Assembly: GCF_024734405.1 (NCBI RefSeq)
Contig: NZ_CP059556.1
Location: 2,790,001-2,854,000 of the forward strand
DNA from: Saccharopolyspora gregorii
GTDB lineage: Bacteria; Actinomycetota; Actinomycetes; Mycobacteriales; Pseudonocardiaceae
Length of the DNA: 64,000 bases
Direction: 5' to 3'
Shown one piece after another: positions 1-64,000 of the stretch (position 1 is its first letter; each line of letters opens with the position of its first letter). Under the pieces are notes generated by a model. That model saw only the letters and a list, made by a program, of their open reading frames with translations. It made no database searches and had not been told where the DNA came from. The translations under genes were made by a program, and so were the position numbers.

Positions 1-1740
1 CTTGACGACCTCCAGCGCCGACTCGTAACCGACGAGGTCGCGGGACACCGTCCAGCGCTCCTCCCCGGGCGACAGCGGGGTGGAGGAGACCGGCGGCGCC
101 CCTTCCGGTTCCTCGAACGGCCGCACCTCCGGTTCGTCGGCGCCGCCGCGCCGCCACGGCAGCAGCACGCTGCTGCGTCCGGTGTGGACGGTGAGCCGCA
201 CCGGGCGCGGCGGCGGCCAGGCCAGCGGCCAGTAGGACGTGGACAGCGAGATCCGCAGCCGGTGCCCGGGCGGGAATGCCTGCGCCACCCCGTTGAGCGC
301 CACCGACACCCGGTACCGCCGCCCCGGCACCAGTTCCGCCGGTTCGTCGTGCGAATCGCGGTGGGTGAGGTTCAGCAGGCCGTAGGTGACGCGGGTCGCC
401 GAACCGTCCGGCCGCACGTCGGAGAGCCGGGCGGCGAGCATCGCGACCGGTTCGCTCACCTCCACGTCCAGGTCCAGCACCGGTGCGCCGAGGAGTTCGG
501 CGCGCTCGGTGAACTCGTCGGTGTCGAACACCAGCGAGCCGCCGTCCTCCTCCCGCTGGTCGTAGGGCAGGTCCGGGGGAGCGTTGTAGGAGCACCACTT
601 CCCGGCGAACTGGCCCACCGACAGCGGTGACTGCACCACCAGCTCGGCCTCCTCCGGTTCCTCGCCGGGCAGCCCGACGTGGTGCGGGCGCAGCGCGTGC
701 CGCGCCGGTTCCACCAGCGGCGACGGCCATTCCGGGTCGCCCACCCAGCGGCCGGGCCGTTCGGCGTAGGCGGTGGACGGCGGCACGCTGTCCTGCATCC
801 AGGTGGTGAGCATCGGCCCGTCCATGACGTCGTTGTCGACGCCCTTGAGCCAGCGGTCCCACCAGCGCACCAGCTCCTGCAGGAAGCCGACGGCGGGGCC
901 GGGCTGGCCCAGGTGCGGGTACTTGTGCGACCACGGGCCGATCAGCCCCTTGCGCGGGACGTCGAGGTTCTCCAGCGTGCGGAACACCGCGTTCGAGTAC
1001 CCGTCGGCCCAGCCGCTGACCGCCAGCACCGGGCACCGCACCGAGGAGTAGTCCTCGCACACCGAGCCGTGCCGCCAGTAGTCGTCGCGGCGCTGGTGCT
1101 CCAGCCACTCCCGCAGCCACAGGCCGCTGCCCTCCAGCCGCTCGTGCCACATCTCCCGCCAGCGGTCCCCGACCAGCGCCGGGTCGGGCGGGCAGGAGTT
1201 GTAGGCGAACATCGTCGACGCCCAGGACAGGTTGTCGCTGAGCAGGCAACCGCCCATGTAGTGCACGTCGTCGGCGTAGCGGTCGTCGGTGAAGCACACC
1301 GCGGCGATCGCGCCGAGGCTCTCCGGCCCGCGCGCGGCCAGCTGCAGCGCGTTGAAACCGCCCCAGGAGATGCCCATCATCCCGGTGCGGCCGGTGCACC
1401 AGGGCTGCTTCGCGATCCACGCGAGCACGTCCTCGCCGTCGCGCAGCTCCTGCTCCAGGTACTCGTCGGTGAGCACGCCCTCGGACTCGCCGCTGCCGCG
1501 CAGGTCCACGCGCAGGCACGCGTAGCCGTGCCCGGCCAGGTACGGGTGGTGGATCGAGTCGCGCAGCGCGGTCAGGTCACGCTTGCGGTACGGGATGAAC
1601 TCCAGCACGGCGGGGCACGGCTCGTCGTCGGAGGACACCGGCCGCCAGATCTTCGCGGCCAGCCGGGTCCCGTCCGGCAACGGGATCCACACGTGCTCCT
1701 CGGCGCGGACCTCGTGCGGGAGGTTCGTCACCGCCCTCAT
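1..1740 (-). CDS. CocE/NonD family alpha/beta hydrolase, C-terminus cut by window edge
   Basis: Reading from an ATG at 1740, 580 codons are visible and the frame is still open at base 1. The N-terminus shows the CocE/NonD (X-Pro dipeptidyl-peptidase S15-like) pattern: a WIPLPDGTRLAAKIWRP strand, then VLEFIPYRKRD, RVDLRGSGES, and the nucleophile elbow GISWGGF around residues 125-131. Family members hydrolyse ester or amide bonds; the substrate cannot be read from sequence. The start overlaps the stop of the upstream ATP-grasp gene (ATGA, 1737-1740), so the two are probably translated together. The family usually ends with a jelly-roll domain, consistent with the length seen here. The call is firm at family level only. 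Confidence 0.85.
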   Translation of the reverse strand, partial: MRAVTNLPHEVRAEEHVWIPLPDGTRLAAKIWRPVSSDDEPCPAVLEFIPYRKRDLTALRDSIHHPYLAGHGYACLRVDLRGSGESEGVLTDEYLEQELRDGEDVLAWIAKQPWCTGRTGMMGISWGGFNALQLAARGPESLGAIAAVCFTDDRYADDVHYMGGCLLSDNLSWASTMFAYNSCPPDPALVGDRWREMWHERLEGSGLWLREWLEHQRRDDYWRHGSVCEDYSSVRCPVLAVSGWADGYSNAVFRTLENLDVPRKGLIGPWSHKYPHLGQPGPAVGFLQELVRWWDRWLKGVDNDVMDGPMLTTWMQDSVPPSTAYAERPGRWVGDPEWPSPLVEPARHALRPHHVGLPGEEPEEAELVVQSPLSVGQFAGKWCSYNAPPDLPYDQREEDGGSLVFDTDEFTERAELLGAPVLDLDVEVSEPVAMLAARLSDVRPDGSATRVTYGLLNLTHRDSHDEPAELVPGRRYRVSVALNGVAQAFPPGHRLRISLSTSYWPLAWPPPRPVRLTVHTGRSSVLLPWRRGGADEPEVRPFEEPEGAPPVSSTPLSPGEERWTVSRDLVGYESALEVVK

Positions 1741-3023
1741 GCGGTTCCTCCTGTTCGGTCGATCTCGAAGGGCAGGTCGTGGACGCAGCGCTCGTACTCC
1801 TCCTGCAGCCGCTGCGGGTCGGCGGCACCGATGTAGAGGTGGGCCAGTTCGTAGCTGTAGCTGTCCTGGTCGGGCAGCTCGGACAGCCGGACGCCCTGCT
1901 CGGCCATCAGGTGCACCCGGACGCCGGGGTGTTCGCTCTCCACCGCGGCGACCTCCTCGGCGGTGGGGGCGCGGCGCACCACGCCGTCCTCGAACGTCCG
2001 GTAGAACCACTTGCCGGCGACCGCGTGCTCCCCGCGGCGGTGCGGGAAGTCCGGGTCCCGGCCGAGGCCGAGCTGCACCAGGATCTGGTGGTTCGGCGCA
2101 CCGTCCACGTCCTCGAACAGCGGCGCGTGCGACTGGGAGTGCCGCGCGTTGATCTCCAGCAGGTGCACGGCGCCGGACTCCTCGTCCCAGAAGAACTCCA
2201 CGTTGAACGGGACGTGGCGGAGCCCGATGTGCTCGATGACGCGCCTGGTGGCGTCGGTGATCCGCCGGATCACCTCCTCCGGCAGCGAGGACGGGTACTG
2301 GTAGCGCAGGAAGCTCGACGTGCCGGGGTACTGCACGGAGTCGATGACGCCGTGGACCCGCACCCCGTCGCCCGGGTCGTAGCCCTCCACGGTGACCTGC
2401 CGCCCGCTGACCGCCTCCTCCGCGACGCAGGAGCGCCCGCCCGCGTCGGCGATCTCGGCCGGGAGGTCGATGCGGGCCAGGACGTCCTCGAACGGCTTGC
2501 CGACCTTGTCGATGCCCTCCCGGATCTCGCCGAGCGCGGAGCGGAACTCCTCGTCGTCGGTGACGCGGTAGGCCATCTGCGAGGAGAAGGACTTCACCGG
2601 TTTGACCCACATCGGGTAGCGCACGTCCGCCGGGGGCGCGGTGTCCTCGTCGACGTCGACGAGGCCGAAGCGCGGCACCTCGTCGATGACCTCCGACTGC
2701 ACCACCCGGCTCCAGTACTTGTGCTCGCACTGCACGACGGCACGCAGGTCGGCGCCGGGCAGGCCGCGCCGTGCGCACAACATCGGTACCAGCGAGCTGA
2801 CCGGGAAGTCCCAGTAGCCGACGATCGCGTCCACCGGCCCGTCGAAGGCGTCCAGTTCGCGCTCGGCCTCCGCGAGCAGCGCGGGCAGGTCGATCTCGTC
2901 GACGTGCACGAGCCGGTCGACGTCCAGCAGCGGGTGCAACCGGCAGTCGGAGAGTGCGGGCAGGCCGCGCAACGTGTCCAGGTTGCGCTCGTCGAGACCG
3001 AGTACGAAGACGTGGGAGACCAT
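1737..3023 (-). CDS. ATP-grasp domain carboxylate-amine ligase-like protein
   Basis: A 428-residue protein with ATP-grasp features. The central part has PMWVKPVKSFSSQMAYRV (nucleotide-binding lysine strand). The later VPFNVEFFW and HLLEINARHSQSH segment is the metal and phosphate-binding loop of ATP-grasp enzymes. Such enzymes activate a carboxylate as acyl-phosphate and join it to an amine or thiol. The stop overlaps the ATG of the CocE-type hydrolase by four bases, so a ligase and a hydrolase appear coupled. The substrate is unknown; peptide or amino-acid ligase is an inference. The N-terminal third (VLGLDERNLDTLRGL) is the variable pre-ATP-grasp domain. Confidence 0.8.
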   Translation of the reverse strand: MVSHVFVLGLDERNLDTLRGLPALSDCRLHPLLDVDRLVHVDEIDLPALLAEAERELDAFDGPVDAIVGYWDFPVSSLVPMLCARRGLPGADLRAVVQCEHKYWSRVVQSEVIDEVPRFGLVDVDEDTAPPADVRYPMWVKPVKSFSSQMAYRVTDDEEFRSALGEIREGIDKVGKPFEDVLARIDLPAEIADAGGRSCVAEEAVSGRQVTVEGYDPGDGVRVHGVIDSVQYPGTSSFLRYQYPSSLPEEVIRRITDATRRVIEHIGLRHVPFNVEFFWDEESGAVHLLEINARHSQSHAPLFEDVDGAPNHQILVQLGLGRDPDFPHRRGEHAVAGKWFYRTFEDGVVRRAPTAEEVAAVESEHPGVRVHLMAEQGVRLSELPDQDSYSYELAHLYIGAADPQRLQEEYERCVHDLPFEIDRTGGTA

Positions 3024-3183
3024 GCTTTCCTCACCGTGCGGGGACTTCGCACCCGCCTACCCCGCGTGGTCCGCCCGCAATCATCGCGGGCGATCAGCGG
3101 TGATCGCCGGCACCAGCGGTGTGCGCGACCGGGCGGGCGGGTAGTCCTCGGCTCCGAGCGGACGCCGAGCGATCGGAGAGGCG

Positions 3184-3354
3184 ATGCTGCAGCAGGTCCC
3201 GCGACGCGAACCCCCGCCCGCCGAAGAACCCGACGCCCCCGAGGTCCCGGACCCGCCGACCGCTCCCGCACCGGAACCACCCCGGGAGCCGGCGAAACCG
3301 GACGCGCCGGAGGCGCCCGCGAAACCCGAACTCCCCGACCCGCCGACCGGGTGA
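3184..3354 (+). CDS. Small proline-rich acidic ORF coupled to GT2 gene
   Basis: A 56-residue frame starting at ATG 3184, preceded by GGAGAG a few bases upstream. It ends in a GTGA overlap with the GT2 gene at 3351. Twenty-one of 56 residues are proline, mixed with Glu, Asp, Ala and Lys, and it has no hydrophobic segment. It resembles no family I know. The ribosome binding site and the overlap suggest it is translated, perhaps as a coupling leader. Low-complexity frames are easy to get in GC-rich DNA, so it may be spurious. Confidence 0.4.
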   Translation: MLQQVPRREPPPAEEPDAPEVPDPPTAPAPEPPREPAKPDAPEAPAKPELPDPPTG

Positions 3355-4250
3355 GCACCGGGGCCCGCTCGACGGTCGTGGTGATCACCCACGACCGCCG
3401 GGACGAACTGCTGCGGACGCTGGAGCACATGACGGCGCTGCCCGAACGGGCGCCGGTGATCGTCGTCGACAACGCCTCCGGCGACGGCAGCGCGGAAGCC
3501 GTCCGCGCTCGCTTCCCCGAGGTCACCGTGCTGGTGGAGCCGGTCAACGCCGGTGCGGTGGCGCGCAACCACGCGGTGCGGTGCGCGACCACCCCGTACG
3601 TGACGTTCTGCGACGACGACGTGCGCTGGCAGCCGGGGGCGATCCGCACCGCGGTCGACCTGCTGGACCGGCACCCGGACATCGGCGCGGTGATGGGCCG
3701 CTGCCTGGTGGAACCCGATCTCGTCGAGGATCCGCTGACCCCGGAGCTGCGCGACTCGCCGGTGCCCGCGCCGCCGTGGCTGCCGGGCACCGCGCTGCTG
3801 AGCGTGATGGCCGGGCTGACCACCGTGCGGGTGAGCGCGTTCCGCGCGGCGGGCGGCTTCTCGGAGCGGTTGTGGCTGGGCGGCGAGGAGGAGCTGCTGG
3901 CGATCGACCTGGTGCGCGCCGGTTGGTGGCTGTGCTGGGCCGAGGAGGTCGTGGTGCACCACCGCCCGTCCGGGCGCCGCGACTCGCGCGGGCGGCGCAG
4001 GCTCGGCATCCGCAACACCCTGCTGACGACCTGGGCGCGGCGACCGCTCGGGGCGGCGCTGCGGCGCAGCGCGAGCGTGCTGGCGGGCTGCCCGAAGGAC
4101 CGGCACACGGTCGCGGCGGTCGGCGGGGTGCTGCGGGCGCTGCCGTGGCTGCTGCGGGAACGGCGGTGCGTCCCACCGGAGCTGGAAGCGCAGCTTCGGC
4201 TGCTGGAAGAACCGCAGCGCACCTCGGTGGCGCGCCGCTACGTCGGCTGA
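3351..4250 (+). CDS. Glycosyltransferase family 2
   Basis: A 299-residue GT-A fold transferase. The N-terminus has STVVVITHDRRDELLRTL, followed by VIVVDNASGDGS (nucleotide-sugar loop), NAGAVARNHAV and the DXD-like FCDDDVRW metal site near residue 85. A later GGEEELLAIDL matches the acceptor-side ED motif. The open frame runs much further upstream, but homology begins only here. GTG 3351 is chosen because it overlaps the upstream small ORF stop. It resembles the GT2 at 4273-5139 on the other strand (both carry DR..ELLRTL and GAVARN), so they are likely paralogues. Sugar donor unknown. Confidence 0.9.
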   Translation: MSTGARSTVVVITHDRRDELLRTLEHMTALPERAPVIVVDNASGDGSAEAVRARFPEVTVLVEPVNAGAVARNHAVRCATTPYVTFCDDDVRWQPGAIRTAVDLLDRHPDIGAVMGRCLVEPDLVEDPLTPELRDSPVPAPPWLPGTALLSVMAGLTTVRVSAFRAAGGFSERLWLGGEEELLAIDLVRAGWWLCWAEEVVVHHRPSGRRDSRGRRRLGIRNTLLTTWARRPLGAALRRSASVLAGCPKDRHTVAAVGGVLRALPWLLRERRCVPPELEAQLRLLEEPQRTSVARRYVG

Positions 4251-4272
4251 GCCGCCATCCCGCGAGCAGGGC

Positions 4273-5139
4273 TCAGTGGCCGAGCAGGCGGACGGCCGCT
4301 TCGACTCGACGAGGCAGCCGCTGCCGCCGGGCCAGCGCTTCCGGCAGGCGCCGCAGCGCGCCGGGCAGCGCCGCCCGCGCCACCGGGTCGCGCACCGCGT
4401 CGCGCAGCAACCGGGCCGACTCCGCGGTCGCCGTCCGAAGTGGACGGCGCAACCAGCTGATCAGCACCCCGTTCCGCCGCTCGGTGGCGTCCCGCCGGTG
4501 CGAGCTCTGCCGGTGCGGTGACGGGTGGTGGTGGGCGACGACCGACGCCACGAACGCCAAGTCCCAGCCCGCGGCGGCCAGGTCGTAGGACAGCAGCTTC
4601 TCCTCGCCGACGAAGAACAGCAGCGGGCTGAACCCGCCCACCGCCGCGAACGCCTCCCGGCGCACCACCGCCGAGCAGGCCGTGAACCCGAGCAGCGCCG
4701 GGCCGGGCACCGGGTGCGCGCCGCGCAGCGGGCTGCGCGCCATCTCGGCGACCACCGGGTCCGGCCGCTCTTCCGGGCCCACCAGGGTCGTGGCCGCCAC
4801 CAGCGCCAGGTGCGGGTGCGCGTCGAGCACGTCCTCGGCGGTGGCCAGCGCGCCCGGCGCCCACCACGAGTCGTCGTCGCTGAACGCCACGTACGTCGTG
4901 TCCGCGTGCCGCACGCCGAAGTTCCGCGCCACCGCGCCCAGGTTGCGCGGCGAGGTCAGCACCCGGACGTCCGGGAACTCGCGGTGCACCGCGGGGGCCA
5001 GCGGCACCGCGGATCCGTTGTCCACCACGACGACCGGGGTGCGCGGGTGGGACCGCGCGTGCGCGCCGAGCGTGCGCAGCAGTTCCCGCTCCCGGTCCCG
5101 GGTGGCGATCACGATCGTCGTGTCCGTCGCGGTGCTCAT
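4273..5139 (-). CDS. Glycosyltransferase family 2
   Basis: A 288-residue GT2 protein: TTIVIATRDRERELLRTL, then VVVVDNGS, NLGAVARNFGV, the metal site AFSDDDSWW, and FVGEEKLLSYDL near the C-terminus. ATG 5139 overlaps the stop of the GAF gene (ATGA). It is a paralogue of the transferase at 3351-4250 and convergent with it, with only 22 bases between their stops. It lies last in a leftward run of pyruvyl-transferase-like gene, GAF gene, then this gene. A soluble enzyme, probably acting at the cytoplasmic membrane face on a lipid-linked or protein acceptor; that location is inferred. Confidence 0.9.
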   Translation of the reverse strand: MSTATDTTIVIATRDRERELLRTLGAHARSHPRTPVVVVDNGSAVPLAPAVHREFPDVRVLTSPRNLGAVARNFGVRHADTTYVAFSDDDSWWAPGALATAEDVLDAHPHLALVAATTLVGPEERPDPVVAEMARSPLRGAHPVPGPALLGFTACSAVVRREAFAAVGGFSPLLFFVGEEKLLSYDLAAAGWDLAFVASVVAHHHPSPHRQSSHRRDATERRNGVLISWLRRPLRTATAESARLLRDAVRDPVARAALPGALRRLPEALARRQRLPRRVEAAVRLLGH

Positions 5140-5594
5140 CGGAGCGACCTCCGCCGCCGCGGCGGTGCGAGGGGAGCGGCACCGCGGCGCAGCGCGGCGG
5201 TGACGGCCCCGGTCAGCCCGGCCATCCGGTGCTCGTCGATCCGGTCGAAGGCGTACGAGCGGTCGCCGTAGAGGTCGAGCGTGGCGATCACCTCGTCGCC
5301 GAGCAGCAGCGGCGCGCACAGGAAGCTGTGCACGTGCAGGGTGCGCGCGCACAGCGCGAAATCCGGCCAGTGCGTGCGGATCTCGGTGGTGTTGGCGCGG
5401 GCGGTGCGGCCCCGCGCCGCCTCGACGCACGGCCCGCTGCCGAGCAGGAACTGCACCAGGTCCAGCTGGCGCGCCCGCCGATCGGTGCAGCACCGCAGGT
5501 CCGGCTCCCCGCCGGTCACGACCACGACCCCGGCGCTGGCCGCCTCGGGCGCGGCGGCGCGCAGCAGCGCCGAGCAGTCTCCGACGGCCGCCAC
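5136..5594 (-). CDS. GAF domain protein
   Basis: A 152-residue single-domain protein. The segment from LDLVQFLLGSGPCVEA through SFLCAPLLLGDEVIATLDLY and ending in a helix (DRIDEHRMAGLTGAVTAAL) has the typical order of actinomycete GAF domains. GAF folds bind small molecules or cyclic nucleotides. No ANTAR, kinase or HTH output domain follows, so it would have to act through a partner. The start is GTG, three bases after the pyruvyl-transferase-like stop, and the stop overlaps the GT2 start. A sensor inside a glycan operon is unusual. Confidence 0.75.
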   Translation of the reverse strand: MAAVGDCSALLRAAAPEAASAGVVVVTGGEPDLRCCTDRRARQLDLVQFLLGSGPCVEAARGRTARANTTEIRTHWPDFALCARTLHVHSFLCAPLLLGDEVIATLDLYGDRSYAFDRIDEHRMAGLTGAVTAALRRGAAPLAPPRRRRSLR

Positions 5595-5597
5595 CGC

Positions 5598-6515
5598 TCA
5601 GCTCCCGGCGCTCGGCGCGGGCACCGCCGGGGCGGCGGCCCGCAGCTCGGCCAGCACGGCGGTGATCCCCGCGCGCCGCGCACCGGTGGCGAGCTCGCCC
5701 GCGCGCCGCGCACCCCGCGCGGAGGTGCACCACGCCCACCGCGCGTCGAGCACGCCACTGCCGGCGAGCACCTCCTCGGCAGCGGCCACCGCGGGCCATC
5801 CCCAGGCGGTCGCCTGCGCCGCCACCTTCCCGCCGCCGCGCACCGGATCGACCGCCAACGCGGGCACCCCGGCGCCGAGCGCGAACACCAGGCCGTGCAA
5901 CCGGGTCGTGACCACCACGTCGGTGCGCGCCACGAGCGCCGCGAACCGCTCCGGAGTCCCGCAGTGGTGCCACGAACCCGGATCCAGCCGGGTGTCCAGC
6001 TCGACCGGCGCGCACGCGACCCCGGCCACCCAGGACCGCAGCACCCGGTGCACGTCCTCGTGCCGACCGCGCCCGCCGTACTCCGGTTGGCCACCGGCGA
6101 GCACGATCCCCGCCACCGGGACCTCGGCACGCCCCACCTCCGCGGCCAGGTCGACCGCGGGCGCGCTGCCGGGCGCATCGCGCGGCAGCACCCGGTGGAA
6201 GCCGGTCACGGCGGGATCCGACCAGTCCAGCACGGACGCGCCCACCGCGATGCGCCGGGCGCGCGGGAACAGCCGGTGCACCTCGCGCACCTGCGCGCCG
6301 TGCAGCGGTCCGCACGCGAACACCACGACGTCGTAGTCCCGCCGCGCCGCCTCCGGCACGGTCAGCTCCCCGGGCCGGAAACCGGGGCTCCAGGCGACGT
6401 CGCAGCGGAACCCGGCCGAGGCGGCGGCACCGGCCACCGCCTCGGCGGCGGCGACATCACCCGCCGTCGCCTCCCCGTGCAGGAAGCTCGCCCAGCCGAG
6501 GACCAGGACCCGCAT
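5598..6515 (-). CDS. Polysaccharide pyruvyl transferase family protein
   Basis: A 305-residue protein starting MRVLVLGWASFLHGE at ATG 6515, which is preceded by GGAGGGA. The frame extends nine codons upstream, but the ribosome site favours this start. The C-terminal half has the family signature TTRLHGLVFALGAGVPALAVD. Family members add ketal pyruvate from phosphoenolpyruvate to sugars, or act as glycosyltransferase-like enzymes on surface polymers. In this locus it would decorate the glycan. Some family members are only distantly related to true pyruvyl transferases, so the reaction is inferred. Confidence 0.8.
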   Translation of the reverse strand: MRVLVLGWASFLHGEATAGDVAAAEAVAGAAASAGFRCDVAWSPGFRPGELTVPEAARRDYDVVVFACGPLHGAQVREVHRLFPRARRIAVGASVLDWSDPAVTGFHRVLPRDAPGSAPAVDLAAEVGRAEVPVAGIVLAGGQPEYGGRGRHEDVHRVLRSWVAGVACAPVELDTRLDPGSWHHCGTPERFAALVARTDVVVTTRLHGLVFALGAGVPALAVDPVRGGGKVAAQATAWGWPAVAAAEEVLAGSGVLDARWAWCTSARGARRAGELATGARRAGITAVLAELRAAAPAVPAPSAGS

Positions 6516-6607
6516 GCGCACTCCCTCCGGTTCGACCCCCACGTCGGCCTACCCGGTCGCGGGCGGCGCTACCCCCGGGTTTCGTCGCGGCGTGCGCGGG
6601 GGTACTC

Positions 6608-6712
6608 GGCTCATCAGGTCCGGGCTCATCGGGTCCGGGCTCACCCGGCCGGGGCTCACTGGGCTGGGGCTCACTGGGCTGGGGCTCACTGGGCTGGGGC
6701 TCACTGGCCCGG
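6608..6712. repeat. Seven-unit 15-bp tandem repeat
   Basis: Seven head-to-tail 15-bp units start at 6608, 6623, 6638, 6653, 6668, 6683 and 6698. The units starting at 6653, 6668 and 6683 are identical (GGCTCACTGGGCTGG), and the outer ones are degenerate. It sits in the 302-bp space between the divergent pyruvyl-transferase-like gene and the decarboxylase-like gene. More decayed copies may continue to about 6780. There are no spacers, so it is not a CRISPR array. A 15-bp period keeps one frame open, which explains the long spurious frame across it. Confidence 0.9.
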
Positions 6713-6817
6713 GGGCCAACCGGGTCGAGGACTCATCGGGCTCGGCGCACCGGCTCGGCGCGCACCGGGCCGGGAGCGAACCGGACCGGGATCGACCGGC
6801 CCGGGGAGGGGGAACCG

Positions 6818-7807
<990 letters not shown>

Positions 7808-7868
7808 CGCGGCCGTCGACGGGACCGCCCGGTGACCGGGTGCGGCCGGCCGGTTTGGCCGCGCCCCG

Positions 7869-7883
7869 GCGGGGAAACCCCGC
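7869..7883. terminator. Short GC hairpin after decarboxylase-like gene
   Basis: A perfect six-base stem, GCGGGG-aaa-CCCCGC, sits 62 bases after the decarboxylase-like stop and before the next gene. It lacks a T-run, as is usual for actinomycete terminators, so its role as a terminator is only possible. Confidence 0.35.
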
Positions 7884-7925
7884 GCGGCGGACGGTTCCAC
7901 GACCACGACCGGAGGAAGTTCGGCG

Positions 7926-8834
7926 ATGGTGAGCTGGCAGAGCAGGCTGACGATCGGCAAGTACCGGCTGACCCGGCGCAAGCGCGTGTTCGCCGACCCG
8001 GCACTGCTGCGCCGCAGCGCCGAGAGCCACGAATCCGAGCACGCCCAGCTGCCCGCGTCGTTCCGCGACCGGTTCGAGGTCACCGAGCTCGACGTGGACG
8101 GCCACTCCTGCTGCACGATCGCCCCGCCGGAACCGCGCAGCCCGCGGCACGTGCTGTACCTGCACGGCGGCGCCTACGTGCACCAGATCGAGGGCGCCCA
8201 CTGGGACTTCATCGATCGCCTGATCGCCCGCACCGGCGCGACGGTGTCGGTGCCGATCTACCCGCTCGCACCGGCGTACCGGTACTCGGAGACCCTGCCG
8301 ATGGTGTGGTCGTCGTTCCAGCGCACCACCGCCACCGCCGCGCCGGAGGACCAGGTGGTGATGGGTGATTCGGCAGGCGGCGCGCTGAGCCTGCACCTCG
8401 CGCGGCGCTGCGCCGAGCTCGGTCTCCCCCAACCCGGTCGCCTCGTGCTCATCTCGCCGTGGCTGGACATCGCGGTGAGCCACCCGTCGATGCCCGCGCT
8501 CGACCGGCAGGACCCGTACCTGGCCATCGCCGGGCTGCGCGAGGCCGGGCTGCTCTACGCGGGAGATCTCGACCCGCACGACCCGCGGGTGAGCCCGCTG
8601 TACGGGCGGCTCCGCGGTCTGGCGCCGATGCGGGTGCTCAGCGGCACCCGGGACGTGCTGCTGTCCGACGCGCGGCGGCTGGACTCCCTCGCTCGCGCGA
8701 ACGGCGCCGCGATCGACTACGAGGAGTACGAGGGCATGTTCCACGGCTGGATCCTGCAACGGCTTCCGGAGGCCCGGCACGCCCTCGACCGGACCGTGGA
8801 CTTCCTGCGCGACGGGGCGGCGAACTCCCGCTGA
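7926..8834 (+). CDS. Alpha/beta hydrolase, hormone-sensitive-lipase-like esterase
   Basis: A 302-residue esterase of the HSL (alpha/beta hydrolase 3) group. It shows the oxyanion motif YLHGGAYVHQ, the nucleophile elbow MGDSAGGALSLHLA, an acid strand LSGTRDVLLSDA and a late histidine in EGMFHGW, so a full catalytic triad is visible. ATG 7926 follows GGAGGAAG. The first 40 residues are basic with no clear signal peptide. It could deacylate the glycan or a precursor given its position, but such esterases are common and the substrate is unknown. Confidence 0.88.
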   Translation: MVSWQSRLTIGKYRLTRRKRVFADPALLRRSAESHESEHAQLPASFRDRFEVTELDVDGHSCCTIAPPEPRSPRHVLYLHGGAYVHQIEGAHWDFIDRLIARTGATVSVPIYPLAPAYRYSETLPMVWSSFQRTTATAAPEDQVVMGDSAGGALSLHLARRCAELGLPQPGRLVLISPWLDIAVSHPSMPALDRQDPYLAIAGLREAGLLYAGDLDPHDPRVSPLYGRLRGLAPMRVLSGTRDVLLSDARRLDSLARANGAAIDYEEYEGMFHGWILQRLPEARHALDRTVDFLRDGAANSR

Positions 8835-8858
8835 GCCCGGCCTCGCGCCTGGCCGGGC
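8835..8858. terminator. Hairpin directly after esterase stop
   Basis: A perfect eight-base stem, GCCCGGCC and GGCCGGGC, around an eight-base loop starts right after the TGA. The position suggests an intrinsic terminator without a T-run. The carbamoyltransferase begins 176 bases further on and may have its own promoter. Confidence 0.5.
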
Positions 8859-9033
8859 CGCCACGCCGCGGATCCGGAACGCGGTATTTCCGCTCTGTGC
8901 GGGGAAAAACGGCGGCGCCGGGCCGGAGGCCGCGGTTTGGGAGAGCCGCTTCGCTGGGTAGCGATGTGGTGCGGGTCCTTCGACTTCTGGAGGAACGCGG
9001 CAGGAATCCTTCCGAAGTCCCGGAGGTCCGATC

Positions 9034-10665
9034 GTGCGCGTCCTCGGCATCAACGCGGTCTTCCACGACCCGTCCGCCGCGCTCGTGGTGGACGGGGAAG
9101 TCGTGGCGGCGGCGGAGGAGGAGCGCTTCTCCCGCCGCAAGCACGGGAAGGAACCGGTGCCGTTCGCGGCCTGGGAACAGCCGGTGCGGGCCGCCGCCTG
9201 GTGCTTGCGGCACGCGGGCCTCGAACCCGGTGAGCTCGACGCGGTCGCGTGCTCCTACGACCCGTCGCTGGTCGACCGGGACGCGCCGGACACCTACCCG
9301 GCCTGGGAATGGCTGCGCACGACCTACGCCGAGCACGCGCCCCGGTTCCTCGCGACGGCGCTGCCCGGGCTGCCGCCCGAGCGGGTGCGGTTCGTGCCGC
9401 ACCACGTGGCGCACGCCGCGTCCGCCGGACTCGCCGCGCCGTGGCCGGACTGCGCGGTGCTCACCGTCGACGGCAGGGGCGAGAGCACGTCGATGCTCGC
9501 CGGGCACTACCGCGGCGGTCGGCTGGAAGTGCTGGCGCAGCAACGACTTCCGCACTCGCTCGGCCTGATGTACGAGGACCTGACCGAACACCTCGGGTTC
9601 CGCCGCTCCAGCGACGAGTACAAGGTGATGGCGCTGGCCGCCTACGCCGAACCCGAGTTCCTCCCCGAACTCACCGAGCGGATCCGTTGCGGCGGCGGAG
9701 GTTTCGAGGTCGACCCCGTCGACTGGAACCACTGGGCGCCGCGCCGCGCACCGGGGGCCGAACTGTCCGAAGTGCACGCGAAGCTCGCCGCCAGCGCGCA
9801 GGCCCGCGTCGAGGAGGTGCTGCTGGACCTGGCGAACTGGCTGGGGGAGCGGACCGGTGCCGACGCCCTCGCGCTCGCCGGCGGGGTGGCGCTGAACTGC
9901 GTGGCGAACACCCGGATCGCCGCCGACGGACCGTTCGAGCACGTGTGGGTGCAGCCCGCCGCCGGGGACGCGGGCACCGCGCTCGGCGCCGCGCTGCACG
10001 TCGCCGCCGAACGCGGACCGGTCGCGCCGATGGGCGGCGCCGACCTCGGCCGCGGCTTCACCGACGCCGAACTGCAGACCTGCCTGGAGGCGGCGCGGCT
10101 GCCGTACGAGAAGCCCGACGACGTCGGGGCCGAAGTCGCCGCCGCGGTGGCGCGCAACGAGGTCGTCGCCTGGTTCCAGGGGCGGTCGGAGTTCGGGCCG
10201 CGCGCGCTGGGCCACCGCTCGCTGCTGGCGCACCCGGGCCACGCGGACAACCTCGAACGGCTCAACGAGATCAAGGGGCGCGAGCAGTTCCGGCCGGTCG
10301 CCCCGATGGTCCGGGCCGAACGGGCCGGGGAGCTGTTCGCCCGCGGGCCGATCCCCAGCCCGCACATGCTGTTCGTGCACGACGTCGTCGAGCGCTGGCG
10401 GGATCGCATCCCGGCCGTGGTGCACGTGGACGGCACCGCGCGGATCCAGACCGTCGACGGCGACCGGGAACCGCTGCTCGCGCGGATGCTGAGCGCGTTC
10501 GAGGCCGAGACCGGGCTGCCGGTGGTGGTCAACACCAGCTTCAACACGGCGGGCCGCCCGATGGTGGACGGCCCGGTGGACGCGCTGGAGTGCTTCGGTT
10601 CCTCGCCGATCGACGTGCTCGCGCTCGGCCCGTTCGTGGTGCACCGCGGGAGGTGGGCGCGATGA
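9034..10665 (+). CDS. Carbamoyltransferase (NodU/CmcH/TobZ family)
   Basis: A 543-residue protein starting at GTG 9034 (GGAGG upstream) with MRVLGINAVFHDPSAALV. The Kae1-like N-terminal part has HHVAHAASAG and LTVDGRGESTSM. The middle has LAGGVALNCVANTRI and FQGRSEFGPRALGHRSLLA, and the C-terminal part PVVVNTSFN. These are the signatures of O-carbamoyltransferases, which transfer carbamoyl from carbamoyl phosphate via a carbamoyl-adenylate to a hydroxyl group. In this locus a sugar hydroxyl is the likely acceptor. Length is normal for the family. Its stop overlaps the next ATG, opening a long coupled operon. Confidence 0.93.
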   Translation: MRVLGINAVFHDPSAALVVDGEVVAAAEEERFSRRKHGKEPVPFAAWEQPVRAAAWCLRHAGLEPGELDAVACSYDPSLVDRDAPDTYPAWEWLRTTYAEHAPRFLATALPGLPPERVRFVPHHVAHAASAGLAAPWPDCAVLTVDGRGESTSMLAGHYRGGRLEVLAQQRLPHSLGLMYEDLTEHLGFRRSSDEYKVMALAAYAEPEFLPELTERIRCGGGGFEVDPVDWNHWAPRRAPGAELSEVHAKLAASAQARVEEVLLDLANWLGERTGADALALAGGVALNCVANTRIAADGPFEHVWVQPAAGDAGTALGAALHVAAERGPVAPMGGADLGRGFTDAELQTCLEAARLPYEKPDDVGAEVAAAVARNEVVAWFQGRSEFGPRALGHRSLLAHPGHADNLERLNEIKGREQFRPVAPMVRAERAGELFARGPIPSPHMLFVHDVVERWRDRIPAVVHVDGTARIQTVDGDREPLLARMLSAFEAETGLPVVVNTSFNTAGRPMVDGPVDALECFGSSPIDVLALGPFVVHRGRWAR

Positions 10666-12152
10666 GCGAGGCGGTGTACTCCGTGGTCGTCCCCACCGTG
10701 GGGCGGCCGAGCCTGCGCACCCTGCTGCACGCGTTGGAAGCCGCCGACGGCGTCCCACCGCGGGAGATCGTCGTCGTCGACGACCGCGCGAACCCCGCGC
10801 CACCGCTGGCGCAGGGCGTGGGTGCCACCCCGCTGCGGGTCGTCCGCACCGGCGGCCGGGGGCCGGCCGGGGCCCGCAACGCGGGATGGCGGGCGACCGG
10901 CACCGAATGGGTGGTGTTCCTGGACGACGACGTCGTGCCGGACGAGGACTGGAAGCGGCGGTTGCAGCACGACCTCGCCGCGCTGCCCCCGGAGGTCGCG
11001 GCCTCGCAGGCGCGCATCGAGGTCCCGCTCCCGCGGGACCGGCGGCCGACGGACTGGGAGCGCAACGTCGCGGGGCTCGCCGGGGCGTGGTGGATCACCG
11101 CGGACATGGCCTACCGCCGGGACGCGCTGGTGCGCTCCGGCGGATTCGACGAGGACTTCCCGCGCGCCTACCGGGAGGACGCCGATCTGGCGCTGCGGGT
11201 GCGCGCCACCGGCAGGCGGCTGGTCGCCGGGAGCCGCATCACCCGCCACCCGGTCCCGCCCGCCGGGTTCACCGCCAGCGTGCGGGCGCAGCGCGGCAAC
11301 GCCGACGACGTGCTGATGCGGCGCAAGCACGGGCGCGGCTGGCGCACCAGGATCGGTGAAGGACCCGGCAGGTTGCCCGCGCACCTGCTGACCACGGGCG
11401 CCGCGGTGCTGGCGCTGCTCACCGCCAAGCACCCGCTGCCGAGCCGCACCGCCGCCGCCGTCTGGGCGCTGGCGACCGCCGAGTTCGCGCTGCGGCGCAT
11501 CCTCCCCGGGCCGCGCACCGCGGCGGAGATCACCCGCATGGTGGTGACGAGCGCGCTGATCCCGCCGGTCGCGGTCCGGCACCGCGTCCGCGGCGAGCTG
11601 GCGCGGTCGCGTCCCCGGCGGAGCACGCCCGCCGCGGTGCTGTTCGACCGCGACGACACCCTCATCCGGGACGTGCCGTACAACGGCGAACCCGCGCTGG
11701 TCGAACCGGTGGCCGGGGCGGAGGCGGCGCTGCGGCGGCTGCGCGAGCGGGGGCTGCGGATCGGCGTGATCAGCAACCAGTCCGGCATCGCCCGGGGCCT
11801 GCTGGACGAGGCGCAGGTCGCCGCCGTCAACGACGCGGTGGAGCGGCGCCTCGGCCCGTTCGGCACCTGGCAGGTGTGCCCGCACGACGACGCGGCGCGC
11901 TGCGCCTGCCGCAAACCGGAGCCGGGCATGGTCGAAGAAGCCGCCGCGGCGATCGACGTGGCGCCCGCGGACTGCGTCGTCGTCGGTGACACGGGAGCCG
12001 ACGTGGAAGCGGCGCTCGCCGCCGGGGCCCGCGCCATCCTGGTGCCGACCGCGCGCACCCTGCCCGCCGAGATCCGCTCCGCCCACCGGCGCGCCGAGGT
12101 CGCCGCCACCCTCGGCGAGGCCGTGGACCGGCTCCTGGGGGCCGCGCGATGA
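10662..12152 (+). CDS. Fusion: GT2 glycosyltransferase + GmhB-type HAD phosphatase
   Basis: A 496-residue two-domain protein. Residues 1 to about 230 are a GT2 domain (SVVVPTVGRPSLRTLL, VVVDDRANP, ARNAGWRATG, VFLDDDVVPDEDW, REDADLALRVRATG). A linker with hydrophobic stretches follows. Residues about 325-496 are a HAD-IIIA domain with LFDRDDTLIRD as motif I, VISNQSGIARG as motif II and VVVGDTGADVEAAL as the acid motif. It also has the zinc knuckle CPHDDAARCACRKP typical of D,D-heptose-1,7-bisphosphate 7-phosphatase. It would remove the 7-phosphate in ADP-heptose synthesis and also transfer a sugar. ATGA overlaps occur at both ends. Confidence 0.88.
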   Translation: MSEAVYSVVVPTVGRPSLRTLLHALEAADGVPPREIVVVDDRANPAPPLAQGVGATPLRVVRTGGRGPAGARNAGWRATGTEWVVFLDDDVVPDEDWKRRLQHDLAALPPEVAASQARIEVPLPRDRRPTDWERNVAGLAGAWWITADMAYRRDALVRSGGFDEDFPRAYREDADLALRVRATGRRLVAGSRITRHPVPPAGFTASVRAQRGNADDVLMRRKHGRGWRTRIGEGPGRLPAHLLTTGAAVLALLTAKHPLPSRTAAAVWALATAEFALRRILPGPRTAAEITRMVVTSALIPPVAVRHRVRGELARSRPRRSTPAAVLFDRDDTLIRDVPYNGEPALVEPVAGAEAALRRLRERGLRIGVISNQSGIARGLLDEAQVAAVNDAVERRLGPFGTWQVCPHDDAARCACRKPEPGMVEEAAAAIDVAPADCVVVGDTGADVEAALAAGARAILVPTARTLPAEIRSAHRRAEVAATLGEAVDRLLGAAR

Positions 12153-13174
12153 GCGCCCCCGTCCTGCTCGTGCGCTCCGACAACGTCGGTGACGTGCTGC
12201 TGGCCGGACCCGCGGTGCGGGCCGTGGCCGCGCACGAACGGGAGGTCGTGCTGCTCGCCGGGCCGCGCGGCCGGGCCGGCGCCGAACTGCTGCCCGGCGT
12301 GGACCGGGTGGTCGAGTGGTGCGTCCCGTGGATCGACCCGGAGCCCGGCGCGGTCGACCCGGCGCAGGTGCGGCGGTTCGTCGAGCTGATCGGTTCCATC
12401 GGTCCGCGCGCCGCGCTCGTGTTCACCTCCTTCCACCAGTCGGCGCTGCCGCTGGCGCTGCTGCTGCGGATGGCGGGCGTCGGCTGGATCGGCGCGATCA
12501 GCGAGGACTACCCGGGTTCGCTGCTGGACCTGCGCCACCGCGTCGAGGGCGATCCGCCGGAGTCCGAGCGGGCCCTGTCGCTGGCGCGGGCCGCCGGGTA
12601 CGCGCCGCCGCCCGGCGACGACGGCGGGCTCGCGGTGCGGCGGCCGCTGCCAGACGTGTCCGGGCTGGTGGGCGAACCGGGCTACGTCGTGCTGCACCCC
12701 GGCGCGACCGCGCCCGCGCGGCAGTGGCCCACCGAGCACTGCGCCGCCGCCGTGCGCGCGCTGGCCGCCGCCGGGCACCGGGTCGTGGTGACCGGGGCGC
12801 CGCAGGAGAAGGCCCGCACCGCGCTGGTGGCGGGCGAGGACGGGCTGGACCTGGGCGGTCGCACCGACCTCGCCGGGCTGGGCGCGGTGCTGGACGGCGC
12901 CGACGTCGTCGTCGCGCCCAACACCGGGCCCGCGCACCTGGCGGCCGCGGTCGGCACGCCGGTGGTGTCCCTGTTCGCGCCCGTGGTGCCCGCCGAGCGC
13001 TGGGCGCCGCACGGGGTGCCGGTGGAGCTGCTCGGCGACCAGGGCGCGCCGTGCCGCGGCACCCGGGCCCGGGACTGCCCGGTGCCCGGGCACCCCTGCC
13101 TGTCCGGGGTCGGCCCCGACGAGGTGCTGCGGGCTGTGGAGCGGTTGCGGGGGGCGGTGCGGTGCGAATCCTGA
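12149..13174 (+). CDS. Glycosyltransferase family 9 (heptosyltransferase-like)
   Basis: A 341-residue GT-B protein: VLLVRSDNVGDVLLAGPAV at the N-terminus, VLHPGATAPARQWP mid-protein, and VAPNTGPAHLAAAVGTPVV followed by SLFAPVVPAERW near the C-terminus. These match the ADP-heptose:LPS heptosyltransferase family. A conserved acidic residue follows the N-terminal loop. In a cluster with GmhA, HldE and GmhB domains, an ADP-heptose donor is a sensible inference. It overlaps the fusion gene by four bases and the next gene by 13 bases. Confidence 0.88.
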   Translation: MSAPVLLVRSDNVGDVLLAGPAVRAVAAHEREVVLLAGPRGRAGAELLPGVDRVVEWCVPWIDPEPGAVDPAQVRRFVELIGSIGPRAALVFTSFHQSALPLALLLRMAGVGWIGAISEDYPGSLLDLRHRVEGDPPESERALSLARAAGYAPPPGDDGGLAVRRPLPDVSGLVGEPGYVVLHPGATAPARQWPTEHCAAAVRALAAAGHRVVVTGAPQEKARTALVAGEDGLDLGGRTDLAGLGAVLDGADVVVAPNTGPAHLAAAVGTPVVSLFAPVVPAERWAPHGVPVELLGDQGAPCRGTRARDCPVPGHPCLSGVGPDEVLRAVERLRGAVRCES

Positions 13175-14127
13175 TCTGGCACGTGCACGGCGCGTGGACC
13201 ACGTCGTTCGTGCAGGGCGACCACACCTACCTGGTGCCGGTGACGCCGCGGCGGGACGCCGACGGCCGCGGCCGCGCGCGGACCTACCGGTGGCCGGAGC
13301 GGGCCGTCGAGGTCGCCCCGGAGCAGCTGCGCACCGCCGAGGTCGACGTGGTGGTGCTGCAACGGCCCCGCGACCTGGAGCTCACCGAGCGGTGGCTCGG
13401 GCGCAAGCCCGGCGTGGACGTCCCGGCGGTGTACGTGGAGCACGACACCCCGCGCGGCGCCCCCGTCGACTCCGCGCACCCGGTGGCCGGGCGCGCGGAC
13501 ATCCCGCTCGTGCACGTCACCCACTTCAACTCGGTGTTCTGGAACAACGGCCGCGCACCCACCACCGTCATCGAGCACGGCGTCGTCGACCCCGGACCCC
13601 GCTACACCGGCGAGGAACCGCGGGCGGGCGTCGTCGTCAACGACCCGGTGCGGCGGGCCCGGATCACCGGGGCCGACCTGCTGCCGCGGTTCGCGGCGGC
13701 CGCACCGCTCGACGTGTTCGGCATGCGCGTCACCGAGCTCCCCGGACACCTGGGCCTGGACCCGGAGCGCGTGCGCGCGCACGAGGACCCGCCGCAGCGG
13801 GAGATGCACCGCGCGCTGGCCCGCCGCCGCCTCTACCTGCACCCGTACCGGTGGACGTCGCTCGGGCTGGCGCTGGTCGAAGCGATGCACCTCGGCATGC
13901 CGGTCGTCGCGCTGGCCACCACCGAGGCGGTCGAGGCGGTCCCGGCCGACGCCGGGGTGCTGTCCACCGATCCGGGGGCGCTCGTGGTCGCGGTGCGGGC
14001 GTTGCTCGCGGACGCGGACCTGGCGCGCGAGATGGGCGGGGCCGCCCGCCGCGCGGCGCTCCGCCGCTACCCGCTCAGCCGGTTCCTGGCCGACTGGGAC
14101 GTGCTCCTCAAGGAGGTGACGGCATGA
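13162..14127 (+). CDS. GT4-like glycosyltransferase
   Basis: A 321-residue GT-B type protein starting at GTG 13162 (MRILIWHVHG), 13 bases inside the previous gene. Motifs include VYVEHDTPRG, VTHFNSVFWNN, TTVIEHGVVDP and the donor-binding region WTSLGLALVEAMHLGMPVV with the E-x7-E-like pattern. The open frame extends far upstream inside the GT9 gene, but homology starts here. Family 4 enzymes are retaining transferases using nucleotide sugars. Donor and acceptor are unknown. Confidence 0.82.
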   Translation: MRILIWHVHGAWTTSFVQGDHTYLVPVTPRRDADGRGRARTYRWPERAVEVAPEQLRTAEVDVVVLQRPRDLELTERWLGRKPGVDVPAVYVEHDTPRGAPVDSAHPVAGRADIPLVHVTHFNSVFWNNGRAPTTVIEHGVVDPGPRYTGEEPRAGVVVNDPVRRARITGADLLPRFAAAAPLDVFGMRVTELPGHLGLDPERVRAHEDPPQREMHRALARRRLYLHPYRWTSLGLALVEAMHLGMPVVALATTEAVEAVPADAGVLSTDPGALVVAVRALLADADLAREMGGAARRAALRRYPLSRFLADWDVLLKEVTA

Positions 14128-15341
14128 GGTTCGACCTGGTCTCCGAGCACGCGAGCCCGCTGGCCGCGCTCGGCGGCGCCGACGCGGGCGGGCAGAACGT
14201 GCAGGTGGCGGCGCTCGCCGCGGAACTGGGGCGCCGCGGCCACGAGGTCGTGGTGCACACCAGGCGGGACTCCCCGGAGCTGCCGCCGAACGTGCGCGCC
14301 GCCGCCGGGGTGACCGTCGCGCACGTGGACGCCGGCCCGCCCCGCCCGCTGCCGAAGGACGAACTCCTGCCGCACATGGCCGAGTTCGGCGACCGTCTCG
14401 CCGCCCGCTGGGCGGTGCGGCCACCGGACCTGGTGCACGCGCACTTCTGGATGAGCGGGGTGGCGGCGCACCGCGGTGCCGCCGGGCTCGACGTCCCGGT
14501 GCTGCAGACCTTCCACGCGCTGGGCCGGGTCAAGCGCGCCCACCAGGGTGCCGAGGACACCAGCCCCCCGGAGCGGGAGGCCGTCGAGGCCCGGCTCGCC
14601 CGGGACGCGGACCTGGTGCTGGCGACCTGCTCGGACGAGGTCCGCGAGCTGGTGGCGATGGGCGCACCGCGGCACCGCCTGCGGGTGGTGCCCTGCGGCA
14701 TCGACCTGGACGTGTTCGCCCCCGGCCCGCGGCCGGAGCGCGGCGGACGCCCCCGCGTCCTCAGCATCGGCCGCCTGGTGGAGCGCAAGGGCGTGGACAC
14801 CGCGATCCGCGCGCTCGCCGAGATCCCCGACGCCGAGCTCGTCGTCGTCGGCGGGCCGGGCGCCGCCGAGTGGGACGCCGACCCGGAGGTGGCGCGGCTG
14901 CGCGACGTCGCCGCGCGGCACGGGGTGCGCGACCGGGTCCGCTTCGCCGGTCAGGTGCCGCACGACGAGACGCCGGACTGGTACCGCTCGGCGGACGTGG
15001 TGGTGAGCGTCCCCTGGTACGAGCCGTTCGGGACGGTGCCGCTGGAGGCGATGGCCTGCGGCACGCCGATCGTGGTCACCTCGGTCGGCGGGCACCTGGA
15101 CACCGTGGTGCAGGACGGCACCGGCCTGTTCGTCCCACCGCGCGACCACCACGGGCTGGCGCGCGAGCTGCGGTCCCTGCTCGCCGACCGGGGTCGCCGG
15201 GACCGGCTCGGCGCGGCCGGTGCGGCGCGGGTCCGGGAACGCTACGGCTGGGCGGGCCTCGCCGACGAGGTGGAGACCGCCTATCGGGGAGCGGTGCGCC
15301 GCCGGACGCCGCTGCCCGCGCGGACGGGAGGCGCGCGATGA
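14124..15341 (+). CDS. Glycosyltransferase family 4 (MshA/sucrose-phosphate-synthase-like)
   Basis: A 405-residue GT4 protein. The N-terminus carries GGADAGGQNVQVAALA, typical of the MshA/sucrose-phosphate-synthase branch. Later come VHAHFWMSG, VVPCGIDLDVF, VLSIGRLVERKGVDTAI and PWYEPFGTVPLEAMACGTPIV (the E-x7-E site). ATG 14124 overlaps the previous stop, with GGAGG ahead. The lack of mycothiol genes next to it and its place inside a glycan operon argue for a glycan transferase, not the mycothiol enzyme itself. Confidence 0.88.
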   Translation: MRFDLVSEHASPLAALGGADAGGQNVQVAALAAELGRRGHEVVVHTRRDSPELPPNVRAAAGVTVAHVDAGPPRPLPKDELLPHMAEFGDRLAARWAVRPPDLVHAHFWMSGVAAHRGAAGLDVPVLQTFHALGRVKRAHQGAEDTSPPEREAVEARLARDADLVLATCSDEVRELVAMGAPRHRLRVVPCGIDLDVFAPGPRPERGGRPRVLSIGRLVERKGVDTAIRALAEIPDAELVVVGGPGAAEWDADPEVARLRDVAARHGVRDRVRFAGQVPHDETPDWYRSADVVVSVPWYEPFGTVPLEAMACGTPIVVTSVGGHLDTVVQDGTGLFVPPRDHHGLARELRSLLADRGRRDRLGAAGAARVRERYGWAGLADEVETAYRGAVRRRTPLPARTGGAR

Positions 15342-15913
15342 TCGAACGGCACTTCGCGGACCTGGCCGACGCCGCTGCGCGCACCAGCGCCTCGGCGGCC
15401 ACGATCGAGCAGTGGGGGCGGCGGCTCGCCGACGTCCTCGGCTCCGGCGGCAGGCTGCTCGCCTGCGGGAACGGGGGCAGCGCCGCCGAGGCCCAGCACC
15501 TCACCGGCGAGTTCGTGGGCCGGTTCCTGCACGACCGCAGGCCGTACTCGGCGATCTCGCTGCACGCCGAGACCTCCGCGCTCACCGCCGTGCTCAACGA
15601 CTACGGCGAGCAGGAGATGTTCGCCCGCGGGGTCCGGGCGCACGGCCGCCGCGGTGACGTGCTCATCGCGCTGTCCACCAGCGGCCGCAGCCAGAACGTG
15701 CTGGCCGCGGTCAAGAGCGCGCACGAGATCGGCATGACCACCTGGGCGTTGACCGGGCCCGCGCCGAACACGCTCGCCGCGATCTGCGACGGGGCCGTGG
15801 CGGTGGAGTCGCCGAGCACCGCCACCGTGCAGGAGCTGCACCTGGCCCTGGTCCACGCGCTGTGCTCGGTGTTCGACGAGGTGACCGGGGTGACCGCGGG
15901 AGGAGGGCGTTGA
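15338..15913 (+). CDS. gmhA: Sedoheptulose-7-phosphate isomerase (GmhA-like SIS protein)
   Basis: A 191-residue single SIS-domain protein with LLACGNGGSAAEAQHLTGEFVGRF, the phosphosugar-binding LIALSTSGRSQNVLAA, and a TVQELHLALVHALC helix with the catalytic-type Glu and His. Length and motifs match phosphoheptose isomerase, which turns sedoheptulose 7-phosphate into D-glycero-D-manno-heptose 7-phosphate. It overlaps the GT4 gene by ATGA and is followed by the HldE-like gene, which supplies the next steps. Confidence 0.92.
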   Translation: MIERHFADLADAAARTSASAATIEQWGRRLADVLGSGGRLLACGNGGSAAEAQHLTGEFVGRFLHDRRPYSAISLHAETSALTAVLNDYGEQEMFARGVRAHGRRGDVLIALSTSGRSQNVLAAVKSAHEIGMTTWALTGPAPNTLAAICDGAVAVESPSTATVQELHLALVHALCSVFDEVTGVTAGGGR

Positions 15914-15915
15914 CC

Positions 15916-17277
15916 GTGCGGCGAGGACCTCTGGTGGTGGTCGGCGACGTGCTGCTGGACGTCGACGTGCACGGCAGCGCTCGGCGCACCTGCCCGGACG
16001 CGTCCGCGCCGGTCGTCGACGTGGCGAGCCGCGAGCGGCGTCCGGGCGGTGCCGGGCTGGCGGCCTCGATCGCCGCCCGCGCGAACGCGGAGGTCGTGCT
16101 GGTCACCGGCGTCGGCGGGCAGGCGGGTGCGGACGTGGTGCGGCTGCTGGGGGACCGGGTGCGGCTGGCCGGTCTGCCGTTCTCCGGGGAGACCCCGGGC
16201 AAGACCCGCATCCGCTCCGGCGGGCGGACGTTGCTGCGCGCCGATTCCGGCGACGGGCGGGTCCTGGACGGGCCGCTGGACCCGGAGCTGCCGGGGCTGC
16301 TCCGCTCCGCGGGCGCGGTGCTGGTCTCCGACTACGGGCGCGGTGCCACCGCGAACCCGTTCCTGCGGCGGGCGCTGCGGCAGCTGCCCGCGGACGTCCC
16401 GCTGGTGTGGGACCCGCACCCGCGCGGTGGCGTGCCGGTCGGCCGCGCCGACCTCGTCGTACCGGACCTTGCCGAGGCCGTCGCGTTCACCGGCGGGTCC
16501 GATGTGGACGATCCCGCGCTGCTCGCCCGCGCCCTGCTGCGGCGGTGGGGGTGCGGCGGGGTCGCGGTCACGCTCGGCGCCGCCGGAGCGGTGGTGGTGC
16601 CGCAGGCGGTCACCGGCCGGATCCCGGTGCAGCCGGCCCCGCCCGGCGCGGACGCGTGCGGCTCGGGGGACTGCTTCGCGGTGATCACCGCGCTCGCCCT
16701 CGCCGACGGGGCCGATCCGGTGGAGGCGGTGACCGAGGGGGTGCGGCGGGCCGGCCGGTTCGTCGCCTCCGGCGGTGCCGCGCAGCTGTCGGAACCGGAA
16801 CCGCGTCCCGGCAACGGCGGCACCGGCACCGCGTTCGAGGTGGCGGAGCGGGTGCGGCGCGACGGCGGGCGGCTCGTCGTCACCGGCGGCTGCTTCGACC
16901 TGCTGCACCCGGGGCACGTGCGGCTGCTGGAACGCGCGCGGGAGCTCGGCGACGCGCTGGTGGTCTGCCTCAACTCGGACGACTCGGTGCGGCGGATCAA
17001 AGGGGCGCACCGCCCGCTGGTCGGCCACGCCGACCGCAAACGGCTGCTGGAGGCGCTCGAATCGGTCACCGCGGTCGTCGTGTTCGACGAGAGCTCGCCG
17101 TGCGCGCTGCTGGAACGGCTGCGGCCCGACGTGTGGGTCAAGGGCGACGACTACGACGTGGCGACGCTGCCCGAAGCCGAGGTGGTGCACCGCCACGGCG
17201 GGCGCACGGTCCTGGTGCCGCAGATCGCCGGGTATTCGACGAGCCGGCTGCTGACCTCGCTGCGGTCGGCCGGGTGA
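15916..17277 (+). CDS. hldE: Bifunctional heptose 7-phosphate kinase / heptose 1-phosphate adenylyltransferase
   Basis: A 453-residue HldE-type fusion. Residues 1 to about 300 form a PfkB-like kinase (VVGDVLLDVDVHG, RRPGGAGLAASIAA, and the catalytic GADACGSGDCFAV in place of the more common GAGDTF). Residues from about 318 form a nucleotidyltransferase with VTGGCFDLLHPGHVRLL, LNSDDSVRRIKG and the late GYSTSRLL. The enzyme phosphorylates heptose 7-phosphate at C1 and, after 7-dephosphorylation, makes ADP-heptose. GTG 15916 is preferred because AGGAGGG lies eight bases before it. A TTG at 15910 overlaps the previous stop but is too close to that site. Confidence 0.9.
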   Translation: MRRGPLVVVGDVLLDVDVHGSARRTCPDASAPVVDVASRERRPGGAGLAASIAARANAEVVLVTGVGGQAGADVVRLLGDRVRLAGLPFSGETPGKTRIRSGGRTLLRADSGDGRVLDGPLDPELPGLLRSAGAVLVSDYGRGATANPFLRRALRQLPADVPLVWDPHPRGGVPVGRADLVVPDLAEAVAFTGGSDVDDPALLARALLRRWGCGGVAVTLGAAGAVVVPQAVTGRIPVQPAPPGADACGSGDCFAVITALALADGADPVEAVTEGVRRAGRFVASGGAAQLSEPEPRPGNGGTGTAFEVAERVRRDGGRLVVTGGCFDLLHPGHVRLLERARELGDALVVCLNSDDSVRRIKGAHRPLVGHADRKRLLEALESVTAVVVFDESSPCALLERLRPDVWVKGDDYDVATLPEAEVVHRHGGRTVLVPQIAGYSTSRLLTSLRSAG

Positions 17278-17295
17278 ACGACGGGAGGAGTATCG

Positions 17296-17985
17296 ATGGA
17301 ACCGGTGGGGAACGTGCTCATCACCGGTGGGGCGTCCGGCTTGGGCGCCGCCACCGCGCAGGAGGTCCGCGACCAGGGCGGCACGCCGCTCGTGCTCGAC
17401 CGCGTCGAGCCGGAGCTGGACGTCCCGCACGTCCGGGCCGACCTCGCCGACCGGGCGGCGACCGAGCGGGCCGTGCACCGGCTGGTGGAACTCGCCGGGG
17501 GCCGCCTGGACGGGGTGTTCACCGCCGCGGGCATCGACTCGTGCGGCGCGCTGGACGCGGTGCCCGCCGCGGAGTGGGAGCGCGTCGTCCAGGTCAACCT
17601 GCTGGGCACGGTCGCGGTGGTGCGCTGCGCGCTGCCGCACCTGAAGGAGAGCGCGGGCCGGGTGGTCACCTGCTCGTCGACGCTCGGGCTCAAGGCGGTG
17701 CCGGACGCGACGGCGTACTGCGCCTCGAAGTTCGGCGTTCTCGGGTTCTCGCGGGCGTTGGCCGCGGAGACCGCGGGCGCGGTCGGGGTCACCACGCTGG
17801 TGCCGGGCGGGATGCACACCTCGTTCTTCGACGGACGCGACGAGCAGTACAAGCCGCCGCCGGACGCGAAGCTTAACCGGCCGGAGGACGTGGCCCGCAC
17901 CGTGCTGTTCGCGCTGCGCCAACCGGCCGGCTGCGAGGTGCGGGAGCTGGTGGTGTGCTCCTCGGAGGAGGGCTCGTGGCCGTGA
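17296..17985 (+). CDS. Short-chain dehydrogenase/reductase
   Basis: A 229-residue classical SDR: LITGGASGLGAATAQ (cofactor loop), FTAAGIDSCG, CSSTLGLKAVPDATAYCASKFGV split across the serine and YxxxK residues, and LVPGGMHTSFF. It is too short and of the wrong type to be the HldD 6-epimerase of LPS heptose synthesis. It might oxidise or reduce a sugar or sugar nucleotide. ATG 17296 follows GGGAGGAG, and it shares the operon direction with hldE 18 bases upstream. Confidence 0.88.
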   Translation: MEPVGNVLITGGASGLGAATAQEVRDQGGTPLVLDRVEPELDVPHVRADLADRAATERAVHRLVELAGGRLDGVFTAAGIDSCGALDAVPAAEWERVVQVNLLGTVAVVRCALPHLKESAGRVVTCSSTLGLKAVPDATAYCASKFGVLGFSRALAAETAGAVGVTTLVPGGMHTSFFDGRDEQYKPPPDAKLNRPEDVARTVLFALRQPAGCEVRELVVCSSEEGSWP

Positions 17986-18926
17986 CGGGGACCGCGCTGG
18001 TGCTGCGCGCGCTGGGGCTCGGCGACCTGCTCACCGCCGCCCCCGCGCTGCGCGCGCTGCGCCGGGCCCACCCCGGCCACCACCTGGTGCTGGCCGCACC
18101 GCGCTGGCTGGCCGGGCTGGCGCACCGCACCGGAGCCGTCGACGAGGTGCACCCGACCGGTTCCCCGGAGGCGTTCAGCTGGGACCGGCCGCCGCCGGAC
18201 CTCGCGGTGAACCTGCACGGCCGCGGGCCGGGGAGCATCGACGCGCTGCTGTCCAGCGGAGCCCGCCGGGTGCTGACCCACCGGCACCGCGCGCACCCGG
18301 AACTGGACGGCCCCCGCTGGCTGGACGAGCAGCACGAGGTGCACCGGTGGTGCCGGCTGCTGCGCCACGGCGGTGTGCCCGCCGACCCGGACGACCTGCT
18401 GCTACCGGTCCCCGGCGGGGCGCGGCGCGACGTCGTGCTCGTGCACCCCGGGGCCTCCCACGGCGCCCGCCGCTGGCCGCCGGAGCGGTTCGCGGCGGTC
18501 GCGGGCGAACTGGCCGGACGGGTGCCGGAAGTGCTGATCACCGGCAGCGGGGCGGAGCGGTCGCTGGCGCTGGAGGTCGCCCGCCGCGCCGGGCTCCCGG
18601 ACTCCGCGGCCGTCGCCGGGCGGACCGACCTGCTCGAACTGGCCGCGCTGGTGGGCCGCGCCCGGCTCGTGGTGTGCGGCGACACCGGGATGGCGCACCT
18701 GGCCACCGCGTCCGGCACGCCCTCGGTGGTGCTGTTCGGCCCGGTCCCGCCGCGCCGCTGGGGCCCGCCCGAGCAGGGGCCGCACACGGCGCTGTGGGCC
18801 GGGACGACGGGGGACACGTTCGCGGAGCAGCCCGACCCCGGCCTGCTCCGGATCCCGGTGGGCGAGGTGCTGGCGGCCGCGGACGCGCGCCTGGCTCCCG
18901 CTCCCGTCGCGGAGGCCGGCCGATGA
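17976..18926 (+). CDS. Glycosyltransferase family 9 (heptosyltransferase-like)
   Basis: A 316-residue GT-B protein of the heptosyltransferase family: LVLRALGLGDLLTAAPALRAL, VLVHPGASHGARRWPPERF, VVCGDTGMAHLATASGTP and VVLFGPVPPRRWGP. GTG 17976 lies five bases after GGAGGAG, and GTG 17982 would overlap the SDR stop as GTGA, so either is possible. It is the second GT9 in the locus, which fits a glycan with more than one heptose or heptose-like residue. The stop overlaps the next ATG. Confidence 0.87.
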   Translation: MAVTGTALVLRALGLGDLLTAAPALRALRRAHPGHHLVLAAPRWLAGLAHRTGAVDEVHPTGSPEAFSWDRPPPDLAVNLHGRGPGSIDALLSSGARRVLTHRHRAHPELDGPRWLDEQHEVHRWCRLLRHGGVPADPDDLLLPVPGGARRDVVLVHPGASHGARRWPPERFAAVAGELAGRVPEVLITGSGAERSLALEVARRAGLPDSAAVAGRTDLLELAALVGRARLVVCGDTGMAHLATASGTPSVVLFGPVPPRRWGPPEQGPHTALWAGTTGDTFAEQPDPGLLRIPVGEVLAAADARLAPAPVAEAGR

Positions 18927-19570
18927 GCGCCCGCGTCCTGCTGGCGGGCGGCGGCGCGCCGGCCGCAGCCACCGCCGACGCCCTGACCGCCCTCGGCCAC
19001 CACGTCACCGGCCCGTTCGACGCGGACCCGCCGCCGGACGGACCGGCACCGGACCTCGGAGTGGTGTGCGGCGCCCGGGCGGGCGTCGACGTGCTGCGGC
19101 GGCGCCTGCCGCGCGGCGCGGTCGTGCTGAACTGCTGCGCCCCGCCGTGGGAATCGACCGCCCGGCTGGCGTCCCGGCTGGGCCGGGCGGACCTGCTCGC
19201 CGTGAGCAACCCGCACCGCGCCGACGAGTCGGCCGCCGAGTTCCTGCACCCGGAGCTGGTGGTGCTCGGCGCCGCCACCGCGGCCGCGGCCGATGTGGCC
19301 GACGAGCTGTACCGGGGCGTGGCCGCGCCGCGGTTGCGCACCGACGCGGCCACCGCGGACCTGCTGCCGCAGGCGGTGGACGGGTACCTCGCGGTCCGGC
19401 GGGCCTTCACCGACGAGCTCACCGCGCTCTGCTCGGCGCTCGGCGCCGACATCGGCAGCGTCGCGGAGGCGTTGTCCTACGACGCCCGCACCGGCCGGGC
19501 GCCCTTGACGCCCGCGGTGGACGACGGCGCTGCGCTCGCCGAGCGCGCGTACCGCCGCCCGGCGAGCTGA
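18923..19570 (+). CDS. Truncated, degenerate UDP-glucose-dehydrogenase-like protein
   Basis: A 215-residue protein aligned by eye to the first two domains of nucleotide-sugar dehydrogenases. VLLAGGGAPAAATADAL stands where GTGYVGL should be. LLAVSNPHRADESAAEFLHPELVVLG mirrors the dehydrogenase stretch SNPEFLREGSAVRDFLHPD, written here in part only. LPQAVDGYLAVRRAFTDEL mirrors the central helix. The catalytic cysteine segment and the C-terminal UDP-binding domain are absent. It sits directly before the intact dehydrogenase and overlaps the GT9 gene. It may be a regulatory or dimerising partner, or a decaying duplicate that still has an open frame. Confidence 0.65.
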   Translation: MSARVLLAGGGAPAAATADALTALGHHVTGPFDADPPPDGPAPDLGVVCGARAGVDVLRRRLPRGAVVLNCCAPPWESTARLASRLGRADLLAVSNPHRADESAAEFLHPELVVLGAATAAAADVADELYRGVAAPRLRTDAATADLLPQAVDGYLAVRRAFTDELTALCSALGADIGSVAEALSYDARTGRAPLTPAVDDGAALAERAYRRPAS

Positions 19571-19585
19571 GCGGGGCGGGAACCG

Positions 19586-20902
19586 TTGCGCGGCAAGCGG
19601 ATCCTCGTCGTCGGCACCGGTTACGTCGGGCTGACCACCGGCGCGTGCCTGGCCTCGCTGGGGCACCGCGTGGTGTGCAGCGACGTGGACGCGGCGAAGG
19701 TCGAGCGGTCCTCCCGCGGGGAGATCGACCTGCTCGAACCCGGCCTGGCCGACCTGGTGCGCGACGGGGTCGCCGCGGGCCGGCTGGAGTTCGCCGTCGG
19801 TTCGGCGCGCGCGGCCGCCCGGTCCGAGGTGGTGTTCCTGTGCGTGCCCACCCCGATGGGCGCGGGCGGCGCCGCCGACCTGCGCGCGGTCGAGGCGGTG
19901 GTCGCGGAGATCGGCGACCGGGTGCCGCGCGGCGGGCTGCTGGTGGCGAAGTCGACGGTCCCGGTGGGCACCTCGGCGCGGCTGGCCCGGCTGCTCGGCC
20001 GGGACGACGTGGGGGTGGTCAGCAACCCCGAGTTCCTCCGCGAGGGGTCCGCGGTGCGCGACTTCCTGCACCCGGACCGGATCGTGATCGGCTCCGACGA
20101 CCCGGCCGCCGTGGAGCGGGTCGCCGCGCTGTACGCGGCGGTGGACGCACCGGTGGTGCGCACCGGCGCCGCGAGCGCGGAACTCGTCAAGTACGCGGCG
20201 AACTGCTTCTTGGCGACGAGGCTGTCCTACGTGAACGCGCTCGCCGCCCGGTGCGAGCGCGCCGGCGCGGACATCGCCGACCTCACCGCGGCGATGGGGC
20301 GGGACCACCGCATCGGCCCGGAGTTCCTGCGCCCAGGGCCGGGATGGGGCGGGTCCTGCCTGCCGAAGGACGCGGCGGCGCTGCTGCGGGTCGCGGAGGC
20401 CGCCGGCACCGGTTTTCCCGCGCTGCGCGCGGCGATCGACTCCAACGCGCGGCAGCGGGCGCGCATGGTGCGCAAGGTGGCCGCCGCGTGCGGGTCCGGA
20501 CCGGCGCGGTCGCTGCGGGGGGTGCGGCTGGGGCTGCTCGGGCTCACGTTCAAGGCGGGCACGAACGACCTGCGGGACTCGCCGGCCCTGGCGGTGGCGC
20601 GGGCGCTGGCCGCCGAGGGCGCCGACCTCACCGCCTGCGACCCGGCGCTGCGGCCCGGCTCGGCCGGGGTCGGCGCGGACGTGCGGCTGGTCGCCGACCC
20701 GTACCGGGCCGCGGCGGGCGCGGCGGGGCTGGTGCTGCTCACCGAATGGCCCGAGTTCCGCTCGCTCGACTGGCGGCGGCTCGCGGCATCGCTGGCGCGC
20801 CCGGTGGTCGTCGACACCCGGGACCACCTCGACCCGGCGGTGCTGCGGCGGGCGGGGCTGCGCTGGCGCGGGGTGGGGCGTCCGCCGGTGGACCCGGACT
20901 GA
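19586..20902 (+). CDS. ugd: UDP-glucose 6-dehydrogenase
   Basis: A 438-residue nucleotide-sugar dehydrogenase of full length. It starts at TTG 19586 behind GGGGCGGG with RILVVGTGYVGLTTGACL. VVSNPEFLREGSAVRDFLHP, AELVKYAANCFLATRLSYVN, the catalytic GWGGSCLPKD (Cys near residue 258) and LGLTFKAGTNDLRDSPAL follow in order. It oxidises UDP-glucose to UDP-glucuronate with NAD. With the decarboxylase-like gene at 6818 it would give UDP-xylose. Its stop codon lies in the first unit of a 25-bp tandem repeat. Confidence 0.93.
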   Translation: MRGKRILVVGTGYVGLTTGACLASLGHRVVCSDVDAAKVERSSRGEIDLLEPGLADLVRDGVAAGRLEFAVGSARAAARSEVVFLCVPTPMGAGGAADLRAVEAVVAEIGDRVPRGGLLVAKSTVPVGTSARLARLLGRDDVGVVSNPEFLREGSAVRDFLHPDRIVIGSDDPAAVERVAALYAAVDAPVVRTGAASAELVKYAANCFLATRLSYVNALAARCERAGADIADLTAAMGRDHRIGPEFLRPGPGWGGSCLPKDAAALLRVAEAAGTGFPALRAAIDSNARQRARMVRKVAAACGSGPARSLRGVRLGLLGLTFKAGTNDLRDSPALAVARALAAEGADLTACDPALRPGSAGVGADVRLVADPYRAAAGAAGLVLLTEWPEFRSLDWRRLAASLARPVVVDTRDHLDPAVLRRAGLRWRGVGRPPVDPD

Positions 20903-21026
20903 ACGCGGGCCGCGTGGGTCCGGGCTGAGCGCGGGCCGCGCGGAGCCGGCTGAACGCGGGCCGGGCGGGTCTGGATTGAACGCGGGCCACGCGGAGCCGG
21001 CTGAACGCGGGCCGCGCGGAAGCCGG
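20899..21026. repeat. Five-unit 25-bp tandem repeat after ugd
   Basis: Five degenerate units of about 25 bp with the core CTGAACGCGGGCC begin at 20899, 20925, 20950, 20976 and 21001. Units 1 and 3 end in a GGGTCCGG-like form, and units 2, 4 and 5 in GCGGAGCCGG or a near copy, so there is an alternating pattern. The first unit contains the ugd stop codon. From 21027 to 21245 I see no gene, only the region before the MFS gene, including distant arms TGCTCAA (21057) and TTGAGCA (21094). Confidence 0.85.
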
Positions 21027-21245
21027 CTGAGGCGCACCGCAGTCGAACACGCCCCGTGCTCAATTCTCCCCGCCAACGTCCCGTTTCACCCTTTTGAGCA
21101 GGGAATTCGGGAGAGCGCGAACACAAATGGTGCCGATCTCGGGAGCCGCCTCGTCACGGTGGAGCGCGGTCCAGGTGCCTGCTCACCCCCGGTGACGTCG
21201 AGCCCCTGGCCGGAGTTGACCCCCGATCGGCCCGAGGACTGGATC

Positions 21246-22676
21246 GTGCGCTCTGCACTGACGACGATGTTCCAAGCGCTGCGCCACCGCAACTACCGCC
21301 GCTGGGCGACCGCCGACTTCGTGTCGGTCACCGGTGCGTGGATGCAGAACCTCGGCCTGAACTGGCTGGTGCTGACCAAGACCGGGTCGGCGAGCCTGCT
21401 CGGGCTGTCCCTGCTGTTCCAGGCCGTTCCGGCGCTGCTGCTGGGCCCGTGGGCAGGCACCGTCGCCGACCGCTGGCCCGCGCGCCGCGTCCTGGTGGTC
21501 ACCCAGTCGCTGCACGTGCTGCTGGCGCTGGCGCTGGCGGGCGCGGCGATGTGGGACGCGCCGCTGGCGGTGATCTACGGCAGCGCCGTGCTCACCGGGC
21601 TGGTCACCGTGTTCGACGGTCCGGCGCTGGGGCGCTTCGGTTCCCAGCTGGTGCCGCGCGACACCTTGGGCAACGCGCTCGGCCTCGGCTCGATCCTGAG
21701 CTCCGGCGGCCGGATCCTCGGCATGAGCCTGGCGGGCGCGCTGGTAGCGTTCACGGGGGAACCGATGCTGTTCGTGCTCAACGCGGCGAGCTTCGCCGGG
21801 GTGATCGCGGTGATCTGCCTCGTGCGCGAGGACGAGATGTTCTCGCTCGCGGAGAGCCCGCCGGAGCGCAGCGGCGTCAAGGAGGGCGCCCGCTACGTGC
21901 TCGGCAGCGGACCGCTGCTGGTGCTGTTCGCGCTGACCTTCGTGCTCTCCAGCCTGGGCCGGAACTACCAGGTCACGATGGCGGCGATGAGCGAAGGACC
22001 GCTCGGCGCCGGGCCCGTCGGCTACAGCGTGCTGTCCGTGGTGTTCGCGGTGGGCACGGTCATCGGCGGTTTCCTGGCCGCCTCCCGGCAGGAGCTGACG
22101 CTGCGGCTGCTGCTGGTCATGGCGGTGGCGACGAGCGTGCTGCAGGCGGTGGCGGGTTCCGCGTCGAACCTGGTGGTGTTCGCGCTGGTGCTGCTGCCGA
22201 TCGCGGCTGGCGCGGTGGTGATCGACACCGCGGCCAGCACCCGCATGCAGCTGGACTCCGCGGAGGAGATGCGCGGGCGCGTCCTCGCCGCCAAGGGCAT
22301 GGTGACCGCGGCCTCCGGCGCCGTCGGCGGACCGGTGCTGGGCTGGCTGTCCGAGCACTCCGGGCCCGGGCGGGCGCTGGAGGTCGCCGGGCTGGCGACC
22401 GTCGCGGCCACCGCCCTGGCCTGGTCCCGGTTCGCGAAGATGCGCGAGCGCCGCGAGCTGCCCGCCCACGTCAAGTGGGTGCGGCTGGCGGACGTGCGCA
22501 CCGAGGACCCCGCCCCCGGGCGCACCCCCGAACCGGCGGCGGGCACCGGTCCGCCCCGCGGGCCCCGGAACCAGCGGCCGGTGCACCGGCGCATCGCGGG
22601 TGGCCTACGGGCGGGCGGCCGACGGGCGCGGACCGGCTCCGCGGAACCGGCGGTCCCGGCGGCCGCCGAGCGCTGA
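21246..22676 (+). CDS. MFS transporter
   Basis: A 476-residue major facilitator with about twelve hydrophobic segments between residues 15 and 420. FADFVSVTG-like first helix, VADRWPARRVLVV as the loop 2-3 motif, and SRQELTLRLLLVMAVA in the second half are visible. The last 50 residues are a soluble Pro/Arg-rich tail. GTG 21246 is chosen because GAGGA lies seven bases upstream; ATG 21267 is an alternative. It follows the glycan locus but looks like a small-molecule exporter of the enterobactin/macrolide-efflux type, not a flippase. Its substrate is unknown. Confidence 0.85.
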   Translation: MRSALTTMFQALRHRNYRRWATADFVSVTGAWMQNLGLNWLVLTKTGSASLLGLSLLFQAVPALLLGPWAGTVADRWPARRVLVVTQSLHVLLALALAGAAMWDAPLAVIYGSAVLTGLVTVFDGPALGRFGSQLVPRDTLGNALGLGSILSSGGRILGMSLAGALVAFTGEPMLFVLNAASFAGVIAVICLVREDEMFSLAESPPERSGVKEGARYVLGSGPLLVLFALTFVLSSLGRNYQVTMAAMSEGPLGAGPVGYSVLSVVFAVGTVIGGFLAASRQELTLRLLLVMAVATSVLQAVAGSASNLVVFALVLLPIAAGAVVIDTAASTRMQLDSAEEMRGRVLAAKGMVTAASGAVGGPVLGWLSEHSGPGRALEVAGLATVAATALAWSRFAKMRERRELPAHVKWVRLADVRTEDPAPGRTPEPAAGTGPPRGPRNQRPVHRRIAGGLRAGGRRARTGSAEPAVPAAAER

Positions 22677-22679
22677 GGC

Positions 22680-22928
22680 TCACCACAGCAGCAGATCCAG
22701 CGCCCTGGTCACGAAGAACCCCGCCATGAGCAGCACCACCAGCAGGATGACGGCCCACCACACCCACTTCGCGGGCCGGGCCGTCGCCTTCTCGGTGTGC
22801 GCGACTCCGCGGGTGGCCTCCCCGGATTCCGGCGGGGTCTCCCCGGCGGGCACGCCGCCACCCGGTTCCAGACCGGGCGTGCGGTCCGGGTCGGGATCCG
22901 GCGGTGGGGTGGTCTCGTCGTGCGGCAT
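22680..22928 (-). CDS. DUF6480-like small membrane protein
   Basis: An 82-residue protein. The first 50 residues are acidic and proline-rich with DPDPDRTPGLEPGGGVPAGE, a phrase I associate with the actinomycete DUF6480 family. The C-terminus has one hydrophobic helix (WVWWAVILLVVLLMAGFF). It is likely anchored in the membrane with its charged part in the cytoplasm. Function unknown. It is convergent with the MFS gene, with three bases between stops. Confidence 0.75.
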   Translation of the reverse strand: MPHDETTPPPDPDPDRTPGLEPGGGVPAGETPPESGEATRGVAHTEKATARPAKWVWWAVILLVVLLMAGFFVTRALDLLLW

Positions 22929-22972
22929 CCTCTCCGGCTAGCCGCGCGGCGCGGACGCGAAACGGTGCGCGG

Positions 22973-23170
22973 TCAACCCGGCCGGACGGTGCGCTTGTCG
23001 CGGACCCGCCCGCGCAGGTCGTGGATGACGACTTCGCCGCCCTCGTAGCGCAGTTCCAGGCAGGCGTCCTCGACGGCGTCGGCCTGGCACGGGACGTGGC
23101 GTTCGGCGGCGCCGGCTCCGACGACCTTCCAGCCGTCGCGTTCGGCGGGGACGACGTGCAGCACGCTCAT
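22973..23170 (-). CDS. DUF2188 domain protein
   Basis: A 65-residue protein starting MSVLHVVPAERDGWKVVG at ATG 23170. The order HVVP, GW, a middle helix and a final VVIHDLRGRVRDKRTV strand matches DUF2188, a small beta-rich domain that often carries a phage- or plasmid-type role but is also chromosomal in actinomycetes. No biochemical role is known to me. The frame reaches 15 codons further upstream, but homology starts at this ATG. Confidence 0.72.
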   Translation of the reverse strand: MSVLHVVPAERDGWKVVGAGAAERHVPCQADAVEDACLELRYEGGEVVIHDLRGRVRDKRTVRPG

Positions 23171-23233
23171 GTGATCCTCTCGTCGTGGTCGCCCCCGAGG
23201 CCTAGCCGCCCGCACCGGACGCCAAACCCCCGA

Positions 23234-24304
23234 TCACTGGCGCGACCCCACCCCGGTCGCGAGCTCCCGCCACCGGCCGCCCGGGGCGCGGGCGGCCAGT
23301 TGCGGAGTCGCCGTGCCGGTGCCGCGCCGCAGGCCGTCCAGCATCTCCAGCACCGCTTCGAGACCGGAGCGGGACGGGCACCACCCCAACTCCTCCCGGG
23401 CGCGGGAGACGTCCATCAGCGGCAGCCGCAGCACCGCGTCGAACAGGTCCGGCGAGGCGGGGACCAGGTGCAGCCGCCAGGCCGCGGCGAGCGCCGCCCG
23501 CACCGCTCGCGCCGGGATCCGCACCGGGCGCGTGCCGAAGTGCTCCGCCAGCAGCCGCGGGTCCACCACCGGGTCGGCCGCGACGTTGAACGCGCCGCGG
23601 ACCGGGTTCCGCACCGCCGCGCGGAACGCCTCGGCGAGGTCCGCGCTGTGCACCGCCTGGAAGCGGAGGCCCGGGACGTCCGGGAAGGCGGGGAACGCGG
23701 CGGGGCGGACCAGCCGGCCCGGCACCAGCGGGCCGCCGAACAACCGCCGCTGCTCGGCCGCGGCCCCCGCCTTGAACACGAAACCGGGCCGGAACCGCAC
23801 GATCCGGGTGTCGCCGCCGCGGTGCTCGAACGCGTCCAGGCAGCGCTCCAGGTACGCCTTCTCCCTGGTGTAGGCCGCACCCGGCCAGCCGTCGGTGGGC
23901 CAGTCCTCGTCGACGGTGCGGCCCGGACCGGGGGAGTAGGCGCCCACCGAAGAGGCGTACAGCAGCGCGGGCACCCGCTCCGCCGCGACGGCCTCGAACA
24001 ACCGCAACCGGCCCAGCACGTTGTTGCGCCACGTCGTGACCGGGTCGTGCGTCGGCTGGAAGATCCACGCCAGGTCGATCACCGCATCGGCGTGGCGCAC
24101 CCGGCGAGCCAGGTCGTCGCGGGTGATGTCGCACCGCGCGAAGTCCACCCCCGGCAGCCCCCGCGCGGGGACGCGGCGCGCGAGCCCGGTGATCCGGCCG
24201 ACGCCCGGGTCGGCGGCGAGGGCCGCGACGACGCTCGTGCCGATGTTGCCGGTGGCGCCGACGACGACCACGTGCGGGCCGTCGCGGCGGGGTGACGTGC
24301 TCAT
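23234..24304 (-). CDS. NAD-dependent epimerase/dehydratase family protein
   Basis: A 356-residue extended SDR-like protein: VVVVGATGNIGTSVVAAL (cofactor loop), AVIDLAWIFQPTHD, LLYASSVGAYSPG, GAAYTREKAYLERCLD (YxxxK in a shifted setting) and FRPGFVFKAG. Such atypical SDRs act on sugar nucleotides, or bind NADP in redox sensing. ATG 24304 is preceded by a divergent 138-bp space shared with the MBL gene, so both may answer to the same signal. The substrate cannot be predicted. Confidence 0.82.
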   Translation of the reverse strand: MSTSPRRDGPHVVVVGATGNIGTSVVAALAADPGVGRITGLARRVPARGLPGVDFARCDITRDDLARRVRHADAVIDLAWIFQPTHDPVTTWRNNVLGRLRLFEAVAAERVPALLYASSVGAYSPGPGRTVDEDWPTDGWPGAAYTREKAYLERCLDAFEHRGGDTRIVRFRPGFVFKAGAAAEQRRLFGGPLVPGRLVRPAAFPAFPDVPGLRFQAVHSADLAEAFRAAVRNPVRGAFNVAADPVVDPRLLAEHFGTRPVRIPARAVRAALAAAWRLHLVPASPDLFDAVLRLPLMDVSRAREELGWCPSRSGLEAVLEMLDGLRRGTGTATPQLAARAPGGRWRELATGVGSRQ

Positions 24305-24442
24305 CGTGGTCTCCACGGTCGTCGATTCCGGTCCCGTCCCGCGTACCCGGCACCCGCCGGGCACATGCGCCCCGGTTTGCGACGGTGGTCCGCGGGGCAA
24401 GCCGGGAGCAGGACGCGGCCGCGGCGAGACGGGAGGCCGGCC

Positions 24443-25327
24443 ATGGACGCCGATCCGACCGGCGGGCAGGACTGCACGATCACCTTCGTGGGCACGGCGA
24501 CGGTGCTGCTGCGCCTCGGCGAGTTCGCCTTGCTCAGCGACCCGAACTTCGTGCGCCGGGGGCAGTGGGTGCACATCGGGCACGGGCTGCTCACGCGGCG
24601 GCGCACCGAACCGGCGATGACGATCGACGAATTGCCCCCGCTGGACGGGCTCGTGCTGTCCCACCTGCACGGCGACCACTTCGACCGGGTCGCCGCGCGC
24701 GAGCTGCCCCGCGACCTGCCGATCTTCACCACCCACCACGCGGCGCGACGGCTCGGCCGGACCGGGTTCACCGAACCGGTGCCGCTGCCGCGCTGGGGGC
24801 GGGAGACGATGACCAAGGGCGGTGCGCGGCTGACCATCACCTCCTTGCCCGGCAAGCACGCGCGGGGCGTGCTGAGCGCCGTGGTGCCCCCGGTGATGGG
24901 CACCCTGGTGGACTACGAGCCGCCGGTGGGGCGCGGGCTCCGGCTCTACCTGACCGGCGACACCCTCGTGCACGACGACCTCGCCGCGATCGGGGAGCGG
25001 TTCCCCGGGATCGACGTGGCGCTGGTGCACCTCGGCGGAACCCGGGTGCTCGGGCAGCTGCTCACCATGGACGGGCCGGAAGGGGCCGACCTGCTGGAGC
25101 TGCTGCGCCCGAGCAAGGCCGTTCCCATCCACTACGACGACTACGGGCTGTTCAAGTCGCCGCTGTCGGAGTTCGAGCGCGAGGTCCGCCGCCGCGGCAT
25201 CGCCGGCGTCGAGCACGTGGTGCGCGGGGACTCGCTCGCCCTGTTCGCCCCGGGCGAGGAACCGGGTCCCACCGCCGATCCGGCGCGGGTGACCGTGCGG
25301 CGGCGCGCACCGCTCGGCGGGCGGTGA
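24443..25327 (+). CDS. MBL-fold metallo-hydrolase
   Basis: A 294-residue metallo-beta-lactamase fold protein with the zinc motif LSHLHGDHFDRV, a further YLTGDTLVHDD aspartate and PIHYDDYGLF histidine. The opening CTITFVGTATVLLRLGEF is like UlaG/NAPE-PLD-type enzymes, which cleave phosphodiesters or lactones. ATG 24443 follows GGGAGG. Convergent or operonic partners are not obvious; the following ligase gene is 86 bases downstream on the same strand. Confidence 0.88.
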   Translation: MDADPTGGQDCTITFVGTATVLLRLGEFALLSDPNFVRRGQWVHIGHGLLTRRRTEPAMTIDELPPLDGLVLSHLHGDHFDRVAARELPRDLPIFTTHHAARRLGRTGFTEPVPLPRWGRETMTKGGARLTITSLPGKHARGVLSAVVPPVMGTLVDYEPPVGRGLRLYLTGDTLVHDDLAAIGERFPGIDVALVHLGGTRVLGQLLTMDGPEGADLLELLRPSKAVPIHYDDYGLFKSPLSEFEREVRRRGIAGVEHVVRGDSLALFAPGEEPGPTADPARVTVRRRAPLGGR

Positions 25328-25413
25328 CGGGGTGGGACGCGTTCCAGGTGTCGATCCCGCGGCCGCGGGTACGCGGTGGGTCGGCCCGCGGTGACGACAG
25401 GGGGCGCAGCCGG

Positions 25414-26565
25414 ATGAACGAATCTCGGACCTCGATCCCCGGCGTGACGATGGGCGTGGAGGAGGAGTTCCTGCTGCTCGACGCCCGTTCGGCGCGCCCG
25501 GTTCCGCGCGCGGGCGACGTGCTCGCGGACGAGGCCGCCCTGCCGGGCCGCGCCGAGGGCGCCACGTTCCAGCCGGAGCTGCACCGCAGCCAGGTGGAGG
25601 CCGCGACCGGCCGGTGCACCACCGCGGACGCGCTGCGCGCCCAGCTGGTGGACGACCGCCGCCGCCTGGCCACCGCGGCGGCCGGGCGGGACGCGATGCT
25701 GGTGTCCGCCGGTACGCCGGTGCTGGACGGCCCGCCGCCCGGGATCACCGATGAGGCCCGCTTCGCCCGCATCGCGGACGCCTACGCGAGCGTGATGACC
25801 GAGTACCAGGCGTGCGGGTGCCACGTGCACGTGGCGGTCCCGGACGAGGAGGCGGCGGTCGGGGTGGTGAACCACCTGCGGCCGTGGCTGCCGACCTTGC
25901 TGGCGCTGACGGTGAACTCGCCGTTCCACCGGGGCCGGGACACCGGCTGCGCGAGCTGGCGGATGGTGCAGCAGCTGGGCTTCCCCGGTTCGGGCGTCCC
26001 ACCGCGGTTCGACTCCGCCGCGGCCCACCGCGACGAGGTCGCGCGGCTGGTGGACTGCGGGAGCCTGGTGGACCCGGAGATGTCCTTCTGGCTGGCCCGC
26101 CCGTCACCCCGGTTGCCGACCGTGGAGCTGCGGGTCGCCGACGCGCTGACCACCGCCGAGGAGGCCGTTTTCCACGCGGTGCTGGCTCGGGCGGCGGTGC
26201 GGACCGCGCTGCTGGCGGTGACGGCGGGCGTGCGGCCACCCGCGGTCCGGGACCAGGTCGCGGCGGCTGCGGTGTGGGCGGCGGCGCGGCACGGCATCGG
26301 CGGTTCGCTCGTCGACCCGGTCCGCGAGGCCCGCGCGCCCGCCGCCGTCCTGCTGCGGCGGTTGCTGGAGTGGATCGAGCCCGCGCTGCGCGCCGCGGGG
26401 GACGCCGCGGTCGTGCACGAGGGGATCGCGAACCTGGTGCGCCGGGGCGCGGGCGCCGACCGGCAGCGCCGCGCCGCGGTCGGGGGACCCCGCGCCGTGG
26501 CGTTCGCGCTGGCGCGCCGCACCGCCGAACCGAGCGCCGAGCACGTCCGAGAGGAGAGCAGATGA
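25414..26565 (+). CDS. YbdK-type carboxylate-amine ligase (glutamate-cysteine ligase 2 family)
   Basis: A 383-residue GCS2-family ligase starting at ATG 25414 (MNESRTSIPG), with AGGGGG nine bases before. Signatures are TMGVEEEFLLLD, QPELHRSQVEAATG, CGCHVHVAVPD, LLALTVNSPFHRGRDTG and LPTVELRVADALTT. The family makes gamma-glutamyl-type amide bonds from ATP, but many members have unknown substrates. It overlaps the next gene by ATGA, which is a heme-oxygenase-like metal oxidase, so the two probably act on the same molecule. Confidence 0.9.
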   Translation: MNESRTSIPGVTMGVEEEFLLLDARSARPVPRAGDVLADEAALPGRAEGATFQPELHRSQVEAATGRCTTADALRAQLVDDRRRLATAAAGRDAMLVSAGTPVLDGPPPGITDEARFARIADAYASVMTEYQACGCHVHVAVPDEEAAVGVVNHLRPWLPTLLALTVNSPFHRGRDTGCASWRMVQQLGFPGSGVPPRFDSAAAHRDEVARLVDCGSLVDPEMSFWLARPSPRLPTVELRVADALTTAEEAVFHAVLARAAVRTALLAVTAGVRPPAVRDQVAAAAVWAAARHGIGGSLVDPVREARAPAAVLLRRLLEWIEPALRAAGDAAVVHEGIANLVRRGAGADRQRRAAVGGPRAVAFALARRTAEPSAEHVREESR

Positions 26566-27578
26566 GCGCCCCCGCCACCGGCACCACCTCGGCCCGCCTG
26601 CCGAGCCCGCGCGGGCCGCTGTCCGAGGCGGTCGTCGCCGCCCTCGGATCCGCGCCGCCCGCCCCGCCGCTGCCCGAGCCGGACGGCGCCGACCCGTTCG
26701 GCGAGGACGTGGCGCTCGCGCTGCACACCTGCTACGAGCTGCACTACCGCGGTTTCCGCGGCGTGGCACCGGACTGGGAGTGGAACGCCGGGTTGCTGCA
26801 CTGGCGCGCGAGCCTGGAACACCTGTTCCACGACGCGCTGCGCGCGCACGTCGCGGGCGGGGACGACGTGGCGGGCGAGCTCGACGGGCTGCTGACCGAG
26901 GTGGTGCCCGGGGACGGCGTCTCGCACCACCTCCGCGACCACGGGACGTGGGAGCAGATGCGCGAGTACTTCGCGCACCGGTCGATCTACCACCTGAAGG
27001 AGGCCGACCCGCACGCCTGGGTCATCCCGCGCCTGCAGGGCCGGGCGAAGGCGGCGCTGGTCGCCGTCGAGTTCGACGAGTTCGGCGGCGGGCGCGGCGA
27101 GGACGTGCACGCGCAGCTGTTCGCCGACCTGCTGGACGCGGCCGCGATGGATTCCGGCTACCTGCGGTACCTGGACGTGGTGCCCGCGCCGCAGCTCGCG
27201 ATCGTGAACCTGATGTCGATGCTCGGCCTGCACCGCTCGTCGCGGGGGGCGCTCGTCGGCCACTTCGCGGCCGCGGAGATCAGCACCGCGCCGAGCGCGC
27301 AGCGGCTGGCGACCGCGCTGGAGCGGCTGGACGCACCGGCGCCCTGCCTGCGGTTCTTCACCGAGCACATCGAGGCCGACGCCGTGCACGAGCAGATCAT
27401 GCGCCACGACGTGGTCGGGGACCTGCTCGACCGGGAACCGGAGCTGGCGGCCGACGTCGTCTTCGGCGTCCAGGCGACGGAATTCCTGGAAGGCGCACTC
27501 GCCGAGCGGCTGCTCGGGTCGTGGCGCGCGGAGGTGAGCTCGTTGCGGCGACCGCTGGATCAGCCGACGGCCGGGTGA
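26562..27578 (+). CDS. Iron-containing redox enzyme, heme-oxygenase-like fold
   Basis: A 338-residue protein of the iron-containing redox enzyme group (heme-oxygenase-like diiron oxidases). Likely metal ligands are in three helices: HWRASLEHLFHDALR, VEFDEFGGGRGEDVHAQLF and RFFTEHIEADAVHEQIM, each with Glu/Asp and His at helical spacing. Relatives oxidise or cleave amino-acid-derived substrates with O2. It is coupled by ATGA to the YbdK-like ligase. Its last codons (RPLDQPTAG) and its stop are made of one unit of the following 26-bp tandem repeat, so the C-terminus has been reshaped by repeat growth. Confidence 0.82.
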   Translation: MSAPATGTTSARLPSPRGPLSEAVVAALGSAPPAPPLPEPDGADPFGEDVALALHTCYELHYRGFRGVAPDWEWNAGLLHWRASLEHLFHDALRAHVAGGDDVAGELDGLLTEVVPGDGVSHHLRDHGTWEQMREYFAHRSIYHLKEADPHAWVIPRLQGRAKAALVAVEFDEFGGGRGEDVHAQLFADLLDAAAMDSGYLRYLDVVPAPQLAIVNLMSMLGLHRSSRGALVGHFAAAEISTAPSAQRLATALERLDAPAPCLRFFTEHIEADAVHEQIMRHDVVGDLLDREPELAADVVFGVQATEFLEGALAERLLGSWRAEVSSLRRPLDQPTAG

Positions 27579-27788
27579 CCGCTGAGCCGGCGGGCGTCCG
27601 GTGACCGCTGAGCCGATGGGCGTCCGGTGACCGCTGGAGCAGCGGCAGTCCGGCGTCCGCTGGACCAGCGGCGGCCCGGCGAGCGCTGGATCAGCCCGCG
27701 GCCCGGTGGCCGCTGGGCCAGCCAGCTTCCCGGTGATCACTGGGCCGGCCGACGTCCCCGCGGATGCCGGACTAACCGGCGTCCCGCC
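27550..27788. repeat. Nine-unit 26-27-bp tandem repeat between convergent genes
   Basis: Nine degenerate units start at 27550, 27577, 27603, 27629, 27655, 27681, 27708, 27735 and 27762, with a consensus near GACCGCTGGACCAGCGG plus CGTCCGGT. The unit at 27655 holds a perfect palindrome CCGCTGG-a-CCAGCGG. The oxidase stop (27576) and the CDGSH stop (27772) both fall inside repeat units, so the repeat fills the whole convergent gap. It could serve as a bidirectional terminator. No CRISPR-like spacers exist. Confidence 0.88.
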
Positions 27789-27978
27789 GGGTGCGGCGCC
27801 GGTGGCTGGTGTCGCACAGCGGGAACCGGCGGCTGCGCCGGCAGGCGCACACGGCCACCACGAACCGGTCGCAGCGCACGGTGGTGCCGTCGGGCGCGAC
27901 CAGCTCCACCGGCCCGTCGACGAGCACCGGGCCGTCCGGCACGACGCGCACCCGGCGCGCCGGGTCAGGTCCGGGCAC
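27772..27978 (-). CDS. CDGSH-type iron-sulfur protein
   Basis: A 68-residue protein with the motif CACRRSRRFPLCDTSH, matching the CxC...PxCDxxH ligand set of CDGSH iron-sulfur domains that hold a redox-active 2Fe-2S cluster by three Cys and one His. The N-terminal part (VRVVPDGPVLVDGPVELV) is the usual beta strand region. The start is GTG 27978, overlapping the methyltransferase stop by 14 bases. An electron-transfer role for the neighbouring oxidase is inferred from position only. Confidence 0.88.
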   Translation of the reverse strand: MPGPDPARRVRVVPDGPVLVDGPVELVAPDGTTVRCDRFVVAVCACRRSRRFPLCDTSHRRRTRRDAG

Positions 27979-28651
27979 CGCGGATCACCACCAGTTCTTC
28001 GCAGCGCTGCCCGGGTTCGATCAGCCCGCGCTCGGCCAGGAAACCGGCGCGGCGCCGCAGCACCGGGCCGAACGGCTGAGTGCGGCGCGCCGGGATCGAC
28101 ACGTCCAGCCCGGCGGTGCCGAGCCGCCGCACCGTTTCGTCCACATCGGACACCGAGGACTGCACGAGCAGCAGCACCCCGGCGGGCCGCAGCATCCCGG
28201 GCACCGCGGCGCACAGCGCGTCCAGCACCGCCCGCCCGTCGGGGCCGGCGTCCCAGGCCCGCGCGGCGCGGTGCCGCGGCGGACGTTCCCGCGCCGAGGG
28301 CACGTACGGCGGGTTGGACAGCACCAGGTCGAACCGCTCGTGCGCCGAGAGTTCCAGCGAGCGCACCCGCCGGGCCCGCACCGGCAACCGGTGCAGGCGC
28401 GCGTGCGCGCGGGCGGTGAGCACCGCCCGCGCGGACACGTCGATCGCGGTGACGTCCTCGGCACCGGCGCGCGCCGCCGCCAGGGCGAGCGCCCCGGTGC
28501 CGGTTCCGACGTCGAGCACCCGGGTTCCGGCGTCCACCTCCTCCTGCCGCAGCGCCCGCTCCAGCAGCCGCGTGTCGCCCTGCGGCCGGTAGACGCCCGG
28601 TGCGCTGAGCCAGCGTGGGGCGGCGGTGGTCCCGGATGCGGTGCGCGTCAT
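27965..28651 (-). CDS. Class I SAM methyltransferase (HemK/PrmC-like)
   Basis: A 228-residue methyltransferase with the SAM loop VLDVGTGTGALALAAARAG and the catalytic LSNPPYVPS, the NPPY signature of N5-glutamine and adenine methyltransferases. It lacks the N-terminal helical domain of true PrmC, so a release-factor role is unlikely. ATG 28651 overlaps the SPW gene stop. It shares a transcript with the SPW and CDGSH genes. The substrate is unknown. Confidence 0.88.
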   Translation of the reverse strand: MTRTASGTTAAPRWLSAPGVYRPQGDTRLLERALRQEEVDAGTRVLDVGTGTGALALAAARAGAEDVTAIDVSARAVLTARAHARLHRLPVRARRVRSLELSAHERFDLVLSNPPYVPSARERPPRHRAARAWDAGPDGRAVLDALCAAVPGMLRPAGVLLLVQSSVSDVDETVRRLGTAGLDVSIPARRTQPFGPVLRRRAGFLAERGLIEPGQRCEELVVIRGART

Positions 28652-29100
28652 CGCGCCCGGCCGCCGCGGCCGCCCATCAGGGTCGTGCCCAGCGCCCCGG
28701 CCCCGGCGAGGATCAGCAGCGCACCGGCGATGACGTTGCTCCACACCATGCCCGCCGAGGGCGTGGCGGTCGGAACGATCCAGGTGGACACGATCAGCCA
28801 GGCGCCCAGCGGCACCAGCACCCAGCTCAGCCCGCCGCCGCGCTCGAACAAGCCGGTGAGCCCGAGCCCGATGGCGACCGCGACCAAACCGATGATCAGG
28901 TTGTGCGTGCGCATGCCCGGTTGGGCCAGGTCGAAGCCGAGGACCCAGGGGGAGATCGCCGCCCACAGCCCGGCCAGCGCGACCACGCCGTCGGCGACGA
29001 CGGTCTGCGGCGAGCCGAGAGCGCCGCCGTACTGCTGCTGCAACGACACCACGTCGGGGTGATCGCGCATCGATGCTTCGCGCGACGTCCGCTCGGTCAT
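28648..29100 (-). CDS. SPW-repeat membrane protein
   Basis: A 150-residue protein with about four hydrophobic helices. The motif LWAAISPWVLGF and its partner SWVLVPLGAWLIVSTWIV are the SPW repeat pattern of small bacterial membrane proteins. ATG 29100 is preceded by AAAGGGG; a second ATG at 29070 is possible. It heads a three-gene leftward run with the methyltransferase and CDGSH genes. No activity is known. Confidence 0.82.
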   Translation of the reverse strand: MTERTSREASMRDHPDVVSLQQQYGGALGSPQTVVADGVVALAGLWAAISPWVLGFDLAQPGMRTHNLIIGLVAVAIGLGLTGLFERGGGLSWVLVPLGAWLIVSTWIVPTATPSAGMVWSNVIAGALLILAGAGALGTTLMGGRGGRAR

Positions 29101-29234
29101 GATGGACCCCTTTCGCGAGGAGTTTCCTTCGCCTTCCAGGGGTCGCCGCCGGGCGGGCCGGGGAAACGTGCCTCCGCGGATCCGCGCACCGCGGATCTCC
29201 GGAACGAGTCCCCGGCGGGCCCGGCGTGCCGCGG

Positions 29235-29933
29235 TCAGGCGCCGGGGGAGATGACCGCCAGCGCGAGGGCGCGCCCGGCGACGAGGTGCCGGATCCCCTC
29301 GGCGGCGGCCGCCGCGACCTGCTCCGGCCCTGCCTGCTCCGGGCCGAGCAGCGCGGTGACGGCCGCGGCGAGCACCCGTTCGGGGTCGTCGACCGGCAGC
29401 CGCGGCGGGCGGACGGCCGCGGCGGCGAACCCGGTGGTCAGCGCGTGCAGCGCCAACGCCTGCTCGGCCAGCGGCCAGTCGGTGCGCGCGAGCCCGTGGT
29501 CCCGCCAGATCGGCAGCACGTCGGCCATCACCGCGTCCGGCCCCAGCGCGGCGAGCAGGTCCGCCGACCGGGGGTCGTCGGCCAGCACCCCGAGCAGGTG
29601 GTCGTCCCCGCTGCGCAGCCCGCTGACGAACCGGCGTTCGGTGGCGGTGCGCAGCATCCGCGGGCACAGCCGGGACGGCCGTGCCAGGTCAGGGTCGGCG
29701 GTGACCGCGGCGATCGCGTCGTCGGCCATCGCGAGGAAGTCCCGGCAGACCAGGCCGAGCAGCAGGTCCTCCTTCGTCTTCCAGTACAGGTAGACGGTTC
29801 CCTTGCCGATGTGGGCCCGCTTGGCGACCTCGGCGATCGTGACGCCCTTGCTCCCGCGGTCGAGCAGCAGCTCGCCTGCGGCGGCGAGGATGCGCGCCGC
29901 TTTCGGCGAAGCGTGCTCGGGCAGGTCAGCCAA
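29235..29933 (-). CDS. TetR family transcriptional regulator
   Basis: A 232-residue TetR repressor. The HTH is in residues 10-55: KAARILAAAGELLLDRG, TIAEVAKRAHIGKGTVYLYW. The C-terminal part is the ligand and dimer domain. It starts at TTG 29933, overlapping the end of the FAD monooxygenase by eight bases, so it is made from the same message. It probably controls the monooxygenase and the divergent FUSC gene through the operator at 31198-31224. Confidence 0.9.
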   Translation of the reverse strand: MADLPEHASPKAARILAAAGELLLDRGSKGVTIAEVAKRAHIGKGTVYLYWKTKEDLLLGLVCRDFLAMADDAIAAVTADPDLARPSRLCPRMLRTATERRFVSGLRSGDDHLLGVLADDPRSADLLAALGPDAVMADVLPIWRDHGLARTDWPLAEQALALHALTTGFAAAAVRPPRLPVDDPERVLAAAVTALLGPEQAGPEQVAAAAAEGIRHLVAGRALALAVISPGA

Positions 29934-31185
29934 CGGGTGCCTCCTGTTCCGGTGCGGGTTCCCCCAGGACGTCGCCCACGATATCGACGCTCGCTCCCGT
30001 GACCGCGTCGTCCTGGCGCATCAGCCGTTGCACCAGGCGCTTGCCCGGCCGGGTCCTCGCCAGCTTCGGCATCGCCCGGCGCAGCAGGATCTGGCGCCGG
30101 GAGTCCGCGACGAAGATCTTGCGCTGCTCGAAGGCGTTGCGCTGGAACCGCTCGATGTGCGGGCGCAGCATCGCCTCCCACTCGCCCAGGGCCCGTTCGA
30201 CGTCCTCCGGGTGCCGTTCGAGCACGGCGCCGAGCAGGTCCGCGCCGGTGAACCCGGCTGAGACGCCCATCCCGGCGTAGAGCGTGACGCACCAGGCCGA
30301 GTCGCCGACGAGGACGACCCGGCCGCGGTGCCAGGTGTCGAGCCGCACCTGCTCGACCGAGTCGAACAGCAGCCGGTCCGAGGATTCGGCCGTGGCCACC
30401 ACGTCGCCGAGGGTGCCGCCGAGCGGCCGGGGTCCGAAGGCGGCCCGGATGCTCTCACCGGGCGGCCGGGCGAACTCGGCGTCGACGTCGTCGGTGCGGT
30501 AGGTCAGCAGGACGGTGGGGTCGTGGTCGGTGAACGCGAAGACCCACATCGAGCGGTCCGGTTCGAGCAGCGTGGCGCCTTGGCCGGGGAGGAGTCCCGG
30601 GGGCGTGCCCGGGTATTCGCACGCGGCGATCATGTAGTCCAGCCGGTGCAGGTGCTCCTCGTGCGGGCCGAAGACGAGGGAGCGCACGGTGGAGCGCAGC
30701 CCGTCCGCGCCGACGACCAGGTCGTAGCGCTCGGTGGTCGTGGTGCCCGCCGCGGTGTCGAGCAGGGTCACGTCCACTCCGCCCGGGTCCTGCTCGATCG
30801 CGGTCGGCACCGTCGAGTACCGGACTTCCGCGTCCGCGGGCAGCGCCGAGAACGCGGCCCGCTCCGCGTCGCCGCGCAGCATGACCCACGGCTTGCCGGG
30901 GATGTCGGCGAACGAGGTGCCGGGTCGGCGCCTGCCCTTCCGGTCGAGGTCGAGGTGCTGCTCGGTGCCGGACCGGTCGTGCATCGCGTCGAGGATCCCG
31001 AGCCGCCGCGCGGCGTGCCGGCCCGCGCCGAACAGCGCGATGAAGTAGCCGCCGGAGCGGCGTGCGGGCGCCCGTTCGACGAGCACCGGTGTCCAGCCCG
31101 CCCGGTGCAGCCGCGCCGCCGTGGCGAGTCCGCTGATGCCCGCTCCGATCACGAGCGCGCGGCCCGCGGTGATGTCGTCGCCCAT
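29926..31185 (-). CDS. FAD-dependent monooxygenase
   Basis: A 419-residue flavoprotein of the aromatic hydroxylase/geranylgeranyl-reductase-like family. It has the FAD loop LVIGAGISGLATAARL, the DG motif VVGADGLRSTVRSL and the GD motif VVLVGDSAWCVTLYAGMG. Family members use NAD(P)H and O2 to hydroxylate aromatic or polyketide substrates, often giving antibiotic resistance. Its TetR partner follows in the same operon and a FUSC exporter lies opposite, a classic detoxification arrangement. Confidence 0.88.
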   Translation of the reverse strand: MGDDITAGRALVIGAGISGLATAARLHRAGWTPVLVERAPARRSGGYFIALFGAGRHAARRLGILDAMHDRSGTEQHLDLDRKGRRRPGTSFADIPGKPWVMLRGDAERAAFSALPADAEVRYSTVPTAIEQDPGGVDVTLLDTAAGTTTTERYDLVVGADGLRSTVRSLVFGPHEEHLHRLDYMIAACEYPGTPPGLLPGQGATLLEPDRSMWVFAFTDHDPTVLLTYRTDDVDAEFARPPGESIRAAFGPRPLGGTLGDVVATAESSDRLLFDSVEQVRLDTWHRGRVVLVGDSAWCVTLYAGMGVSAGFTGADLLGAVLERHPEDVERALGEWEAMLRPHIERFQRNAFEQRKIFVADSRRQILLRRAMPKLARTRPGKRLVQRLMRQDDAVTGASVDIVGDVLGEPAPEQEAPVG

Positions 31186-31197
31186 GTCTCAGACCAT

Positions 31198-31224
31198 ACT
31201 GACCGAAATGTTCATCTGGTCAGT
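31198..31224. promoter_or_regulatory. TetR operator between monooxygenase and FUSC gene
   Basis: A perfect inverted repeat, ACTGACC and GGTCAGT, with 13 bases between the arms lies 13 bases upstream of the monooxygenase ATG. On that strand a CTGACC -35-like and CAGTAT -10-like pair overlap it. The size and symmetry fit a TetR-family dimer site, and the regulator gene is two positions away. Confidence 0.75.
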
Positions 31225-31325
31225 CTGTGGTGCGGGTCTCATCATCACGTGTGTGCGGAGCCCGCGTCCGGGTATGGCCGGTGAACGCGCGCTCGTCGAT
31301 CGCGCCGTCGGGAGGAGGTCGGAGG

Positions 31326-32504
31326 GTGACGTCCCAGGAGCCCGGACCTGGAGGTGCCGCAGGCGGGCCGGAACTGCTCCGGCGCGGGCTGCGCTCGCTC
31401 TCCGAGCACGTCCGGGACCACGCCGACACCTGGCTGCTGCTGCTCAAGGGCGTGGTGGCCGCGACCCTGTCCTGGTGGATCGCGGCCGGCGTGCTGGGAG
31501 CGCAGGCCGCGTCCTTCGCCCCGTTCTCGGCGGTGCTGCTGGTGCACTCCACGGTGTCGCGGTCGTTGAACCACTCGGTGCGGTACCTGGCCGCGATGGT
31601 CTCGGGCATCGTGCTGGCCGGGGTGGTCATCACGCTGGTGGGCGCGGGCATCGCGGTGTTCGCGCTCGTCGTGGCGCTGGCCCTGCTCATCGGGCAGTGG
31701 CGCCGGTTGGGCAGCCAGGGCTGGCAGGTGGCGGTCGCGGTGATGTTCGCCTACCAGTACTTCGTGCAGTCCGAGGACCAGCAGGCCAGCTGGGCGCAGC
31801 TCGGCTCCCTGTGCGGGCTGGTGCTGCTCGGCTCGGTCGTCGGCGTCGGCACGAACCTGGTGCTGGTCCCGCCGTTGCGCTACCGGTCGGCCGAGCACGA
31901 CGTGCGCGCGCTGAGCCGGTCGGTCGCGAACTGCCTCGACGAGTTCGCCGAGGCCGTGGACGACGGCCTGCCGTCCCGGGACCGGGCCCAGGAGTTGTGG
32001 TCTCGCGCGCAGGACCTGCAAGGGCTCGCGGCGAGCGCGCGGCACGGCCTCGACGACGCCGCCGAGACCCAGCGGTTCAATCCGCGCAAGCTGCTGGCCG
32101 GAGCGCCGCGGTCGTTCACCGGGCACCACTACACGGTCAACGCGCTCACCCGCGTGATCAACGAGTTGCAGTCGGTGGCGCGCTCGCTCGACACCGACGA
32201 CGAGGCCGAGGACGAGCCGCAGCGGCGGTGGACCTCGTCCTTCGGGGAGCTGCTGTCCGCGGTCGGCGAAGCGTGCCGCAGCCTCGGCGAGGTGCACTCC
32301 GCGGCCGACCTGCGCGACGGCGGGGAGCTCGCCGACCGCGTCGAGCGGGCCCGGCGGTGCGGGGCGGAACTCGCCGAGCGGCGAGTGGCGGAGGGGATCG
32401 AGACGGCGACGCCGTGGCCGATCTTCCGCGCGCTCACCACCGACGCGCGCCGCCTGGTCGACGACCTGATCAGCGCCCACGACGACCTGAAGCGCCTCGG
32501 CTGA
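31326..32504 (+). CDS. FUSC/aromatic-acid-exporter family membrane protein
   Basis: A 392-residue protein starting at GTG 31326 (VTSQEPGPGG), which sits behind GGGAGGAGG and a second GGAG. Residues about 40-190 hold five or six hydrophobic helices (VVAATLSWWIAAGVLG, YLAAMVSGIVLAGVVITLVG, GLVLLGSVVGVGTNLVLV). The C-terminal 200 residues are a charged helical domain. This is the half-length FUSC/ArAE layout linked to aromatic acid export. It is divergent from the monooxygenase and shares the TetR operator region. Confidence 0.82.
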   Translation: MTSQEPGPGGAAGGPELLRRGLRSLSEHVRDHADTWLLLLKGVVAATLSWWIAAGVLGAQAASFAPFSAVLLVHSTVSRSLNHSVRYLAAMVSGIVLAGVVITLVGAGIAVFALVVALALLIGQWRRLGSQGWQVAVAVMFAYQYFVQSEDQQASWAQLGSLCGLVLLGSVVGVGTNLVLVPPLRYRSAEHDVRALSRSVANCLDEFAEAVDDGLPSRDRAQELWSRAQDLQGLAASARHGLDDAAETQRFNPRKLLAGAPRSFTGHHYTVNALTRVINELQSVARSLDTDDEAEDEPQRRWTSSFGELLSAVGEACRSLGEVHSAADLRDGGELADRVERARRCGAELAERRVAEGIETATPWPIFRALTTDARRLVDDLISAHDDLKRLG

Positions 32505-32738
32505 CGCGGGGCGCGGTGGCGGAAATCCTTGGTGCGGCGGGCTTTCTCGGTGTTCCTCCGGTCTGCGGTGCGCCGTCCCCGCCCCTAGCCTGGCGGAAGT
32601 GCGACGAGGCGGTGGCCGGCGAACGGCGCGGCCACCGCCACCAGGACCGTGGACGTCAGGTGCGGACCCTCGGAGTCGAGCCGAGTCCGGGTGCGGTCGC
32701 CGTCGTGCGCCCTGATCGCGACCTGTCCAGGAGGGTCC

Positions 32739-33620
32739 ATGTTCTTCCACCGCCAGGAGTTGCAGTTCAAGTCGGAGCCCGAGCAACCGGACGCCGTCTA
32801 CGCCCGCAAGCTCCAAGAAGTGCTCGGCGGCCAGTACGGCGAGATCACGGTGGCCATGCAGTACATGTTCCAGGCGTGGAACATGCACGTCCCCGGCAAG
32901 TACCGCGACCTGGTGTTCGGCATCGGTGCCGAGGAGTTCGGCCACGTCGAGATGCTCGCCACGATGATCGCGCAACTGCTGGAGAAGTCCCCTCTGGGAA
33001 TCACCGAGGAGGCCGTGCAGGCGGACCCGACGGTCGCCGCGGTCGTCGGCGGCACCGACGTGCAGCACGCGATCGTCGCGGGCGCGGGTGCGCGCCCGGT
33101 CGACAGCATGGGAAATCCCTGGCAGGGCGCGTTCATCACGGCGAGCGGGAACCTGCTGGCGGACTTCACCTCCAACGCCAACGCGGAGATGCAGGGACGG
33201 GCGCAGGTCGCGCGGCTCTACCACATGACCGACGACAAGGGCGTCCGCGACCTGCTGTCCTTCTTGCTGGCCCGCGACACCATGCACCAGAACCAGTGGC
33301 TCGCCGCGGCCGCGGAGTTGCGTGAGCAGGGTGTGGAAGAACTTCCGGTGCCCAGCAACTTCCCGCAGAGCAAGGAGCAGACCGAGGTCTCCTACCAGTA
33401 CCTCAACTTCAGCGACGGCACCCGGGCGGCCGAAGGTCCGTGGGCGTCGGGCCCGGCCCCGGACGGCAACGGCGAGTTCAGCTACCACGAGGGTCCGACC
33501 ACGAACGCTCCCATGCCGCCGCCCACGCATCCGGACGCCCGGTTCTACGGCACCACCGAAGTGCCCGACGTGGTGGAACGAACGGCCGCGACAGCGCAGG
33601 ACAAGCTGCACCGGGAGTAG
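32739..33620 (+). CDS. Manganese catalase
   Basis: A 293-residue non-heme catalase. It starts MFFHRQELQFKSEPEQPD at ATG 32739 with AGGAGGG before it. GQYGEITVAMQYMFQAWNM, GAEEFGHVEMLATM, SNANAEMQGRAQVARLYHM and LLARDTMHQNQW supply the Glu and His ligands of the dimanganese site in the expected order. It breaks down hydrogen peroxide to water and oxygen. The upstream 234 bases (32505-32738) hold no gene and should contain its promoter, but I see no confident sigma site. Confidence 0.93.
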   Translation: MFFHRQELQFKSEPEQPDAVYARKLQEVLGGQYGEITVAMQYMFQAWNMHVPGKYRDLVFGIGAEEFGHVEMLATMIAQLLEKSPLGITEEAVQADPTVAAVVGGTDVQHAIVAGAGARPVDSMGNPWQGAFITASGNLLADFTSNANAEMQGRAQVARLYHMTDDKGVRDLLSFLLARDTMHQNQWLAAAAELREQGVEELPVPSNFPQSKEQTEVSYQYLNFSDGTRAAEGPWASGPAPDGNGEFSYHEGPTTNAPMPPPTHPDARFYGTTEVPDVVERTAATAQDKLHRE

Positions 33621-33753
33621 GGCCGGAAACCGGTTCCCCAGTGGACTGCCGGAATTCCGCGGCGTGGCGGCGGAACCGCGTCGAGGGACCGGAAACCGGG
33701 CGGGATGGAGGAGGCCGGGACGGACGGCCCGCGGGCGGCACGCCGGGTCCGGC

Positions 33754-34662
33754 TCAGCCGACGAGTCCGCTGATGGTCTGCTCCCAGGTGGTGGCGAGGG
33801 CCGGGGTGGTGAGGCCGAGTTGGGCGAGGACGGCGACGCAGCGGCCGTCGGCGGCGTGCAGCCGGACCACGGAGGTGGGACCGCGCACGCCGTGCGGCCG
33901 GGTGATGCGGGCCTCGGCGAGGTCGGCGGGGTGGAACGCGGCGTTGCAGCCGCCGGAGACCATCGTGATCATGTTGCCGCGGTGCTCGACGAGGTCGAGC
34001 GCGCCGGTGTGCAGCTGGAGGCAGCCGCGGTTGAGCACGCCGATGCTCAGCGGTACCCCGGTGTCGCACAGGTGGCAGAGCAGGTCGACGACCTGCGCCG
34101 GTTCGACCGCGACCCCCGCGTCGGCTCCGGAGGTGGCGTCGGCGAGCAGCCCGTCGAGGGTGCCGAGCTGGTCGGAGGAGTCGTCCGCCGGTTCGGCGGG
34201 TGCTTCCTCCGCCGCGGCGGGCCGCGCCATCCGCAGCAGGTCCATGGCGAGGGTTCCGCTGTGCGATACCAGGTAGCCGCGGTGCACCACGCGGTGCAGG
34301 CGGTCGAACATCCACAGCCCCGGTGGTTCGTGGCGGCCCTCGTCGGCGTCCATCGCGACGAACGCCCGCACCGACGGCCGGTGCAGCCGCAGCAGCACGG
34401 CGTCCGGGACGAGCGGCAGCGGGTCCCCGGTGAAGCTGGGCGGGGCGTAGGTGCCGAGGTCGCTGATCAGCGCGGTGCCGTTGGCGGTCATGGCGACGCA
34501 GTCGTCGAGCAGCGGCAGGTGTGCGGCGAGCGCGTCCACGTCGAGGTCGAGCCGCGCGCCGTGCGAGCCGGGCCGGTTCAGCAGCAGGTCGAGGTCGGTC
34601 CGGGCGCCGGTGCCCGCGGCGCCGCGGAACGGATCGGGTGGGTGCAACGTCGAGGTCCTCAC
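33754..34662 (-). CDS. Heme-utilisation protein (HemS/HmuS/ChuX-like)
   Basis: A 302-residue protein with two halves that each resemble the HemS/ChuX heme-binding fold: LLDDCVAMTANGTALISDLGTY in the first, HRGNMITMVSGGCNAAFHP in the second. Such proteins carry or break down heme to release iron. An IdeR/DtxR box 26 bases upstream supports iron control. The start is given as GTG 34662; a TTG at 34647 with GAGGA before it is an alternative. It is a little shorter than the usual 340 residues, so the exact subfamily is unsure. Confidence 0.72.
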   Translation of the reverse strand: MRTSTLHPPDPFRGAAGTGARTDLDLLLNRPGSHGARLDLDVDALAAHLPLLDDCVAMTANGTALISDLGTYAPPSFTGDPLPLVPDAVLLRLHRPSVRAFVAMDADEGRHEPPGLWMFDRLHRVVHRGYLVSHSGTLAMDLLRMARPAAAEEAPAEPADDSSDQLGTLDGLLADATSGADAGVAVEPAQVVDLLCHLCDTGVPLSIGVLNRGCLQLHTGALDLVEHRGNMITMVSGGCNAAFHPADLAEARITRPHGVRGPTSVVRLHAADGRCVAVLAQLGLTTPALATTWEQTISGLVG

Positions 34663-34687
34663 TGGTCGGCGGGGACGGAACTGAACC

Positions 34688-34706
34688 TTAGGCGAGCCTA
34701 ACCTAA
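34688..34706 (-). promoter_or_regulatory. IdeR/DtxR iron box
   Basis: The 19-base site TTAGGCGAGCCTAACCTAA differs from the classic TTAGGTTAGGCTAACCTAA only in the middle. It lies 25 bases upstream of the heme-utilisation gene, where an iron-bound IdeR dimer pair would block transcription. Iron-replete repression of that gene is expected. Confidence 0.85.
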
Positions 34707-34760
34707 TAGTGGCGCTCCGGGGCGCTCGCCCGGTGGTCGATCCCCGCCGGAGAGCGGTTC

Positions 34761-34796
34761 TTGCGAGTGTTTCGTTAACGGTTTACGGTTCACGAA
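34761..34796 (+). promoter_or_regulatory. Candidate promoter/operator of the sugar-acid operon
   Basis: TTGCGA (34761-34766) and TACGGT (34784-34789), 17 bases apart, form a plausible vegetative promoter about 50 bases before the MFS gene. The stretch 34771-34796 starts TTCGT and ends ACGAA, and includes TTAACGG and TTTACGG as a short direct repeat. It could be the GntR operator, but I have no proof. Confidence 0.4.
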
Positions 34797-34843
34797 CCCG
34801 GTGGCGACGCGGCCACCGGTTCGGTTTCGAAGGAGAACCGTTC

Positions 34844-36178
34844 ATGGAATCCGACTCGCTGACCTCCGGCGGCGAGCGCGCGCCCGGCCGCGCCACCCCC
34901 GGCTCGAAGGTCGGCCGGTACCGCTACCTGGTGCTCGCCGCGGTGACGCTGGGCATCGCGGTCAACTACCTCGACCGCGCCACGATCAGCGTCGCGCTGC
35001 CGGACATGGAAGCCGACCTCGGCATGTCCGACGCGCTGGCCGGCGTGCTGCTGTCCTCGTTCTTCTGGACCTACTCGGCCGCCCAGCTGCCCGCCGGGTT
35101 CCTCGCGGGCAGGCTCGGGCCGCGGAAGCTCATCGCGCTGTCCGCGCTGGTCTTCGGCGCGGTCACGATGCTGATGGGCCTCGCCTGGGGCGTCGGCTCG
35201 CTGGTCGTGCTGCGGCTGCTGCTGGGAATCGGGGAGGCGCCCGCGTTCCCGGCCGCCGCCCAGGTGGTCTCCGAGTGGTTCCCGAAGGGGGAGCGCAGCT
35301 TCGCCTCCGGAACCTTCAACAACGGCAACCCGATCGGCTCGACGCTGTGCATCCCGCTGGTCGCGCTGCTCGTCGCGAGCTTCGGCTGGCGGGCCTCGTT
35401 CCTGGTGACCGGCGGCCTCGCCGTCGCCTACGCCGTCGGGTGGTGGTTCTTCTACCGCTCACCGCGCGAATCCCGGCGGGTCGGCGACGCCGAACTCGCG
35501 CACATCCGCTCCGGGCAGGAGGAACGCGCGGACGCCGAGCAGCCGGTCGCGGTGTCCTGGAAGTCGCTGTTCCGCCACCGCGCCGTGTGGTCGATGATGA
35601 TCGGCTTCTTCTGCATCAACTTCGTCGCGTACTTCTTCATCACCTGGTTCCCGACGTACCTGGTGAACACCTACGACCTGACGCTGCTCAACTTCGGGTT
35701 CCTCGGGATGGTCCCCGGCATCGCCTCGATGCTCGGCGGCTGGACGGGCGGGCTCGTGTCGGACTGGCTGGTGCGCCGCGGCACCGACCTCACGACGGCG
35801 CGCAAGGGCTGCCTCGTCGGCGGACTGCTCGGCACCTCGGTGATCGCGCTGGCCGTGGTCTCGCCCGGTGTGGGCACGGCGCTGGTGGCGCTGTCGGTGT
35901 CGTACTTCTCCAGCACCTTCGCCGCCGCGTCCGTGTGGTGCCTGCCCGCGGACGTGGCGCCCACCGCCGCGCACGTCGGCTCGCTCGGCGGGATCCAGAA
36001 CGCCGCCGCCAACTGCGCCGGGATCGTCTCGCCGATCCTGATCGGCGTGATCACCGGGATCACCTCGTCGTTCGCGGTGCCGCTGCTGATCGCGGGCGGG
36101 GTGGCCGTGCTCGGCGCGCTGAACTACGCGTTCTTCATGCCGCGGCTGCGCCCGCTCACCACCGAGGAGACCGCATGA
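34844..36178 (+). CDS. MFS transporter, anion:cation symporter (ACS) type
   Basis: A 444-residue major facilitator with about twelve helices. The first helix GIAVNYLDRATISVALPDM and loop LAGRLGPRKLIALS are typical of the ACS family (hexuronate, galactonate and phthalate importers). ATG 34844 follows AAGGAGAA. It is first in the catabolic operon and overlaps the dehydrogenase gene by ATGA, so it most likely imports the sugar acid that the operon consumes. Confidence 0.9.
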   Translation: MESDSLTSGGERAPGRATPGSKVGRYRYLVLAAVTLGIAVNYLDRATISVALPDMEADLGMSDALAGVLLSSFFWTYSAAQLPAGFLAGRLGPRKLIALSALVFGAVTMLMGLAWGVGSLVVLRLLLGIGEAPAFPAAAQVVSEWFPKGERSFASGTFNNGNPIGSTLCIPLVALLVASFGWRASFLVTGGLAVAYAVGWWFFYRSPRESRRVGDAELAHIRSGQEERADAEQPVAVSWKSLFRHRAVWSMMIGFFCINFVAYFFITWFPTYLVNTYDLTLLNFGFLGMVPGIASMLGGWTGGLVSDWLVRRGTDLTTARKGCLVGGLLGTSVIALAVVSPGVGTALVALSVSYFSSTFAAASVWCLPADVAPTAAHVGSLGGIQNAAANCAGIVSPILIGVITGITSSFAVPLLIAGGVAVLGALNYAFFMPRLRPLTTEETA

Positions 36179-37209
36179 TCGAGATCAGCGAGCTGACCGA
36201 CCGGGTGCGCGGCGTCGTGCGCGCGCTCGGCGCCCCCGCGGAGGTCGCCACCGAGGTCGCCGACCACCTGGTGCGGGCCGAGCTCTCCGGGCACGCCAGC
36301 CACGGGGTGCTGCGGTTGCCGCAGTACGCCGCCGAGATCGAGCGCGGGCTGATCGTCGCCGGGGCGCGCGCGGAAGTCGTCAGCGCGACACCCGCGGCGA
36401 TCGTCGTCGACGGTCACCACGGCTTCGGCCACCACGCCGCCGCGCTGGCCACCGAGGAGGCCGCCGTCGCCGCCGAACGCCTCGGCGTCGCCGCCGCCAC
36501 CGTCCGCCGCAGCACCCACATCGGCCGCCTCGGCGAGTACGCCGAGCGGCTCGCCGCGCGCGGGCTCGTCGCGCTCGTGCAGGTCGGCGCCGCCGGGCCC
36601 GGCGTGGGCAGCATGGCGCCGTTCGGCAGCGGCAGCGGCAGGCCCTTCCTGAACACCAACCCGTGGTCGGTCGGCGTCCCCGCCGCCGACGGCGCGATCG
36701 TGTTCGACGGTTCGATGTCGACCATCGCCGAGGGCAAGGTGCACGCCGCGAAGCGCACCGGTGATCCGCTGCCGGAGGGCGCCGTGCTGACCGCGGACGG
36801 CCGGCCGGGCACCGGCCCGGAGGACTTCTACGCCGACGGCACGCTGACCCCGCTCGGTGGCGCGCTCGCCGGGCACAAGGGCTACGGGCTTGCCCTGGCC
36901 GCCGCGCTGCTCGGCGGCCTCGCGCACGCCGACGGGTCCGCCGCCTCGCTGCGCGGCCTGGCGCGGCTGCGCGGACCCGACGAGGACCCGGCGGGCCTCG
37001 GCGGTGTCACGATCATCGCGCTCGACCCGGGCGCGTTCGGCGAGCGGGACGCCTACGCCGCGACCACCGGCCGGGTCGCCGCCGCGCTGCGCGCCGACGG
37101 GGTGCTGGTGCCCGGCGACCTGGAACGGCGCAGCAGGGCCGGGGCCACCGTCTCGCTGCCGCCCGGCACCCTCGCCGAGCTCGCCGCCCTCGAAACCAGC
37201 CTGTCCTGA
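36175..37209 (+). CDS. Ldh-family oxidoreductase (malate/lactate dehydrogenase type 2)
   Basis: A 344-residue NAD(P)-dependent dehydrogenase of the MDH2/YlbC family: ELSGHASHGVLRLPQYA, HHGFGHHAAALATEEA, VRRSTHIGRLGEYAERLA, FLNTNPWSVGVPA and GALAGHKGYGLALAAALL. Members reduce or oxidise 2-keto or 2-hydroxy acids such as diketogulonate, ureidoglycolate or lactate. The place after a sugar-acid importer and before an aldolase-like gene suggests it oxidises or reduces a sugar acid. Confidence 0.9.
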   Translation: MIEISELTDRVRGVVRALGAPAEVATEVADHLVRAELSGHASHGVLRLPQYAAEIERGLIVAGARAEVVSATPAAIVVDGHHGFGHHAAALATEEAAVAAERLGVAAATVRRSTHIGRLGEYAERLAARGLVALVQVGAAGPGVGSMAPFGSGSGRPFLNTNPWSVGVPAADGAIVFDGSMSTIAEGKVHAAKRTGDPLPEGAVLTADGRPGTGPEDFYADGTLTPLGGALAGHKGYGLALAAALLGGLAHADGSAASLRGLARLRGPDEDPAGLGGVTIIALDPGAFGERDAYAATTGRVAAALRADGVLVPGDLERRSRAGATVSLPPGTLAELAALETSLS

Positions 37210-37231
37210 CCTCCCACCCGAAAGGACCGAC

Positions 37232-38107
37232 ATGACCGCGCCGAACCGGCCGATCATCCTCACCGCCGCCCCCGTCGGCTTCGCCGCGGACGGGTCGGTG
37301 GACCTGGCGGCCTCCCGCCGCATCCTCGAGTTCATCGCCGCCTCCGGCACCGACGGGGCGTTCGTGCTCGGCACCACCGGCGAATTCCCGTCGCTGACCG
37401 AGCAGGAGCGGCACGACCTCGCGCGGCTGAGCCTGGAAGTGCTGCGCGGCAAGCGGGTCGTCGTGCACGTCGGCGCGCCGAGCGCGTTCCAGGTGCGGGC
37501 GCTGATCGCCGACGCCCGCGAGCTCGGCGCCACCTCGGTCGCGGTGCTCACCCCGTACTACCTGCCCGCCGGGGACGAGGCGATCGTGGAGTTCTTCCGG
37601 TCCGCCACCGCCGACGCCGACGGGCTCGACGTGTACGCGTACCTGTTCACCGATCGCACCGGCAACGCCGTCGGACCGGAGCTGCTGGGCCGGATCGCCG
37701 CGCTGCCCGCGGTCGTCGGCGCAAAGATCAGCGGGGAGACGCTGGACGCGGTCGCCGCCTACCGGCACGCGGTCCCGGCGGATTTCCAGATCTTCACCGG
37801 TGGTGATCGGGACATCGCGCGGGTGACCGCGCGCGGCATCGACGGCGTGGTCTCCGGGGTCGCCTCGGTGCTGCCCAAGCCGTTCGTGGCGGCCGCCGAC
37901 GCCGTCGCCGCCGGGGACCCGGACGCGGTGTCCCGGGCGCAGGACGGCGTCGACCTCGCGGTGGAGGCGGTGCGCGGCGACCCGGAGCGGATGAAGGCCG
38001 GCCTGGCGCTGCAGGGAGTCGACGCGGGCACCAGCCGGATGGCGCTCGACCCGGTCGGCGCCGCCGGCCGCGCGGAACTGGAACGCGCGGTCGCCGCCCA
38101 TGGCTGA
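37232..38107 (+). CDS. Dihydrodipicolinate synthase/N-acetylneuraminate lyase family aldolase
   Basis: A 291-residue class I aldolase. GTTGEFPSLTEQER is the phosphate/carboxylate loop, LTPYYLPAGDEA follows, the tyrosine in VYAYLFTDRTGN (about residue 136) and the Schiff-base lysine in VVGAKISG (about residue 164) are in place. The genomic setting with MFS, dehydrogenase and PfkB kinase points to cleavage or dehydration of a 2-keto-3-deoxy sugar acid, not lysine synthesis. ATG 37232 follows AAAGGA. Confidence 0.88.
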   Translation: MTAPNRPIILTAAPVGFAADGSVDLAASRRILEFIAASGTDGAFVLGTTGEFPSLTEQERHDLARLSLEVLRGKRVVVHVGAPSAFQVRALIADARELGATSVAVLTPYYLPAGDEAIVEFFRSATADADGLDVYAYLFTDRTGNAVGPELLGRIAALPAVVGAKISGETLDAVAAYRHAVPADFQIFTGGDRDIARVTARGIDGVVSGVASVLPKPFVAAADAVAAGDPDAVSRAQDGVDLAVEAVRGDPERMKAGLALQGVDAGTSRMALDPVGAAGRAELERAVAAHG

Positions 38108-39008
38108 GCGCGGCGGGCGCGTGTGCGTGCTCGGCAGCGCCAACGTGGACACCGTGGTCCGGGTCGAGCGCAGGCCGCTGCCGGGGGAGACGGTGCGCGG
38201 TCTCGGCCGGGACCGCTTCGCCGGCGGCAAGGGGCTGAACCAGGCGGTGGCGGCCGCCCGGATGGGCGCGACCGTCGACTTCCGCGCGCGCGTCGGCGCG
38301 GACGGCGAAGCGGACTTCCTCGCGCGGCGGCTGGCGGCCGACGGGCTCGACCTGTCCGGCGTGCTGCGCACCTCGGCGCCGACCGGCACCGCCGACATCA
38401 CCGTGGACGCCGCCGGGGAGAACACGATCGTCTTCTGCGGCGGCGCGAACGACGAGTTCACCGGGCTCAGCGCCGCGGACGGGGCGGCGATCGCGACCGC
38501 GGACGTGCTGCTGCTGCAAGGCGAGGTGCCGGTGCCGGTGCTCGTCGAAGCCGCCGGGCTGGGCCGCACCGTCGTGCTCACCCCGGCCCCGGTGCGGGCG
38601 TTCCCCGCCGCACTGCTCGACGCGGTGGACGTGCTGGTGCCCAACGAGCACGAGGCCGCCGAGCTCACCGGTGAGCGGGACCCGGCCACCGCGGCGCGCG
38701 CGCTGTCCACCGGCGGGCGGTCGGTGCTGGTCACGGTCGGGGAGCGCGGAGTGGAGCTCGCCGCCGACGGCCGCTCGCTCGGGCGCGTGCCCGCCGTGCC
38801 GGTGTCCACCGTGGACACCACCGGCGCCGGGGACACCTTCGCCGGGGCGCTCGGCGCGCTCCTCGCGGAAGGGGCCGCGCTGCCCGAAGCCGCCCGGGTC
38901 GCCGCCGCGGCCGCCGCGCTCAGCGTCACCAGGGCGGGCGCGGGCGGCATGCCGCACCGGCACGAGGTGACCGAGCTGCTGGCGGCGACCACTATTGTCC
39001 ACGGTTGA
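38100..39008 (+). CDS. PfkB family carbohydrate kinase (ribokinase/KDG-kinase-like)
   Basis: A 302-residue PfkB kinase with FAGGKGLNQAVAAARMG (substrate loop), LVPNEHEAAELTG and the catalytic VDTTGAGDTFAGALGALL. It overlaps the aldolase gene by eight bases. It would phosphorylate the sugar or 2-keto-3-deoxy acid of this pathway. The ribokinase-like N-terminus (VCVLGSANVDTVVRV) makes a ribose-type substrate also possible. Confidence 0.9.
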   Translation: MAERGGRVCVLGSANVDTVVRVERRPLPGETVRGLGRDRFAGGKGLNQAVAAARMGATVDFRARVGADGEADFLARRLAADGLDLSGVLRTSAPTGTADITVDAAGENTIVFCGGANDEFTGLSAADGAAIATADVLLLQGEVPVPVLVEAAGLGRTVVLTPAPVRAFPAALLDAVDVLVPNEHEAAELTGERDPATAARALSTGGRSVLVTVGERGVELAADGRSLGRVPAVPVSTVDTTGAGDTFAGALGALLAEGAALPEAARVAAAAAALSVTRAGAGGMPHRHEVTELLAATTIVHG

Positions 39009-39030
39009 CGATGTGATCGAGGGAGGATGC

Positions 39031-39702
39031 ATGTCCGACTCGCTCGTCCGCGCGGATTCGCTCGGGGAGCGGCTGGCCCGCACGCTCCGGGACCGGATCG
39101 TGCGCGGGGAGATCCCGCCGGGCACGCACCTCGTCGAGGACTCCGTGGCGGAGAGCTTCGACGTCAGCCGGGGCCCGGTCCGCGACGCGCTGAAGCTGCT
39201 GCGGCTGGAGAACCTGGTCGAACCGCAGCGCCGCGGGGTGCACGTGGTCGGGCTGAGCGCCGCGGACGTCCGCGAGCTCTACGCGATCCGGCAGGCCATC
39301 GAGACGCTCGCCGTGACCAGCGCCATCGGTCTCGGCGAGCAGCGCTCGGAGGCGGGCATGCTCCGCGGGCTGCGCGGCATGTCCGAGACGGCCACGCCGC
39401 CCCGGGCCGCCGAGTTCGCCGAGCACGACCTGCGGTTCCACCGCGGCATCTACGAGGCCAGCGGCAACCGTAGGCTGCTGACCATCTGGCTGCAGATCGA
39501 GCCGCTGTTCGCCAGCATGCTCGCGGTCACCAACAGCGAGGACGAGGACCTGGGCCCGGTGTGCACCGCGCACGAGCAGCTGCGGTCCTCGATCGCCGAC
39601 GGCGATGCGGGGCGCGCCACCTCGCTGCTCACCGCGCACCTGGCGGGCTCCGAGGAGCGGATGCTCGCCGCGCTCCAGCGCATCTGGGCCGCCACTTCCT
39701 GA
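39031..39702 (+). CDS. GntR family regulator, FadR subfamily
   Basis: A 223-residue regulator. The winged HTH is in residues 10-75 (LARTLRDRIVRGEIPPGTHL, ESFDVSRGPVRDALKLL, RRGVHVVGLS). A FadR-type all-helical ligand domain (FCD) follows, with the metal-ligand-like HDLRFHRGIYEASGN. ATG 39031 follows GGGAGG; the frame reaches 12 codons further up. It is the likely repressor of the sugar-acid operon it ends, with a sugar acid as ligand. Confidence 0.92.
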   Translation: MSDSLVRADSLGERLARTLRDRIVRGEIPPGTHLVEDSVAESFDVSRGPVRDALKLLRLENLVEPQRRGVHVVGLSAADVRELYAIRQAIETLAVTSAIGLGEQRSEAGMLRGLRGMSETATPPRAAEFAEHDLRFHRGIYEASGNRRLLTIWLQIEPLFASMLAVTNSEDEDLGPVCTAHEQLRSSIADGDAGRATSLLTAHLAGSEERMLAALQRIWAATS

Positions 39703-39779
39703 CACCCACGCGGAACCCGGCTCCTCGCCACCGGCGGGGAGCGGGTTCCGCGCGCCCGGAACACCCCGAGAGAGGAACC

Positions 39780-40754
39780 ATGACCGGTCACATCGTCAGC
39801 TTCTACGACCTCAACGACATCACCGAGGCGTCGTTGCGCGAGCACCTGCCGGACCTGCCCGGGCTGCGGATCACCGAGATCGGGCCGGCGCAGGACCCCG
39901 CCGACCACCTGGACGCGCTGGCCACCGCGACGATCGTGCTGGCCCCGCTGGAGAAGGAGCGGCGGATCGGCGCCGAGCTGCTGGACGCGATGCCGCGCTG
40001 CGAGCTCGTGCAGTCCGTCGCGGTCGGCTTCGACGGCGTGGACCACCTCGCCGCGGCCGAGCGCGGCATCCCGGTGGCGAACCTGCCCGGGTTCAACGCC
40101 GACGCGGTCGCCGACTGGACGGTCGGTTCGCTGCTGTTCCTGCTGCGGCACTACGCGGCCGGGCACCGCAAGGTGGAATCCGGCGGCTGGGGGCCGGAGG
40201 GGTTGCGCGGCCGCGACCTGGCGGCGCTGACGGTCGGGATCCTCGGCTTCGGCAACATCGGCCGCGCGGTGGCCCGCCGCCTGGACGGCTTCGGCGCCCG
40301 GGTGGTGGTGCACGACCCGGTGCCGTCCGAGCCGGGCCGGGAGTACCTGCCGCTGGCCGAGGCGGTGGCCGCGTCGGACGTGCTGAGCCTGCACCTGCCG
40401 CTGAACACCGCCACGCACGGCCTGGTCGGCGACGAGCTGCTGGCGCGGATGCGGCGCGGCGGCTACGTGCTCAACGCGGGGCGTGGCGGCGTCCTGGACG
40501 AGCGGGCGCTGGTGCGGGCCCTGGATTCCGGGCAGCTGGCGGGCGCGGCGCTGGACGTGTTCGAGCAGGAACCGCTGCCCGCGGACTCGCCGCTGCGGGG
40601 CCGCTCGGACGTGCTGCTCAACCCGCACACCGCGGGCGTGACCTGGGACGCCTACCACAACCTCCGCGGGAAATTGTTCGCGAAGCTCGCCGCCGTGCTG
40701 TCCGGGGAGCGGCCCGCCGACGTGGTCAACGGGGTCGAGCCGCGCCCCCGCTGA
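39780..40754 (+). CDS. D-2-hydroxyacid dehydrogenase family protein
   Basis: A 324-residue dehydrogenase with GILGFGNIGRAVARRLDGFG (NAD loop), LNAGRGGVLDERALVRAL (catalytic Arg), LDVFEQEPLP (Glu) and LLNPHTAGVTWDAY (His). It reduces 2-keto acids with NAD(P)H. ATG 39780 follows AGAGAGGAA. It lies 77 bases after the GntR gene and probably belongs to the same sugar-acid pathway, for example as a keto-acid reductase. The region 40755-40990 after it holds no gene that I can recognise. Confidence 0.9.
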   Translation: MTGHIVSFYDLNDITEASLREHLPDLPGLRITEIGPAQDPADHLDALATATIVLAPLEKERRIGAELLDAMPRCELVQSVAVGFDGVDHLAAAERGIPVANLPGFNADAVADWTVGSLLFLLRHYAAGHRKVESGGWGPEGLRGRDLAALTVGILGFGNIGRAVARRLDGFGARVVVHDPVPSEPGREYLPLAEAVAASDVLSLHLPLNTATHGLVGDELLARMRRGGYVLNAGRGGVLDERALVRALDSGQLAGAALDVFEQEPLPADSPLRGRSDVLLNPHTAGVTWDAYHNLRGKLFAKLAAVLSGERPADVVNGVEPRPR

Positions 40755-40990
40755 AGTTGGCGGGTTCTCGTCATCGGGAGCCGTTTTCGGGGCCGGGGCC
40801 GCCGGTGGTCCGGGTCCGCTCGGGGCAGCCGGTGCGCCGGGCCGGTCGCTCGATTCCTGGGCGGTACGGCCGAAGCCGCGTTGCTGCCGGAGCCACTCGC
40901 TGGACGCGCGGGACATGATCGACGCGTCCAGCGGGGAGGGCGCGAGTTCTCCGGATCGACCCGATCCGGACCGGATCAACGGCAGGCGTG

Positions 40991-41521
40991 ATGAGTGTGA
41001 ACGAGAAGGTTGCGGTGCCCCGCATCGGCGCGGTTCGGCTCGGTTCGGTCGGCTTGGCCGTCGTCGCCGCGCTGTCGCTGGCGGGATGCGGCGGCGTGCA
41101 GGTCGACTCCCCGAAGGACGCGAGCGGGGAGAAGCCCTGCGACCTGGTGCCCGAGCAGACGGTTCACGAGCTGGGATTCCACCTGGGCGGCAAGGAGGAC
41201 GCGGGCGCGTGCACCTGGAGCACCCCGCGGGACAGCGTGCGGCTGGAGGTCGGCGTGGTCGCGGACCGGTCGCTGCAGGACTTCCAGGACGCGGCCGAGG
41301 AGTACTCCGACTTCGGCGAGCTGACCATCGGCGGGCACCCGGCGGTGCGCGCGAACTCCGGCGACCCGAAGGCCGACGGCACCTGCGAACTGGTCGTGGC
41401 CGCCGATGCGGACCAGGCGGTGTCGGCGAAGTCGAAGATCCCCAGCGGTGCCACCGCCGACCCGTGCGAGCTGGCGGAGCGGGCCCTCGACGCGGCCGTC
41501 CCCTCCTGGCCCGCCGCCTAG
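40991..41521 (+). CDS. DUF3558-like secreted lipoprotein
   Basis: A 176-residue lipoprotein. The signal peptide (SVGLAVVAALSLAGC) ends in the lipobox LAGC around residue 33, so the mature protein is lipid-anchored outside. The rest, with KPCDLVPEQTV, AGACTWSTP, GTCELVVAAD and DPCELAERAL, shows the paired cysteines and CxL pattern of DUF3558 actinomycete lipoproteins. Function unknown. ATG 40991 is preferred over GTG 40988. Confidence 0.82.
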   Translation: MSVNEKVAVPRIGAVRLGSVGLAVVAALSLAGCGGVQVDSPKDASGEKPCDLVPEQTVHELGFHLGGKEDAGACTWSTPRDSVRLEVGVVADRSLQDFQDAAEEYSDFGELTIGGHPAVRANSGDPKADGTCELVVAADADQAVSAKSKIPSGATADPCELAERALDAAVPSWPAA

Positions 41522-41701
41522 CCGCCGGGCGCACGGCGAGGTCGCGGTGATCCCGCGTCCGGTGGGGTGGCAGCACCGGGCGCGGGAGCCGGAGTCGCCG
41601 ATGTCATATTCGCGAACGGCGATGCGTGCGCCGGTGTCCGCCACCTGCGGCGACACCGGTTCCGCCGACCGCGGTGCGGGTTCCGGGCGGTGGCCGCGGC
41701 C

Positions 41702-41890
41702 TTGACATCGGCCACCGGGGCTGCGAACTTCTGAGCCGTTCGAACGACGGTGTGCAGGAAGCCGGTGCGAATCCGGCGCGGTCCCGCCACTGTGAGCGGG
41801 GAGTCGTCCTCCACCCGAGCCACTGCCGGTCCCCGGCGGGAAGGCCGGAGGCCGGTGCCGATCCGCGAGCCAGGAGACTGGCACCGTCGT
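41702..41890 (+). ncRNA. Cobalamin riboswitch with upstream promoter
   Basis: The AdoCbl aptamer core is clear: GCCGGTGCGAATCCGGCGCG (41761-41780), then CCCGCCACTGTGAGCGGGGA with the B12-box GCCACTG (41785-41804). A second GAGCCACTGCCGG (41817-41829), GGGAAGGCCGG, and GAGCCAGGAGACTGGC (41867-41882) follow in normal order. A TTGACA hexamer at 41702-41707 is the -35 box; the -10 box is weak. Binding of coenzyme B12 should lower expression of the downstream leader ORF and three genes. The GGGG...CCCC hairpin at 41902-41918, next to GGAGGAGG, is the likely expression platform. Confidence 0.93.
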
Positions 41891-41932
41891 GCCGATTCGT
41901 GCGGGGTCGCGGAGCCCCGGAGGAGGTACGTG

Positions 41933-41992
41933 GTGTCGCGCATCGCCGCATCGCGCCGGGAAGTCCGGCAAACCGTCCACATCGGACACTAG
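41933..41992 (+). CDS. Short leader ORF after the riboswitch
   Basis: The strongest ribosome site in this area, GGAGGAGG at 41919-41926, is followed by GTG 41930 and GTG 41933. They open a 19- to 20-codon frame (MSRIAASRREVRQTVHIGH) that stops with TAG at 41990-41992. The first large gene starts 63 bases later at GTG 42055 with only GGGGAGA in front. The leader may be the true target of the riboswitch, with coupled or attenuated expression of the genes behind it. No known leader family matches. Confidence 0.5.
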   Translation: MSRIAASRREVRQTVHIGH

Positions 41993-42054
41993 TCGTCCCC
42001 GCGGGTTCGTCCCGCCGCTGTGCGTTCCGTTCCGGTTCCAGCTCGGGGAGACAC

Positions 42055-42912
42055 GTGCGTCCTGCCACCACCACTGATCAGTCCTACGTGGACTCGCTGG
42101 TCGAGTCCGCGCTGTCCGGTCACGTCCGCGATGCGGGCGGGAACGGCCCGGCGGAGCTCTCCGCCGCCGTCGCGTTCCTGACCGTGCAGGCCGCCCGGCA
42201 CACCGGCCGCGGCACCGGCTACACCAACACCGTGCTCAGCGTCCGGATCGCCGACGCCGTCGGCTCGTGCGCCGTCGAACCCGGCGCCCTGGACGAGGAC
42301 GCGGTGCGCGACGCCGTGGGACGCACCGCGGCCGAGCTGCTGCGGCACCCGCTGCTGCCGGTTCGGGTCGCGGCGCTGGACGCCTACCTCGCCGCGCTCA
42401 CCCCGCACCCCGCGCACCCGCTGTCCCGGCAGGTGGTGATCCCGGCGGGCGACTCGCTGGCCAAGTCCACCGCCCGCGCCCGCGCGGTCGCCGCGATCAC
42501 CGCGGTCCCCGATGGCGGCCGGGTCGCGGTGATCGGCGTGGTGAACTCGCTGCTCGCCGCGCTGCGGGACCGCGGCCTCGACTACGTGCCCTGCGACCTC
42601 AAGGGCGGCCGCACCGAGTGGGACGAGCCGATCCGCACCGACCACGCCGCCGCGATCGACGGCGCGGACGCGGTGCTGGCCTCCGGCATGGTCCTCGGCA
42701 ACGGCACCTTCGACGACATCGCCGCGACCTGCGCGGCCCGCGACCTGCCGCTGACCCTGTTCGCGCAGACCGGATCCGCGGTGCTGCGGGAACTGCTCGG
42801 CGGCCCGGTGCGCGCGCTGTCGGCGGAGCCCTACCCGTTCTTCTGGCTCTCCGGCGAGGACACCACGATCCACACCTACGAGGCCGCCCGCGCCACCGAG
42901 GTCGTGCGGTGA
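42055..42912 (+). CDS. DUF4213/DUF364 putative heavy-metal chelation protein
   Basis: A 285-residue protein. The N-terminal half (TGRGTGYTNTVLSVRI) has the DUF4213 look. The C-terminal half, RVAVIGVVNSLLAALRDRG, CDLKGGRTEWDEP, GADAVLASGMVLGNGTFDDI, is the Rossmann-like DUF364 region, a family annotated as putative heavy-metal chelation. It is first in the cobalamin-riboswitch operon and overlaps the PLP enzyme gene by GTGA. Binding of cobalt or another transition metal is inferred from family naming and from the B12 control. Confidence 0.8.
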   Translation: MRPATTTDQSYVDSLVESALSGHVRDAGGNGPAELSAAVAFLTVQAARHTGRGTGYTNTVLSVRIADAVGSCAVEPGALDEDAVRDAVGRTAAELLRHPLLPVRVAALDAYLAALTPHPAHPLSRQVVIPAGDSLAKSTARARAVAAITAVPDGGRVAVIGVVNSLLAALRDRGLDYVPCDLKGGRTEWDEPIRTDHAAAIDGADAVLASGMVLGNGTFDDIAATCAARDLPLTLFAQTGSAVLRELLGGPVRALSAEPYPFFWLSGEDTTIHTYEAARATEVVR

Positions 42913-44012
42913 CGGGTCGCGCGCCCGCCCGCTGCGACTCGGCCCTGGATCTGATCGGAGGCACCCCGCTGCTGCGGGTCGCCGCGCCGATCGCGTTCCC
43001 GCACCCGGGTTTCTGGGCGAAGCTGGAGAGCACCGCGCCGGGCGGCATGAAGGCCCGCGCCGCGCACGCCATGCTCACCGGGGCCCGGGCCCGCGGAGAA
43101 CTGCGCCCCGGCGGGACGGTCGTCGAGTCCACCAGCGGCACCCTGGGCATCGGCTTGGCGTACGTGGGGACCGCGCTGGGCCACCCGGTCGTCGTGGTCG
43201 CCGACGCGGAGCTCGACGGGCAGACCCGCGCGCTGCTCACCGCGCACGGGGTGCGGGTGGAGCTGGTGCGCGACCCGCACCCGGTGGGCGGCTGGCAGCG
43301 CGCGCGGCTGGACCGGGTGCGGGAGCTGCTGGCCGAGCTGCCCGGGGCGTACTGGCCGGACCAGTACAACAACCCGGACAACGTCACCGGCTACCGCGCG
43401 CTCGGCCACGAACTGCTGGACCAGCTGCCGGACGCGCAGGTCGTGGTGTGCAGCGTCGGCACCGGCGGGCACAGCGCCGGCATCGCGCGGGCGCTGCGCG
43501 AGCGCGCCCCCGGGGTGCGGCTGGTCGGGGTGGACGCGGCGGGGTCCGCGGTGTTCGGCGACCCGGTGGCGAAGCGCCTGATGCGCGGCCTCGGCAGCAG
43601 CATCCACCCCGGCAACGTGGACTACGCGGCGTTCGACGAGGTGCACCTGGTCGGCGCGGCGGAGTCCGTCGCGGCCTGCCACCGGCTCGCCGCCGGCGCG
43701 TTCGTCACCGGCGGCTGGAGCACCGGCGCGGTGGCGCTGGTGGCGTCCTGGTGCGCCCGGGAGCTCGGCGCGGACCAGGTGGCCGCGGTGTTCCCGGACG
43801 GGCCGCACCGCTACTGGGGGACGATCTACGACCCGGACTTCCTCGCCGCGCAGGACTTCCCGGAACCCGCCGCCGAACCGGTGGACGCGGACGGCATACC
43901 GTCCGAAGTGGACAGCAGAACGACGTGGAGGAGGTCGCGCAAGGTGGTCGATCCGTGTGCCCGGCGAGCCGACGGCCCGGCGGAATGCCCGGTCTGCGAG
44001 GTGCGGCCGTGA
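42909..44012 (+). CDS. PLP-dependent cysteine-synthase-like enzyme
   Basis: A 367-residue fold-type II PLP enzyme. DLIGGTPLLRVAAP and APGGMKARAAHAML carry the PLP lysine; STSGTLGIGLAYVG replaces the usual TSGNTG; SVGTGGHSAGIARAL is the phosphate loop. Relatives (CysK, SbnA-like) carry out beta-replacement on O-activated serine to give cysteine, 2,3-diaminopropionate precursors or other amino acids. The C-terminal 50 residues form an added tail with CPVCE. It overlaps both neighbours by GTGA, so the three genes form one unit. Confidence 0.9.
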   Translation: MTGRAPARCDSALDLIGGTPLLRVAAPIAFPHPGFWAKLESTAPGGMKARAAHAMLTGARARGELRPGGTVVESTSGTLGIGLAYVGTALGHPVVVVADAELDGQTRALLTAHGVRVELVRDPHPVGGWQRARLDRVRELLAELPGAYWPDQYNNPDNVTGYRALGHELLDQLPDAQVVVCSVGTGGHSAGIARALRERAPGVRLVGVDAAGSAVFGDPVAKRLMRGLGSSIHPGNVDYAAFDEVHLVGAAESVAACHRLAAGAFVTGGWSTGAVALVASWCARELGADQVAAVFPDGPHRYWGTIYDPDFLAAQDFPEPAAEPVDADGIPSEVDSRTTWRRSRKVVDPCARRADGPAECPVCEVRP

Positions 44013-45265
44013 ACCGCGCCGCGTTCGCCCGGTTGTCCCCGGCGGCGAAGCTGCTGGTGATCAACCAGTTCGGCATCAACGTCGGCTTCTACATGCTGAT
44101 GCCGTTCCTGGCCGCGTACATGAGCGGGAACCTCGGCTACGGCGCCGCCGTGGTCGGGCTCGTGCTCGGGGTGCGGAACCTGAGCCAGCAGGGCATGTTC
44201 CTGCTCGGCGGCACCGCGGCGGACCGGCTCGGCTGCCGGCCGATGATCATCGCCGGTTGCGCGCTGCGCGTGGTGTCGTTCGGCCTGTTCGCCGTGTTCA
44301 CCACGCTGCCCGGCCTGTTCGCCGCCGCGATCCTCACCGGTCTGGCGGGGGCGCTGTTCAACCCGGCGGTGCGGACCTACCTGATGCACGAGGCGGGGGA
44401 GCGGCGCGCCGAGGTCTTCGCCGTGTTCAACGTGTTCCAGCACGCGGGCACCCTGGTGGGGCCGCTGCTGGGCGCGGCGCTGCTGGCGGTGGACTTCCGG
44501 GTCATCGCACTGGTGGCGTGCGTGGCGTTCGCGGTGCTCACCGGCGCGCAGCTGCTGGTGCTGCCGCACCGCGAGGTCGAGCCGCAGCGCCAGAGCGTGC
44601 TGGGCAGCTGGCGGGAAGTGGTGCTGAACCGCCGGTTCCTCGGCTTCACCCTGGCGCTGTCGGCGTACTTCGCGCTCTACAACCAGCTCTACCTGACGCT
44701 GCCGCTGGAGGCGCAGCGGGTGTCCGGGGTGGCGTGGTCCATCGCCGTCGTGTTCGGGGTGTCCACGCTGATCGGCGTGTTCGGGCAGGTGCGGATCACC
44801 GAGTGGTGCCGGGCGCGGTGGAGCTCCGGCCGGTCCATCGTGGTCGGCCTGGCCTGCATGGGCGGCTCGTTCGTGCCGATCCTGCTGGCCGCACCCGTGC
44901 TGCCGGAACGGCTGCCCGTCGGCGGCATCGCCGGGACGGTGCTGGCGTTCGTGCCCGTGGTGCTCGCGATCGTGCTGTTCACCGTCGGGCAGGCGATGAC
45001 GAACCCGTTCGCGATGGAACTGCTTCCCGCGGTCGGCAGCGAACGCCTCGCCGGCACCTACTACGGCTTCTACTACCTGGTCTCCAGCCTGGTCGCGGCC
45101 GCGGTCAGCTGGCTGGCGGGCGCGCTGCTGGACGCCTTCGCCGAGCCGGGGATGCGCTGGCTGCCGTGGGCGGTGCTGCTGCTGGTGGGCCTCGCGGGCA
45201 GCGCGGGCACCCGCCTGCTGGAACGCCGGGGAGCGCTCACCCCCAACACCCCGGCCGACGCCTGA
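44009..45265 (+). CDS. MFS transporter, efflux type
   Basis: A 418-residue major facilitator with about twelve helices. GFYMLMPFLAAYMSGNLGYG is the first helix, LGGTAADRLGCRPMII the loop 2-3 motif, NPFAMELLPAVGSERLAGTYYGFYY the later conserved part (given in pieces). This is the DHA1-like exporter branch. As the last gene of the B12-riboswitch operon it is likely to export the product of the PLP enzyme. It is followed by a GAGGACC/GGTCCTC hairpin. Confidence 0.88.
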   Translation: MNRAAFARLSPAAKLLVINQFGINVGFYMLMPFLAAYMSGNLGYGAAVVGLVLGVRNLSQQGMFLLGGTAADRLGCRPMIIAGCALRVVSFGLFAVFTTLPGLFAAAILTGLAGALFNPAVRTYLMHEAGERRAEVFAVFNVFQHAGTLVGPLLGAALLAVDFRVIALVACVAFAVLTGAQLLVLPHREVEPQRQSVLGSWREVVLNRRFLGFTLALSAYFALYNQLYLTLPLEAQRVSGVAWSIAVVFGVSTLIGVFGQVRITEWCRARWSSGRSIVVGLACMGGSFVPILLAAPVLPERLPVGGIAGTVLAFVPVVLAIVLFTVGQAMTNPFAMELLPAVGSERLAGTYYGFYYLVSSLVAAAVSWLAGALLDAFAEPGMRWLPWAVLLLVGLAGSAGTRLLERRGALTPNTPADA

Positions 45266-45271
45266 CCGCCC

Positions 45272-45320
45272 GAGGACCAAGCGGGTCTCGGTCCTCTCCT
45301 GTCAGCGGCAAAGCCGCTGA
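45272..45320. terminator. Double hairpin after the B12 operon
   Basis: Two stems follow the MFS stop: GAGGACC (45272) with GGTCCTC (45290), then TCAGCGGC-aaa-GCCGCTGA at 45302-45320. It probably ends transcription of the operon. The second stem is also part of a dispersed repeat. Confidence 0.6.
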
Positions 45321-45383
45321 GCCGCCGACCACGTACGCAGGTCGACCAACCGCTGAGATTCCGCCACCCGAGCGCTGAGCAAC
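45281..45383. repeat. Dispersed intergenic element, copy A
   Basis: About 100 bp that match copy B at 51748-51935. Shared blocks are GCGGGTCT, CCTGTCAGCGGC followed by AGCCGCT, GCCGACCAC, and CCGCTGAG-TTCCGC-ACCCGAGC-CT-GCAAC, with single-base changes. The core is the stem TCAGCGGC-n3-GCCGCTGA. It is a non-coding dispersed repeat of unknown kind. Confidence 0.7.
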
Positions 45384-45404
45384 CCGTGTTCGACCACCCG
45401 CAGC

Positions 45405-46886
45405 TCAGCGGTCGAGCCATTCCGGGCGGGAAGAGCCTCGTGGGACCAGAACGGTGCGGTAGTGGCCGGGGGTCGCGGACATCCGGACCTGGTCGGTGAC
45501 GCCCTGGTAGTGGCCCAGCGGCGTCTCGGCGGTGAACGTCTCCGGGTCGAGGTAGGCGTGCCGGGCGTCGCTGCCCGCGGTGGCCGCCGCGTACTCCTTG
45601 TCGAACACGCCGAGGCTCAGGATCCAGAGCGCGGCGCGGGTCAGCGACACGTGCACCCGGTAGCTGCCGCCGTCGACGGCGCGGCGGGCCAGCGCCTCGG
45701 CCACCCCGGTCGCCATCAGCCAGGACACGATGTAGTCGTTGACCACCAGGATCGGCGGCAGCGCAGGCGTCTCCCCGTCGCCCTCCAGGTTCATCATGCC
45801 GGTGAGGCTGCCCGCGGTCTGGTCGAAGCCGACGCGCCCCGCCCACGGCCCGCGCTCGCCGTTGAGGGTGGTGGTGGCGTGGACGATGCCGGGCCGGGCC
45901 TCGGCGGCCTGCTCGGCGGAGAGCCCGATGGAGTCGAGGAAACCGGGCCTGCGGTTGGCGAAGAACACGTCCGCTCCGGCCAGCAGCTCCCGGATGCGCC
46001 GCGACCCGTCCGCGCCGTAGGGGTCGAGGGTCGCGGAGCGGGTGCCGACGTTCGCGGTCACGTAGGTGGTGTCGTGCTCCATCTCGCCGGGCCGCCACAG
46101 GTTCAGCACGTCGGCCCCGTGCAGGGCGAGGGCGCGCCCCACCCCGGCTCCGGCGATGACGTGGCCCATGCCGAGCGCGCGGATGCCGTCCAGCGGTGAG
46201 CCACCGCCGGTGAGCGGTTCCGGTTCGCTCTCGCCGATCTTGGTGATCTCGATCAGCGGCAGGTCGGCGAGGGCGTCGCGGTAGTGCGGTTCGGCGAGCA
46301 GTTCCTCGGTGCTGCGCAGCATCGGCAGCACGGTGCCCGCTTCGACGGCCGCGTTCTCCAGGTCGAGCGCGTTCCAGCCGGAGATCGCCTTCGCGACGGC
46401 CTGCGCGTCGTCCGGGACGCCCAGCAGCTTCTGCGCCGCGATCTTGATCTTCGGGTAGGGGTTGAGCGGCATCACCCAGCGGTCGTCGGCGGTGCGGTAG
46501 AAGGCGAAGCCGAGCGCGTTCGACGGGTTCGCCGCCGAGGCCGCCGGATAGCCGTTGACCAGCTCCCACCTGCGGTCGTAGAACGGGCACAGCCGGTGCG
46601 GCGCGGACCGCAGGTCCACTTCGATGTCCTGGCCCTCGCCGCCGCGCAGCCGCCACAGCTTCGCGATCGCCGCCGACTTCGCGGCCAGTGCGATCGCCGA
46701 ACCCCCGCCGAGGCGCAGGGTGCTGGGCACCACCGGGTCCGCGCCGTGGAAGGTGATGGAGCCGCCGGTGTCCGCGGCGCTCATGCCGACGCCGCCGAGC
46801 ACCTCCTCCAGCTCGCCCGCCGGATCGAACTCGTCCGAAGTGGACGGTTCGGCCACCGCCTTGGTGACGCGGTCAGTCAGCGACAT
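45405..46886 (-). CDS. CaiB/BaiF-type (class III) CoA transferase
   Basis: A 493-residue protein. The class III pattern is split in two halves: DIEVDLRSAPHRLCPFYDRR and LGFAFYRTADDRWVM in the first, GIRALGMGHVIAGAGVGRAL, ADVLNLWRPG and FFANRRPGFLDSIGLSAEQ in the second. The second half is the classic N-terminal CoA-binding region, so the domain order looks circularly permuted. It moves CoA between carboxylic acids. It overlaps the AtuA-like gene by 14 bases, and they probably act in one degradative pathway. Confidence 0.82.
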   Translation of the reverse strand: MSLTDRVTKAVAEPSTSDEFDPAGELEEVLGGVGMSAADTGGSITFHGADPVVPSTLRLGGGSAIALAAKSAAIAKLWRLRGGEGQDIEVDLRSAPHRLCPFYDRRWELVNGYPAASAANPSNALGFAFYRTADDRWVMPLNPYPKIKIAAQKLLGVPDDAQAVAKAISGWNALDLENAAVEAGTVLPMLRSTEELLAEPHYRDALADLPLIEITKIGESEPEPLTGGGSPLDGIRALGMGHVIAGAGVGRALALHGADVLNLWRPGEMEHDTTYVTANVGTRSATLDPYGADGSRRIRELLAGADVFFANRRPGFLDSIGLSAEQAAEARPGIVHATTTLNGERGPWAGRVGFDQTAGSLTGMMNLEGDGETPALPPILVVNDYIVSWLMATGVAEALARRAVDGGSYRVHVSLTRAALWILSLGVFDKEYAAATAGSDARHAYLDPETFTAETPLGHYQGVTDQVRMSATPGHYRTVLVPRGSSRPEWLDR

Positions 46887-48666
46887 GGTTCCCTCCTCTG
46901 TCCGGTAGCAGTTCCACCGGGATGAGCACGTGCTTGGCCCGCAGGTATTCGCCCACGGCCTTGCCTACCTGGTCGACGCGCAGGTTCGACGAGCCGCCGG
47001 TGCCGAGCAGTCCGCGCAGCACGAAGTGCACGGCCCGCAGCTCCGGAAACTCGTGGCGCACCACGTCCAGCCCGGCGCACTCGGGCAGCAGCTCGCGCAG
47101 CGCGGCGGTGGACAGGGTGTCCCGCAACCACGGCCACGCCCGGTCCTCGGCGACCCAGACGCCGACGTTGCTGTTGCCGCCCTTGTCGCCGCTGCGCGCG
47201 TGCGCGAGCGTCCCCAGCGGAGCCGACCGGGTCTCGCCGAGCTCGGGAGCGGCCGGTTCCGGATGGGCGGGTCGCGCGGGAGCGGGCTCGGTGCGGACGG
47301 GCGGCGCGACGTCCACTTCGGACCCGTCGGCGAGCACGACCCGGTGCGGCACCTCGGACATCGGCAGCAGCGCCGGCCAGTGGTCGATGCGCGGCCGCGG
47401 CGTCGAGGTGAGCCCGGCGGCGCCGTCGTGGAAGAAACCGGGCAGGCCCTGCAAGTACAGCGACCCGAGCCGCGCCGCCGCGTCGAACCGCTCCAGCGGT
47501 TCCCGCTCGGCCGCCGTCGCCATCACCCGCACCGGGACGGTCGCCGCCCACTGCGTCGCCGGATCGGCGGCGGGCGTGCCGAGCGGGGTGACGTCCAGCT
47601 CGGTGATGCCCTCGGGCAGGTCGCGGGCGAGCTGGGTGCGCAGCAGCTCGACCTTCGCGGCCACGTCCAGGCCGGTCACGAACGCGGTGTTCACCACCTG
47701 GTACCCGATCCCGCCGAACACGGCGACCTTCGTCGTCGGCGGCGGGGGAGAACCGGTGGCACCGGTGATCCGCACCCGGTCCGGGCCGTCCGGCGCCAGC
47801 GCGACCGCGTCGAGGTGCGTGGTGACGTCCGGGTTCAGGTAGGTCGGGCCCTGGATCTCGTAGACCAGCTGCGCGGTGACGGTGTCGGTGGTGACCGCGC
47901 CACCGTCGCGGGCGTGCTTGGTGATGGTGCTGGACCCGTCGGCGGCGACCTCGGCGATCGGGAACCCGGGCACCGCCATCCCGGGGATGCGGGTGAAGCC
48001 GGAGAAGTTGCCGCCGGTGGCGTGCGCGCCGCACTCGATGACGTGCCCGGCCAGCACCGCTCCGGCCAGCTCGTCCCAGTCCTCGCGGCCCCAGCCGTGC
48101 CACCAGGCGGCGGGGCCCGCGGTCAGCGAGGCGTCGGTGACCCTCCCGCACACCACCACGTCGGCCCCGGCGGCGAGCGCTTCGGCGATGCCCCACCCGC
48201 CGAGGTAGGCGTTCGCGGCCATCGGCGTCGCCGCCCACCCGGCCAGGTCCCGCCCGGTGTCCAGGTGTTCCAGCCGGTGCCCGGCCCGCTGCAGCTCCGG
48301 CAACCGGCCGAGCACGTCGTCGCCGGCCACGTGCGCGACCCGCAGGCCGGCGCCGTCGGCCGCGATCAGCTCGCGCAGCGCCGCGGCCAGCCCCGCCGGG
48401 TGGAAGCCGCCCGCGTTGGTGACGACCTTGGCGCCGCGTTCGGCGAGCACCCCCAGGTGCGGGCGCAGCTGGTCGAGGAAGTGCTCCACGTACCCGTGCG
48501 CCGGGTCGCGCCGGTAGCGCACCGACAGCGCGGCGAGGGTGATCTCCGCGAGGTAGTCACCGATCAGCACGTCCACCGGATCTCCGGCCAGCACCTCGGC
48601 CACTCCGGTGAACCGGTCCCCGAGGTAGCCGGAGAACCCGCCGATGCGGATCGCGCGTTCGGACAT
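46873..48666 (-). CDS. AtuA/DUF1446 family acyclic-terpene-utilisation-like protein
   Basis: A 597-residue protein with GGFSGYLGDRFTGVAEVL, GDYLAEITLAALSVRYR, TNAGGFHPAGLAAAL, VCGRVTDASLTAGPAAWWHGW and the highly typical ARSGDKGGNSNVGVWV near residue 490. This is the DUF1446 domain followed by the smaller C-terminal AtuA-like domain. Relatives are needed for citronellol/geraniol breakdown, but the reaction is not defined. It is translated ahead of the CoA transferase. Confidence 0.88.
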   Translation of the reverse strand: MSERAIRIGGFSGYLGDRFTGVAEVLAGDPVDVLIGDYLAEITLAALSVRYRRDPAHGYVEHFLDQLRPHLGVLAERGAKVVTNAGGFHPAGLAAALRELIAADGAGLRVAHVAGDDVLGRLPELQRAGHRLEHLDTGRDLAGWAATPMAANAYLGGWGIAEALAAGADVVVCGRVTDASLTAGPAAWWHGWGREDWDELAGAVLAGHVIECGAHATGGNFSGFTRIPGMAVPGFPIAEVAADGSSTITKHARDGGAVTTDTVTAQLVYEIQGPTYLNPDVTTHLDAVALAPDGPDRVRITGATGSPPPPTTKVAVFGGIGYQVVNTAFVTGLDVAAKVELLRTQLARDLPEGITELDVTPLGTPAADPATQWAATVPVRVMATAAEREPLERFDAAARLGSLYLQGLPGFFHDGAAGLTSTPRPRIDHWPALLPMSEVPHRVVLADGSEVDVAPPVRTEPAPARPAHPEPAAPELGETRSAPLGTLAHARSGDKGGNSNVGVWVAEDRAWPWLRDTLSTAALRELLPECAGLDVVRHEFPELRAVHFVLRGLLGTGGSSNLRVDQVGKAVGEYLRAKHVLIPVELLPDRGGNHVAD

Positions 48667-48824
48667 GGCAGTGCACCTCGCTGTTCGTCGGTTTTCACGC
48701 TACGACCGGTGCCGGGCCGCGGCTACGACCGTTCGGCGAAGGCCGCCGTGATCGCGCCGGTCACGCCGCCGGGTCAGCACGCCACGAGCCCGGCCGCCTG
48801 CGCCGCGGGTCCGGTCGGTCCCGG

Positions 48825-48843
48825 TCGGCGGCGAAGCCGCTGA
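48825..48843. repeat. REP-like hairpin, copy C
   Basis: TCGGCGGC-gaa-GCCGCTGA, close to the stems at 45302 and 51768. It sits in the 287-bp non-coding space 48667-48953 between the AtuA start and the lactonase stop. I see no gene in that space; GCCGCTGAGCGG at 48851 may be a further decayed arm. Confidence 0.55.
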
Positions 48844-48953
48844 CCCCCCGCCGCTGAGCGGGCGAGCGGACTGGTGCGTCGGGACCGATCCCGCACCGGG
48901 AGGACCGCTGGGGTTCCGCCGTCCCAGTGCCGCGCGGCAGGAGCAGCGGGGCG

Positions 48954-49856
48954 TCAAGCGGTGAAGTGCGGGGACAGACCCGGGCGCGGCCACTCGGTCT
49001 CGTAGAGCACGCCCCGGCCCGAGGAGGTGATGTAGGCGGTGCGCAGGTCCGGCCCGCCGAAGCAGATGTTGGTGACCAGCGGGTCCGGCACAGGGACCGG
49101 CACCTGCTCGACGAGTTCGCCGTCCGGGCTGAGCACGCTGATCTCGCCGGTGTTCAGCGTCGCCACGCACACGTTGCCCGCCGAGTCCACCGCGAGCGAA
49201 TCCAGCATCCGCGCCCCGGAGAACCCGTGCAGCAGCTCAGCACCGCGGCGCACCCGCCCCGGTCCCAGCACCTCCCAGCTCCACACCCGGCCGGACCCGG
49301 TTTCGGCGACGTGCACCCGATCTCCGTCCGGGGACAGGCCGACGCCGTTCGGCTGGTGCAGCGGGAACACCAGTTCCTCCACCCGGGAGCCGTCCGGCAG
49401 CGCGTAGTACAGCCCGCCCAGGTCCATCTCCCGCGCGCGGGTCTTGCCGAAGTCGGTGAAGTAGCAGCCGCCGTCGGCGTCGAACACGAGGTCGTTCGGC
49501 CCGCGCAGCGGGCGCCCGTCCACTTCGGTGCACACGTCGGTGACCTCGCCGTCGAGGGTGACGCGCTGCAGGCGCCCGCCCGAGTAGTCGTCGGGTTGGC
49601 CGCCGGGCACGCTCAGCCCGTCCCGGTCGTGCCAGCGGAACCCGCCGTTGTTGCACACGTACACCGCGCCGTCGGGGCCGACGGCCGCGCCGTTGGGTCC
49701 GCCGCCGCAGTCCGCGACGATCGAGATCGCGCCGTCCGGGCCCACCCGGGACAGCGTGCCGCGGCGGATCTCCACGACCAGCACGGAGCCGTCGGCGAGG
49801 GCGACGGGGCCTTCGGGGAACCGCAGGCCTTGAGCGATGGTGCGCAGTTCGGGCAT
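48954..49856 (-). CDS. SMP-30/gluconolactonase family protein
   Basis: A 300-residue beta-propeller. GLRFPEGPVALADGSVLVVE gives the metal Glu, GGPNGAAVGPDGAVYVCNN the Asn, GPNDLVFDADGGCYFTDFG the second Asn/Asp, and GLSPDGDRVHVAETG closes the site, which is the calcium or zinc pocket of SMP-30 enzymes. They hydrolyse sugar lactones. ATG 49856 is chosen because GAGGAG lies before it; the frame runs on upstream without homology. The lactone substrate is unknown. Confidence 0.9.
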   Translation of the reverse strand: MPELRTIAQGLRFPEGPVALADGSVLVVEIRRGTLSRVGPDGAISIVADCGGGPNGAAVGPDGAVYVCNNGGFRWHDRDGLSVPGGQPDDYSGGRLQRVTLDGEVTDVCTEVDGRPLRGPNDLVFDADGGCYFTDFGKTRAREMDLGGLYYALPDGSRVEELVFPLHQPNGVGLSPDGDRVHVAETGSGRVWSWEVLGPGRVRRGAELLHGFSGARMLDSLAVDSAGNVCVATLNTGEISVLSPDGELVEQVPVPVPDPLVTNICFGGPDLRTAYITSSGRGVLYETEWPRPGLSPHFTA

Positions 49857-50017
49857 GGGGCGGGACTCCTCTTCTCCTGGCGGCCGATCACCACGCTCCC
49901 AGACTCGCGCCAGGTCCTCGACCCCGATTGCGGAGGTTCCGCGGCGCTCCGCACGCCCGCCCCTGCTCACCGGCTCGGCCGGAACCCGGAGCCGACGCGA
50001 GGTCGTGCGCCGACGTC

Positions 50018-50173
50018 CTCGGCCCGCTGACCGATCCGCGCGCACAGGGCGGGGACCTGGCGGATGCGCTCCACGCGGTCGCGCCGTCGTTGCCCGGGTA
50101 CGGCTGGAGCGACAAGCCGTCGACGACCGGGTGGGGCGTCACGCGCATCGCGCGGGCCTGGGAGCCGTTCATG
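50018..50173 (+). pseudogene. Epoxide-hydrolase remnant
   Basis: In the 491-bp space 49857-50347 the + strand encodes LGPLTDPRAQGGDLADALHA followed by VAPSLPGYGWSDKPS and TGWGVTRIARAW. This is the conserved middle part of alpha/beta-hydrolase epoxide hydrolases (APSLPGYGFS). Nothing before or after it matches, and the catalytic triad is absent. It is about 52 codons long, so a decayed fragment. The rest of the space holds the promoter region of the next gene. Confidence 0.7.
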
Positions 50174-50347
50174 GCGTCGCACCCGCGAATCCACTGTGGA
50201 CGGCACGTGTCCGCCGCCGGAGGTGGCGTGGTGCCGCGGTGTTTCGCTGTGCGAAGCTGGTGGTTCGGACCACCGATCGCCCCGGCGGAACCCGGGAACG
50301 GTCGGATCGAACGGGCCACGCGCCCGAAACGTCGGAAGGTAGGCGTC

Positions 50348-51559
50348 GTGACCGAACAATCGCAGGCGTTCGTGCCGGAGTGGGTGCGCGTCGAGCCGGA
50401 GCGGGTGCTCGCCTTCGCCGAGGCCGCCGCGCACCCCGACGGCGGCTTCGCCTGGCTGGACTCCGCGGGCGCGCCGGTGCTGGATCGGCCGGTAGAGACC
50501 TGGATCACCTGTCGCACCACGCACGTGCTCGCCCTCGCCGTCGCGCAGGGCCGGGACGACCTGCGGCCGCGGGTCGAGCACGGGGTGGCCGCGCTGCGCG
50601 GACCGCTGCACGACGACGAGCACGGCGGCTGGTTCGCCTCGGCCACCGCCGCCGGGCCGGTCGCCGATCACAAGGGCGCCTACGAGCACGCGTTCGTGCT
50701 GCTCGCCGCCGCGAGCGCCGCCGCGATCGGCGCCGACGGCGGCCGGGAGCTGCTGGACGACGCGCTCGCGGTGCAGGACGCCCACTTCTGGGAGGACGAG
50801 CACGGCCTGGTCGCCGATTCCTGGAACCGCACCTGGACCGAGCTGGAGCCCTATCGCGGCGTCAACGCGAACATGCACACCGTGGAGGCGCTGCTGGCCG
50901 CCGCCGACGTCACCGGCGACCGCCGCTGGTCCGACCGCGCGGCCCGCATCGTCGAGAACGTGGTGCACGGCTTCGCCCGCGACGGCGGCTGGCGGCTGCC
51001 GGAGCACTTCGACCCGAGCTGGAACGTGCGGCTGGACTACAACCGGGACAAGCCCGCCGACCAGTTCCGCCCGTACGGGGTGACCATCGGCCACCTGCTG
51101 GAGTGGTCCCGGCTGGCCCTGCACGTGCGGCACGCGCTGGGGGAGGAGGCGCCCGCCTGGTTGCTCGACGACGCGCGGGAGCTGTTCACCACCGCCGTCC
51201 GCGACGGCTGGGACGTGGACGGGGCGGCGGGCTTCGTCTACACCACCGACTTCGACGGCGTCCCGGTGGTGCGCAACCGGCTGCACTGGGTGATCGCGGA
51301 GGCGCTGGCCACCGCGTGGGCGCTGCACCAGGCCACCGGCGACGAGGAGTACGCCCGCTGGTTCACCACCTGGGCCGAGCACGCCGAGCGCCACTTCGTG
51401 GACCGCGAGCTCGGGTCCTGGCGCCACGAGCTCGACGAGCACAACCGGCCGGCCGCCACGGTCTGGGAGGGCAAGCCCGACCTGTACCACGCCTACCAGG
51501 CGACGTTGCTGCCGCGGCTGCGGCCTGCAGCGTCGTTCATCGGCGCGCTGACCGGCTGA
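50348..51559 (+). CDS. AGE-family (N-acylglucosamine 2-epimerase) isomerase
   Basis: A 403-residue alpha/alpha-barrel protein: CRTTHVLALAVAQG, DHKGAYEHAFVLLAAAS, RGVNANMHTVEALLAAADVTG, FRPYGVTIGHLLEWSRL, LHWVIAEALATAWALH and GKPDLYHAYQATLLPR. The conserved His residues near RGVNANMHT and GHLLEW are those used for sugar epimerisation or aldose-ketose isomerisation. The substrate is uncertain (mannose, cellobiose or N-acylglucosamine type). GTG 50348 is used; a perfect terminator follows the gene. Confidence 0.9.
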   Translation: MTEQSQAFVPEWVRVEPERVLAFAEAAAHPDGGFAWLDSAGAPVLDRPVETWITCRTTHVLALAVAQGRDDLRPRVEHGVAALRGPLHDDEHGGWFASATAAGPVADHKGAYEHAFVLLAAASAAAIGADGGRELLDDALAVQDAHFWEDEHGLVADSWNRTWTELEPYRGVNANMHTVEALLAAADVTGDRRWSDRAARIVENVVHGFARDGGWRLPEHFDPSWNVRLDYNRDKPADQFRPYGVTIGHLLEWSRLALHVRHALGEEAPAWLLDDARELFTTAVRDGWDVDGAAGFVYTTDFDGVPVVRNRLHWVIAEALATAWALHQATGDEEYARWFTTWAEHAERHFVDRELGSWRHELDEHNRPAATVWEGKPDLYHAYQATLLPRLRPAASFIGALTG

Positions 51560-51566
51560 TCGCCTG

Positions 51567-51595
51567 CTGAACGCCCTGCCCGTGCGGCAGGGCGT
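51567..51595 (+). terminator. Intrinsic terminator after AGE gene
   Basis: A perfect 12-base stem, GAACGCCCTGCC and GGCAGGGCGTTC, around a five-base loop and followed by TCTCCTCGT, only seven bases after the stop. Confidence 0.88.
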
Positions 51596-51747
51596 TCTCC
51601 TCGTCCGACGTTCTCTGCGCACCGAATGTGTTCAGGGTCGACTGAAATCAATCCGCGGACGAGCCGGTGTCGATCCGCGCCAAGCGGGTAGCCGGGAGGG
51701 GACAACGACGTCCACCCCGCTAATTGCCTGTCTCTGAACCCGCCCGG

Positions 51748-51935
51748 CGGGTCTTGTCGGTTTCCTGTCAGCGGCGGAGCCGCTAAGCAGCCGACCACCT
51801 GAGGCACCGGCACCGCCGCGGGTTCTCAGCGGCTTCCTCGCGAGGACAGCGATGTCGCCGTGTGTGGACACACATCAGACATCGATCCCGCAGCGAGGAA
51901 GCCGCTGAGGTTCCGCTACCCGAGCACTACGCAAC
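51748..51935. repeat. Dispersed intergenic element, copy B, with nested hairpin
   Basis: This matches copy A at 45281-45383 at both ends but contains about 85 extra bases in the middle. The extra part is a large hairpin: CTCAGCGGCTTCCTCGC at 51825-51841 pairs with GCGAGGAAGCCGCTGAG at 51893-51909 without mismatch. Inside it are GATGTC with GACATC, and TGTGT-GGAC-ACACA. It fills most of the 409-bp space 51560-51968 before formate dehydrogenase. The stretch 51600-51747 holds nothing I recognise. Confidence 0.75.
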
Positions 51936-51968
51936 AGAAGCAGCGAGACAGGCAGTAAGGAGGCGGCC

Positions 51969-52985
51969 GTGAAGATCGTTGCCGTCCTGTACCCCGGCCC
52001 CACCGAGCAGCACGCCGACCACTCCGGGCTGGAAATGCTCGGCAGCACCGAAGGCGCGCTGGGGCTGCGCGAGCAGCTCGAATCCGAAGGCCACGAGTAC
52101 GTCGTGCTCAGCGATCGGGACGAGGCGCTGCGCGAGCACCTGCCCGACGCCGACGTGTTCATCACGACCCCGTTCTGGCCGACCTACCTCTCCGGCGACG
52201 ACCTCCGCCGCGCGCCGCGGCTGAAGCTGGTGCTGACCGCGGGCGTCGGCTCCGACCACGTCGACTCGGACACCGCTGCCGAACTCGGCATCACCGTCGC
52301 CGAGGTCACCGGCAGCAACGTGGTCAGCGTCGCCGAGCACGCCGTGATGCAGCTGCTGACCCTGGTGCGCAACTACATCCCGGCCTACCAGCAGGTGGTC
52401 GACGGCCGCTGGGACATCGCCGACATCGCCGCCCGGTCGCACGACATCGAGGACAAGACCGTCGGCATCATCGGCATGGGCCAGATCGGGCAGCGGATCG
52501 CGTTGCGGCTCAAAGGATTCGACGTGCGGATGCTGTACAACACCCGGCACCGCCGCAGCAGCACCGAAGAAGCGGTGTTCGGCGCCCGGTTCAAGCACCT
52601 CGACGACCTGGTGGCGCAGTCGGACGCGATCGTGCTGTCCTGCCCGCTGACGTCCGAGACCAAGGGGATGTTCGGCGAGGAGCGGTTGCGCTCGATGCGG
52701 CCGGGCGCGTGGCTGGTGAACATCGCGCGCGGCCAGATCGTGGACACCGACGCGCTGGTGCGGGTGCTGGAGGACGGGCACCTCGGCGGCTACGCGGGCG
52801 ACGTCTGGTACCCGCAGCCCGCCCCCGCCGACCACCCGTGGCGCAGCATGCCGGGGCACGCGCTGACCCCGCACGTCTCGGGCACCAGCCTCGAAGCGCA
52901 GCAGCGCTACGCGGCCGGCGTGCAGGACTCGGTGCGCCGGTTCCTCGCGGGCGAGCCCCTCCAGGACGACTACGTCGTCGCCTGA
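51969..52985 (+). CDS. fdh: NAD-dependent formate dehydrogenase
   Basis: A 338-residue D-2-hydroxyacid-dehydrogenase family member with the features of NAD formate dehydrogenase: ITTPFWPTYLSGDDL, LTAGVGSDHVDSDTA, VTGSNVVSVAEHAVMQLL (substrate Asn), IGMGQIGQRIAL, NIARGQIVDTDAL (Arg), GDVWYPQPAPADHPWR (Gln) and TPHVSGTSLEAQQRYAAG (His). It turns formate into CO2 with NADH formation. It lacks the extended N-terminal loop and C-terminal tail of the 400-residue bacterial enzymes and starts more like the yeast type. ATG 51969 follows AAGGAGG. Confidence 0.92.
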   Translation: MKIVAVLYPGPTEQHADHSGLEMLGSTEGALGLREQLESEGHEYVVLSDRDEALREHLPDADVFITTPFWPTYLSGDDLRRAPRLKLVLTAGVGSDHVDSDTAAELGITVAEVTGSNVVSVAEHAVMQLLTLVRNYIPAYQQVVDGRWDIADIAARSHDIEDKTVGIIGMGQIGQRIALRLKGFDVRMLYNTRHRRSSTEEAVFGARFKHLDDLVAQSDAIVLSCPLTSETKGMFGEERLRSMRPGAWLVNIARGQIVDTDALVRVLEDGHLGGYAGDVWYPQPAPADHPWRSMPGHALTPHVSGTSLEAQQRYAAGVQDSVRRFLAGEPLQDDYVVA

Positions 52986-53025
52986 GCCCGTCGGGTGGAC
53001 GGCCCGTCCGGAACGGGCCGTCCGC

Positions 53026-54073
53026 TCAGCGCGCTCGGCCGTGGCGCCAGCGGACGATCCGCTCCACCAGGCGCATCGTCCGGGCCGTGCGCTCGAAGCT
53101 CATCAGCGCCATGCCCGGGAGCGCGAACCGCTGCCGGGTCAGCGAGTGCGATCGGCTGAACTCCAGCAGGCCCTCCGCGCCGTGGATGCGGCCGAACCCG
53201 GAGGCGCCGACCCCGCCGAACGGCAGCGCCGCCACCGCCGCGAAGCCCAGCACCGCGTTCACCGAGGTCGCCCCGGCGCGGATCCGCCGCGCGATCTCCA
53301 TGCCGCGCCCGCGGGAGAACACGGTTGCCGCCAGCCCGAACTCGGTGGCGTTGGCCAGCCGCACCGCCTCGTTGACCGACTCCACGGTGCGGACCGTGAC
53401 CGTCGGGCCGAAGGTCTCCTCGCGGACGGCGGCGGAATCCTCGTCCGCGTCCACCAGCAGCACCGGATCCACGTACGGCGGGCGCACCGACTCCGCGCCG
53501 CCGACCCGGGCCGTGGCGCCGTGCGCGAGCGCGTCCGCGACGTGCCCGCGCACGATCTCCACCTGCGCGGGCACCGTCATCGGCCCGTAGTCCACCCCGG
53601 CCCGCACCCGGCGAGCGCGTAGGCGATGGAGCCGTTCGGGGTGAACAGCGGGTAGTTCCACGGCCCGATCACGCCGACCACGCCCAGCGGACGCTGCTCG
53701 ACCCGCGCCGCGTGGTTGGCCATCAGCGCGCCGGGGGAGACCGACCGGGGACGCAGCACCGAGCGGGCGTGGCGCGCGGCCCAGCGGATGTGCTCCAGGG
53801 TGAGGGTGAGTTCGAGGAACACGTCGTCGCGGGGCTTGCCGTTCTCGGCGCGGACGAGCGCGGTGATCTCCTCGCGTGCCGGGTCAGGTGCGCGGCCCAG
53901 CGCAGCAGGCGGCGTTCCCGGTCGGCGAAGCCGAGGCCCGCCCACCAGGTCGAGGCCTCGCGGGCGCGGGCGACGGCGGCGGCGACCTGCTCGGAGCCGT
54001 CGACGTCGAACTCGGCGACCAGGCCGCCATCAGCGGGATCGGTGGACCGCAGCCGCGGTGTCGGGTCGGTCAT
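53026..54073 (-). pseudogene. Broken aldehyde dehydrogenase gene
   Basis: Reading leftward, frame 1 (from ATG 54073) gives a normal aldehyde-dehydrogenase N-terminus to LLRWAAHLTRHAR. Near 53885 it shifts to a second frame, EEITALVRAENGKPRDD through GVVGVIGPWNYPLFTPNGS. Then the gene jumps at about 53600 to VDYGPMTVPAQVEIV and FGPTVTVRTV, PFGGVGASGFGRIHG and the C-terminus in the third frame. About 150-200 residues are missing, including most of the NAD fold and the active-site cysteine. It cannot be active. It sits 40 bases from formate dehydrogenase, convergent with it. Confidence 0.9.
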
Positions 54074-54079
54074 GGTCGC

Positions 54080-55222
54080 TCACAGCCCGTAGGTCTTGCC
54101 GATGATGTCGCGCTGGATCTCGCTGGTGCCGCCGTACACGGTGGACACGACGGTGGAGCGCAGCAGCGCCTCCATCCCGTACTCGGTGGCGTAGCCGTAG
54201 CCGCCGAGCATCTGCATCCCTTCCAAGGACACGTGCTTGGCCAGCTCGGTGCACTTGAGCTTCGCCATCGACGCCTCGCGCGGAAAGGTGCGCTCCGGTG
54301 CCTCGTCGATCTGCCGCGCCACGTCGTCGACGAGCAGCCGGGCGCATTCCAGTTCCGTGGCCATGTCGGCGATCCGGTGCCGCAGCGCCTGGAAGGTGCC
54401 GATGGGGCGGCCGAACTGCTCCCGTTCCTTCACGTAGGCCACGGTGTCGTCGAACGCGCGGCGCGCGGTGCCGAGCATCAGCGCGGCGAGGATCATCCGC
54501 TCCAGGTTCAGCCCGGCCATCAGCTGCTTCCAGCCCTGGTCCACGGTGCCGACCACGGCGTCGTCGGGCAGGAAGCAGTCGGTGAAGTACAGGTCGTTGA
54601 CCTCGCGCCCGCCCATGGTGTCGATGCCCTGGATCTGGAGGCCGGGGGTGCCGGTGGGCACCACGAACTGGGTCAGCCCCTCGTGCTTGGTGCCGCCGGA
54701 CCCGGTGCGGGCGATGAGCAGCACGTGGTCGGCGAGGTGCGCGTTGGAGCACCACGTCTTCTGCCCGTTGACCACCCAGCCGCCGTCGCGCCGCTCGGCC
54801 TTGCAGGTGAGCGCGCCGACGTCGGATCCGGCGCCCGGCTCGGACATGGAGATCGCTTCGACCCGGCCGCGCACGACGCCTTCGAGGATCGTGCGCTTCT
54901 GCTCCGGCGTGCCGAACTTCGCGTAGGCGGCGGCGGAGATGATGGTGGTGGCGAAACCGCCGATGGGGGCGCGGCCGTAGGCGGTCTCCTCCAGGAACAG
55001 GCACAGGTCGGTCATGCCGAGCCCCGCGCCGCCGTGCTCCTCGGGGATGTGGACGCCCAGCCAGCCCAGATCGGCCATCTTGGCGTAGAGCTCCTGGTTG
55101 TGCAGGTGCGTCCCGCCGTCGGTGAGCTCGTCGCGCTGCTGCTTGCTGCCGCATTCGCGGCGGCAGAACTCGGAGATCGCCTGGACGAAGTCGCGTCGCT
55201 CGTCGCTGAGGACTCGGGGCAT
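54080..55222 (-). CDS. Acyl-CoA dehydrogenase
   Basis: A 380-residue flavoenzyme with the normal order: helical N-terminus, IPEEHGGAGLGMTDLCLFLE, AISMSEPGAGSDVGAL (FAD/substrate strand), GGWVVNGQKTWCSNA, REQFGRPIGTFQALRHRIAD and the C-terminal QMLGGYGYATEYGME and YGGTSEIQRDIIGK. It oxidises acyl-CoA to enoyl-CoA and passes electrons to ETF. ATG 55222 follows GGAAGGAA. A 13-base motif upstream is shared with the region before the tandem TetR gene, its likely regulator. Confidence 0.92.
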   Translation of the reverse strand: MPRVLSDERRDFVQAISEFCRRECGSKQQRDELTDGGTHLHNQELYAKMADLGWLGVHIPEEHGGAGLGMTDLCLFLEETAYGRAPIGGFATTIISAAAYAKFGTPEQKRTILEGVVRGRVEAISMSEPGAGSDVGALTCKAERRDGGWVVNGQKTWCSNAHLADHVLLIARTGSGGTKHEGLTQFVVPTGTPGLQIQGIDTMGGREVNDLYFTDCFLPDDAVVGTVDQGWKQLMAGLNLERMILAALMLGTARRAFDDTVAYVKEREQFGRPIGTFQALRHRIADMATELECARLLVDDVARQIDEAPERTFPREASMAKLKCTELAKHVSLEGMQMLGGYGYATEYGMEALLRSTVVSTVYGGTSEIQRDIIGKTYGL

Positions 55223-55303
55223 GGTCGTTTCCTTCCGGGATGGCCGGACGTGATCCCTCGGAGAGTGGTCGGCCGCGGCGGGCCGGACCTCCGGTGAACT
55301 GTA

Positions 55304-55316
55304 AATCCCGATTAAC
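55304..55316 (-). promoter_or_regulatory. Candidate TetR site upstream of acyl-CoA dehydrogenase
   Basis: On the minus strand this reads GTTAATCGGGATT, 82 bases upstream of the acyl-CoA dehydrogenase ATG and in an AT-richer stretch. The same pattern, GTTAATC-n3-ATT, occurs at 56741-56753 upstream of the tandem TetR gene. Two matching sites around one regulator suggest an operator. Confidence 0.5.
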
Positions 55317-55437
55317 TTAGTGGCAAGGACGTGCCGATCCACCTGCTACGACGGGGAAAAACCAGCTTGCGGAGCAATGCGCGTGCGATTCACGGTTCAC
55401 CCGAGCGGTCGCTCCGGTTGCGCCGGACGCGGTGCGG

Positions 55438-56628
55438 TCAGACGCGGTGCAGCACGTCCAGCGCGAGGTGCGCGGCCTGCTCCGGGGTGGCCGGCTGCGC
55501 GCTCGCCATCGCCAGGTCGTTGATCATGTTCAACGCGGCCTGCGCGGTCACCTGCGCGTGCTGGGCGTCCGGGCGCACCCGCTCGGCCACCAGCGTCCAC
55601 TGCCGCACGTGGTCGCGCTGCGCCCGCCGCAGCTCGTGCCGGTCCCCGGTGGGCAGGTTCTTGTACTCCGAGAGGTAGACGGCGAGCAGGTCCCGGTTGC
55701 GGAACGCGAAGTCCACGTAGGCGGCGACCAGCCCGCGCCGCGCGGCCTCGGCGTCCGGGGCGTCGGCCACCGCCTGCCCGCACGCCGAGGTGAGCCGGTC
55801 GGCGGCCCGGTAGTACACCGCGGCCAGCAGGTCGGCCTTGCCGCTGAAGTGGCGGTACACGCTGGAAGCGTTGATGCCCGCCGCGGTGCCGATCTCCTCC
55901 ATGCTCACCGCGTGGAAGCCGCGCCGCCGGAACAGCGGCACGGCCGCGGCCAGCAGCTTCTCCCGCCGCGCGGCCAGGTCGGGGACCCCGTTCCCGGCCG
56001 GTGCGGCCGAGGTGGGGGAGTCGGCGGGCGGATCGGCGGCCAGCAGCACCGCCGCGATCGAGCACAACCTCGCCTGGGCCACCTTGTCGCCGAGCGCGAC
56101 GCGGTGCGTGGACCAGCCGGCGATGCCGCTGAGCGAAGCCGAGGCCAGCAGCCGTGCGGTGGCCGCGGGCAGTTCCGGGCGCACCGCGGCGAGCCGGTGC
56201 GCGAGGACCGAGATCAGGTCGCCCAGGCAGCGGGCCACGTGCCTGCGGTCCTCGTCGTCGAGGTGGCGCGCTTCCCACTGGTAGAGCCGGATGCTGCGGC
56301 GGCGGTGCACGACCAGTTCGGCGACCGCCCGCACGACCGCGTCCAGCTTGTCCCGGTCGCTGCCGGGTTCGGCGTCGGCCCGCCGCGCGCATTCGGTGAG
56401 CGCCGCGGCGAACTCGCGGGCCGCGTGGGCGAGGATGCCCTGCTTGTTGGGGAAGTGGCGGTAGATCGCCGGTCCGGTGATCCCGGCGGCGGAGGCGATC
56501 TCGCCGAGGCCGACGCCGTGGTAGCCGCGTTCGCTGAACAGCTCCGCGGCGATGGCGGAGATCTGCGCCCGCCGGTCGCCGGTGCGCCGCCGCGAGGTGC
56601 CGGTGCCGCGCGTGCCCGGAGATGCCAT
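55438..56628 (-). CDS. Tandem double-TetR regulator
   Basis: A 396-residue protein made of two complete TetR units. Unit 1: HTH at about residues 19-64 (ISAIAAELFSERGYHGVGLG, ITGPAIYRHFPNKQG) with a ligand domain to about 205. Unit 2: HTH at about 222-268 (LLAAAVPLFRRRGFHAVSME, INASSVYRHFSGKAD) with a second ligand domain. TetR proteins are normally 190-230 residues and dimerise; here one chain carries both halves. ATG 56628 is used. It lies upstream of the acyl-CoA dehydrogenase on the same strand and likely controls it. Confidence 0.88.
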   Translation of the reverse strand: MASPGTRGTGTSRRRTGDRRAQISAIAAELFSERGYHGVGLGEIASAAGITGPAIYRHFPNKQGILAHAAREFAAALTECARRADAEPGSDRDKLDAVVRAVAELVVHRRRSIRLYQWEARHLDDEDRRHVARCLGDLISVLAHRLAAVRPELPAATARLLASASLSGIAGWSTHRVALGDKVAQARLCSIAAVLLAADPPADSPTSAAPAGNGVPDLAARREKLLAAAVPLFRRRGFHAVSMEEIGTAAGINASSVYRHFSGKADLLAAVYYRAADRLTSACGQAVADAPDAEAARRGLVAAYVDFAFRNRDLLAVYLSEYKNLPTGDRHELRRAQRDHVRQWTLVAERVRPDAQHAQVTAQAALNMINDLAMASAQPATPEQAAHLALDVLHRV

Positions 56629-56713
56629 GAGTGATACCTCCGTTGCTCGCCGCACCGTCGCGCGCCGACTTTACACTTCGGCGCTCTCGGTGGCAGAGCT
56701 GGCGGTCGTGGCC

Positions 56714-56753
56714 TTGACGGTCTTCGACGACGGCACCTATGTTAATCATAATT
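56714..56753 (+). promoter_or_regulatory. Promoter and candidate operator between tetR and sigma gene
   Basis: TTGACG (56714-56719) and TATGTT (56738-56743) are 18 bases apart, a plausible vegetative promoter for the rightward sigma gene. GTTAATCATAATT at 56741-56753 overlaps its -10 box and matches the motif at 55304-55316. The tandem TetR could thus repress both the sigma gene and, in the other direction, itself. Confidence 0.55.
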
Positions 56754-56849
56754 CGCATCGCGCCCGGGTTGTCGACCCGCACGTGGAGGAGCCACCGCGC
56801 CCGGTGCGCCGACCCTTCCCCGGATCACCGTCGATCGTGGAGGCGCCCA

Positions 56850-56924
56850 GTGAACGACACCGCAGGCAGCAGGCGACCACCCGGCGCGACCCCGGTGCCC
56901 CGGCGTTCCGGGCGGGCGGCATGA
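56850..56924 (+). CDS. Short upstream ORF before ECF sigma factor
   Basis: GTG 56850, six bases after GGAGGC, opens a 24-codon basic frame (MNDTAGSRRPPGATPV...) whose TGA overlaps the sigma-factor ATG as ATGA. The sigma ATG itself has only a weak ribosome site, so coupled translation is likely. Alternatively the sigma factor starts further upstream in its own frame, for example at GTG 56837, and this frame is chance. Confidence 0.35.
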   Translation: MNDTAGSRRPPGATPVPRRSGRAA

Positions 56925-57523
56925 CCGCCGCGGTGCGCGTCCCGCAACCGCTGACCGGGGACGCGGCGTGGGAACTGGTCGAACGGGCCCAGCGCGGTGA
57001 CCGGATCGCGTTCGGCAGGCTCTACGAGCGGTACCGCCCGCTGGTCAGCAACTTCCTGTGCGCGCGGATCCACGACTTCAGCACCGTCGAGGACCTCGTG
57101 CACGAGACGTTCGCGCGAGCGCTGCACAACATCCGCACCGTCCGGCGCGGCAGCGACGATCCGGGCGCGTGGTTCGTCACCATCGCCCGCCACCTGCTGC
57201 TGGATCACCTCAAGTCCGCGCGCAACCGCCGCGAGGTCGTCACCGCCGACTTCGACCCGGACCGGCGCAGCGCCGACGCGCTGGAGGACCTGGTGCTGGA
57301 CCGGTTGATGGCCGACCGGCTGTGGTCCCGAGCCGGTGACCTCAGCGACGACCAGCACCGCTGCCTGGTGCTGCGGTTCGCGCTGGGCCTGACCGTGGAG
57401 CAGACCGCCAGCCGGATGGGGCGCGATGGCGGCGCGGTGCGCGCCCTGCAGTACCGGGCGGTCCGGCGGCTCGGCGCGCTGCTGCGCGAGGACTGCTGGG
57501 AGCACGTCCCGCATCCCCGGTGA
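56921..57523 (+). CDS. ECF-type RNA polymerase sigma factor
   Basis: A 200-residue sigma factor. Region 2 is FGRLYERYRPLVSNFLCARI with EDLVHETFARALHNI and WFVTIARHLLLDHLKS; region 4 is LSDDQHRCLVLRFALGLTVE with RDGGAVRALQYRAVRRLG. This is the ECF layout without regions 1 and 3. No anti-sigma factor with membrane helices follows, so its control may lie in transcription or the upstream ORF. The start at ATG 56921 is the first with homology soon after. Confidence 0.9.
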   Translation: MTAAVRVPQPLTGDAAWELVERAQRGDRIAFGRLYERYRPLVSNFLCARIHDFSTVEDLVHETFARALHNIRTVRRGSDDPGAWFVTIARHLLLDHLKSARNRREVVTADFDPDRRSADALEDLVLDRLMADRLWSRAGDLSDDQHRCLVLRFALGLTVEQTASRMGRDGGAVRALQYRAVRRLGALLREDCWEHVPHPR

Positions 57524-57923
57524 CCGCATCGCCCCCGGCTCGCTTCCGGCCGGACCGGGAGGCCGCGGCGGTGCTCCGCGGAGATCCGGCGTCCTTCGAA
57601 CCGGCCCGGTGCCATGCGCATGCTCGATGTGCTCCGCCATCGGCGGGGTGGCCTGCCGCGGCGCGCAGGAACCCGCCGACGACCGGTGCGCTGGACGGCG
57701 CGCAGCAGGATCGACGTGCCGGCGCCTCCCGGTCGTCGGCTGCGGCGACAGCGCGCTCGCCCGGTCGGCCCCCGGCCGGCGTCGGCCGGGAACCCGCCGG
57801 GCGGGCCCGCAACGCGGTGGCGGCCGCCGTCGAACACCTCGACGGCGGCCGCACCGAACCGCGTCCCTCAGCGGCCGCGCCGCGCCCGCGTTCGACGACG
57901 ACGGCACCGGCGGGCCGGGTGGC
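57524..57923. other. 400-bp stretch without recognisable gene
   Basis: Between the sigma stop and the aldo/keto reductase stop. A + strand frame begins with GTG 57520 overlapping the sigma stop and runs to 57996. Its sequence is Arg/Ala/Pro-rich, matches nothing I know and runs into the convergent reductase gene, so I do not call it. A decayed gene is possible. Confidence 0.4.
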
Positions 57924-58964
57924 TCAGCCGTGCAGCGCCCGGTCCGGAACGCCGAACCGCTCGGAGGCGCTCAGCTCCTGGTGCCAGTGCGGGTAGATCA
58001 GGTACGGCTTGCTGATCTCGTCGAGCTTCCGGAACTCGTCGTCGCTGAGCCGCACCTCGGTCGCCCCGAGGTTGTCCCGCAGCTGCTCGTCCTTGCGGGC
58101 GCCGATGACCAGCGAGGTGACCCCCGGCTTGCGCAGCAGGTAGGCCAGCGAGATCTGCGCCGGGGACACCCCGTGCGAGGAGGCGATGTCCACCACTTCC
58201 TCGATGGTGTCGTAGAGCTTCTCGGCGTCGCGCACCGGTGGCTCGTTCCAGTCCTCCTCCAGGTGCCTGCCGTCGGCGGCCTGCTGGCCGCGCCGGTACT
58301 TGCCGGACAGCAGCCCGCCGGCCAACGGGCTCCACACCAGCACGCCCAGGCCCTGGTCGATCGAGGCCGGGATCAGCTCGTACTCGGCGTCGCGGCTCTC
58401 CAGCGAGTAGTAGATCTGGTTCGCCACGAACCGCTGGTAGCCGAGCCGGTCCGCCAGGCCCAGCGCCTTGAGCAGCTGCCAGCCCGCGTAGTTGGACACC
58501 CCCAGGTAGCGGACCTTGCCGGAGCGGACCAGCGTGTCCAGCGCTTCGAGGGTCTCCTCCAGCGGCGTCTGCCCGTCCCACTCGTGCACGTGGTAGAGGT
58601 CGATGTGGTCGGTGTCGAGCCGGCGCAGGCTGGCCTCCGCCTGCGAGATGATGTGGTGCCGGGAGAGCCCGGCGTCGTTCGGGCCGTCGCCCATGACCAT
58701 CCGGACCTTCGTGGAGATCAGCACGTCGTCGCGCTTGTCCGCGATGGCCTTGCCGACGATCTGCTCGGCGACGCCGGTCGAGTACATGTTCGCCGTGTCG
58801 ATCAGGTTGACCCCGGCGTCGAGGCACATGTCGATCTGCCGCTTGGCGCCGTCGACGTCCACGTTGCCGAGCTTGGCGAAGTTGCCCTCGCCGCCGTACG
58901 TCATCGTGCCCAAGGTCAGCGTCGAGACACGCAGTCCGGATCGTCCCAGCTGGCGGTACTCCAC
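57924..58964 (-). CDS. Aldo/keto reductase
   Basis: A 346-residue NADPH-dependent reductase of the AKR fold. The catalytic tetrad is visible: Asp and Tyr in NLIDTANMYSTGVAEQIVG, Lys in VLISTKVRM, His in DLYHVHEWDGQT. GVSNYAGWQLLKALGLADRL and SLVIGARKDEQLRDNL give the substrate and NADPH parts. GTG 58964 follows GGAGGA; the frame runs 18 codons further without homology. Likely reduces aldehydes or ketones of unknown identity. Confidence 0.92.
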   Translation of the reverse strand: MEYRQLGRSGLRVSTLTLGTMTYGGEGNFAKLGNVDVDGAKRQIDMCLDAGVNLIDTANMYSTGVAEQIVGKAIADKRDDVLISTKVRMVMGDGPNDAGLSRHHIISQAEASLRRLDTDHIDLYHVHEWDGQTPLEETLEALDTLVRSGKVRYLGVSNYAGWQLLKALGLADRLGYQRFVANQIYYSLESRDAEYELIPASIDQGLGVLVWSPLAGGLLSGKYRRGQQAADGRHLEEDWNEPPVRDAEKLYDTIEEVVDIASSHGVSPAQISLAYLLRKPGVTSLVIGARKDEQLRDNLGATEVRLSDDEFRKLDEISKPYLIYPHWHQELSASERFGVPDRALHG

Positions 58965-59532
58965 TGTTGTTCCTCCTGTCGGCGTGCGCGGCGGACCGGT
59001 CGCGGTCCCCAGGATCAACGATCAGCGGAAGGGTGTTGTTCCCGGTCCCGACCGCGACCGGACGCGTTCACCCTTCCCGGTGGAGCGCCAGGTGCTCGTG
59101 GTGGACTACGCCGTCCCGGACGTCACCGGTCGCGGTGAACCCGGTGTCGTCGACGTCGTCGAGGTGACTCCCGGTGACGGTGCGGCCGCCGGTGCGGGCG
59201 GGGCCTCGTCGTAGCGCCCGTCGGCCCGCGGCTCCTGGCGGAGGTGGCCCGTCGGCGGTCACCCACGTGCCGGCCACGCCCACCGGCCGTCCTGTTCGGG
59301 CTCCCGATCGCGTTCGTGCCGAGCCGAGCAGGCGGGCCGGGCGGTAGGTGGCGGGGAGGCGGCGCGGCCCCCGGGTTCCTTGCGCCCGCCACCAGTTGAG
59401 TACACAGTGGACTGAGTCCGGTAACGCGAATTCCCTTCACCACACGAAGGTGTTCCTCCGTCCTGCGTGGCGACCGGTGCCGGTCCTAGTCTTGCCGGAC
59501 CACCCAGGTCGCAGGCGGGTGAGGGGGCCATT
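58965..59532. other. 568-bp stretch without recognisable gene, upstream of hopanoid operon
   Basis: It separates the leftward reductase gene from hpnC. Short frames on both strands are Arg/Gly/Pro-rich without homology. It must hold the reductase and hopanoid operon promoters. I cannot assign either with confidence; the AT-richest part is near 59395-59440. Confidence 0.5.
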
Positions 59533-60438
59533 GTGGACATGTCACGGGCTCGTGGACGACCTGCCCACGAGCGCACCACCGCGCGGGTACCGGACTTCGC
59601 GGCGCAGCTGCCCGACAGCGCGGCCGTGCTCGCGCGGGCCGACGGCGAGAACTTCCCCGTCGCGGCGCGAGTGCTGCCGCGGGGCCCGCGCACCCACCTG
59701 ATGGCGCTCTACGGCTACTTCCGGCTCGTCGACTACGCCGGGGACGACGCGCCCGGCAACCGCGAAGTCCTGCTCGACCACCTCGAAACCGACCTCGGCC
59801 ACGCCTACCGCGGCACCCCGCGGCTCCCGCTGCTCAAAGCGCTCGCACCCACCATCCGCGCCTGCGGCCTGCCGCAGGAGGTGCTGGTGCGGCTGATCGA
59901 CGCGAACCGGCGCGACCAGCACGTGCACCGCTACCGCACCTTCACCGAGCTCGTCGACTACTGCGCGCTCTCGGCGAACCCCGTCGGCGAATCCGTGCTG
60001 CACGTCTTCGGCTGCGCCCGTCCCGACCTGGTCGCCCTCTCCGACCGCATCTGCACCGCGCTGCAGATCCTGGAGCACTGCCAGGACGTGCTCGAAGACC
60101 ACCGCGCGGGCCGCGTCTACCTGCCCGAAGCGGACCTGCGCCACTACGGCTGCGCGCCCGAGGAACTGGAATCGGGCCCGGTCCCCGCGCACTGGCGGGC
60201 GCTGCTGCGCTTCCAGGTCGTGCGCGCGCACCGGATGCTCGAATCCGGCGCGCCCCTGGTCGGCAAGCTGCCGATGCCCGCCCGGCTCGCCGTCGCCGGG
60301 TACGTGGCGGGCGGACGCGCCACCGTCCACGCGTTCACCGCCGCCCGGTTCGACCCGATCAGCGGCGACGTGACCCCCGCCCGCGCCCGCACCGCCGCCG
60401 AATCGGTGCGCTTGCTGCTGTCAGGAGGTACCTGGTGA
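59533..60438 (+). CDS. hpnC: Squalene synthase HpnC
   Basis: A 301-residue trans-prenyl transferase. The two Asp-rich regions are altered as in HpnC: LMALYGYFRLVDYAGDDAPG for the first, LQILEHCQDVLEDHRAGRVYLP for the second. In the three-enzyme route HpnC turns presqualene diphosphate into hydroxysqualene. GTG 59533 is chosen because GAGGGGG is six bases upstream; ATG 59539 is possible. It opens the hopanoid operon and overlaps hpnD by GTGA. Confidence 0.92.
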   Translation: MDMSRARGRPAHERTTARVPDFAAQLPDSAAVLARADGENFPVAARVLPRGPRTHLMALYGYFRLVDYAGDDAPGNREVLLDHLETDLGHAYRGTPRLPLLKALAPTIRACGLPQEVLVRLIDANRRDQHVHRYRTFTELVDYCALSANPVGESVLHVFGCARPDLVALSDRICTALQILEHCQDVLEDHRAGRVYLPEADLRHYGCAPEELESGPVPAHWRALLRFQVVRAHRMLESGAPLVGKLPMPARLAVAGYVAGGRATVHAFTAARFDPISGDVTPARARTAAESVRLLLSGGTW

Positions 60439-61298
60439 CCACCTCGGTTCCGGAGGCGTACCGGGAGTGCGAGCGGATCACCCGCGAACGCGCGCGCAAC
60501 TTCTCCTACGGGATCAGGTTGCTGCCGGGGCCGAAGCGGCGGGCGCTGTCCGCGGTGTACGCGTTCGCCCGCCGCGTCGACGACATCGGCGACGGCGAGC
60601 TGCCCGCCGCCGAGAAGCTGCGGCTGCTGGCCGAAGCCCGCACCGCGCTGCACCACGCGAGCCCGCGGTCCGCGGACCCGGTGCTGGTGGCGCTGGCCGA
60701 CGCCGAATCGCGGCTGGCACTGCCGATGTCCGCGTTCGACGAGCTCATCGACGGCTGCGAAGCGGACGTGCGCGGCACCAAGTACCTGACCTTCGAGGAC
60801 CTGCTGCACTACTGCCGCTGCGTCGCCGGATCGATCGGCAGGCTCTCGCTCGGGGTGTTCGGCACCACCGACCGGGCCGTGGCCGAACGCCGCGCCGATT
60901 CCCTCGGCGTCGCGCTGCAGCTCACCAACATCCTGCGCGACGTGCGCGAGGACCACGGCAACGCGCGCGTCTACCTGCCCGCGGAGGACCTGCAGCGCTT
61001 CGGCGTGCACCTCGCCCCCGGCGAACCCGGCCCGGTCGCGAGCGACGCCGACGGGCTCGCCCGGCTCGTGCGGTTCGAGGTCGCCCGCGCCGAGCAGTGG
61101 TACCGGGAGGGCTTCGGGCTGCTGCCGATGCTCGACCGCCGCAGCCGGGCCTGCTGCGCGTCCATGTCCGGGATCTACCACGAGGTGCTGCAGGCCATCG
61201 CCGCCGCGCCTTCGCGGGCGATGCGGCGGCGCACCTCGCTGCCCGCCTGGCGCAAGGCCGGCGTGGCGGCCCGCTCGGTGGCGGGGATGGCGCCGTGA
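60435..61298 (+). CDS. hpnD: Presqualene diphosphate synthase HpnD
   Basis: A 287-residue enzyme with the intact FPP-binding motifs: AVYAFARRVDDIGDGELPA (DDxxD region) and LQLTNILRDVREDHGNARVYLP (second Asp-rich region). It joins two farnesyl diphosphates to presqualene diphosphate. GTG 60435 overlaps the hpnC stop, and its own stop overlaps hpnE. Confidence 0.94.
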   Translation: MTTSVPEAYRECERITRERARNFSYGIRLLPGPKRRALSAVYAFARRVDDIGDGELPAAEKLRLLAEARTALHHASPRSADPVLVALADAESRLALPMSAFDELIDGCEADVRGTKYLTFEDLLHYCRCVAGSIGRLSLGVFGTTDRAVAERRADSLGVALQLTNILRDVREDHGNARVYLPAEDLQRFGVHLAPGEPGPVASDADGLARLVRFEVARAEQWYREGFGLLPMLDRRSRACCASMSGIYHEVLQAIAAAPSRAMRRRTSLPAWRKAGVAARSVAGMAP

Positions 61299-62659
61299 AC
61301 CGCGCCGTGCTCGTCGTCGGCGGCGGCCTCGCCGGGCTCACCGCGGCGCTGCGCTGCGCCGACCAGGGCTTCGAGGTGACGTTGCTGGAGGCGCGGCCCC
61401 GGCTCGGCGGCGCCGCGGGATCGTTCCGCCGCGGCGACCTCGACGTCGACACCGGGCAGCACGTGATCCTGCGCTGCTACACCGCCTACCGCGCGCTGCT
61501 GCGCCGGTTCGGCGCCGCCGACGGGATCCACGTGCAGCCGAAGCTGCGGATCCCGGTGCTGCGACCCGACGCGCCGCCGAGCGTGCTGCGGCGCTGGCAG
61601 GCGCCCGCCCCGCTGCACCTGGCACCCGCGCTGCTCGGCTACCGGGCCCTGGCGCCCGCCGAACGGCTCGGCGCCGCGCGGACCGCGCTCGCGCTGCGCG
61701 CGCTGGACCCGGCCGACCCGGAGCTCGACGAGCACAGCTTCGGGGACTGGCTGCGCTCCCGCGGCGAATCGGCGCGAGCCGTGGACGCGCTGTGGGGGCT
61801 GCTGTCGGTGGCCGCGCTCAACGCCCAGCCCGACCGCTCCTCGCTGGCGCTGGCGGTGAAGGTGTTCCGCACCGGCGTGCTCGACGGCACCGATTCCGCC
61901 GACATCGGCATCCCGCGCCGCCCGCTCGGCGCGCTGCACGACACCGCGGCGCACCGGGCGCTGCACGCCGCCGGGGTGCGGGTCCTGCTGCGCACCAAGG
62001 CGGTCGGGCTGCGCCGGGACGCGCTCGGCTGGCGCGTGCCCGTGCGCGGGCGCGGCGGTGAGGACGTGCTCAACGCCGACTCCGTGGTCGTGGCCGTGCC
62101 GCACCAGCACGCCACCGCGCTGCTGACCGGGCTGCCGCTGCCCGCGGTGCCGCGCTGGTCCGGGCTCTCGGCGGCGCCCATCGTCAACGTGCACGTGCAC
62201 TACGACCGGGCGGTGCTGGCCGAGCCGATGGCCGCGGTGCTCGACTCGCCGGTGCAGTGGCTGTTCGACCGGACCGCGATCGCGGGCGCGCGGCACGGCC
62301 AGTACCTGGCCCTCTCATTGTCCGCCGCGCAGGACCTGCTCGACCGGCGCACCGACGAGCTGCGCGAGCTGTTCCTGCCCGCCCTGCGGGATCTGCTGCC
62401 CGCGGCCCGGCAGGCCCGCGTCGACGACTTCTTCGTCACCCGCGAACCGCGCGCGACCTTCGACCAGGCCCCCGGCACGCGGGCGATGCGTCCCGCGGCG
62501 GACACCGGGCTCACCGGGCTGGTGCTCGCAGGCGCGTGGACCGCCACCGGCTGGCCCGACACCCTCGAAGGCGCTGTGCGCAGCGGAGAACGGGCCGCGC
62601 GCGTCGTGCGAGCGGCCACCGGCGACGCCCGGCAGGCGGGCGTGGAGGTGTCCCGATGA
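61295..62659 (+). CDS. hpnE: Hydroxysqualene dehydroxylase HpnE
   Basis: A 454-residue flavoprotein of the amine-oxidase/phytoene-desaturase type. The FAD loop VLVVGGGLAGLTAALRCADQ starts at residue 4, followed by RLGGAAGSFRRGDLDVDTGQ, and the C-terminal LVLAGAWTATGWPDTLEGAV is the typical HpnE end. It removes the hydroxyl group of hydroxysqualene to give squalene. GTG 61295 overlaps hpnD, and its stop overlaps the prenyl synthase. Confidence 0.93.
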   Translation: MNRAVLVVGGGLAGLTAALRCADQGFEVTLLEARPRLGGAAGSFRRGDLDVDTGQHVILRCYTAYRALLRRFGAADGIHVQPKLRIPVLRPDAPPSVLRRWQAPAPLHLAPALLGYRALAPAERLGAARTALALRALDPADPELDEHSFGDWLRSRGESARAVDALWGLLSVAALNAQPDRSSLALAVKVFRTGVLDGTDSADIGIPRRPLGALHDTAAHRALHAAGVRVLLRTKAVGLRRDALGWRVPVRGRGGEDVLNADSVVVAVPHQHATALLTGLPLPAVPRWSGLSAAPIVNVHVHYDRAVLAEPMAAVLDSPVQWLFDRTAIAGARHGQYLALSLSAAQDLLDRRTDELRELFLPALRDLLPAARQARVDDFFVTREPRATFDQAPGTRAMRPAADTGLTGLVLAGAWTATGWPDTLEGAVRSGERAARVVRAATGDARQAGVEVSR

Positions 62660-63669
62660 CCATTGCCGTCCCCAGCGCGCTGACCACCTCGCGACGGCAG
62701 GTGGAGCCCGCACTCCGGGCCGCGGTCGGCGAGCTCGACGAGCACACCCGGCTGGTCTGCGAGTACCACTTCGGCTGGGTGCACGCCGACGGCAGCCCCG
62801 ACGGGCGCACCGGCAAGGCGCTGCGGCCCGCGCTGGTGCTGCTCGCCGCTGCCGCCGCCGTCGACGACGCCCCCGCGCCGTTCCGGGAAGCGGCCGCGGT
62901 GGAACTGGTGCACAACTTCTCGCTGCTGCACGACGACCTGATGGACGACGACACCTCCCGGCGGCACCGGCCCACCGCGTGGACGGTGTTCGGCAGGCCC
63001 GCCGCGCTGCTGGCCGGGGACGCGCTGCTCGCGCTCGGCACCAGCGTGCTCGTCGACCCGCCCGCCCCGCACGCCGCCGACGCGGTGCGGATGCTCGGCT
63101 CGGCGACCGGGCGGCTCATCGTCGGGCAGGCCGCCGACCTCGACTTCGAGCGGCGGCACGACGTGGGGCTCGGCGAGTGCCTGCGGATGGTCGAGGGCAA
63201 GACCGCGGCGCTGCTCGGGTGCGCCTGCGGGCTCGGCGCGCTGGCCGCGGGCGCGGATCCGGCCGTCGTGTCGCGGCTGCGGACCTTCGGCGAGGAGCTG
63301 GGGATGGCCTTCCAGCTCGTCGACGACCTGCTCGGCCTGTGGGGAGACCCGGCGACCACCGGGAAACCGGTGCTCTCCGACGTGCGGGCGCGGAAGAAGA
63401 CGGCGCCCGTCGTGCACGCCCTCACCTCCGGGACCGCGGCGGGAGAGCGGCTGCACCGGCTCTACCAGGACCCCGAGCAGCTCGTCGGCGACCGCGCCGA
63501 ACTCGCCGCCGACCTGGTGCGCCAGGCCGGTTCGAAGGAGTGGGCCGAGAACGAATGCGAACGCAGGCTGACCGCCGCGCTCGCGCAACTGCCCACCGGC
63601 GGCCGGACCGGCCCCGCGGTGGACGCCCTGACCGAACTCGCGGAATTCATCGTGCGGAGGCAATGGTGA
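62656..63669 (+). CDS. Polyprenyl diphosphate synthase (farnesyl-type)
   Basis: A 337-residue short-chain prenyl synthase. The first Asp-rich motif is LLHDDLMDDDTSRRHRPT, the second is FQLVDDLLGLWGDP, with GKALRPALVLLA as the early basic loop. It condenses isopentenyl units to farnesyl or geranylgeranyl diphosphate. Its place between hpnE and shc implies farnesyl diphosphate for squalene. The bulky residues before the first Asp motif are H and L, which do not settle chain length. Confidence 0.92.
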   Translation: MTIAVPSALTTSRRQVEPALRAAVGELDEHTRLVCEYHFGWVHADGSPDGRTGKALRPALVLLAAAAAVDDAPAPFREAAAVELVHNFSLLHDDLMDDDTSRRHRPTAWTVFGRPAALLAGDALLALGTSVLVDPPAPHAADAVRMLGSATGRLIVGQAADLDFERRHDVGLGECLRMVEGKTAALLGCACGLGALAAGADPAVVSRLRTFGEELGMAFQLVDDLLGLWGDPATTGKPVLSDVRARKKTAPVVHALTSGTAAGERLHRLYQDPEQLVGDRAELAADLVRQAGSKEWAENECERRLTAALAQLPTGGRTGPAVDALTELAEFIVRRQW

Positions 63670-64000
63670 CCGAACAGCTGACCCGATCCGGGACCGAGGA
63701 GCAGACCCTGCCGGACCTGCCGCTGGGCAGCGGTGTCCGCGCGCACGCGGCGCTGCTGTCGGCCCAGGAGCACCTGCTGTCCCTGCAGGACACCGACGGC
63801 TGGTGGAAGGGGGAGTTGCAGACCAACGTCACCATGGACGCCGAAGACCTGCTGATGCGCCAGTTCCTCGGCATCCGCACCCCCGCCGAGACCGAGCGCG
63901 GCGCGCGCTGGATCCGCTCCCAGCAGCGGGAGGACGGCACCTGGGCGACCTACTTCGGCGGCCCCGGGGACCTGTCCACCACCGTCGAGGCCTACACCGC
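63666..64000 (+). CDS. shc: Squalene-hopene cyclase, N-terminal part
   Basis: Starts at GTG 63666 overlapping the prenyl synthase stop. The visible 111 codons give LLSLQDTDGWWKGELQTNVT, a QW-type motif, then MDAEDLLMRQFLGI and WIRSQQREDGTWATYFGG, another QW repeat. These are the first helices of squalene-hopene cyclase, a membrane-bound enzyme that folds squalene to hopene. The gene is cut by the window end, so the catalytic DxDD motif is not seen. Confidence 0.93.
   Translation, partial: MTEQLTRSGTEEQTLPDLPLGSGVRAHAALLSAQEHLLSLQDTDGWWKGELQTNVTMDAEDLLMRQFLGIRTPAETERGARWIRSQQREDGTWATYFGGPGDLSTTVEAYT

Follow-up and report, generated by a model that had tools for sequence, protein, structure and literature searches.

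In the window analyzed here, a 64 kb stretch (64,000 nucleotides) of DNA from the soil actinomycete Saccharopolyspora gregorii, a cobalamin riboswitch precedes three genes that probably form the make-and-release half of a minimal metallophore system repressed by B12, with cobalt as its most likely metal. Metallophore clusters controlled by zinc or iron are known, and none under B12 control was found in the literature searched, which yielded no paper on a 'cobalophore' and none joining a cobalamin riboswitch, a metallophore and cobalt. Under cobalt uptake, the accessible part of a review published in 2021 on cobalt for B12 names transporters only (PMC7689651), and a word search found 'metallophore', 'siderophore' and 'chelator' absent from the main text of the same review (PMC7689651). 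If our reading is true, a set of genes for making, exporting and importing a chelator, all switched by B12, would constitute a dedicated route of cobalt scavenging and would explain the cobalt supply of B12-making actinomycetes that have neither CbiMNQO nor NiCoT. It would also give DUF364, a family described as 'putative heavy-metal chelation' with no reaction named, a concrete biosynthetic setting.

Riboswitch, leader and operon genes

The features of the locus are collected in Table 1. The RF00174 aptamer is the sole Rfam match above the gathering cut-off in the window (cut-off 31.5 bits) and is predicted to bind cobalamin and to control expression. The stem of the CGGGG-loop-CCCCG hairpin is exact in 22 of 24 operon leaders, with one base altered in the remaining two, and is likewise exact in all nine leaders of the importer described below; the hairpin is probably part of the expression platform. 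The Shine-Dalgarno-like GGAGGAGG is exact in every operon leader and in six of the nine importer leaders. An ORF of 19-38 codons occupies the leader position in 24/24 operon leaders while its peptide sequence varies, and this predicted leader ORF is probably under riboswitch control.

Table 1. Features of the riboswitch operon (positions in the window)
Feature	Position	Strand	Details
Cobalamin riboswitch aptamer RF00174	41733..41900	+	cmscan 96.5 bits, E 8.3e-23, model 1-189/189
Hairpin CGGGG-loop-CCCCG	41902..41919	+	conserved; beside the ribosome-binding site of the leader ORF
Shine-Dalgarno-like GGAGGAGG of the leader ORF	41919..41926	+	
Short leader ORF (predicted)	41930..41992	+	20 codons, GTG start, TAG stop
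DUF364-fold protein, 285 aa	42055..42912	+	Pfam DUF364 21.2 bits and fold match
SbnA/CmnB-like PLP-dependent enzyme, 367 aa	42909..44012	+	PALP E 4.3e-53
MFS transporter, 418 aa	44009..45265	+	MFS_1 E 5.8e-36

The three genes are joined by GTGA overlaps (42909-42912 and 44009-44012). An earlier note, made from the letters of this DNA alone, had described a cobalamin riboswitch followed by GTGA-linked genes for a DUF364 protein, a cysteine-synthase-like PLP enzyme and an MFS protein; the riboswitch, the gene arrangement and the families of the last two proteins were all recovered by the searches, and the coordinates given in the note proved correct. The first protein scores below the Pfam gathering cut-off (PF04016, 23 bits), and its DUF364 membership is backed by fold and by a homologue, the 46% identical L049 protein, which itself reaches 47.4 bits. 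Its AlphaFold2 model (pLDDT 87.7) has two DUF364 structures as best PDB structure matches, 3l5o (E 1.1e-8) and 3npg (E 4.4e-7), and a PDB sequence search returned no match at E up to 1. The authors of the 3L5O structure inferred an active site between the domains and argued for an enzyme (PMC2954201). Because the model matches this structure, an enzymatic role is more likely for the protein than chelation; the family assignment of the note stands by fold and homologue, and the metal-binding role that it attached to the family was rejected.

For the PLP enzyme, the closest solved structures are CmnB of capreomycin synthesis, which is the best PDB match, and SbnA of staphyloferrin B, although the operon has no SbnB-like gene. 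SbnA (TIGR03945) is also the top NCBIfam match, under the equivalog cut-off (243.3 vs 349.95 bits), and its reported product is N-(2-amino-2-carboxyethyl)-L-glutamate (PMC12414870). The MFS protein has MdtH as its top NCBIfam match, likewise under the cut-off (144.5 vs 469 bits), and is presumed to export the operon product.

We defined as B12-type the 24 of 30 fetched loci in which the MFS gene directly follows the PLP gene; 15 named B12-type loci fall within the same 24, with identical DUF364 stretches. A cobalamin riboswitch stands in front of the operon in all 23 relatives of this type (12/12 and 11/11), or 24/24 with the window included. Since the riboswitch precedes every one of these relatives, the pairing exceeds chance, and the recurrence of the gene set that the earlier note had proposed to look for is found. 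Among the lower-ranking matches, reading covered only 20 regions plus a small number added later, and further B12-type loci may exist. The L256 locus carries the full gene set with no riboswitch detected, and L253 of S. scabiei carries a PLP-MFS pair with no DUF364 or importer matches.

A co-regulated importer and the proposed supply of cobalt

The set was at first taken to end with these three genes, but it also includes an importer operon with its own riboswitch elsewhere in the genome. The substrate-binding protein (SBP) gene of a nickel/peptide-type ABC importer lies closely downstream of the operon in 14 of the 24 genomes. In nine others, including that of the window, the importer is found elsewhere and in every case behind its own cobalamin riboswitch, and one genome (G247) has no close importer match. 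The operon and importer riboswitches of the window's genome are 83% identical to each other, versus at most 71% for either of them against the other six riboswitches. Judged by sequence, the genes for biosynthesis, export and import are therefore under common control, being either both behind cobalamin riboswitches or adjacent, and we regard the operon as one half of a larger system with the importer as the other part. The product is predicted to be secreted, to bind metal and to be recaptured.

Nickel systems are the best NCBIfam matches of the SBP and of one permease, all under the curated cut-offs; the SBP scores 116.2 of 600 bits for Opp5A_nikA, 75.5 of 393 for NikA and 32.6 of 800 for CntA of the staphylopine importer. 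No ATPase gene was found within the stretch read of the separate importer operon in the window's genome, where the closest relative (50%) of the ATPase of other loci is in the sister cluster described below. Among the importer-only loci, the riboswitch scan covered L136, L154-L159, L254, L255 and L257-L261. If the system works as proposed, relatives that have riboswitch and importer but no genes for biosynthesis would act as cobaltophore cheaters.

Genomes with the operon are depleted in known cobalt/nickel importers. CbiM or NicO was found in 9/24 operon genomes versus 225/273 others (p=5e-6, with L256 and the decayed L257 counted among the others), and the depletion persists when the window's genus is reduced to one genome (p=0.001). 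It rests on CbiM, the related genomes not being independent, and NicO alone is not depleted (9/24 vs 114/273 at E <1e-20, p=0.83). All six genomes of the window's genus have no match to CbiM or NicO and none over the cut-off to CbtA. Both CbiM and NicO also serve nickel, and their depletion indicates cobalt or nickel. Two further FecCD-type importers (L123 and L124) lie behind cobalamin riboswitches in the window's genome and might carry cobalt. They count against the favored reading, as do the nine operon genomes that have CbiM or NicO, the riboswitch-less L256 and the absence of an ATPase gene from the importer stretch read.

A sister cluster behind Zur-like boxes

A sister DUF364 cluster with a Zur-like box is located at 1.14 Mb in the window's genome, and such clusters also occur in Streptomyces, Rhodococcus and others. 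Like the B12 system, it contains DUF364, PLP, MFS, SBP and permease genes in unchanged order. Unlike the B12 operon, it has extra genes for an ATP-grasp protein, an enolase-superfamily epimerase and a methyltransferase, and carries a Zur-like box in place of a riboswitch. No riboswitch was detected at the sister cluster in nine large regions scanned with Rfam; the scan also took in L059-L067 with flanks of only ~1.5 kb, and left out L053, L229-type and other named sister loci. At L046 a riboswitch lies ~3 kb from the sister cluster, ahead of another gene. The Zur box has 26 matches in the window's genome; eight of these loci were annotated by eye, and three of the eight (L269, L275 and L287) have no nearby zinc gene. 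The shuffle control used for the Zur-like boxes preserved base composition only. No description of the sister cluster was found in the literature searched.

In quick trees without bootstrap, the B12-type and Zur-boxed PLP enzymes form sister clades, with 98% SH-aLRT for the B12 clade, and the B12-type DUF364 proteins form a clade with 90% SH-aLRT that includes the riboswitch-less L256. The idea that the B12 operon was copied recently from the sister cluster was rejected, as the trees give sister clades. A broader reading, to which we give even weight for and against, makes the operon a dedicated cobaltophore pathway, the counterpart in biosynthesis of a zinc-type metallophore cluster that is widespread in actinobacteria; DUF364 and an SbnA-like enzyme would then be the central pair behind a new class of small metallophores in which the regulator, B12 riboswitch or Zur, indicates the metal. 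With a Zur-boxed and a B12-switched cluster in one genome, the choice of metal is directly testable.

Proposed pathway and competing readings

In the proposed mechanism, plentiful cobalamin would shut the operon off through the riboswitch, and scarce cobalamin would allow its expression. The SbnA-like enzyme would couple a serine-derived aminoacrylate to the amine of an amino acid, yielding an N-(2-amino-2-carboxyethyl)-amino acid that would already be a chelator core, and the DUF364 enzyme would then modify or condense it. The MFS protein would send the product out, the NikA/Opp-type ABC importer would retrieve its metal complex, and the retrieved cobalt would pass to CobN and corrin synthesis. 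The original suggestion of a metal-scavenging molecule made at low B12 thus gains comparative support from the Zur-boxed sister cluster, the co-regulated importer and the CbiM/NicO depletion, but loses its metal-binding DUF364 protein and its limit of three genes.

MetE is a zinc enzyme used when B12 is short, and a metallophore for zinc or another metal could be switched by B12 to supply it. The Zur-like boxes of the sister cluster are in line with such a zincophore, as is the window genome's metE (L120, named by eye), which also lies behind a cobalamin riboswitch. We nevertheless consider it unlikely: the genome already has a Zur-boxed cluster, the CbiM/NicO depletion indicates cobalt or nickel, and CobN occurs in all 24 operon genomes, a count that covers the operon genomes alone. 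Cobalamin riboswitches often regulate corrinoid synthesis and uptake, and in the window's genome they precede cob genes, cobN and BtuFCD-like genes (named by eye). The importer might then take up a corrinoid or peptide, with the PLP/DUF364 pair making a cobamide precursor or ligand instead of a secreted chelator, and the 3L5O pocket is reported to resemble B12- and heme-binding sites (P 0.01-0.02; PMC2954201). This role appears more improbable still, since it leaves unexplained the enzyme-MFS-importer core behind Zur-like boxes, and BtuFCD-like importers are already present behind other cobalamin riboswitches. Least probable of all is a product with an indirect B12 link and no role in metal capture, either a common amino acid or some bioactive compound (diaminopropionate-like, an antibiotic or a signal), which would suit the CmnB match and the S. 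scabiei L253 pair but conflicts with an importer that is under a near-identical riboswitch and closest to nickel systems among curated families, and with the Zur-like boxes of the sister cluster.

The B12-repressed metallophore system favored here can be compared with several known ones. CbiMNQO, NiCoT and CbtAB share the proposed role of providing cobalt for corrin, but they move the ion and have no biosynthesis genes. EDDS and EDHA are both aminopolycarboxylate metallophores. The EDDS system of Amycolatopsis japonicum is reported to be under Zur or metal-status control (PMC6103462, PMC4993170), whereas the operon here is under a cobalamin riboswitch, a comparison that covers regulation only. 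The presumed EDHA region of S. scabiei resembles our system in its SbnA-like PLP enzyme (34% identical), exporter and Opp-type ABC importer (SBP 32%). Membership of the operon in an EDHA/staphyloferrin type was rejected, because that region has SbnB-like and decarboxylase-like genes (by eye) and no DUF364 match, whereas the operon consists of DUF364, PLP and MFS genes only. The S. scabiei sister cluster (9.09 Mb) was likewise rejected as the EDHA cluster; the PLP homologue at 0.60 Mb fits, by estimated position, the locus tags scab_5231-5311 reported for EDHA (PMC8914351).

Composition and conservation of the operon

Across the window, which spans bases 2790001-2854000 of a single-contig genome of 6.34 Mb, one RNA alone matches at Rfam gathering score: a full-length cobalamin riboswitch, followed by three genes connected by GTGA overlaps. 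This arrangement, described earlier from the sequence alone, was borne out by the Rfam score and by the genes and families read from the sequence.

Features of the operon and of other fetched loci (L numbers)
Feature	Sequence	Coordinates	Strand	Properties
Cobalamin riboswitch	window	41733-41900	+	96.5 bits
DUF364-like gene	window	42055-42912	+	285 aa; 21.2 bits, Pfam cut-off 23
PLP enzyme gene	window	42909-44012	+	367 aa; PALP, E 4.3e-53
MFS gene	window	44009-45265	+	418 aa; MFS_1, E 5.8e-36
Reduced operon	L257	5710-11200
PLP-MFS pair	L253	7520-10041
Repeated sequence	L118	3200-4340
Two-motif protein	L256	7117-7491
Two-motif protein	L258	7657-8043
Two-motif protein	L259	12108-12494
Third DUF364 cluster type	L049	1917-9476
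Riboswitch and reductase-like pair	L119	4056-8329
Riboswitch and metE	L120	848-3507

DUF364 relatives were found in 134 of the 297 family genomes searched, and the MFS gene directly follows the PLP gene (B12-type loci) in 24 of the 30 fetched loci, window counted. Searching relatives for the gene set behind cobalamin riboswitches, as the earlier note had proposed, revealed a riboswitch upstream in all 23 other B12-type loci (12/12 and 11/11 in two scans); no two of the 24 DUF364 stretches are alike. Among the best 80 of 290 DUF364 relatives retained from named genomes, the B12-type order occurs in 15: nine belong to Saccharopolyspora (of these, NFXS83 and HNM0986 correspond to genomes in the genus of the window), three to Actinopolyspora and one each to Saccharomonospora, Prauserella and a MAG. 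Each is DUF364-identical to one of the 24 and so gives a name, not an extra locus; the riboswitch was seen in 8/8 scanned as long stretches. A class sample contained DUF364 relatives in 30 of 394 genomes, and the eight best loci outside the family (L059-L066) showed no riboswitch within about 1.5 kb.

The 24 operon leaders, among which there are 22 distinct riboswitch-plus-leader sequences, all contain GGAGGAGG and a short 19-38-codon ORF, the peptide sequence of which varies and is not conserved. The stem CGGGG...CCCCG after the aptamer is exact in 22 leaders and has one base changed in the other two, while leaders of the importer discussed below have the exact stem in 9/9 and GGAGGAGG in 6/9 cases. 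As a likely mechanism, B12 binding would occlude the leader's ribosome-binding site, and operon expression would hinge on translation of the leader ORF. The accessible text of PMC11260477 describes cobalamin riboswitches acting together with translated leader ORFs in Mycobacterium tuberculosis.

Importer genes and their distribution

The window's genome has eight cobalamin riboswitches, the strongest of which (97.8 bits) precedes a NikA/Opp-type ABC importer with an SBP_bac_5 substrate-binding protein (SBP) and two permeases. The SBP ranks nearest in NCBIfam to Opp5A (nickel SBP), then to GsiB and NikA and more weakly to CntA, and for the single permease tested nickel Opp2C ranks first, followed by Opp4C and nickel/cobalt Opp1C; every one of these SBP and permease matches is below cut-off. 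In 14 of the 24 genomes a close SBP relative starts about 2.5 kb past DUF364 on the same strand, which leaves room for PLP and MFS, and 11 of the 15 named B12-type loci directly show the order DUF364, PLP, MFS, SBP, permease, permease, ATPase. The SBP is located elsewhere in nine genomes (all six of the window's genus, G129, G207 and G185), preceded by its own cobalamin riboswitch in 9/9; G247 has no close SBP match (38% at best). The operon and importer riboswitches of the window's genome are 83% identical, and each is at most 71% identical to the other six. Judged by sequence, the two units look like one operon, since split, with both switches retained.

After the importer of the window's genome (L118), a repeated GAACGGACCGTTCGTCC-like sequence was observed, and the ATPase gene present there in other loci is absent from the stretch read. 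Beside the importer, genus g5 repeatedly carries a protein of 124-128 aa with the motifs CRGCCCG and CLGPC (L256, L258, L259), whose L256 copy matches nothing in Pfam or NCBIfam at E 0.001.

Importer and riboswitch also occur without DUF364, PLP or MFS genes nearby in L254 (G230), L255 (G045) and L260 (G040), with riboswitch scores of 35-48 bits, and without the operon in the short stretches L156, L158 and L159, with scores of 32-40 bits. The first three are possible users of others' metallophore ("cheaters"). In L257 (G268:C2:1103000-1119000) a 95-bit riboswitch precedes a PLP match over about half length, then MFS and importer, with no DUF364 match, and the locus looks like one that lost biosynthesis and retained uptake. 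Contrary cases exist: at the importer relatives L258, L259 and L261 no riboswitch was found, and the stretch upstream of the complete gene set of L256 (G211) has none even when matches to E 1 are admitted. In S. scabiei, a PLP-MFS pair at 10.01 Mb (L253), with 54% and 46% identity to that of the window, has no DUF364 or importer match within 16 kb.

Sister cluster, enzymes and predicted product

The second DUF364 of the window's genome (54-55% identical) lies at 1.14 Mb in the order ATP-grasp, DUF364, PLP, enolase-superfamily enzyme, MFS, methyltransferase, SBP, permease, permease, with the ATPase next. Between the two systems the SBPs share 44% identity, and the importer SBP, used as query, retrieves no third one from this genome at E 1e-90. 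Most of the other 65 named loci among the best 80 of 290 are from Streptomyces, with some from Rhodococcus and one from Saccharothrix; these 65 retain this order to the contig limits, barring L197, whose full-length stretch has no MFS or importer match, and L218, where cluster matches are fragmented. B12-type loci have the sister order without ATP-grasp, epimerase and methyltransferase.

Upstream of ATP-grasp, sister clusters have a TGAAAATGATTATCG-like box. Its consensus is matched at no fewer than 11 of 15 positions (>=11/15) in 60 of the 65 named loci versus 0.5% of 1300 shuffles, and 10/10 family loci, compared without shuffle control, carry a similar box that fits at 10-13 of 15 positions. 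At up to 3 mismatches the window's genome contains 26 matches versus 1 for a reversed control pattern, one of them 54 bases upstream of the ATP-grasp gene at 1.14 Mb. Five of eight box loci annotated by eye precede a 40-aa L36-like ribosomal gene, a ZnuBC-like transporter pair, a salicylate-synthase-like siderophore cluster (two boxes) and the SBP of the 1.14 Mb cluster; the other three have no zinc gene nearby. L36 is a Zur target. Since the box recurs before genes resembling the S. coelicolor Zur regulon, which according to the accessible text of PMC6103462 includes znuABC, ribosomal paralogues and coelibactin genes, the sister cluster is probably a zinc metallophore cluster.

B12-type PLP enzymes form a single clade (98% SH-aLRT) adjoining the Zur-boxed ones, and the DUF364 tree gives the same split, with L256 inside the B12-type clade (90% SH-aLRT). 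In these quick trees the two types come out as sisters, which speaks against the B12-type being a recent copy of the Zur-boxed type. A third cluster type (L049) combines DUF364 with a more distant PLP enzyme, a FecCD-type importer, MFS and a GHMP kinase; it is again a transport setting and perhaps another metallophore class.

Among 26 NCBIfam families, SbnA (2,3-diaminopropionate biosynthesis) ranks first for the PLP enzyme, under cut-off; among solved structures CmnB is closest and SbnA second, with cysteine synthases further off. A lysine of the enzyme lines up with the K-x-R lysine of CmnB and SbnA, which we take to be the PLP-binding residue. The top NCBIfam match of the MFS protein, also under cut-off, is the multidrug exporter MdtH. 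An AlphaFold2 model of the DUF364 protein built from 19 orthologues (mean pLDDT 87.7) has as its six top PDB matches chains of 3l5o and 3npg, the two DUF364 crystal structures (E 1.1e-8 to 3.8e-6), and the L049 homologue, 46% identical, exceeds the Pfam cut-off at 47.4 bits. In the accessible text of PMC2954201, the authors of 3L5O place the conserved residues in an inter-domain pocket and favour an enzyme role in chelating-compound synthesis. The small metallophore system proposed in the earlier note gains comparative support and an importer, and its DUF364 metal binder is better seen as an enzyme.

SbnA makes N-(2-amino-2-carboxyethyl)-L-glutamate (PMC12414870), and a comparable product of the operon would itself be an aminopolycarboxylate. 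A smaller product is expected from the B12-type enzymes, PLP and DUF364 only, than from the sister cluster, where an ATP-grasp ligase, an epimerase-like enzyme and a methyltransferase join these two. The nearest systems described in the accessible texts are Zur-controlled EDDS and the siderophore EDHA (PMC6103462, PMC4993170, PMC8914351). In S. scabiei, the region presumed to encode EDHA, assigned by position, contains a PLP enzyme (34% identical), an Opp-type importer and SbnB-, decarboxylase-, hydroxylase- and MATE-like genes (by eye), with no DUF364 match. Literature searches of open PubMed Central papers found no B12-controlled metallophore among the matches listed, and the accessible part of PMC2667541, which predicts cobalt transporters beyond CbiMNQO and NiCoT, names no metallophore system among them.

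Cobalt as the probable metal

CbiM occurs in 174 and NicO in 170 (148 over cut-off) of the 297 family genomes. CbiM or NicO (NicO E<1e-20) is present in 9/24 operon genomes versus 225/273 others (Fisher p=5e-6; 9/19 versus 225/273, p=0.001, with the window's genus as one genome) and CbiM alone in 6/24 versus 168/273 (p=0.0008), counts in which genomes share ancestry and both proteins also serve nickel. NicO alone shows no difference at E<1e-20 (9/24 versus 114/273, p=0.83); with matches to E 0.001 admitted, the difference is borderline (9/24 versus 161/273, p=0.05). CbiM and NicO matches are absent from 6/6 genomes of the window's genus, as is CbtA over cut-off, with two weak matches in relatives. 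CobN is present in 39/39 operon or importer genomes, the set counted. Taken as a whole, a B12-repressed metallophore system with cobalt as its probable metal appears to us a fairly likely reading.

A further caveat to the cobalt reading is that two FecCD-type ABC importers of this genome also lie behind cobalamin riboswitches (L123, L124); one may carry corrinoids and the other might carry cobalt. Annotated by eye, two more of its cobalamin riboswitches precede a ribonucleotide-reductase-like gene pair (L119) and metE (L120); these two riboswitches share 72% identity, and each is about 50% identical to that of the window.
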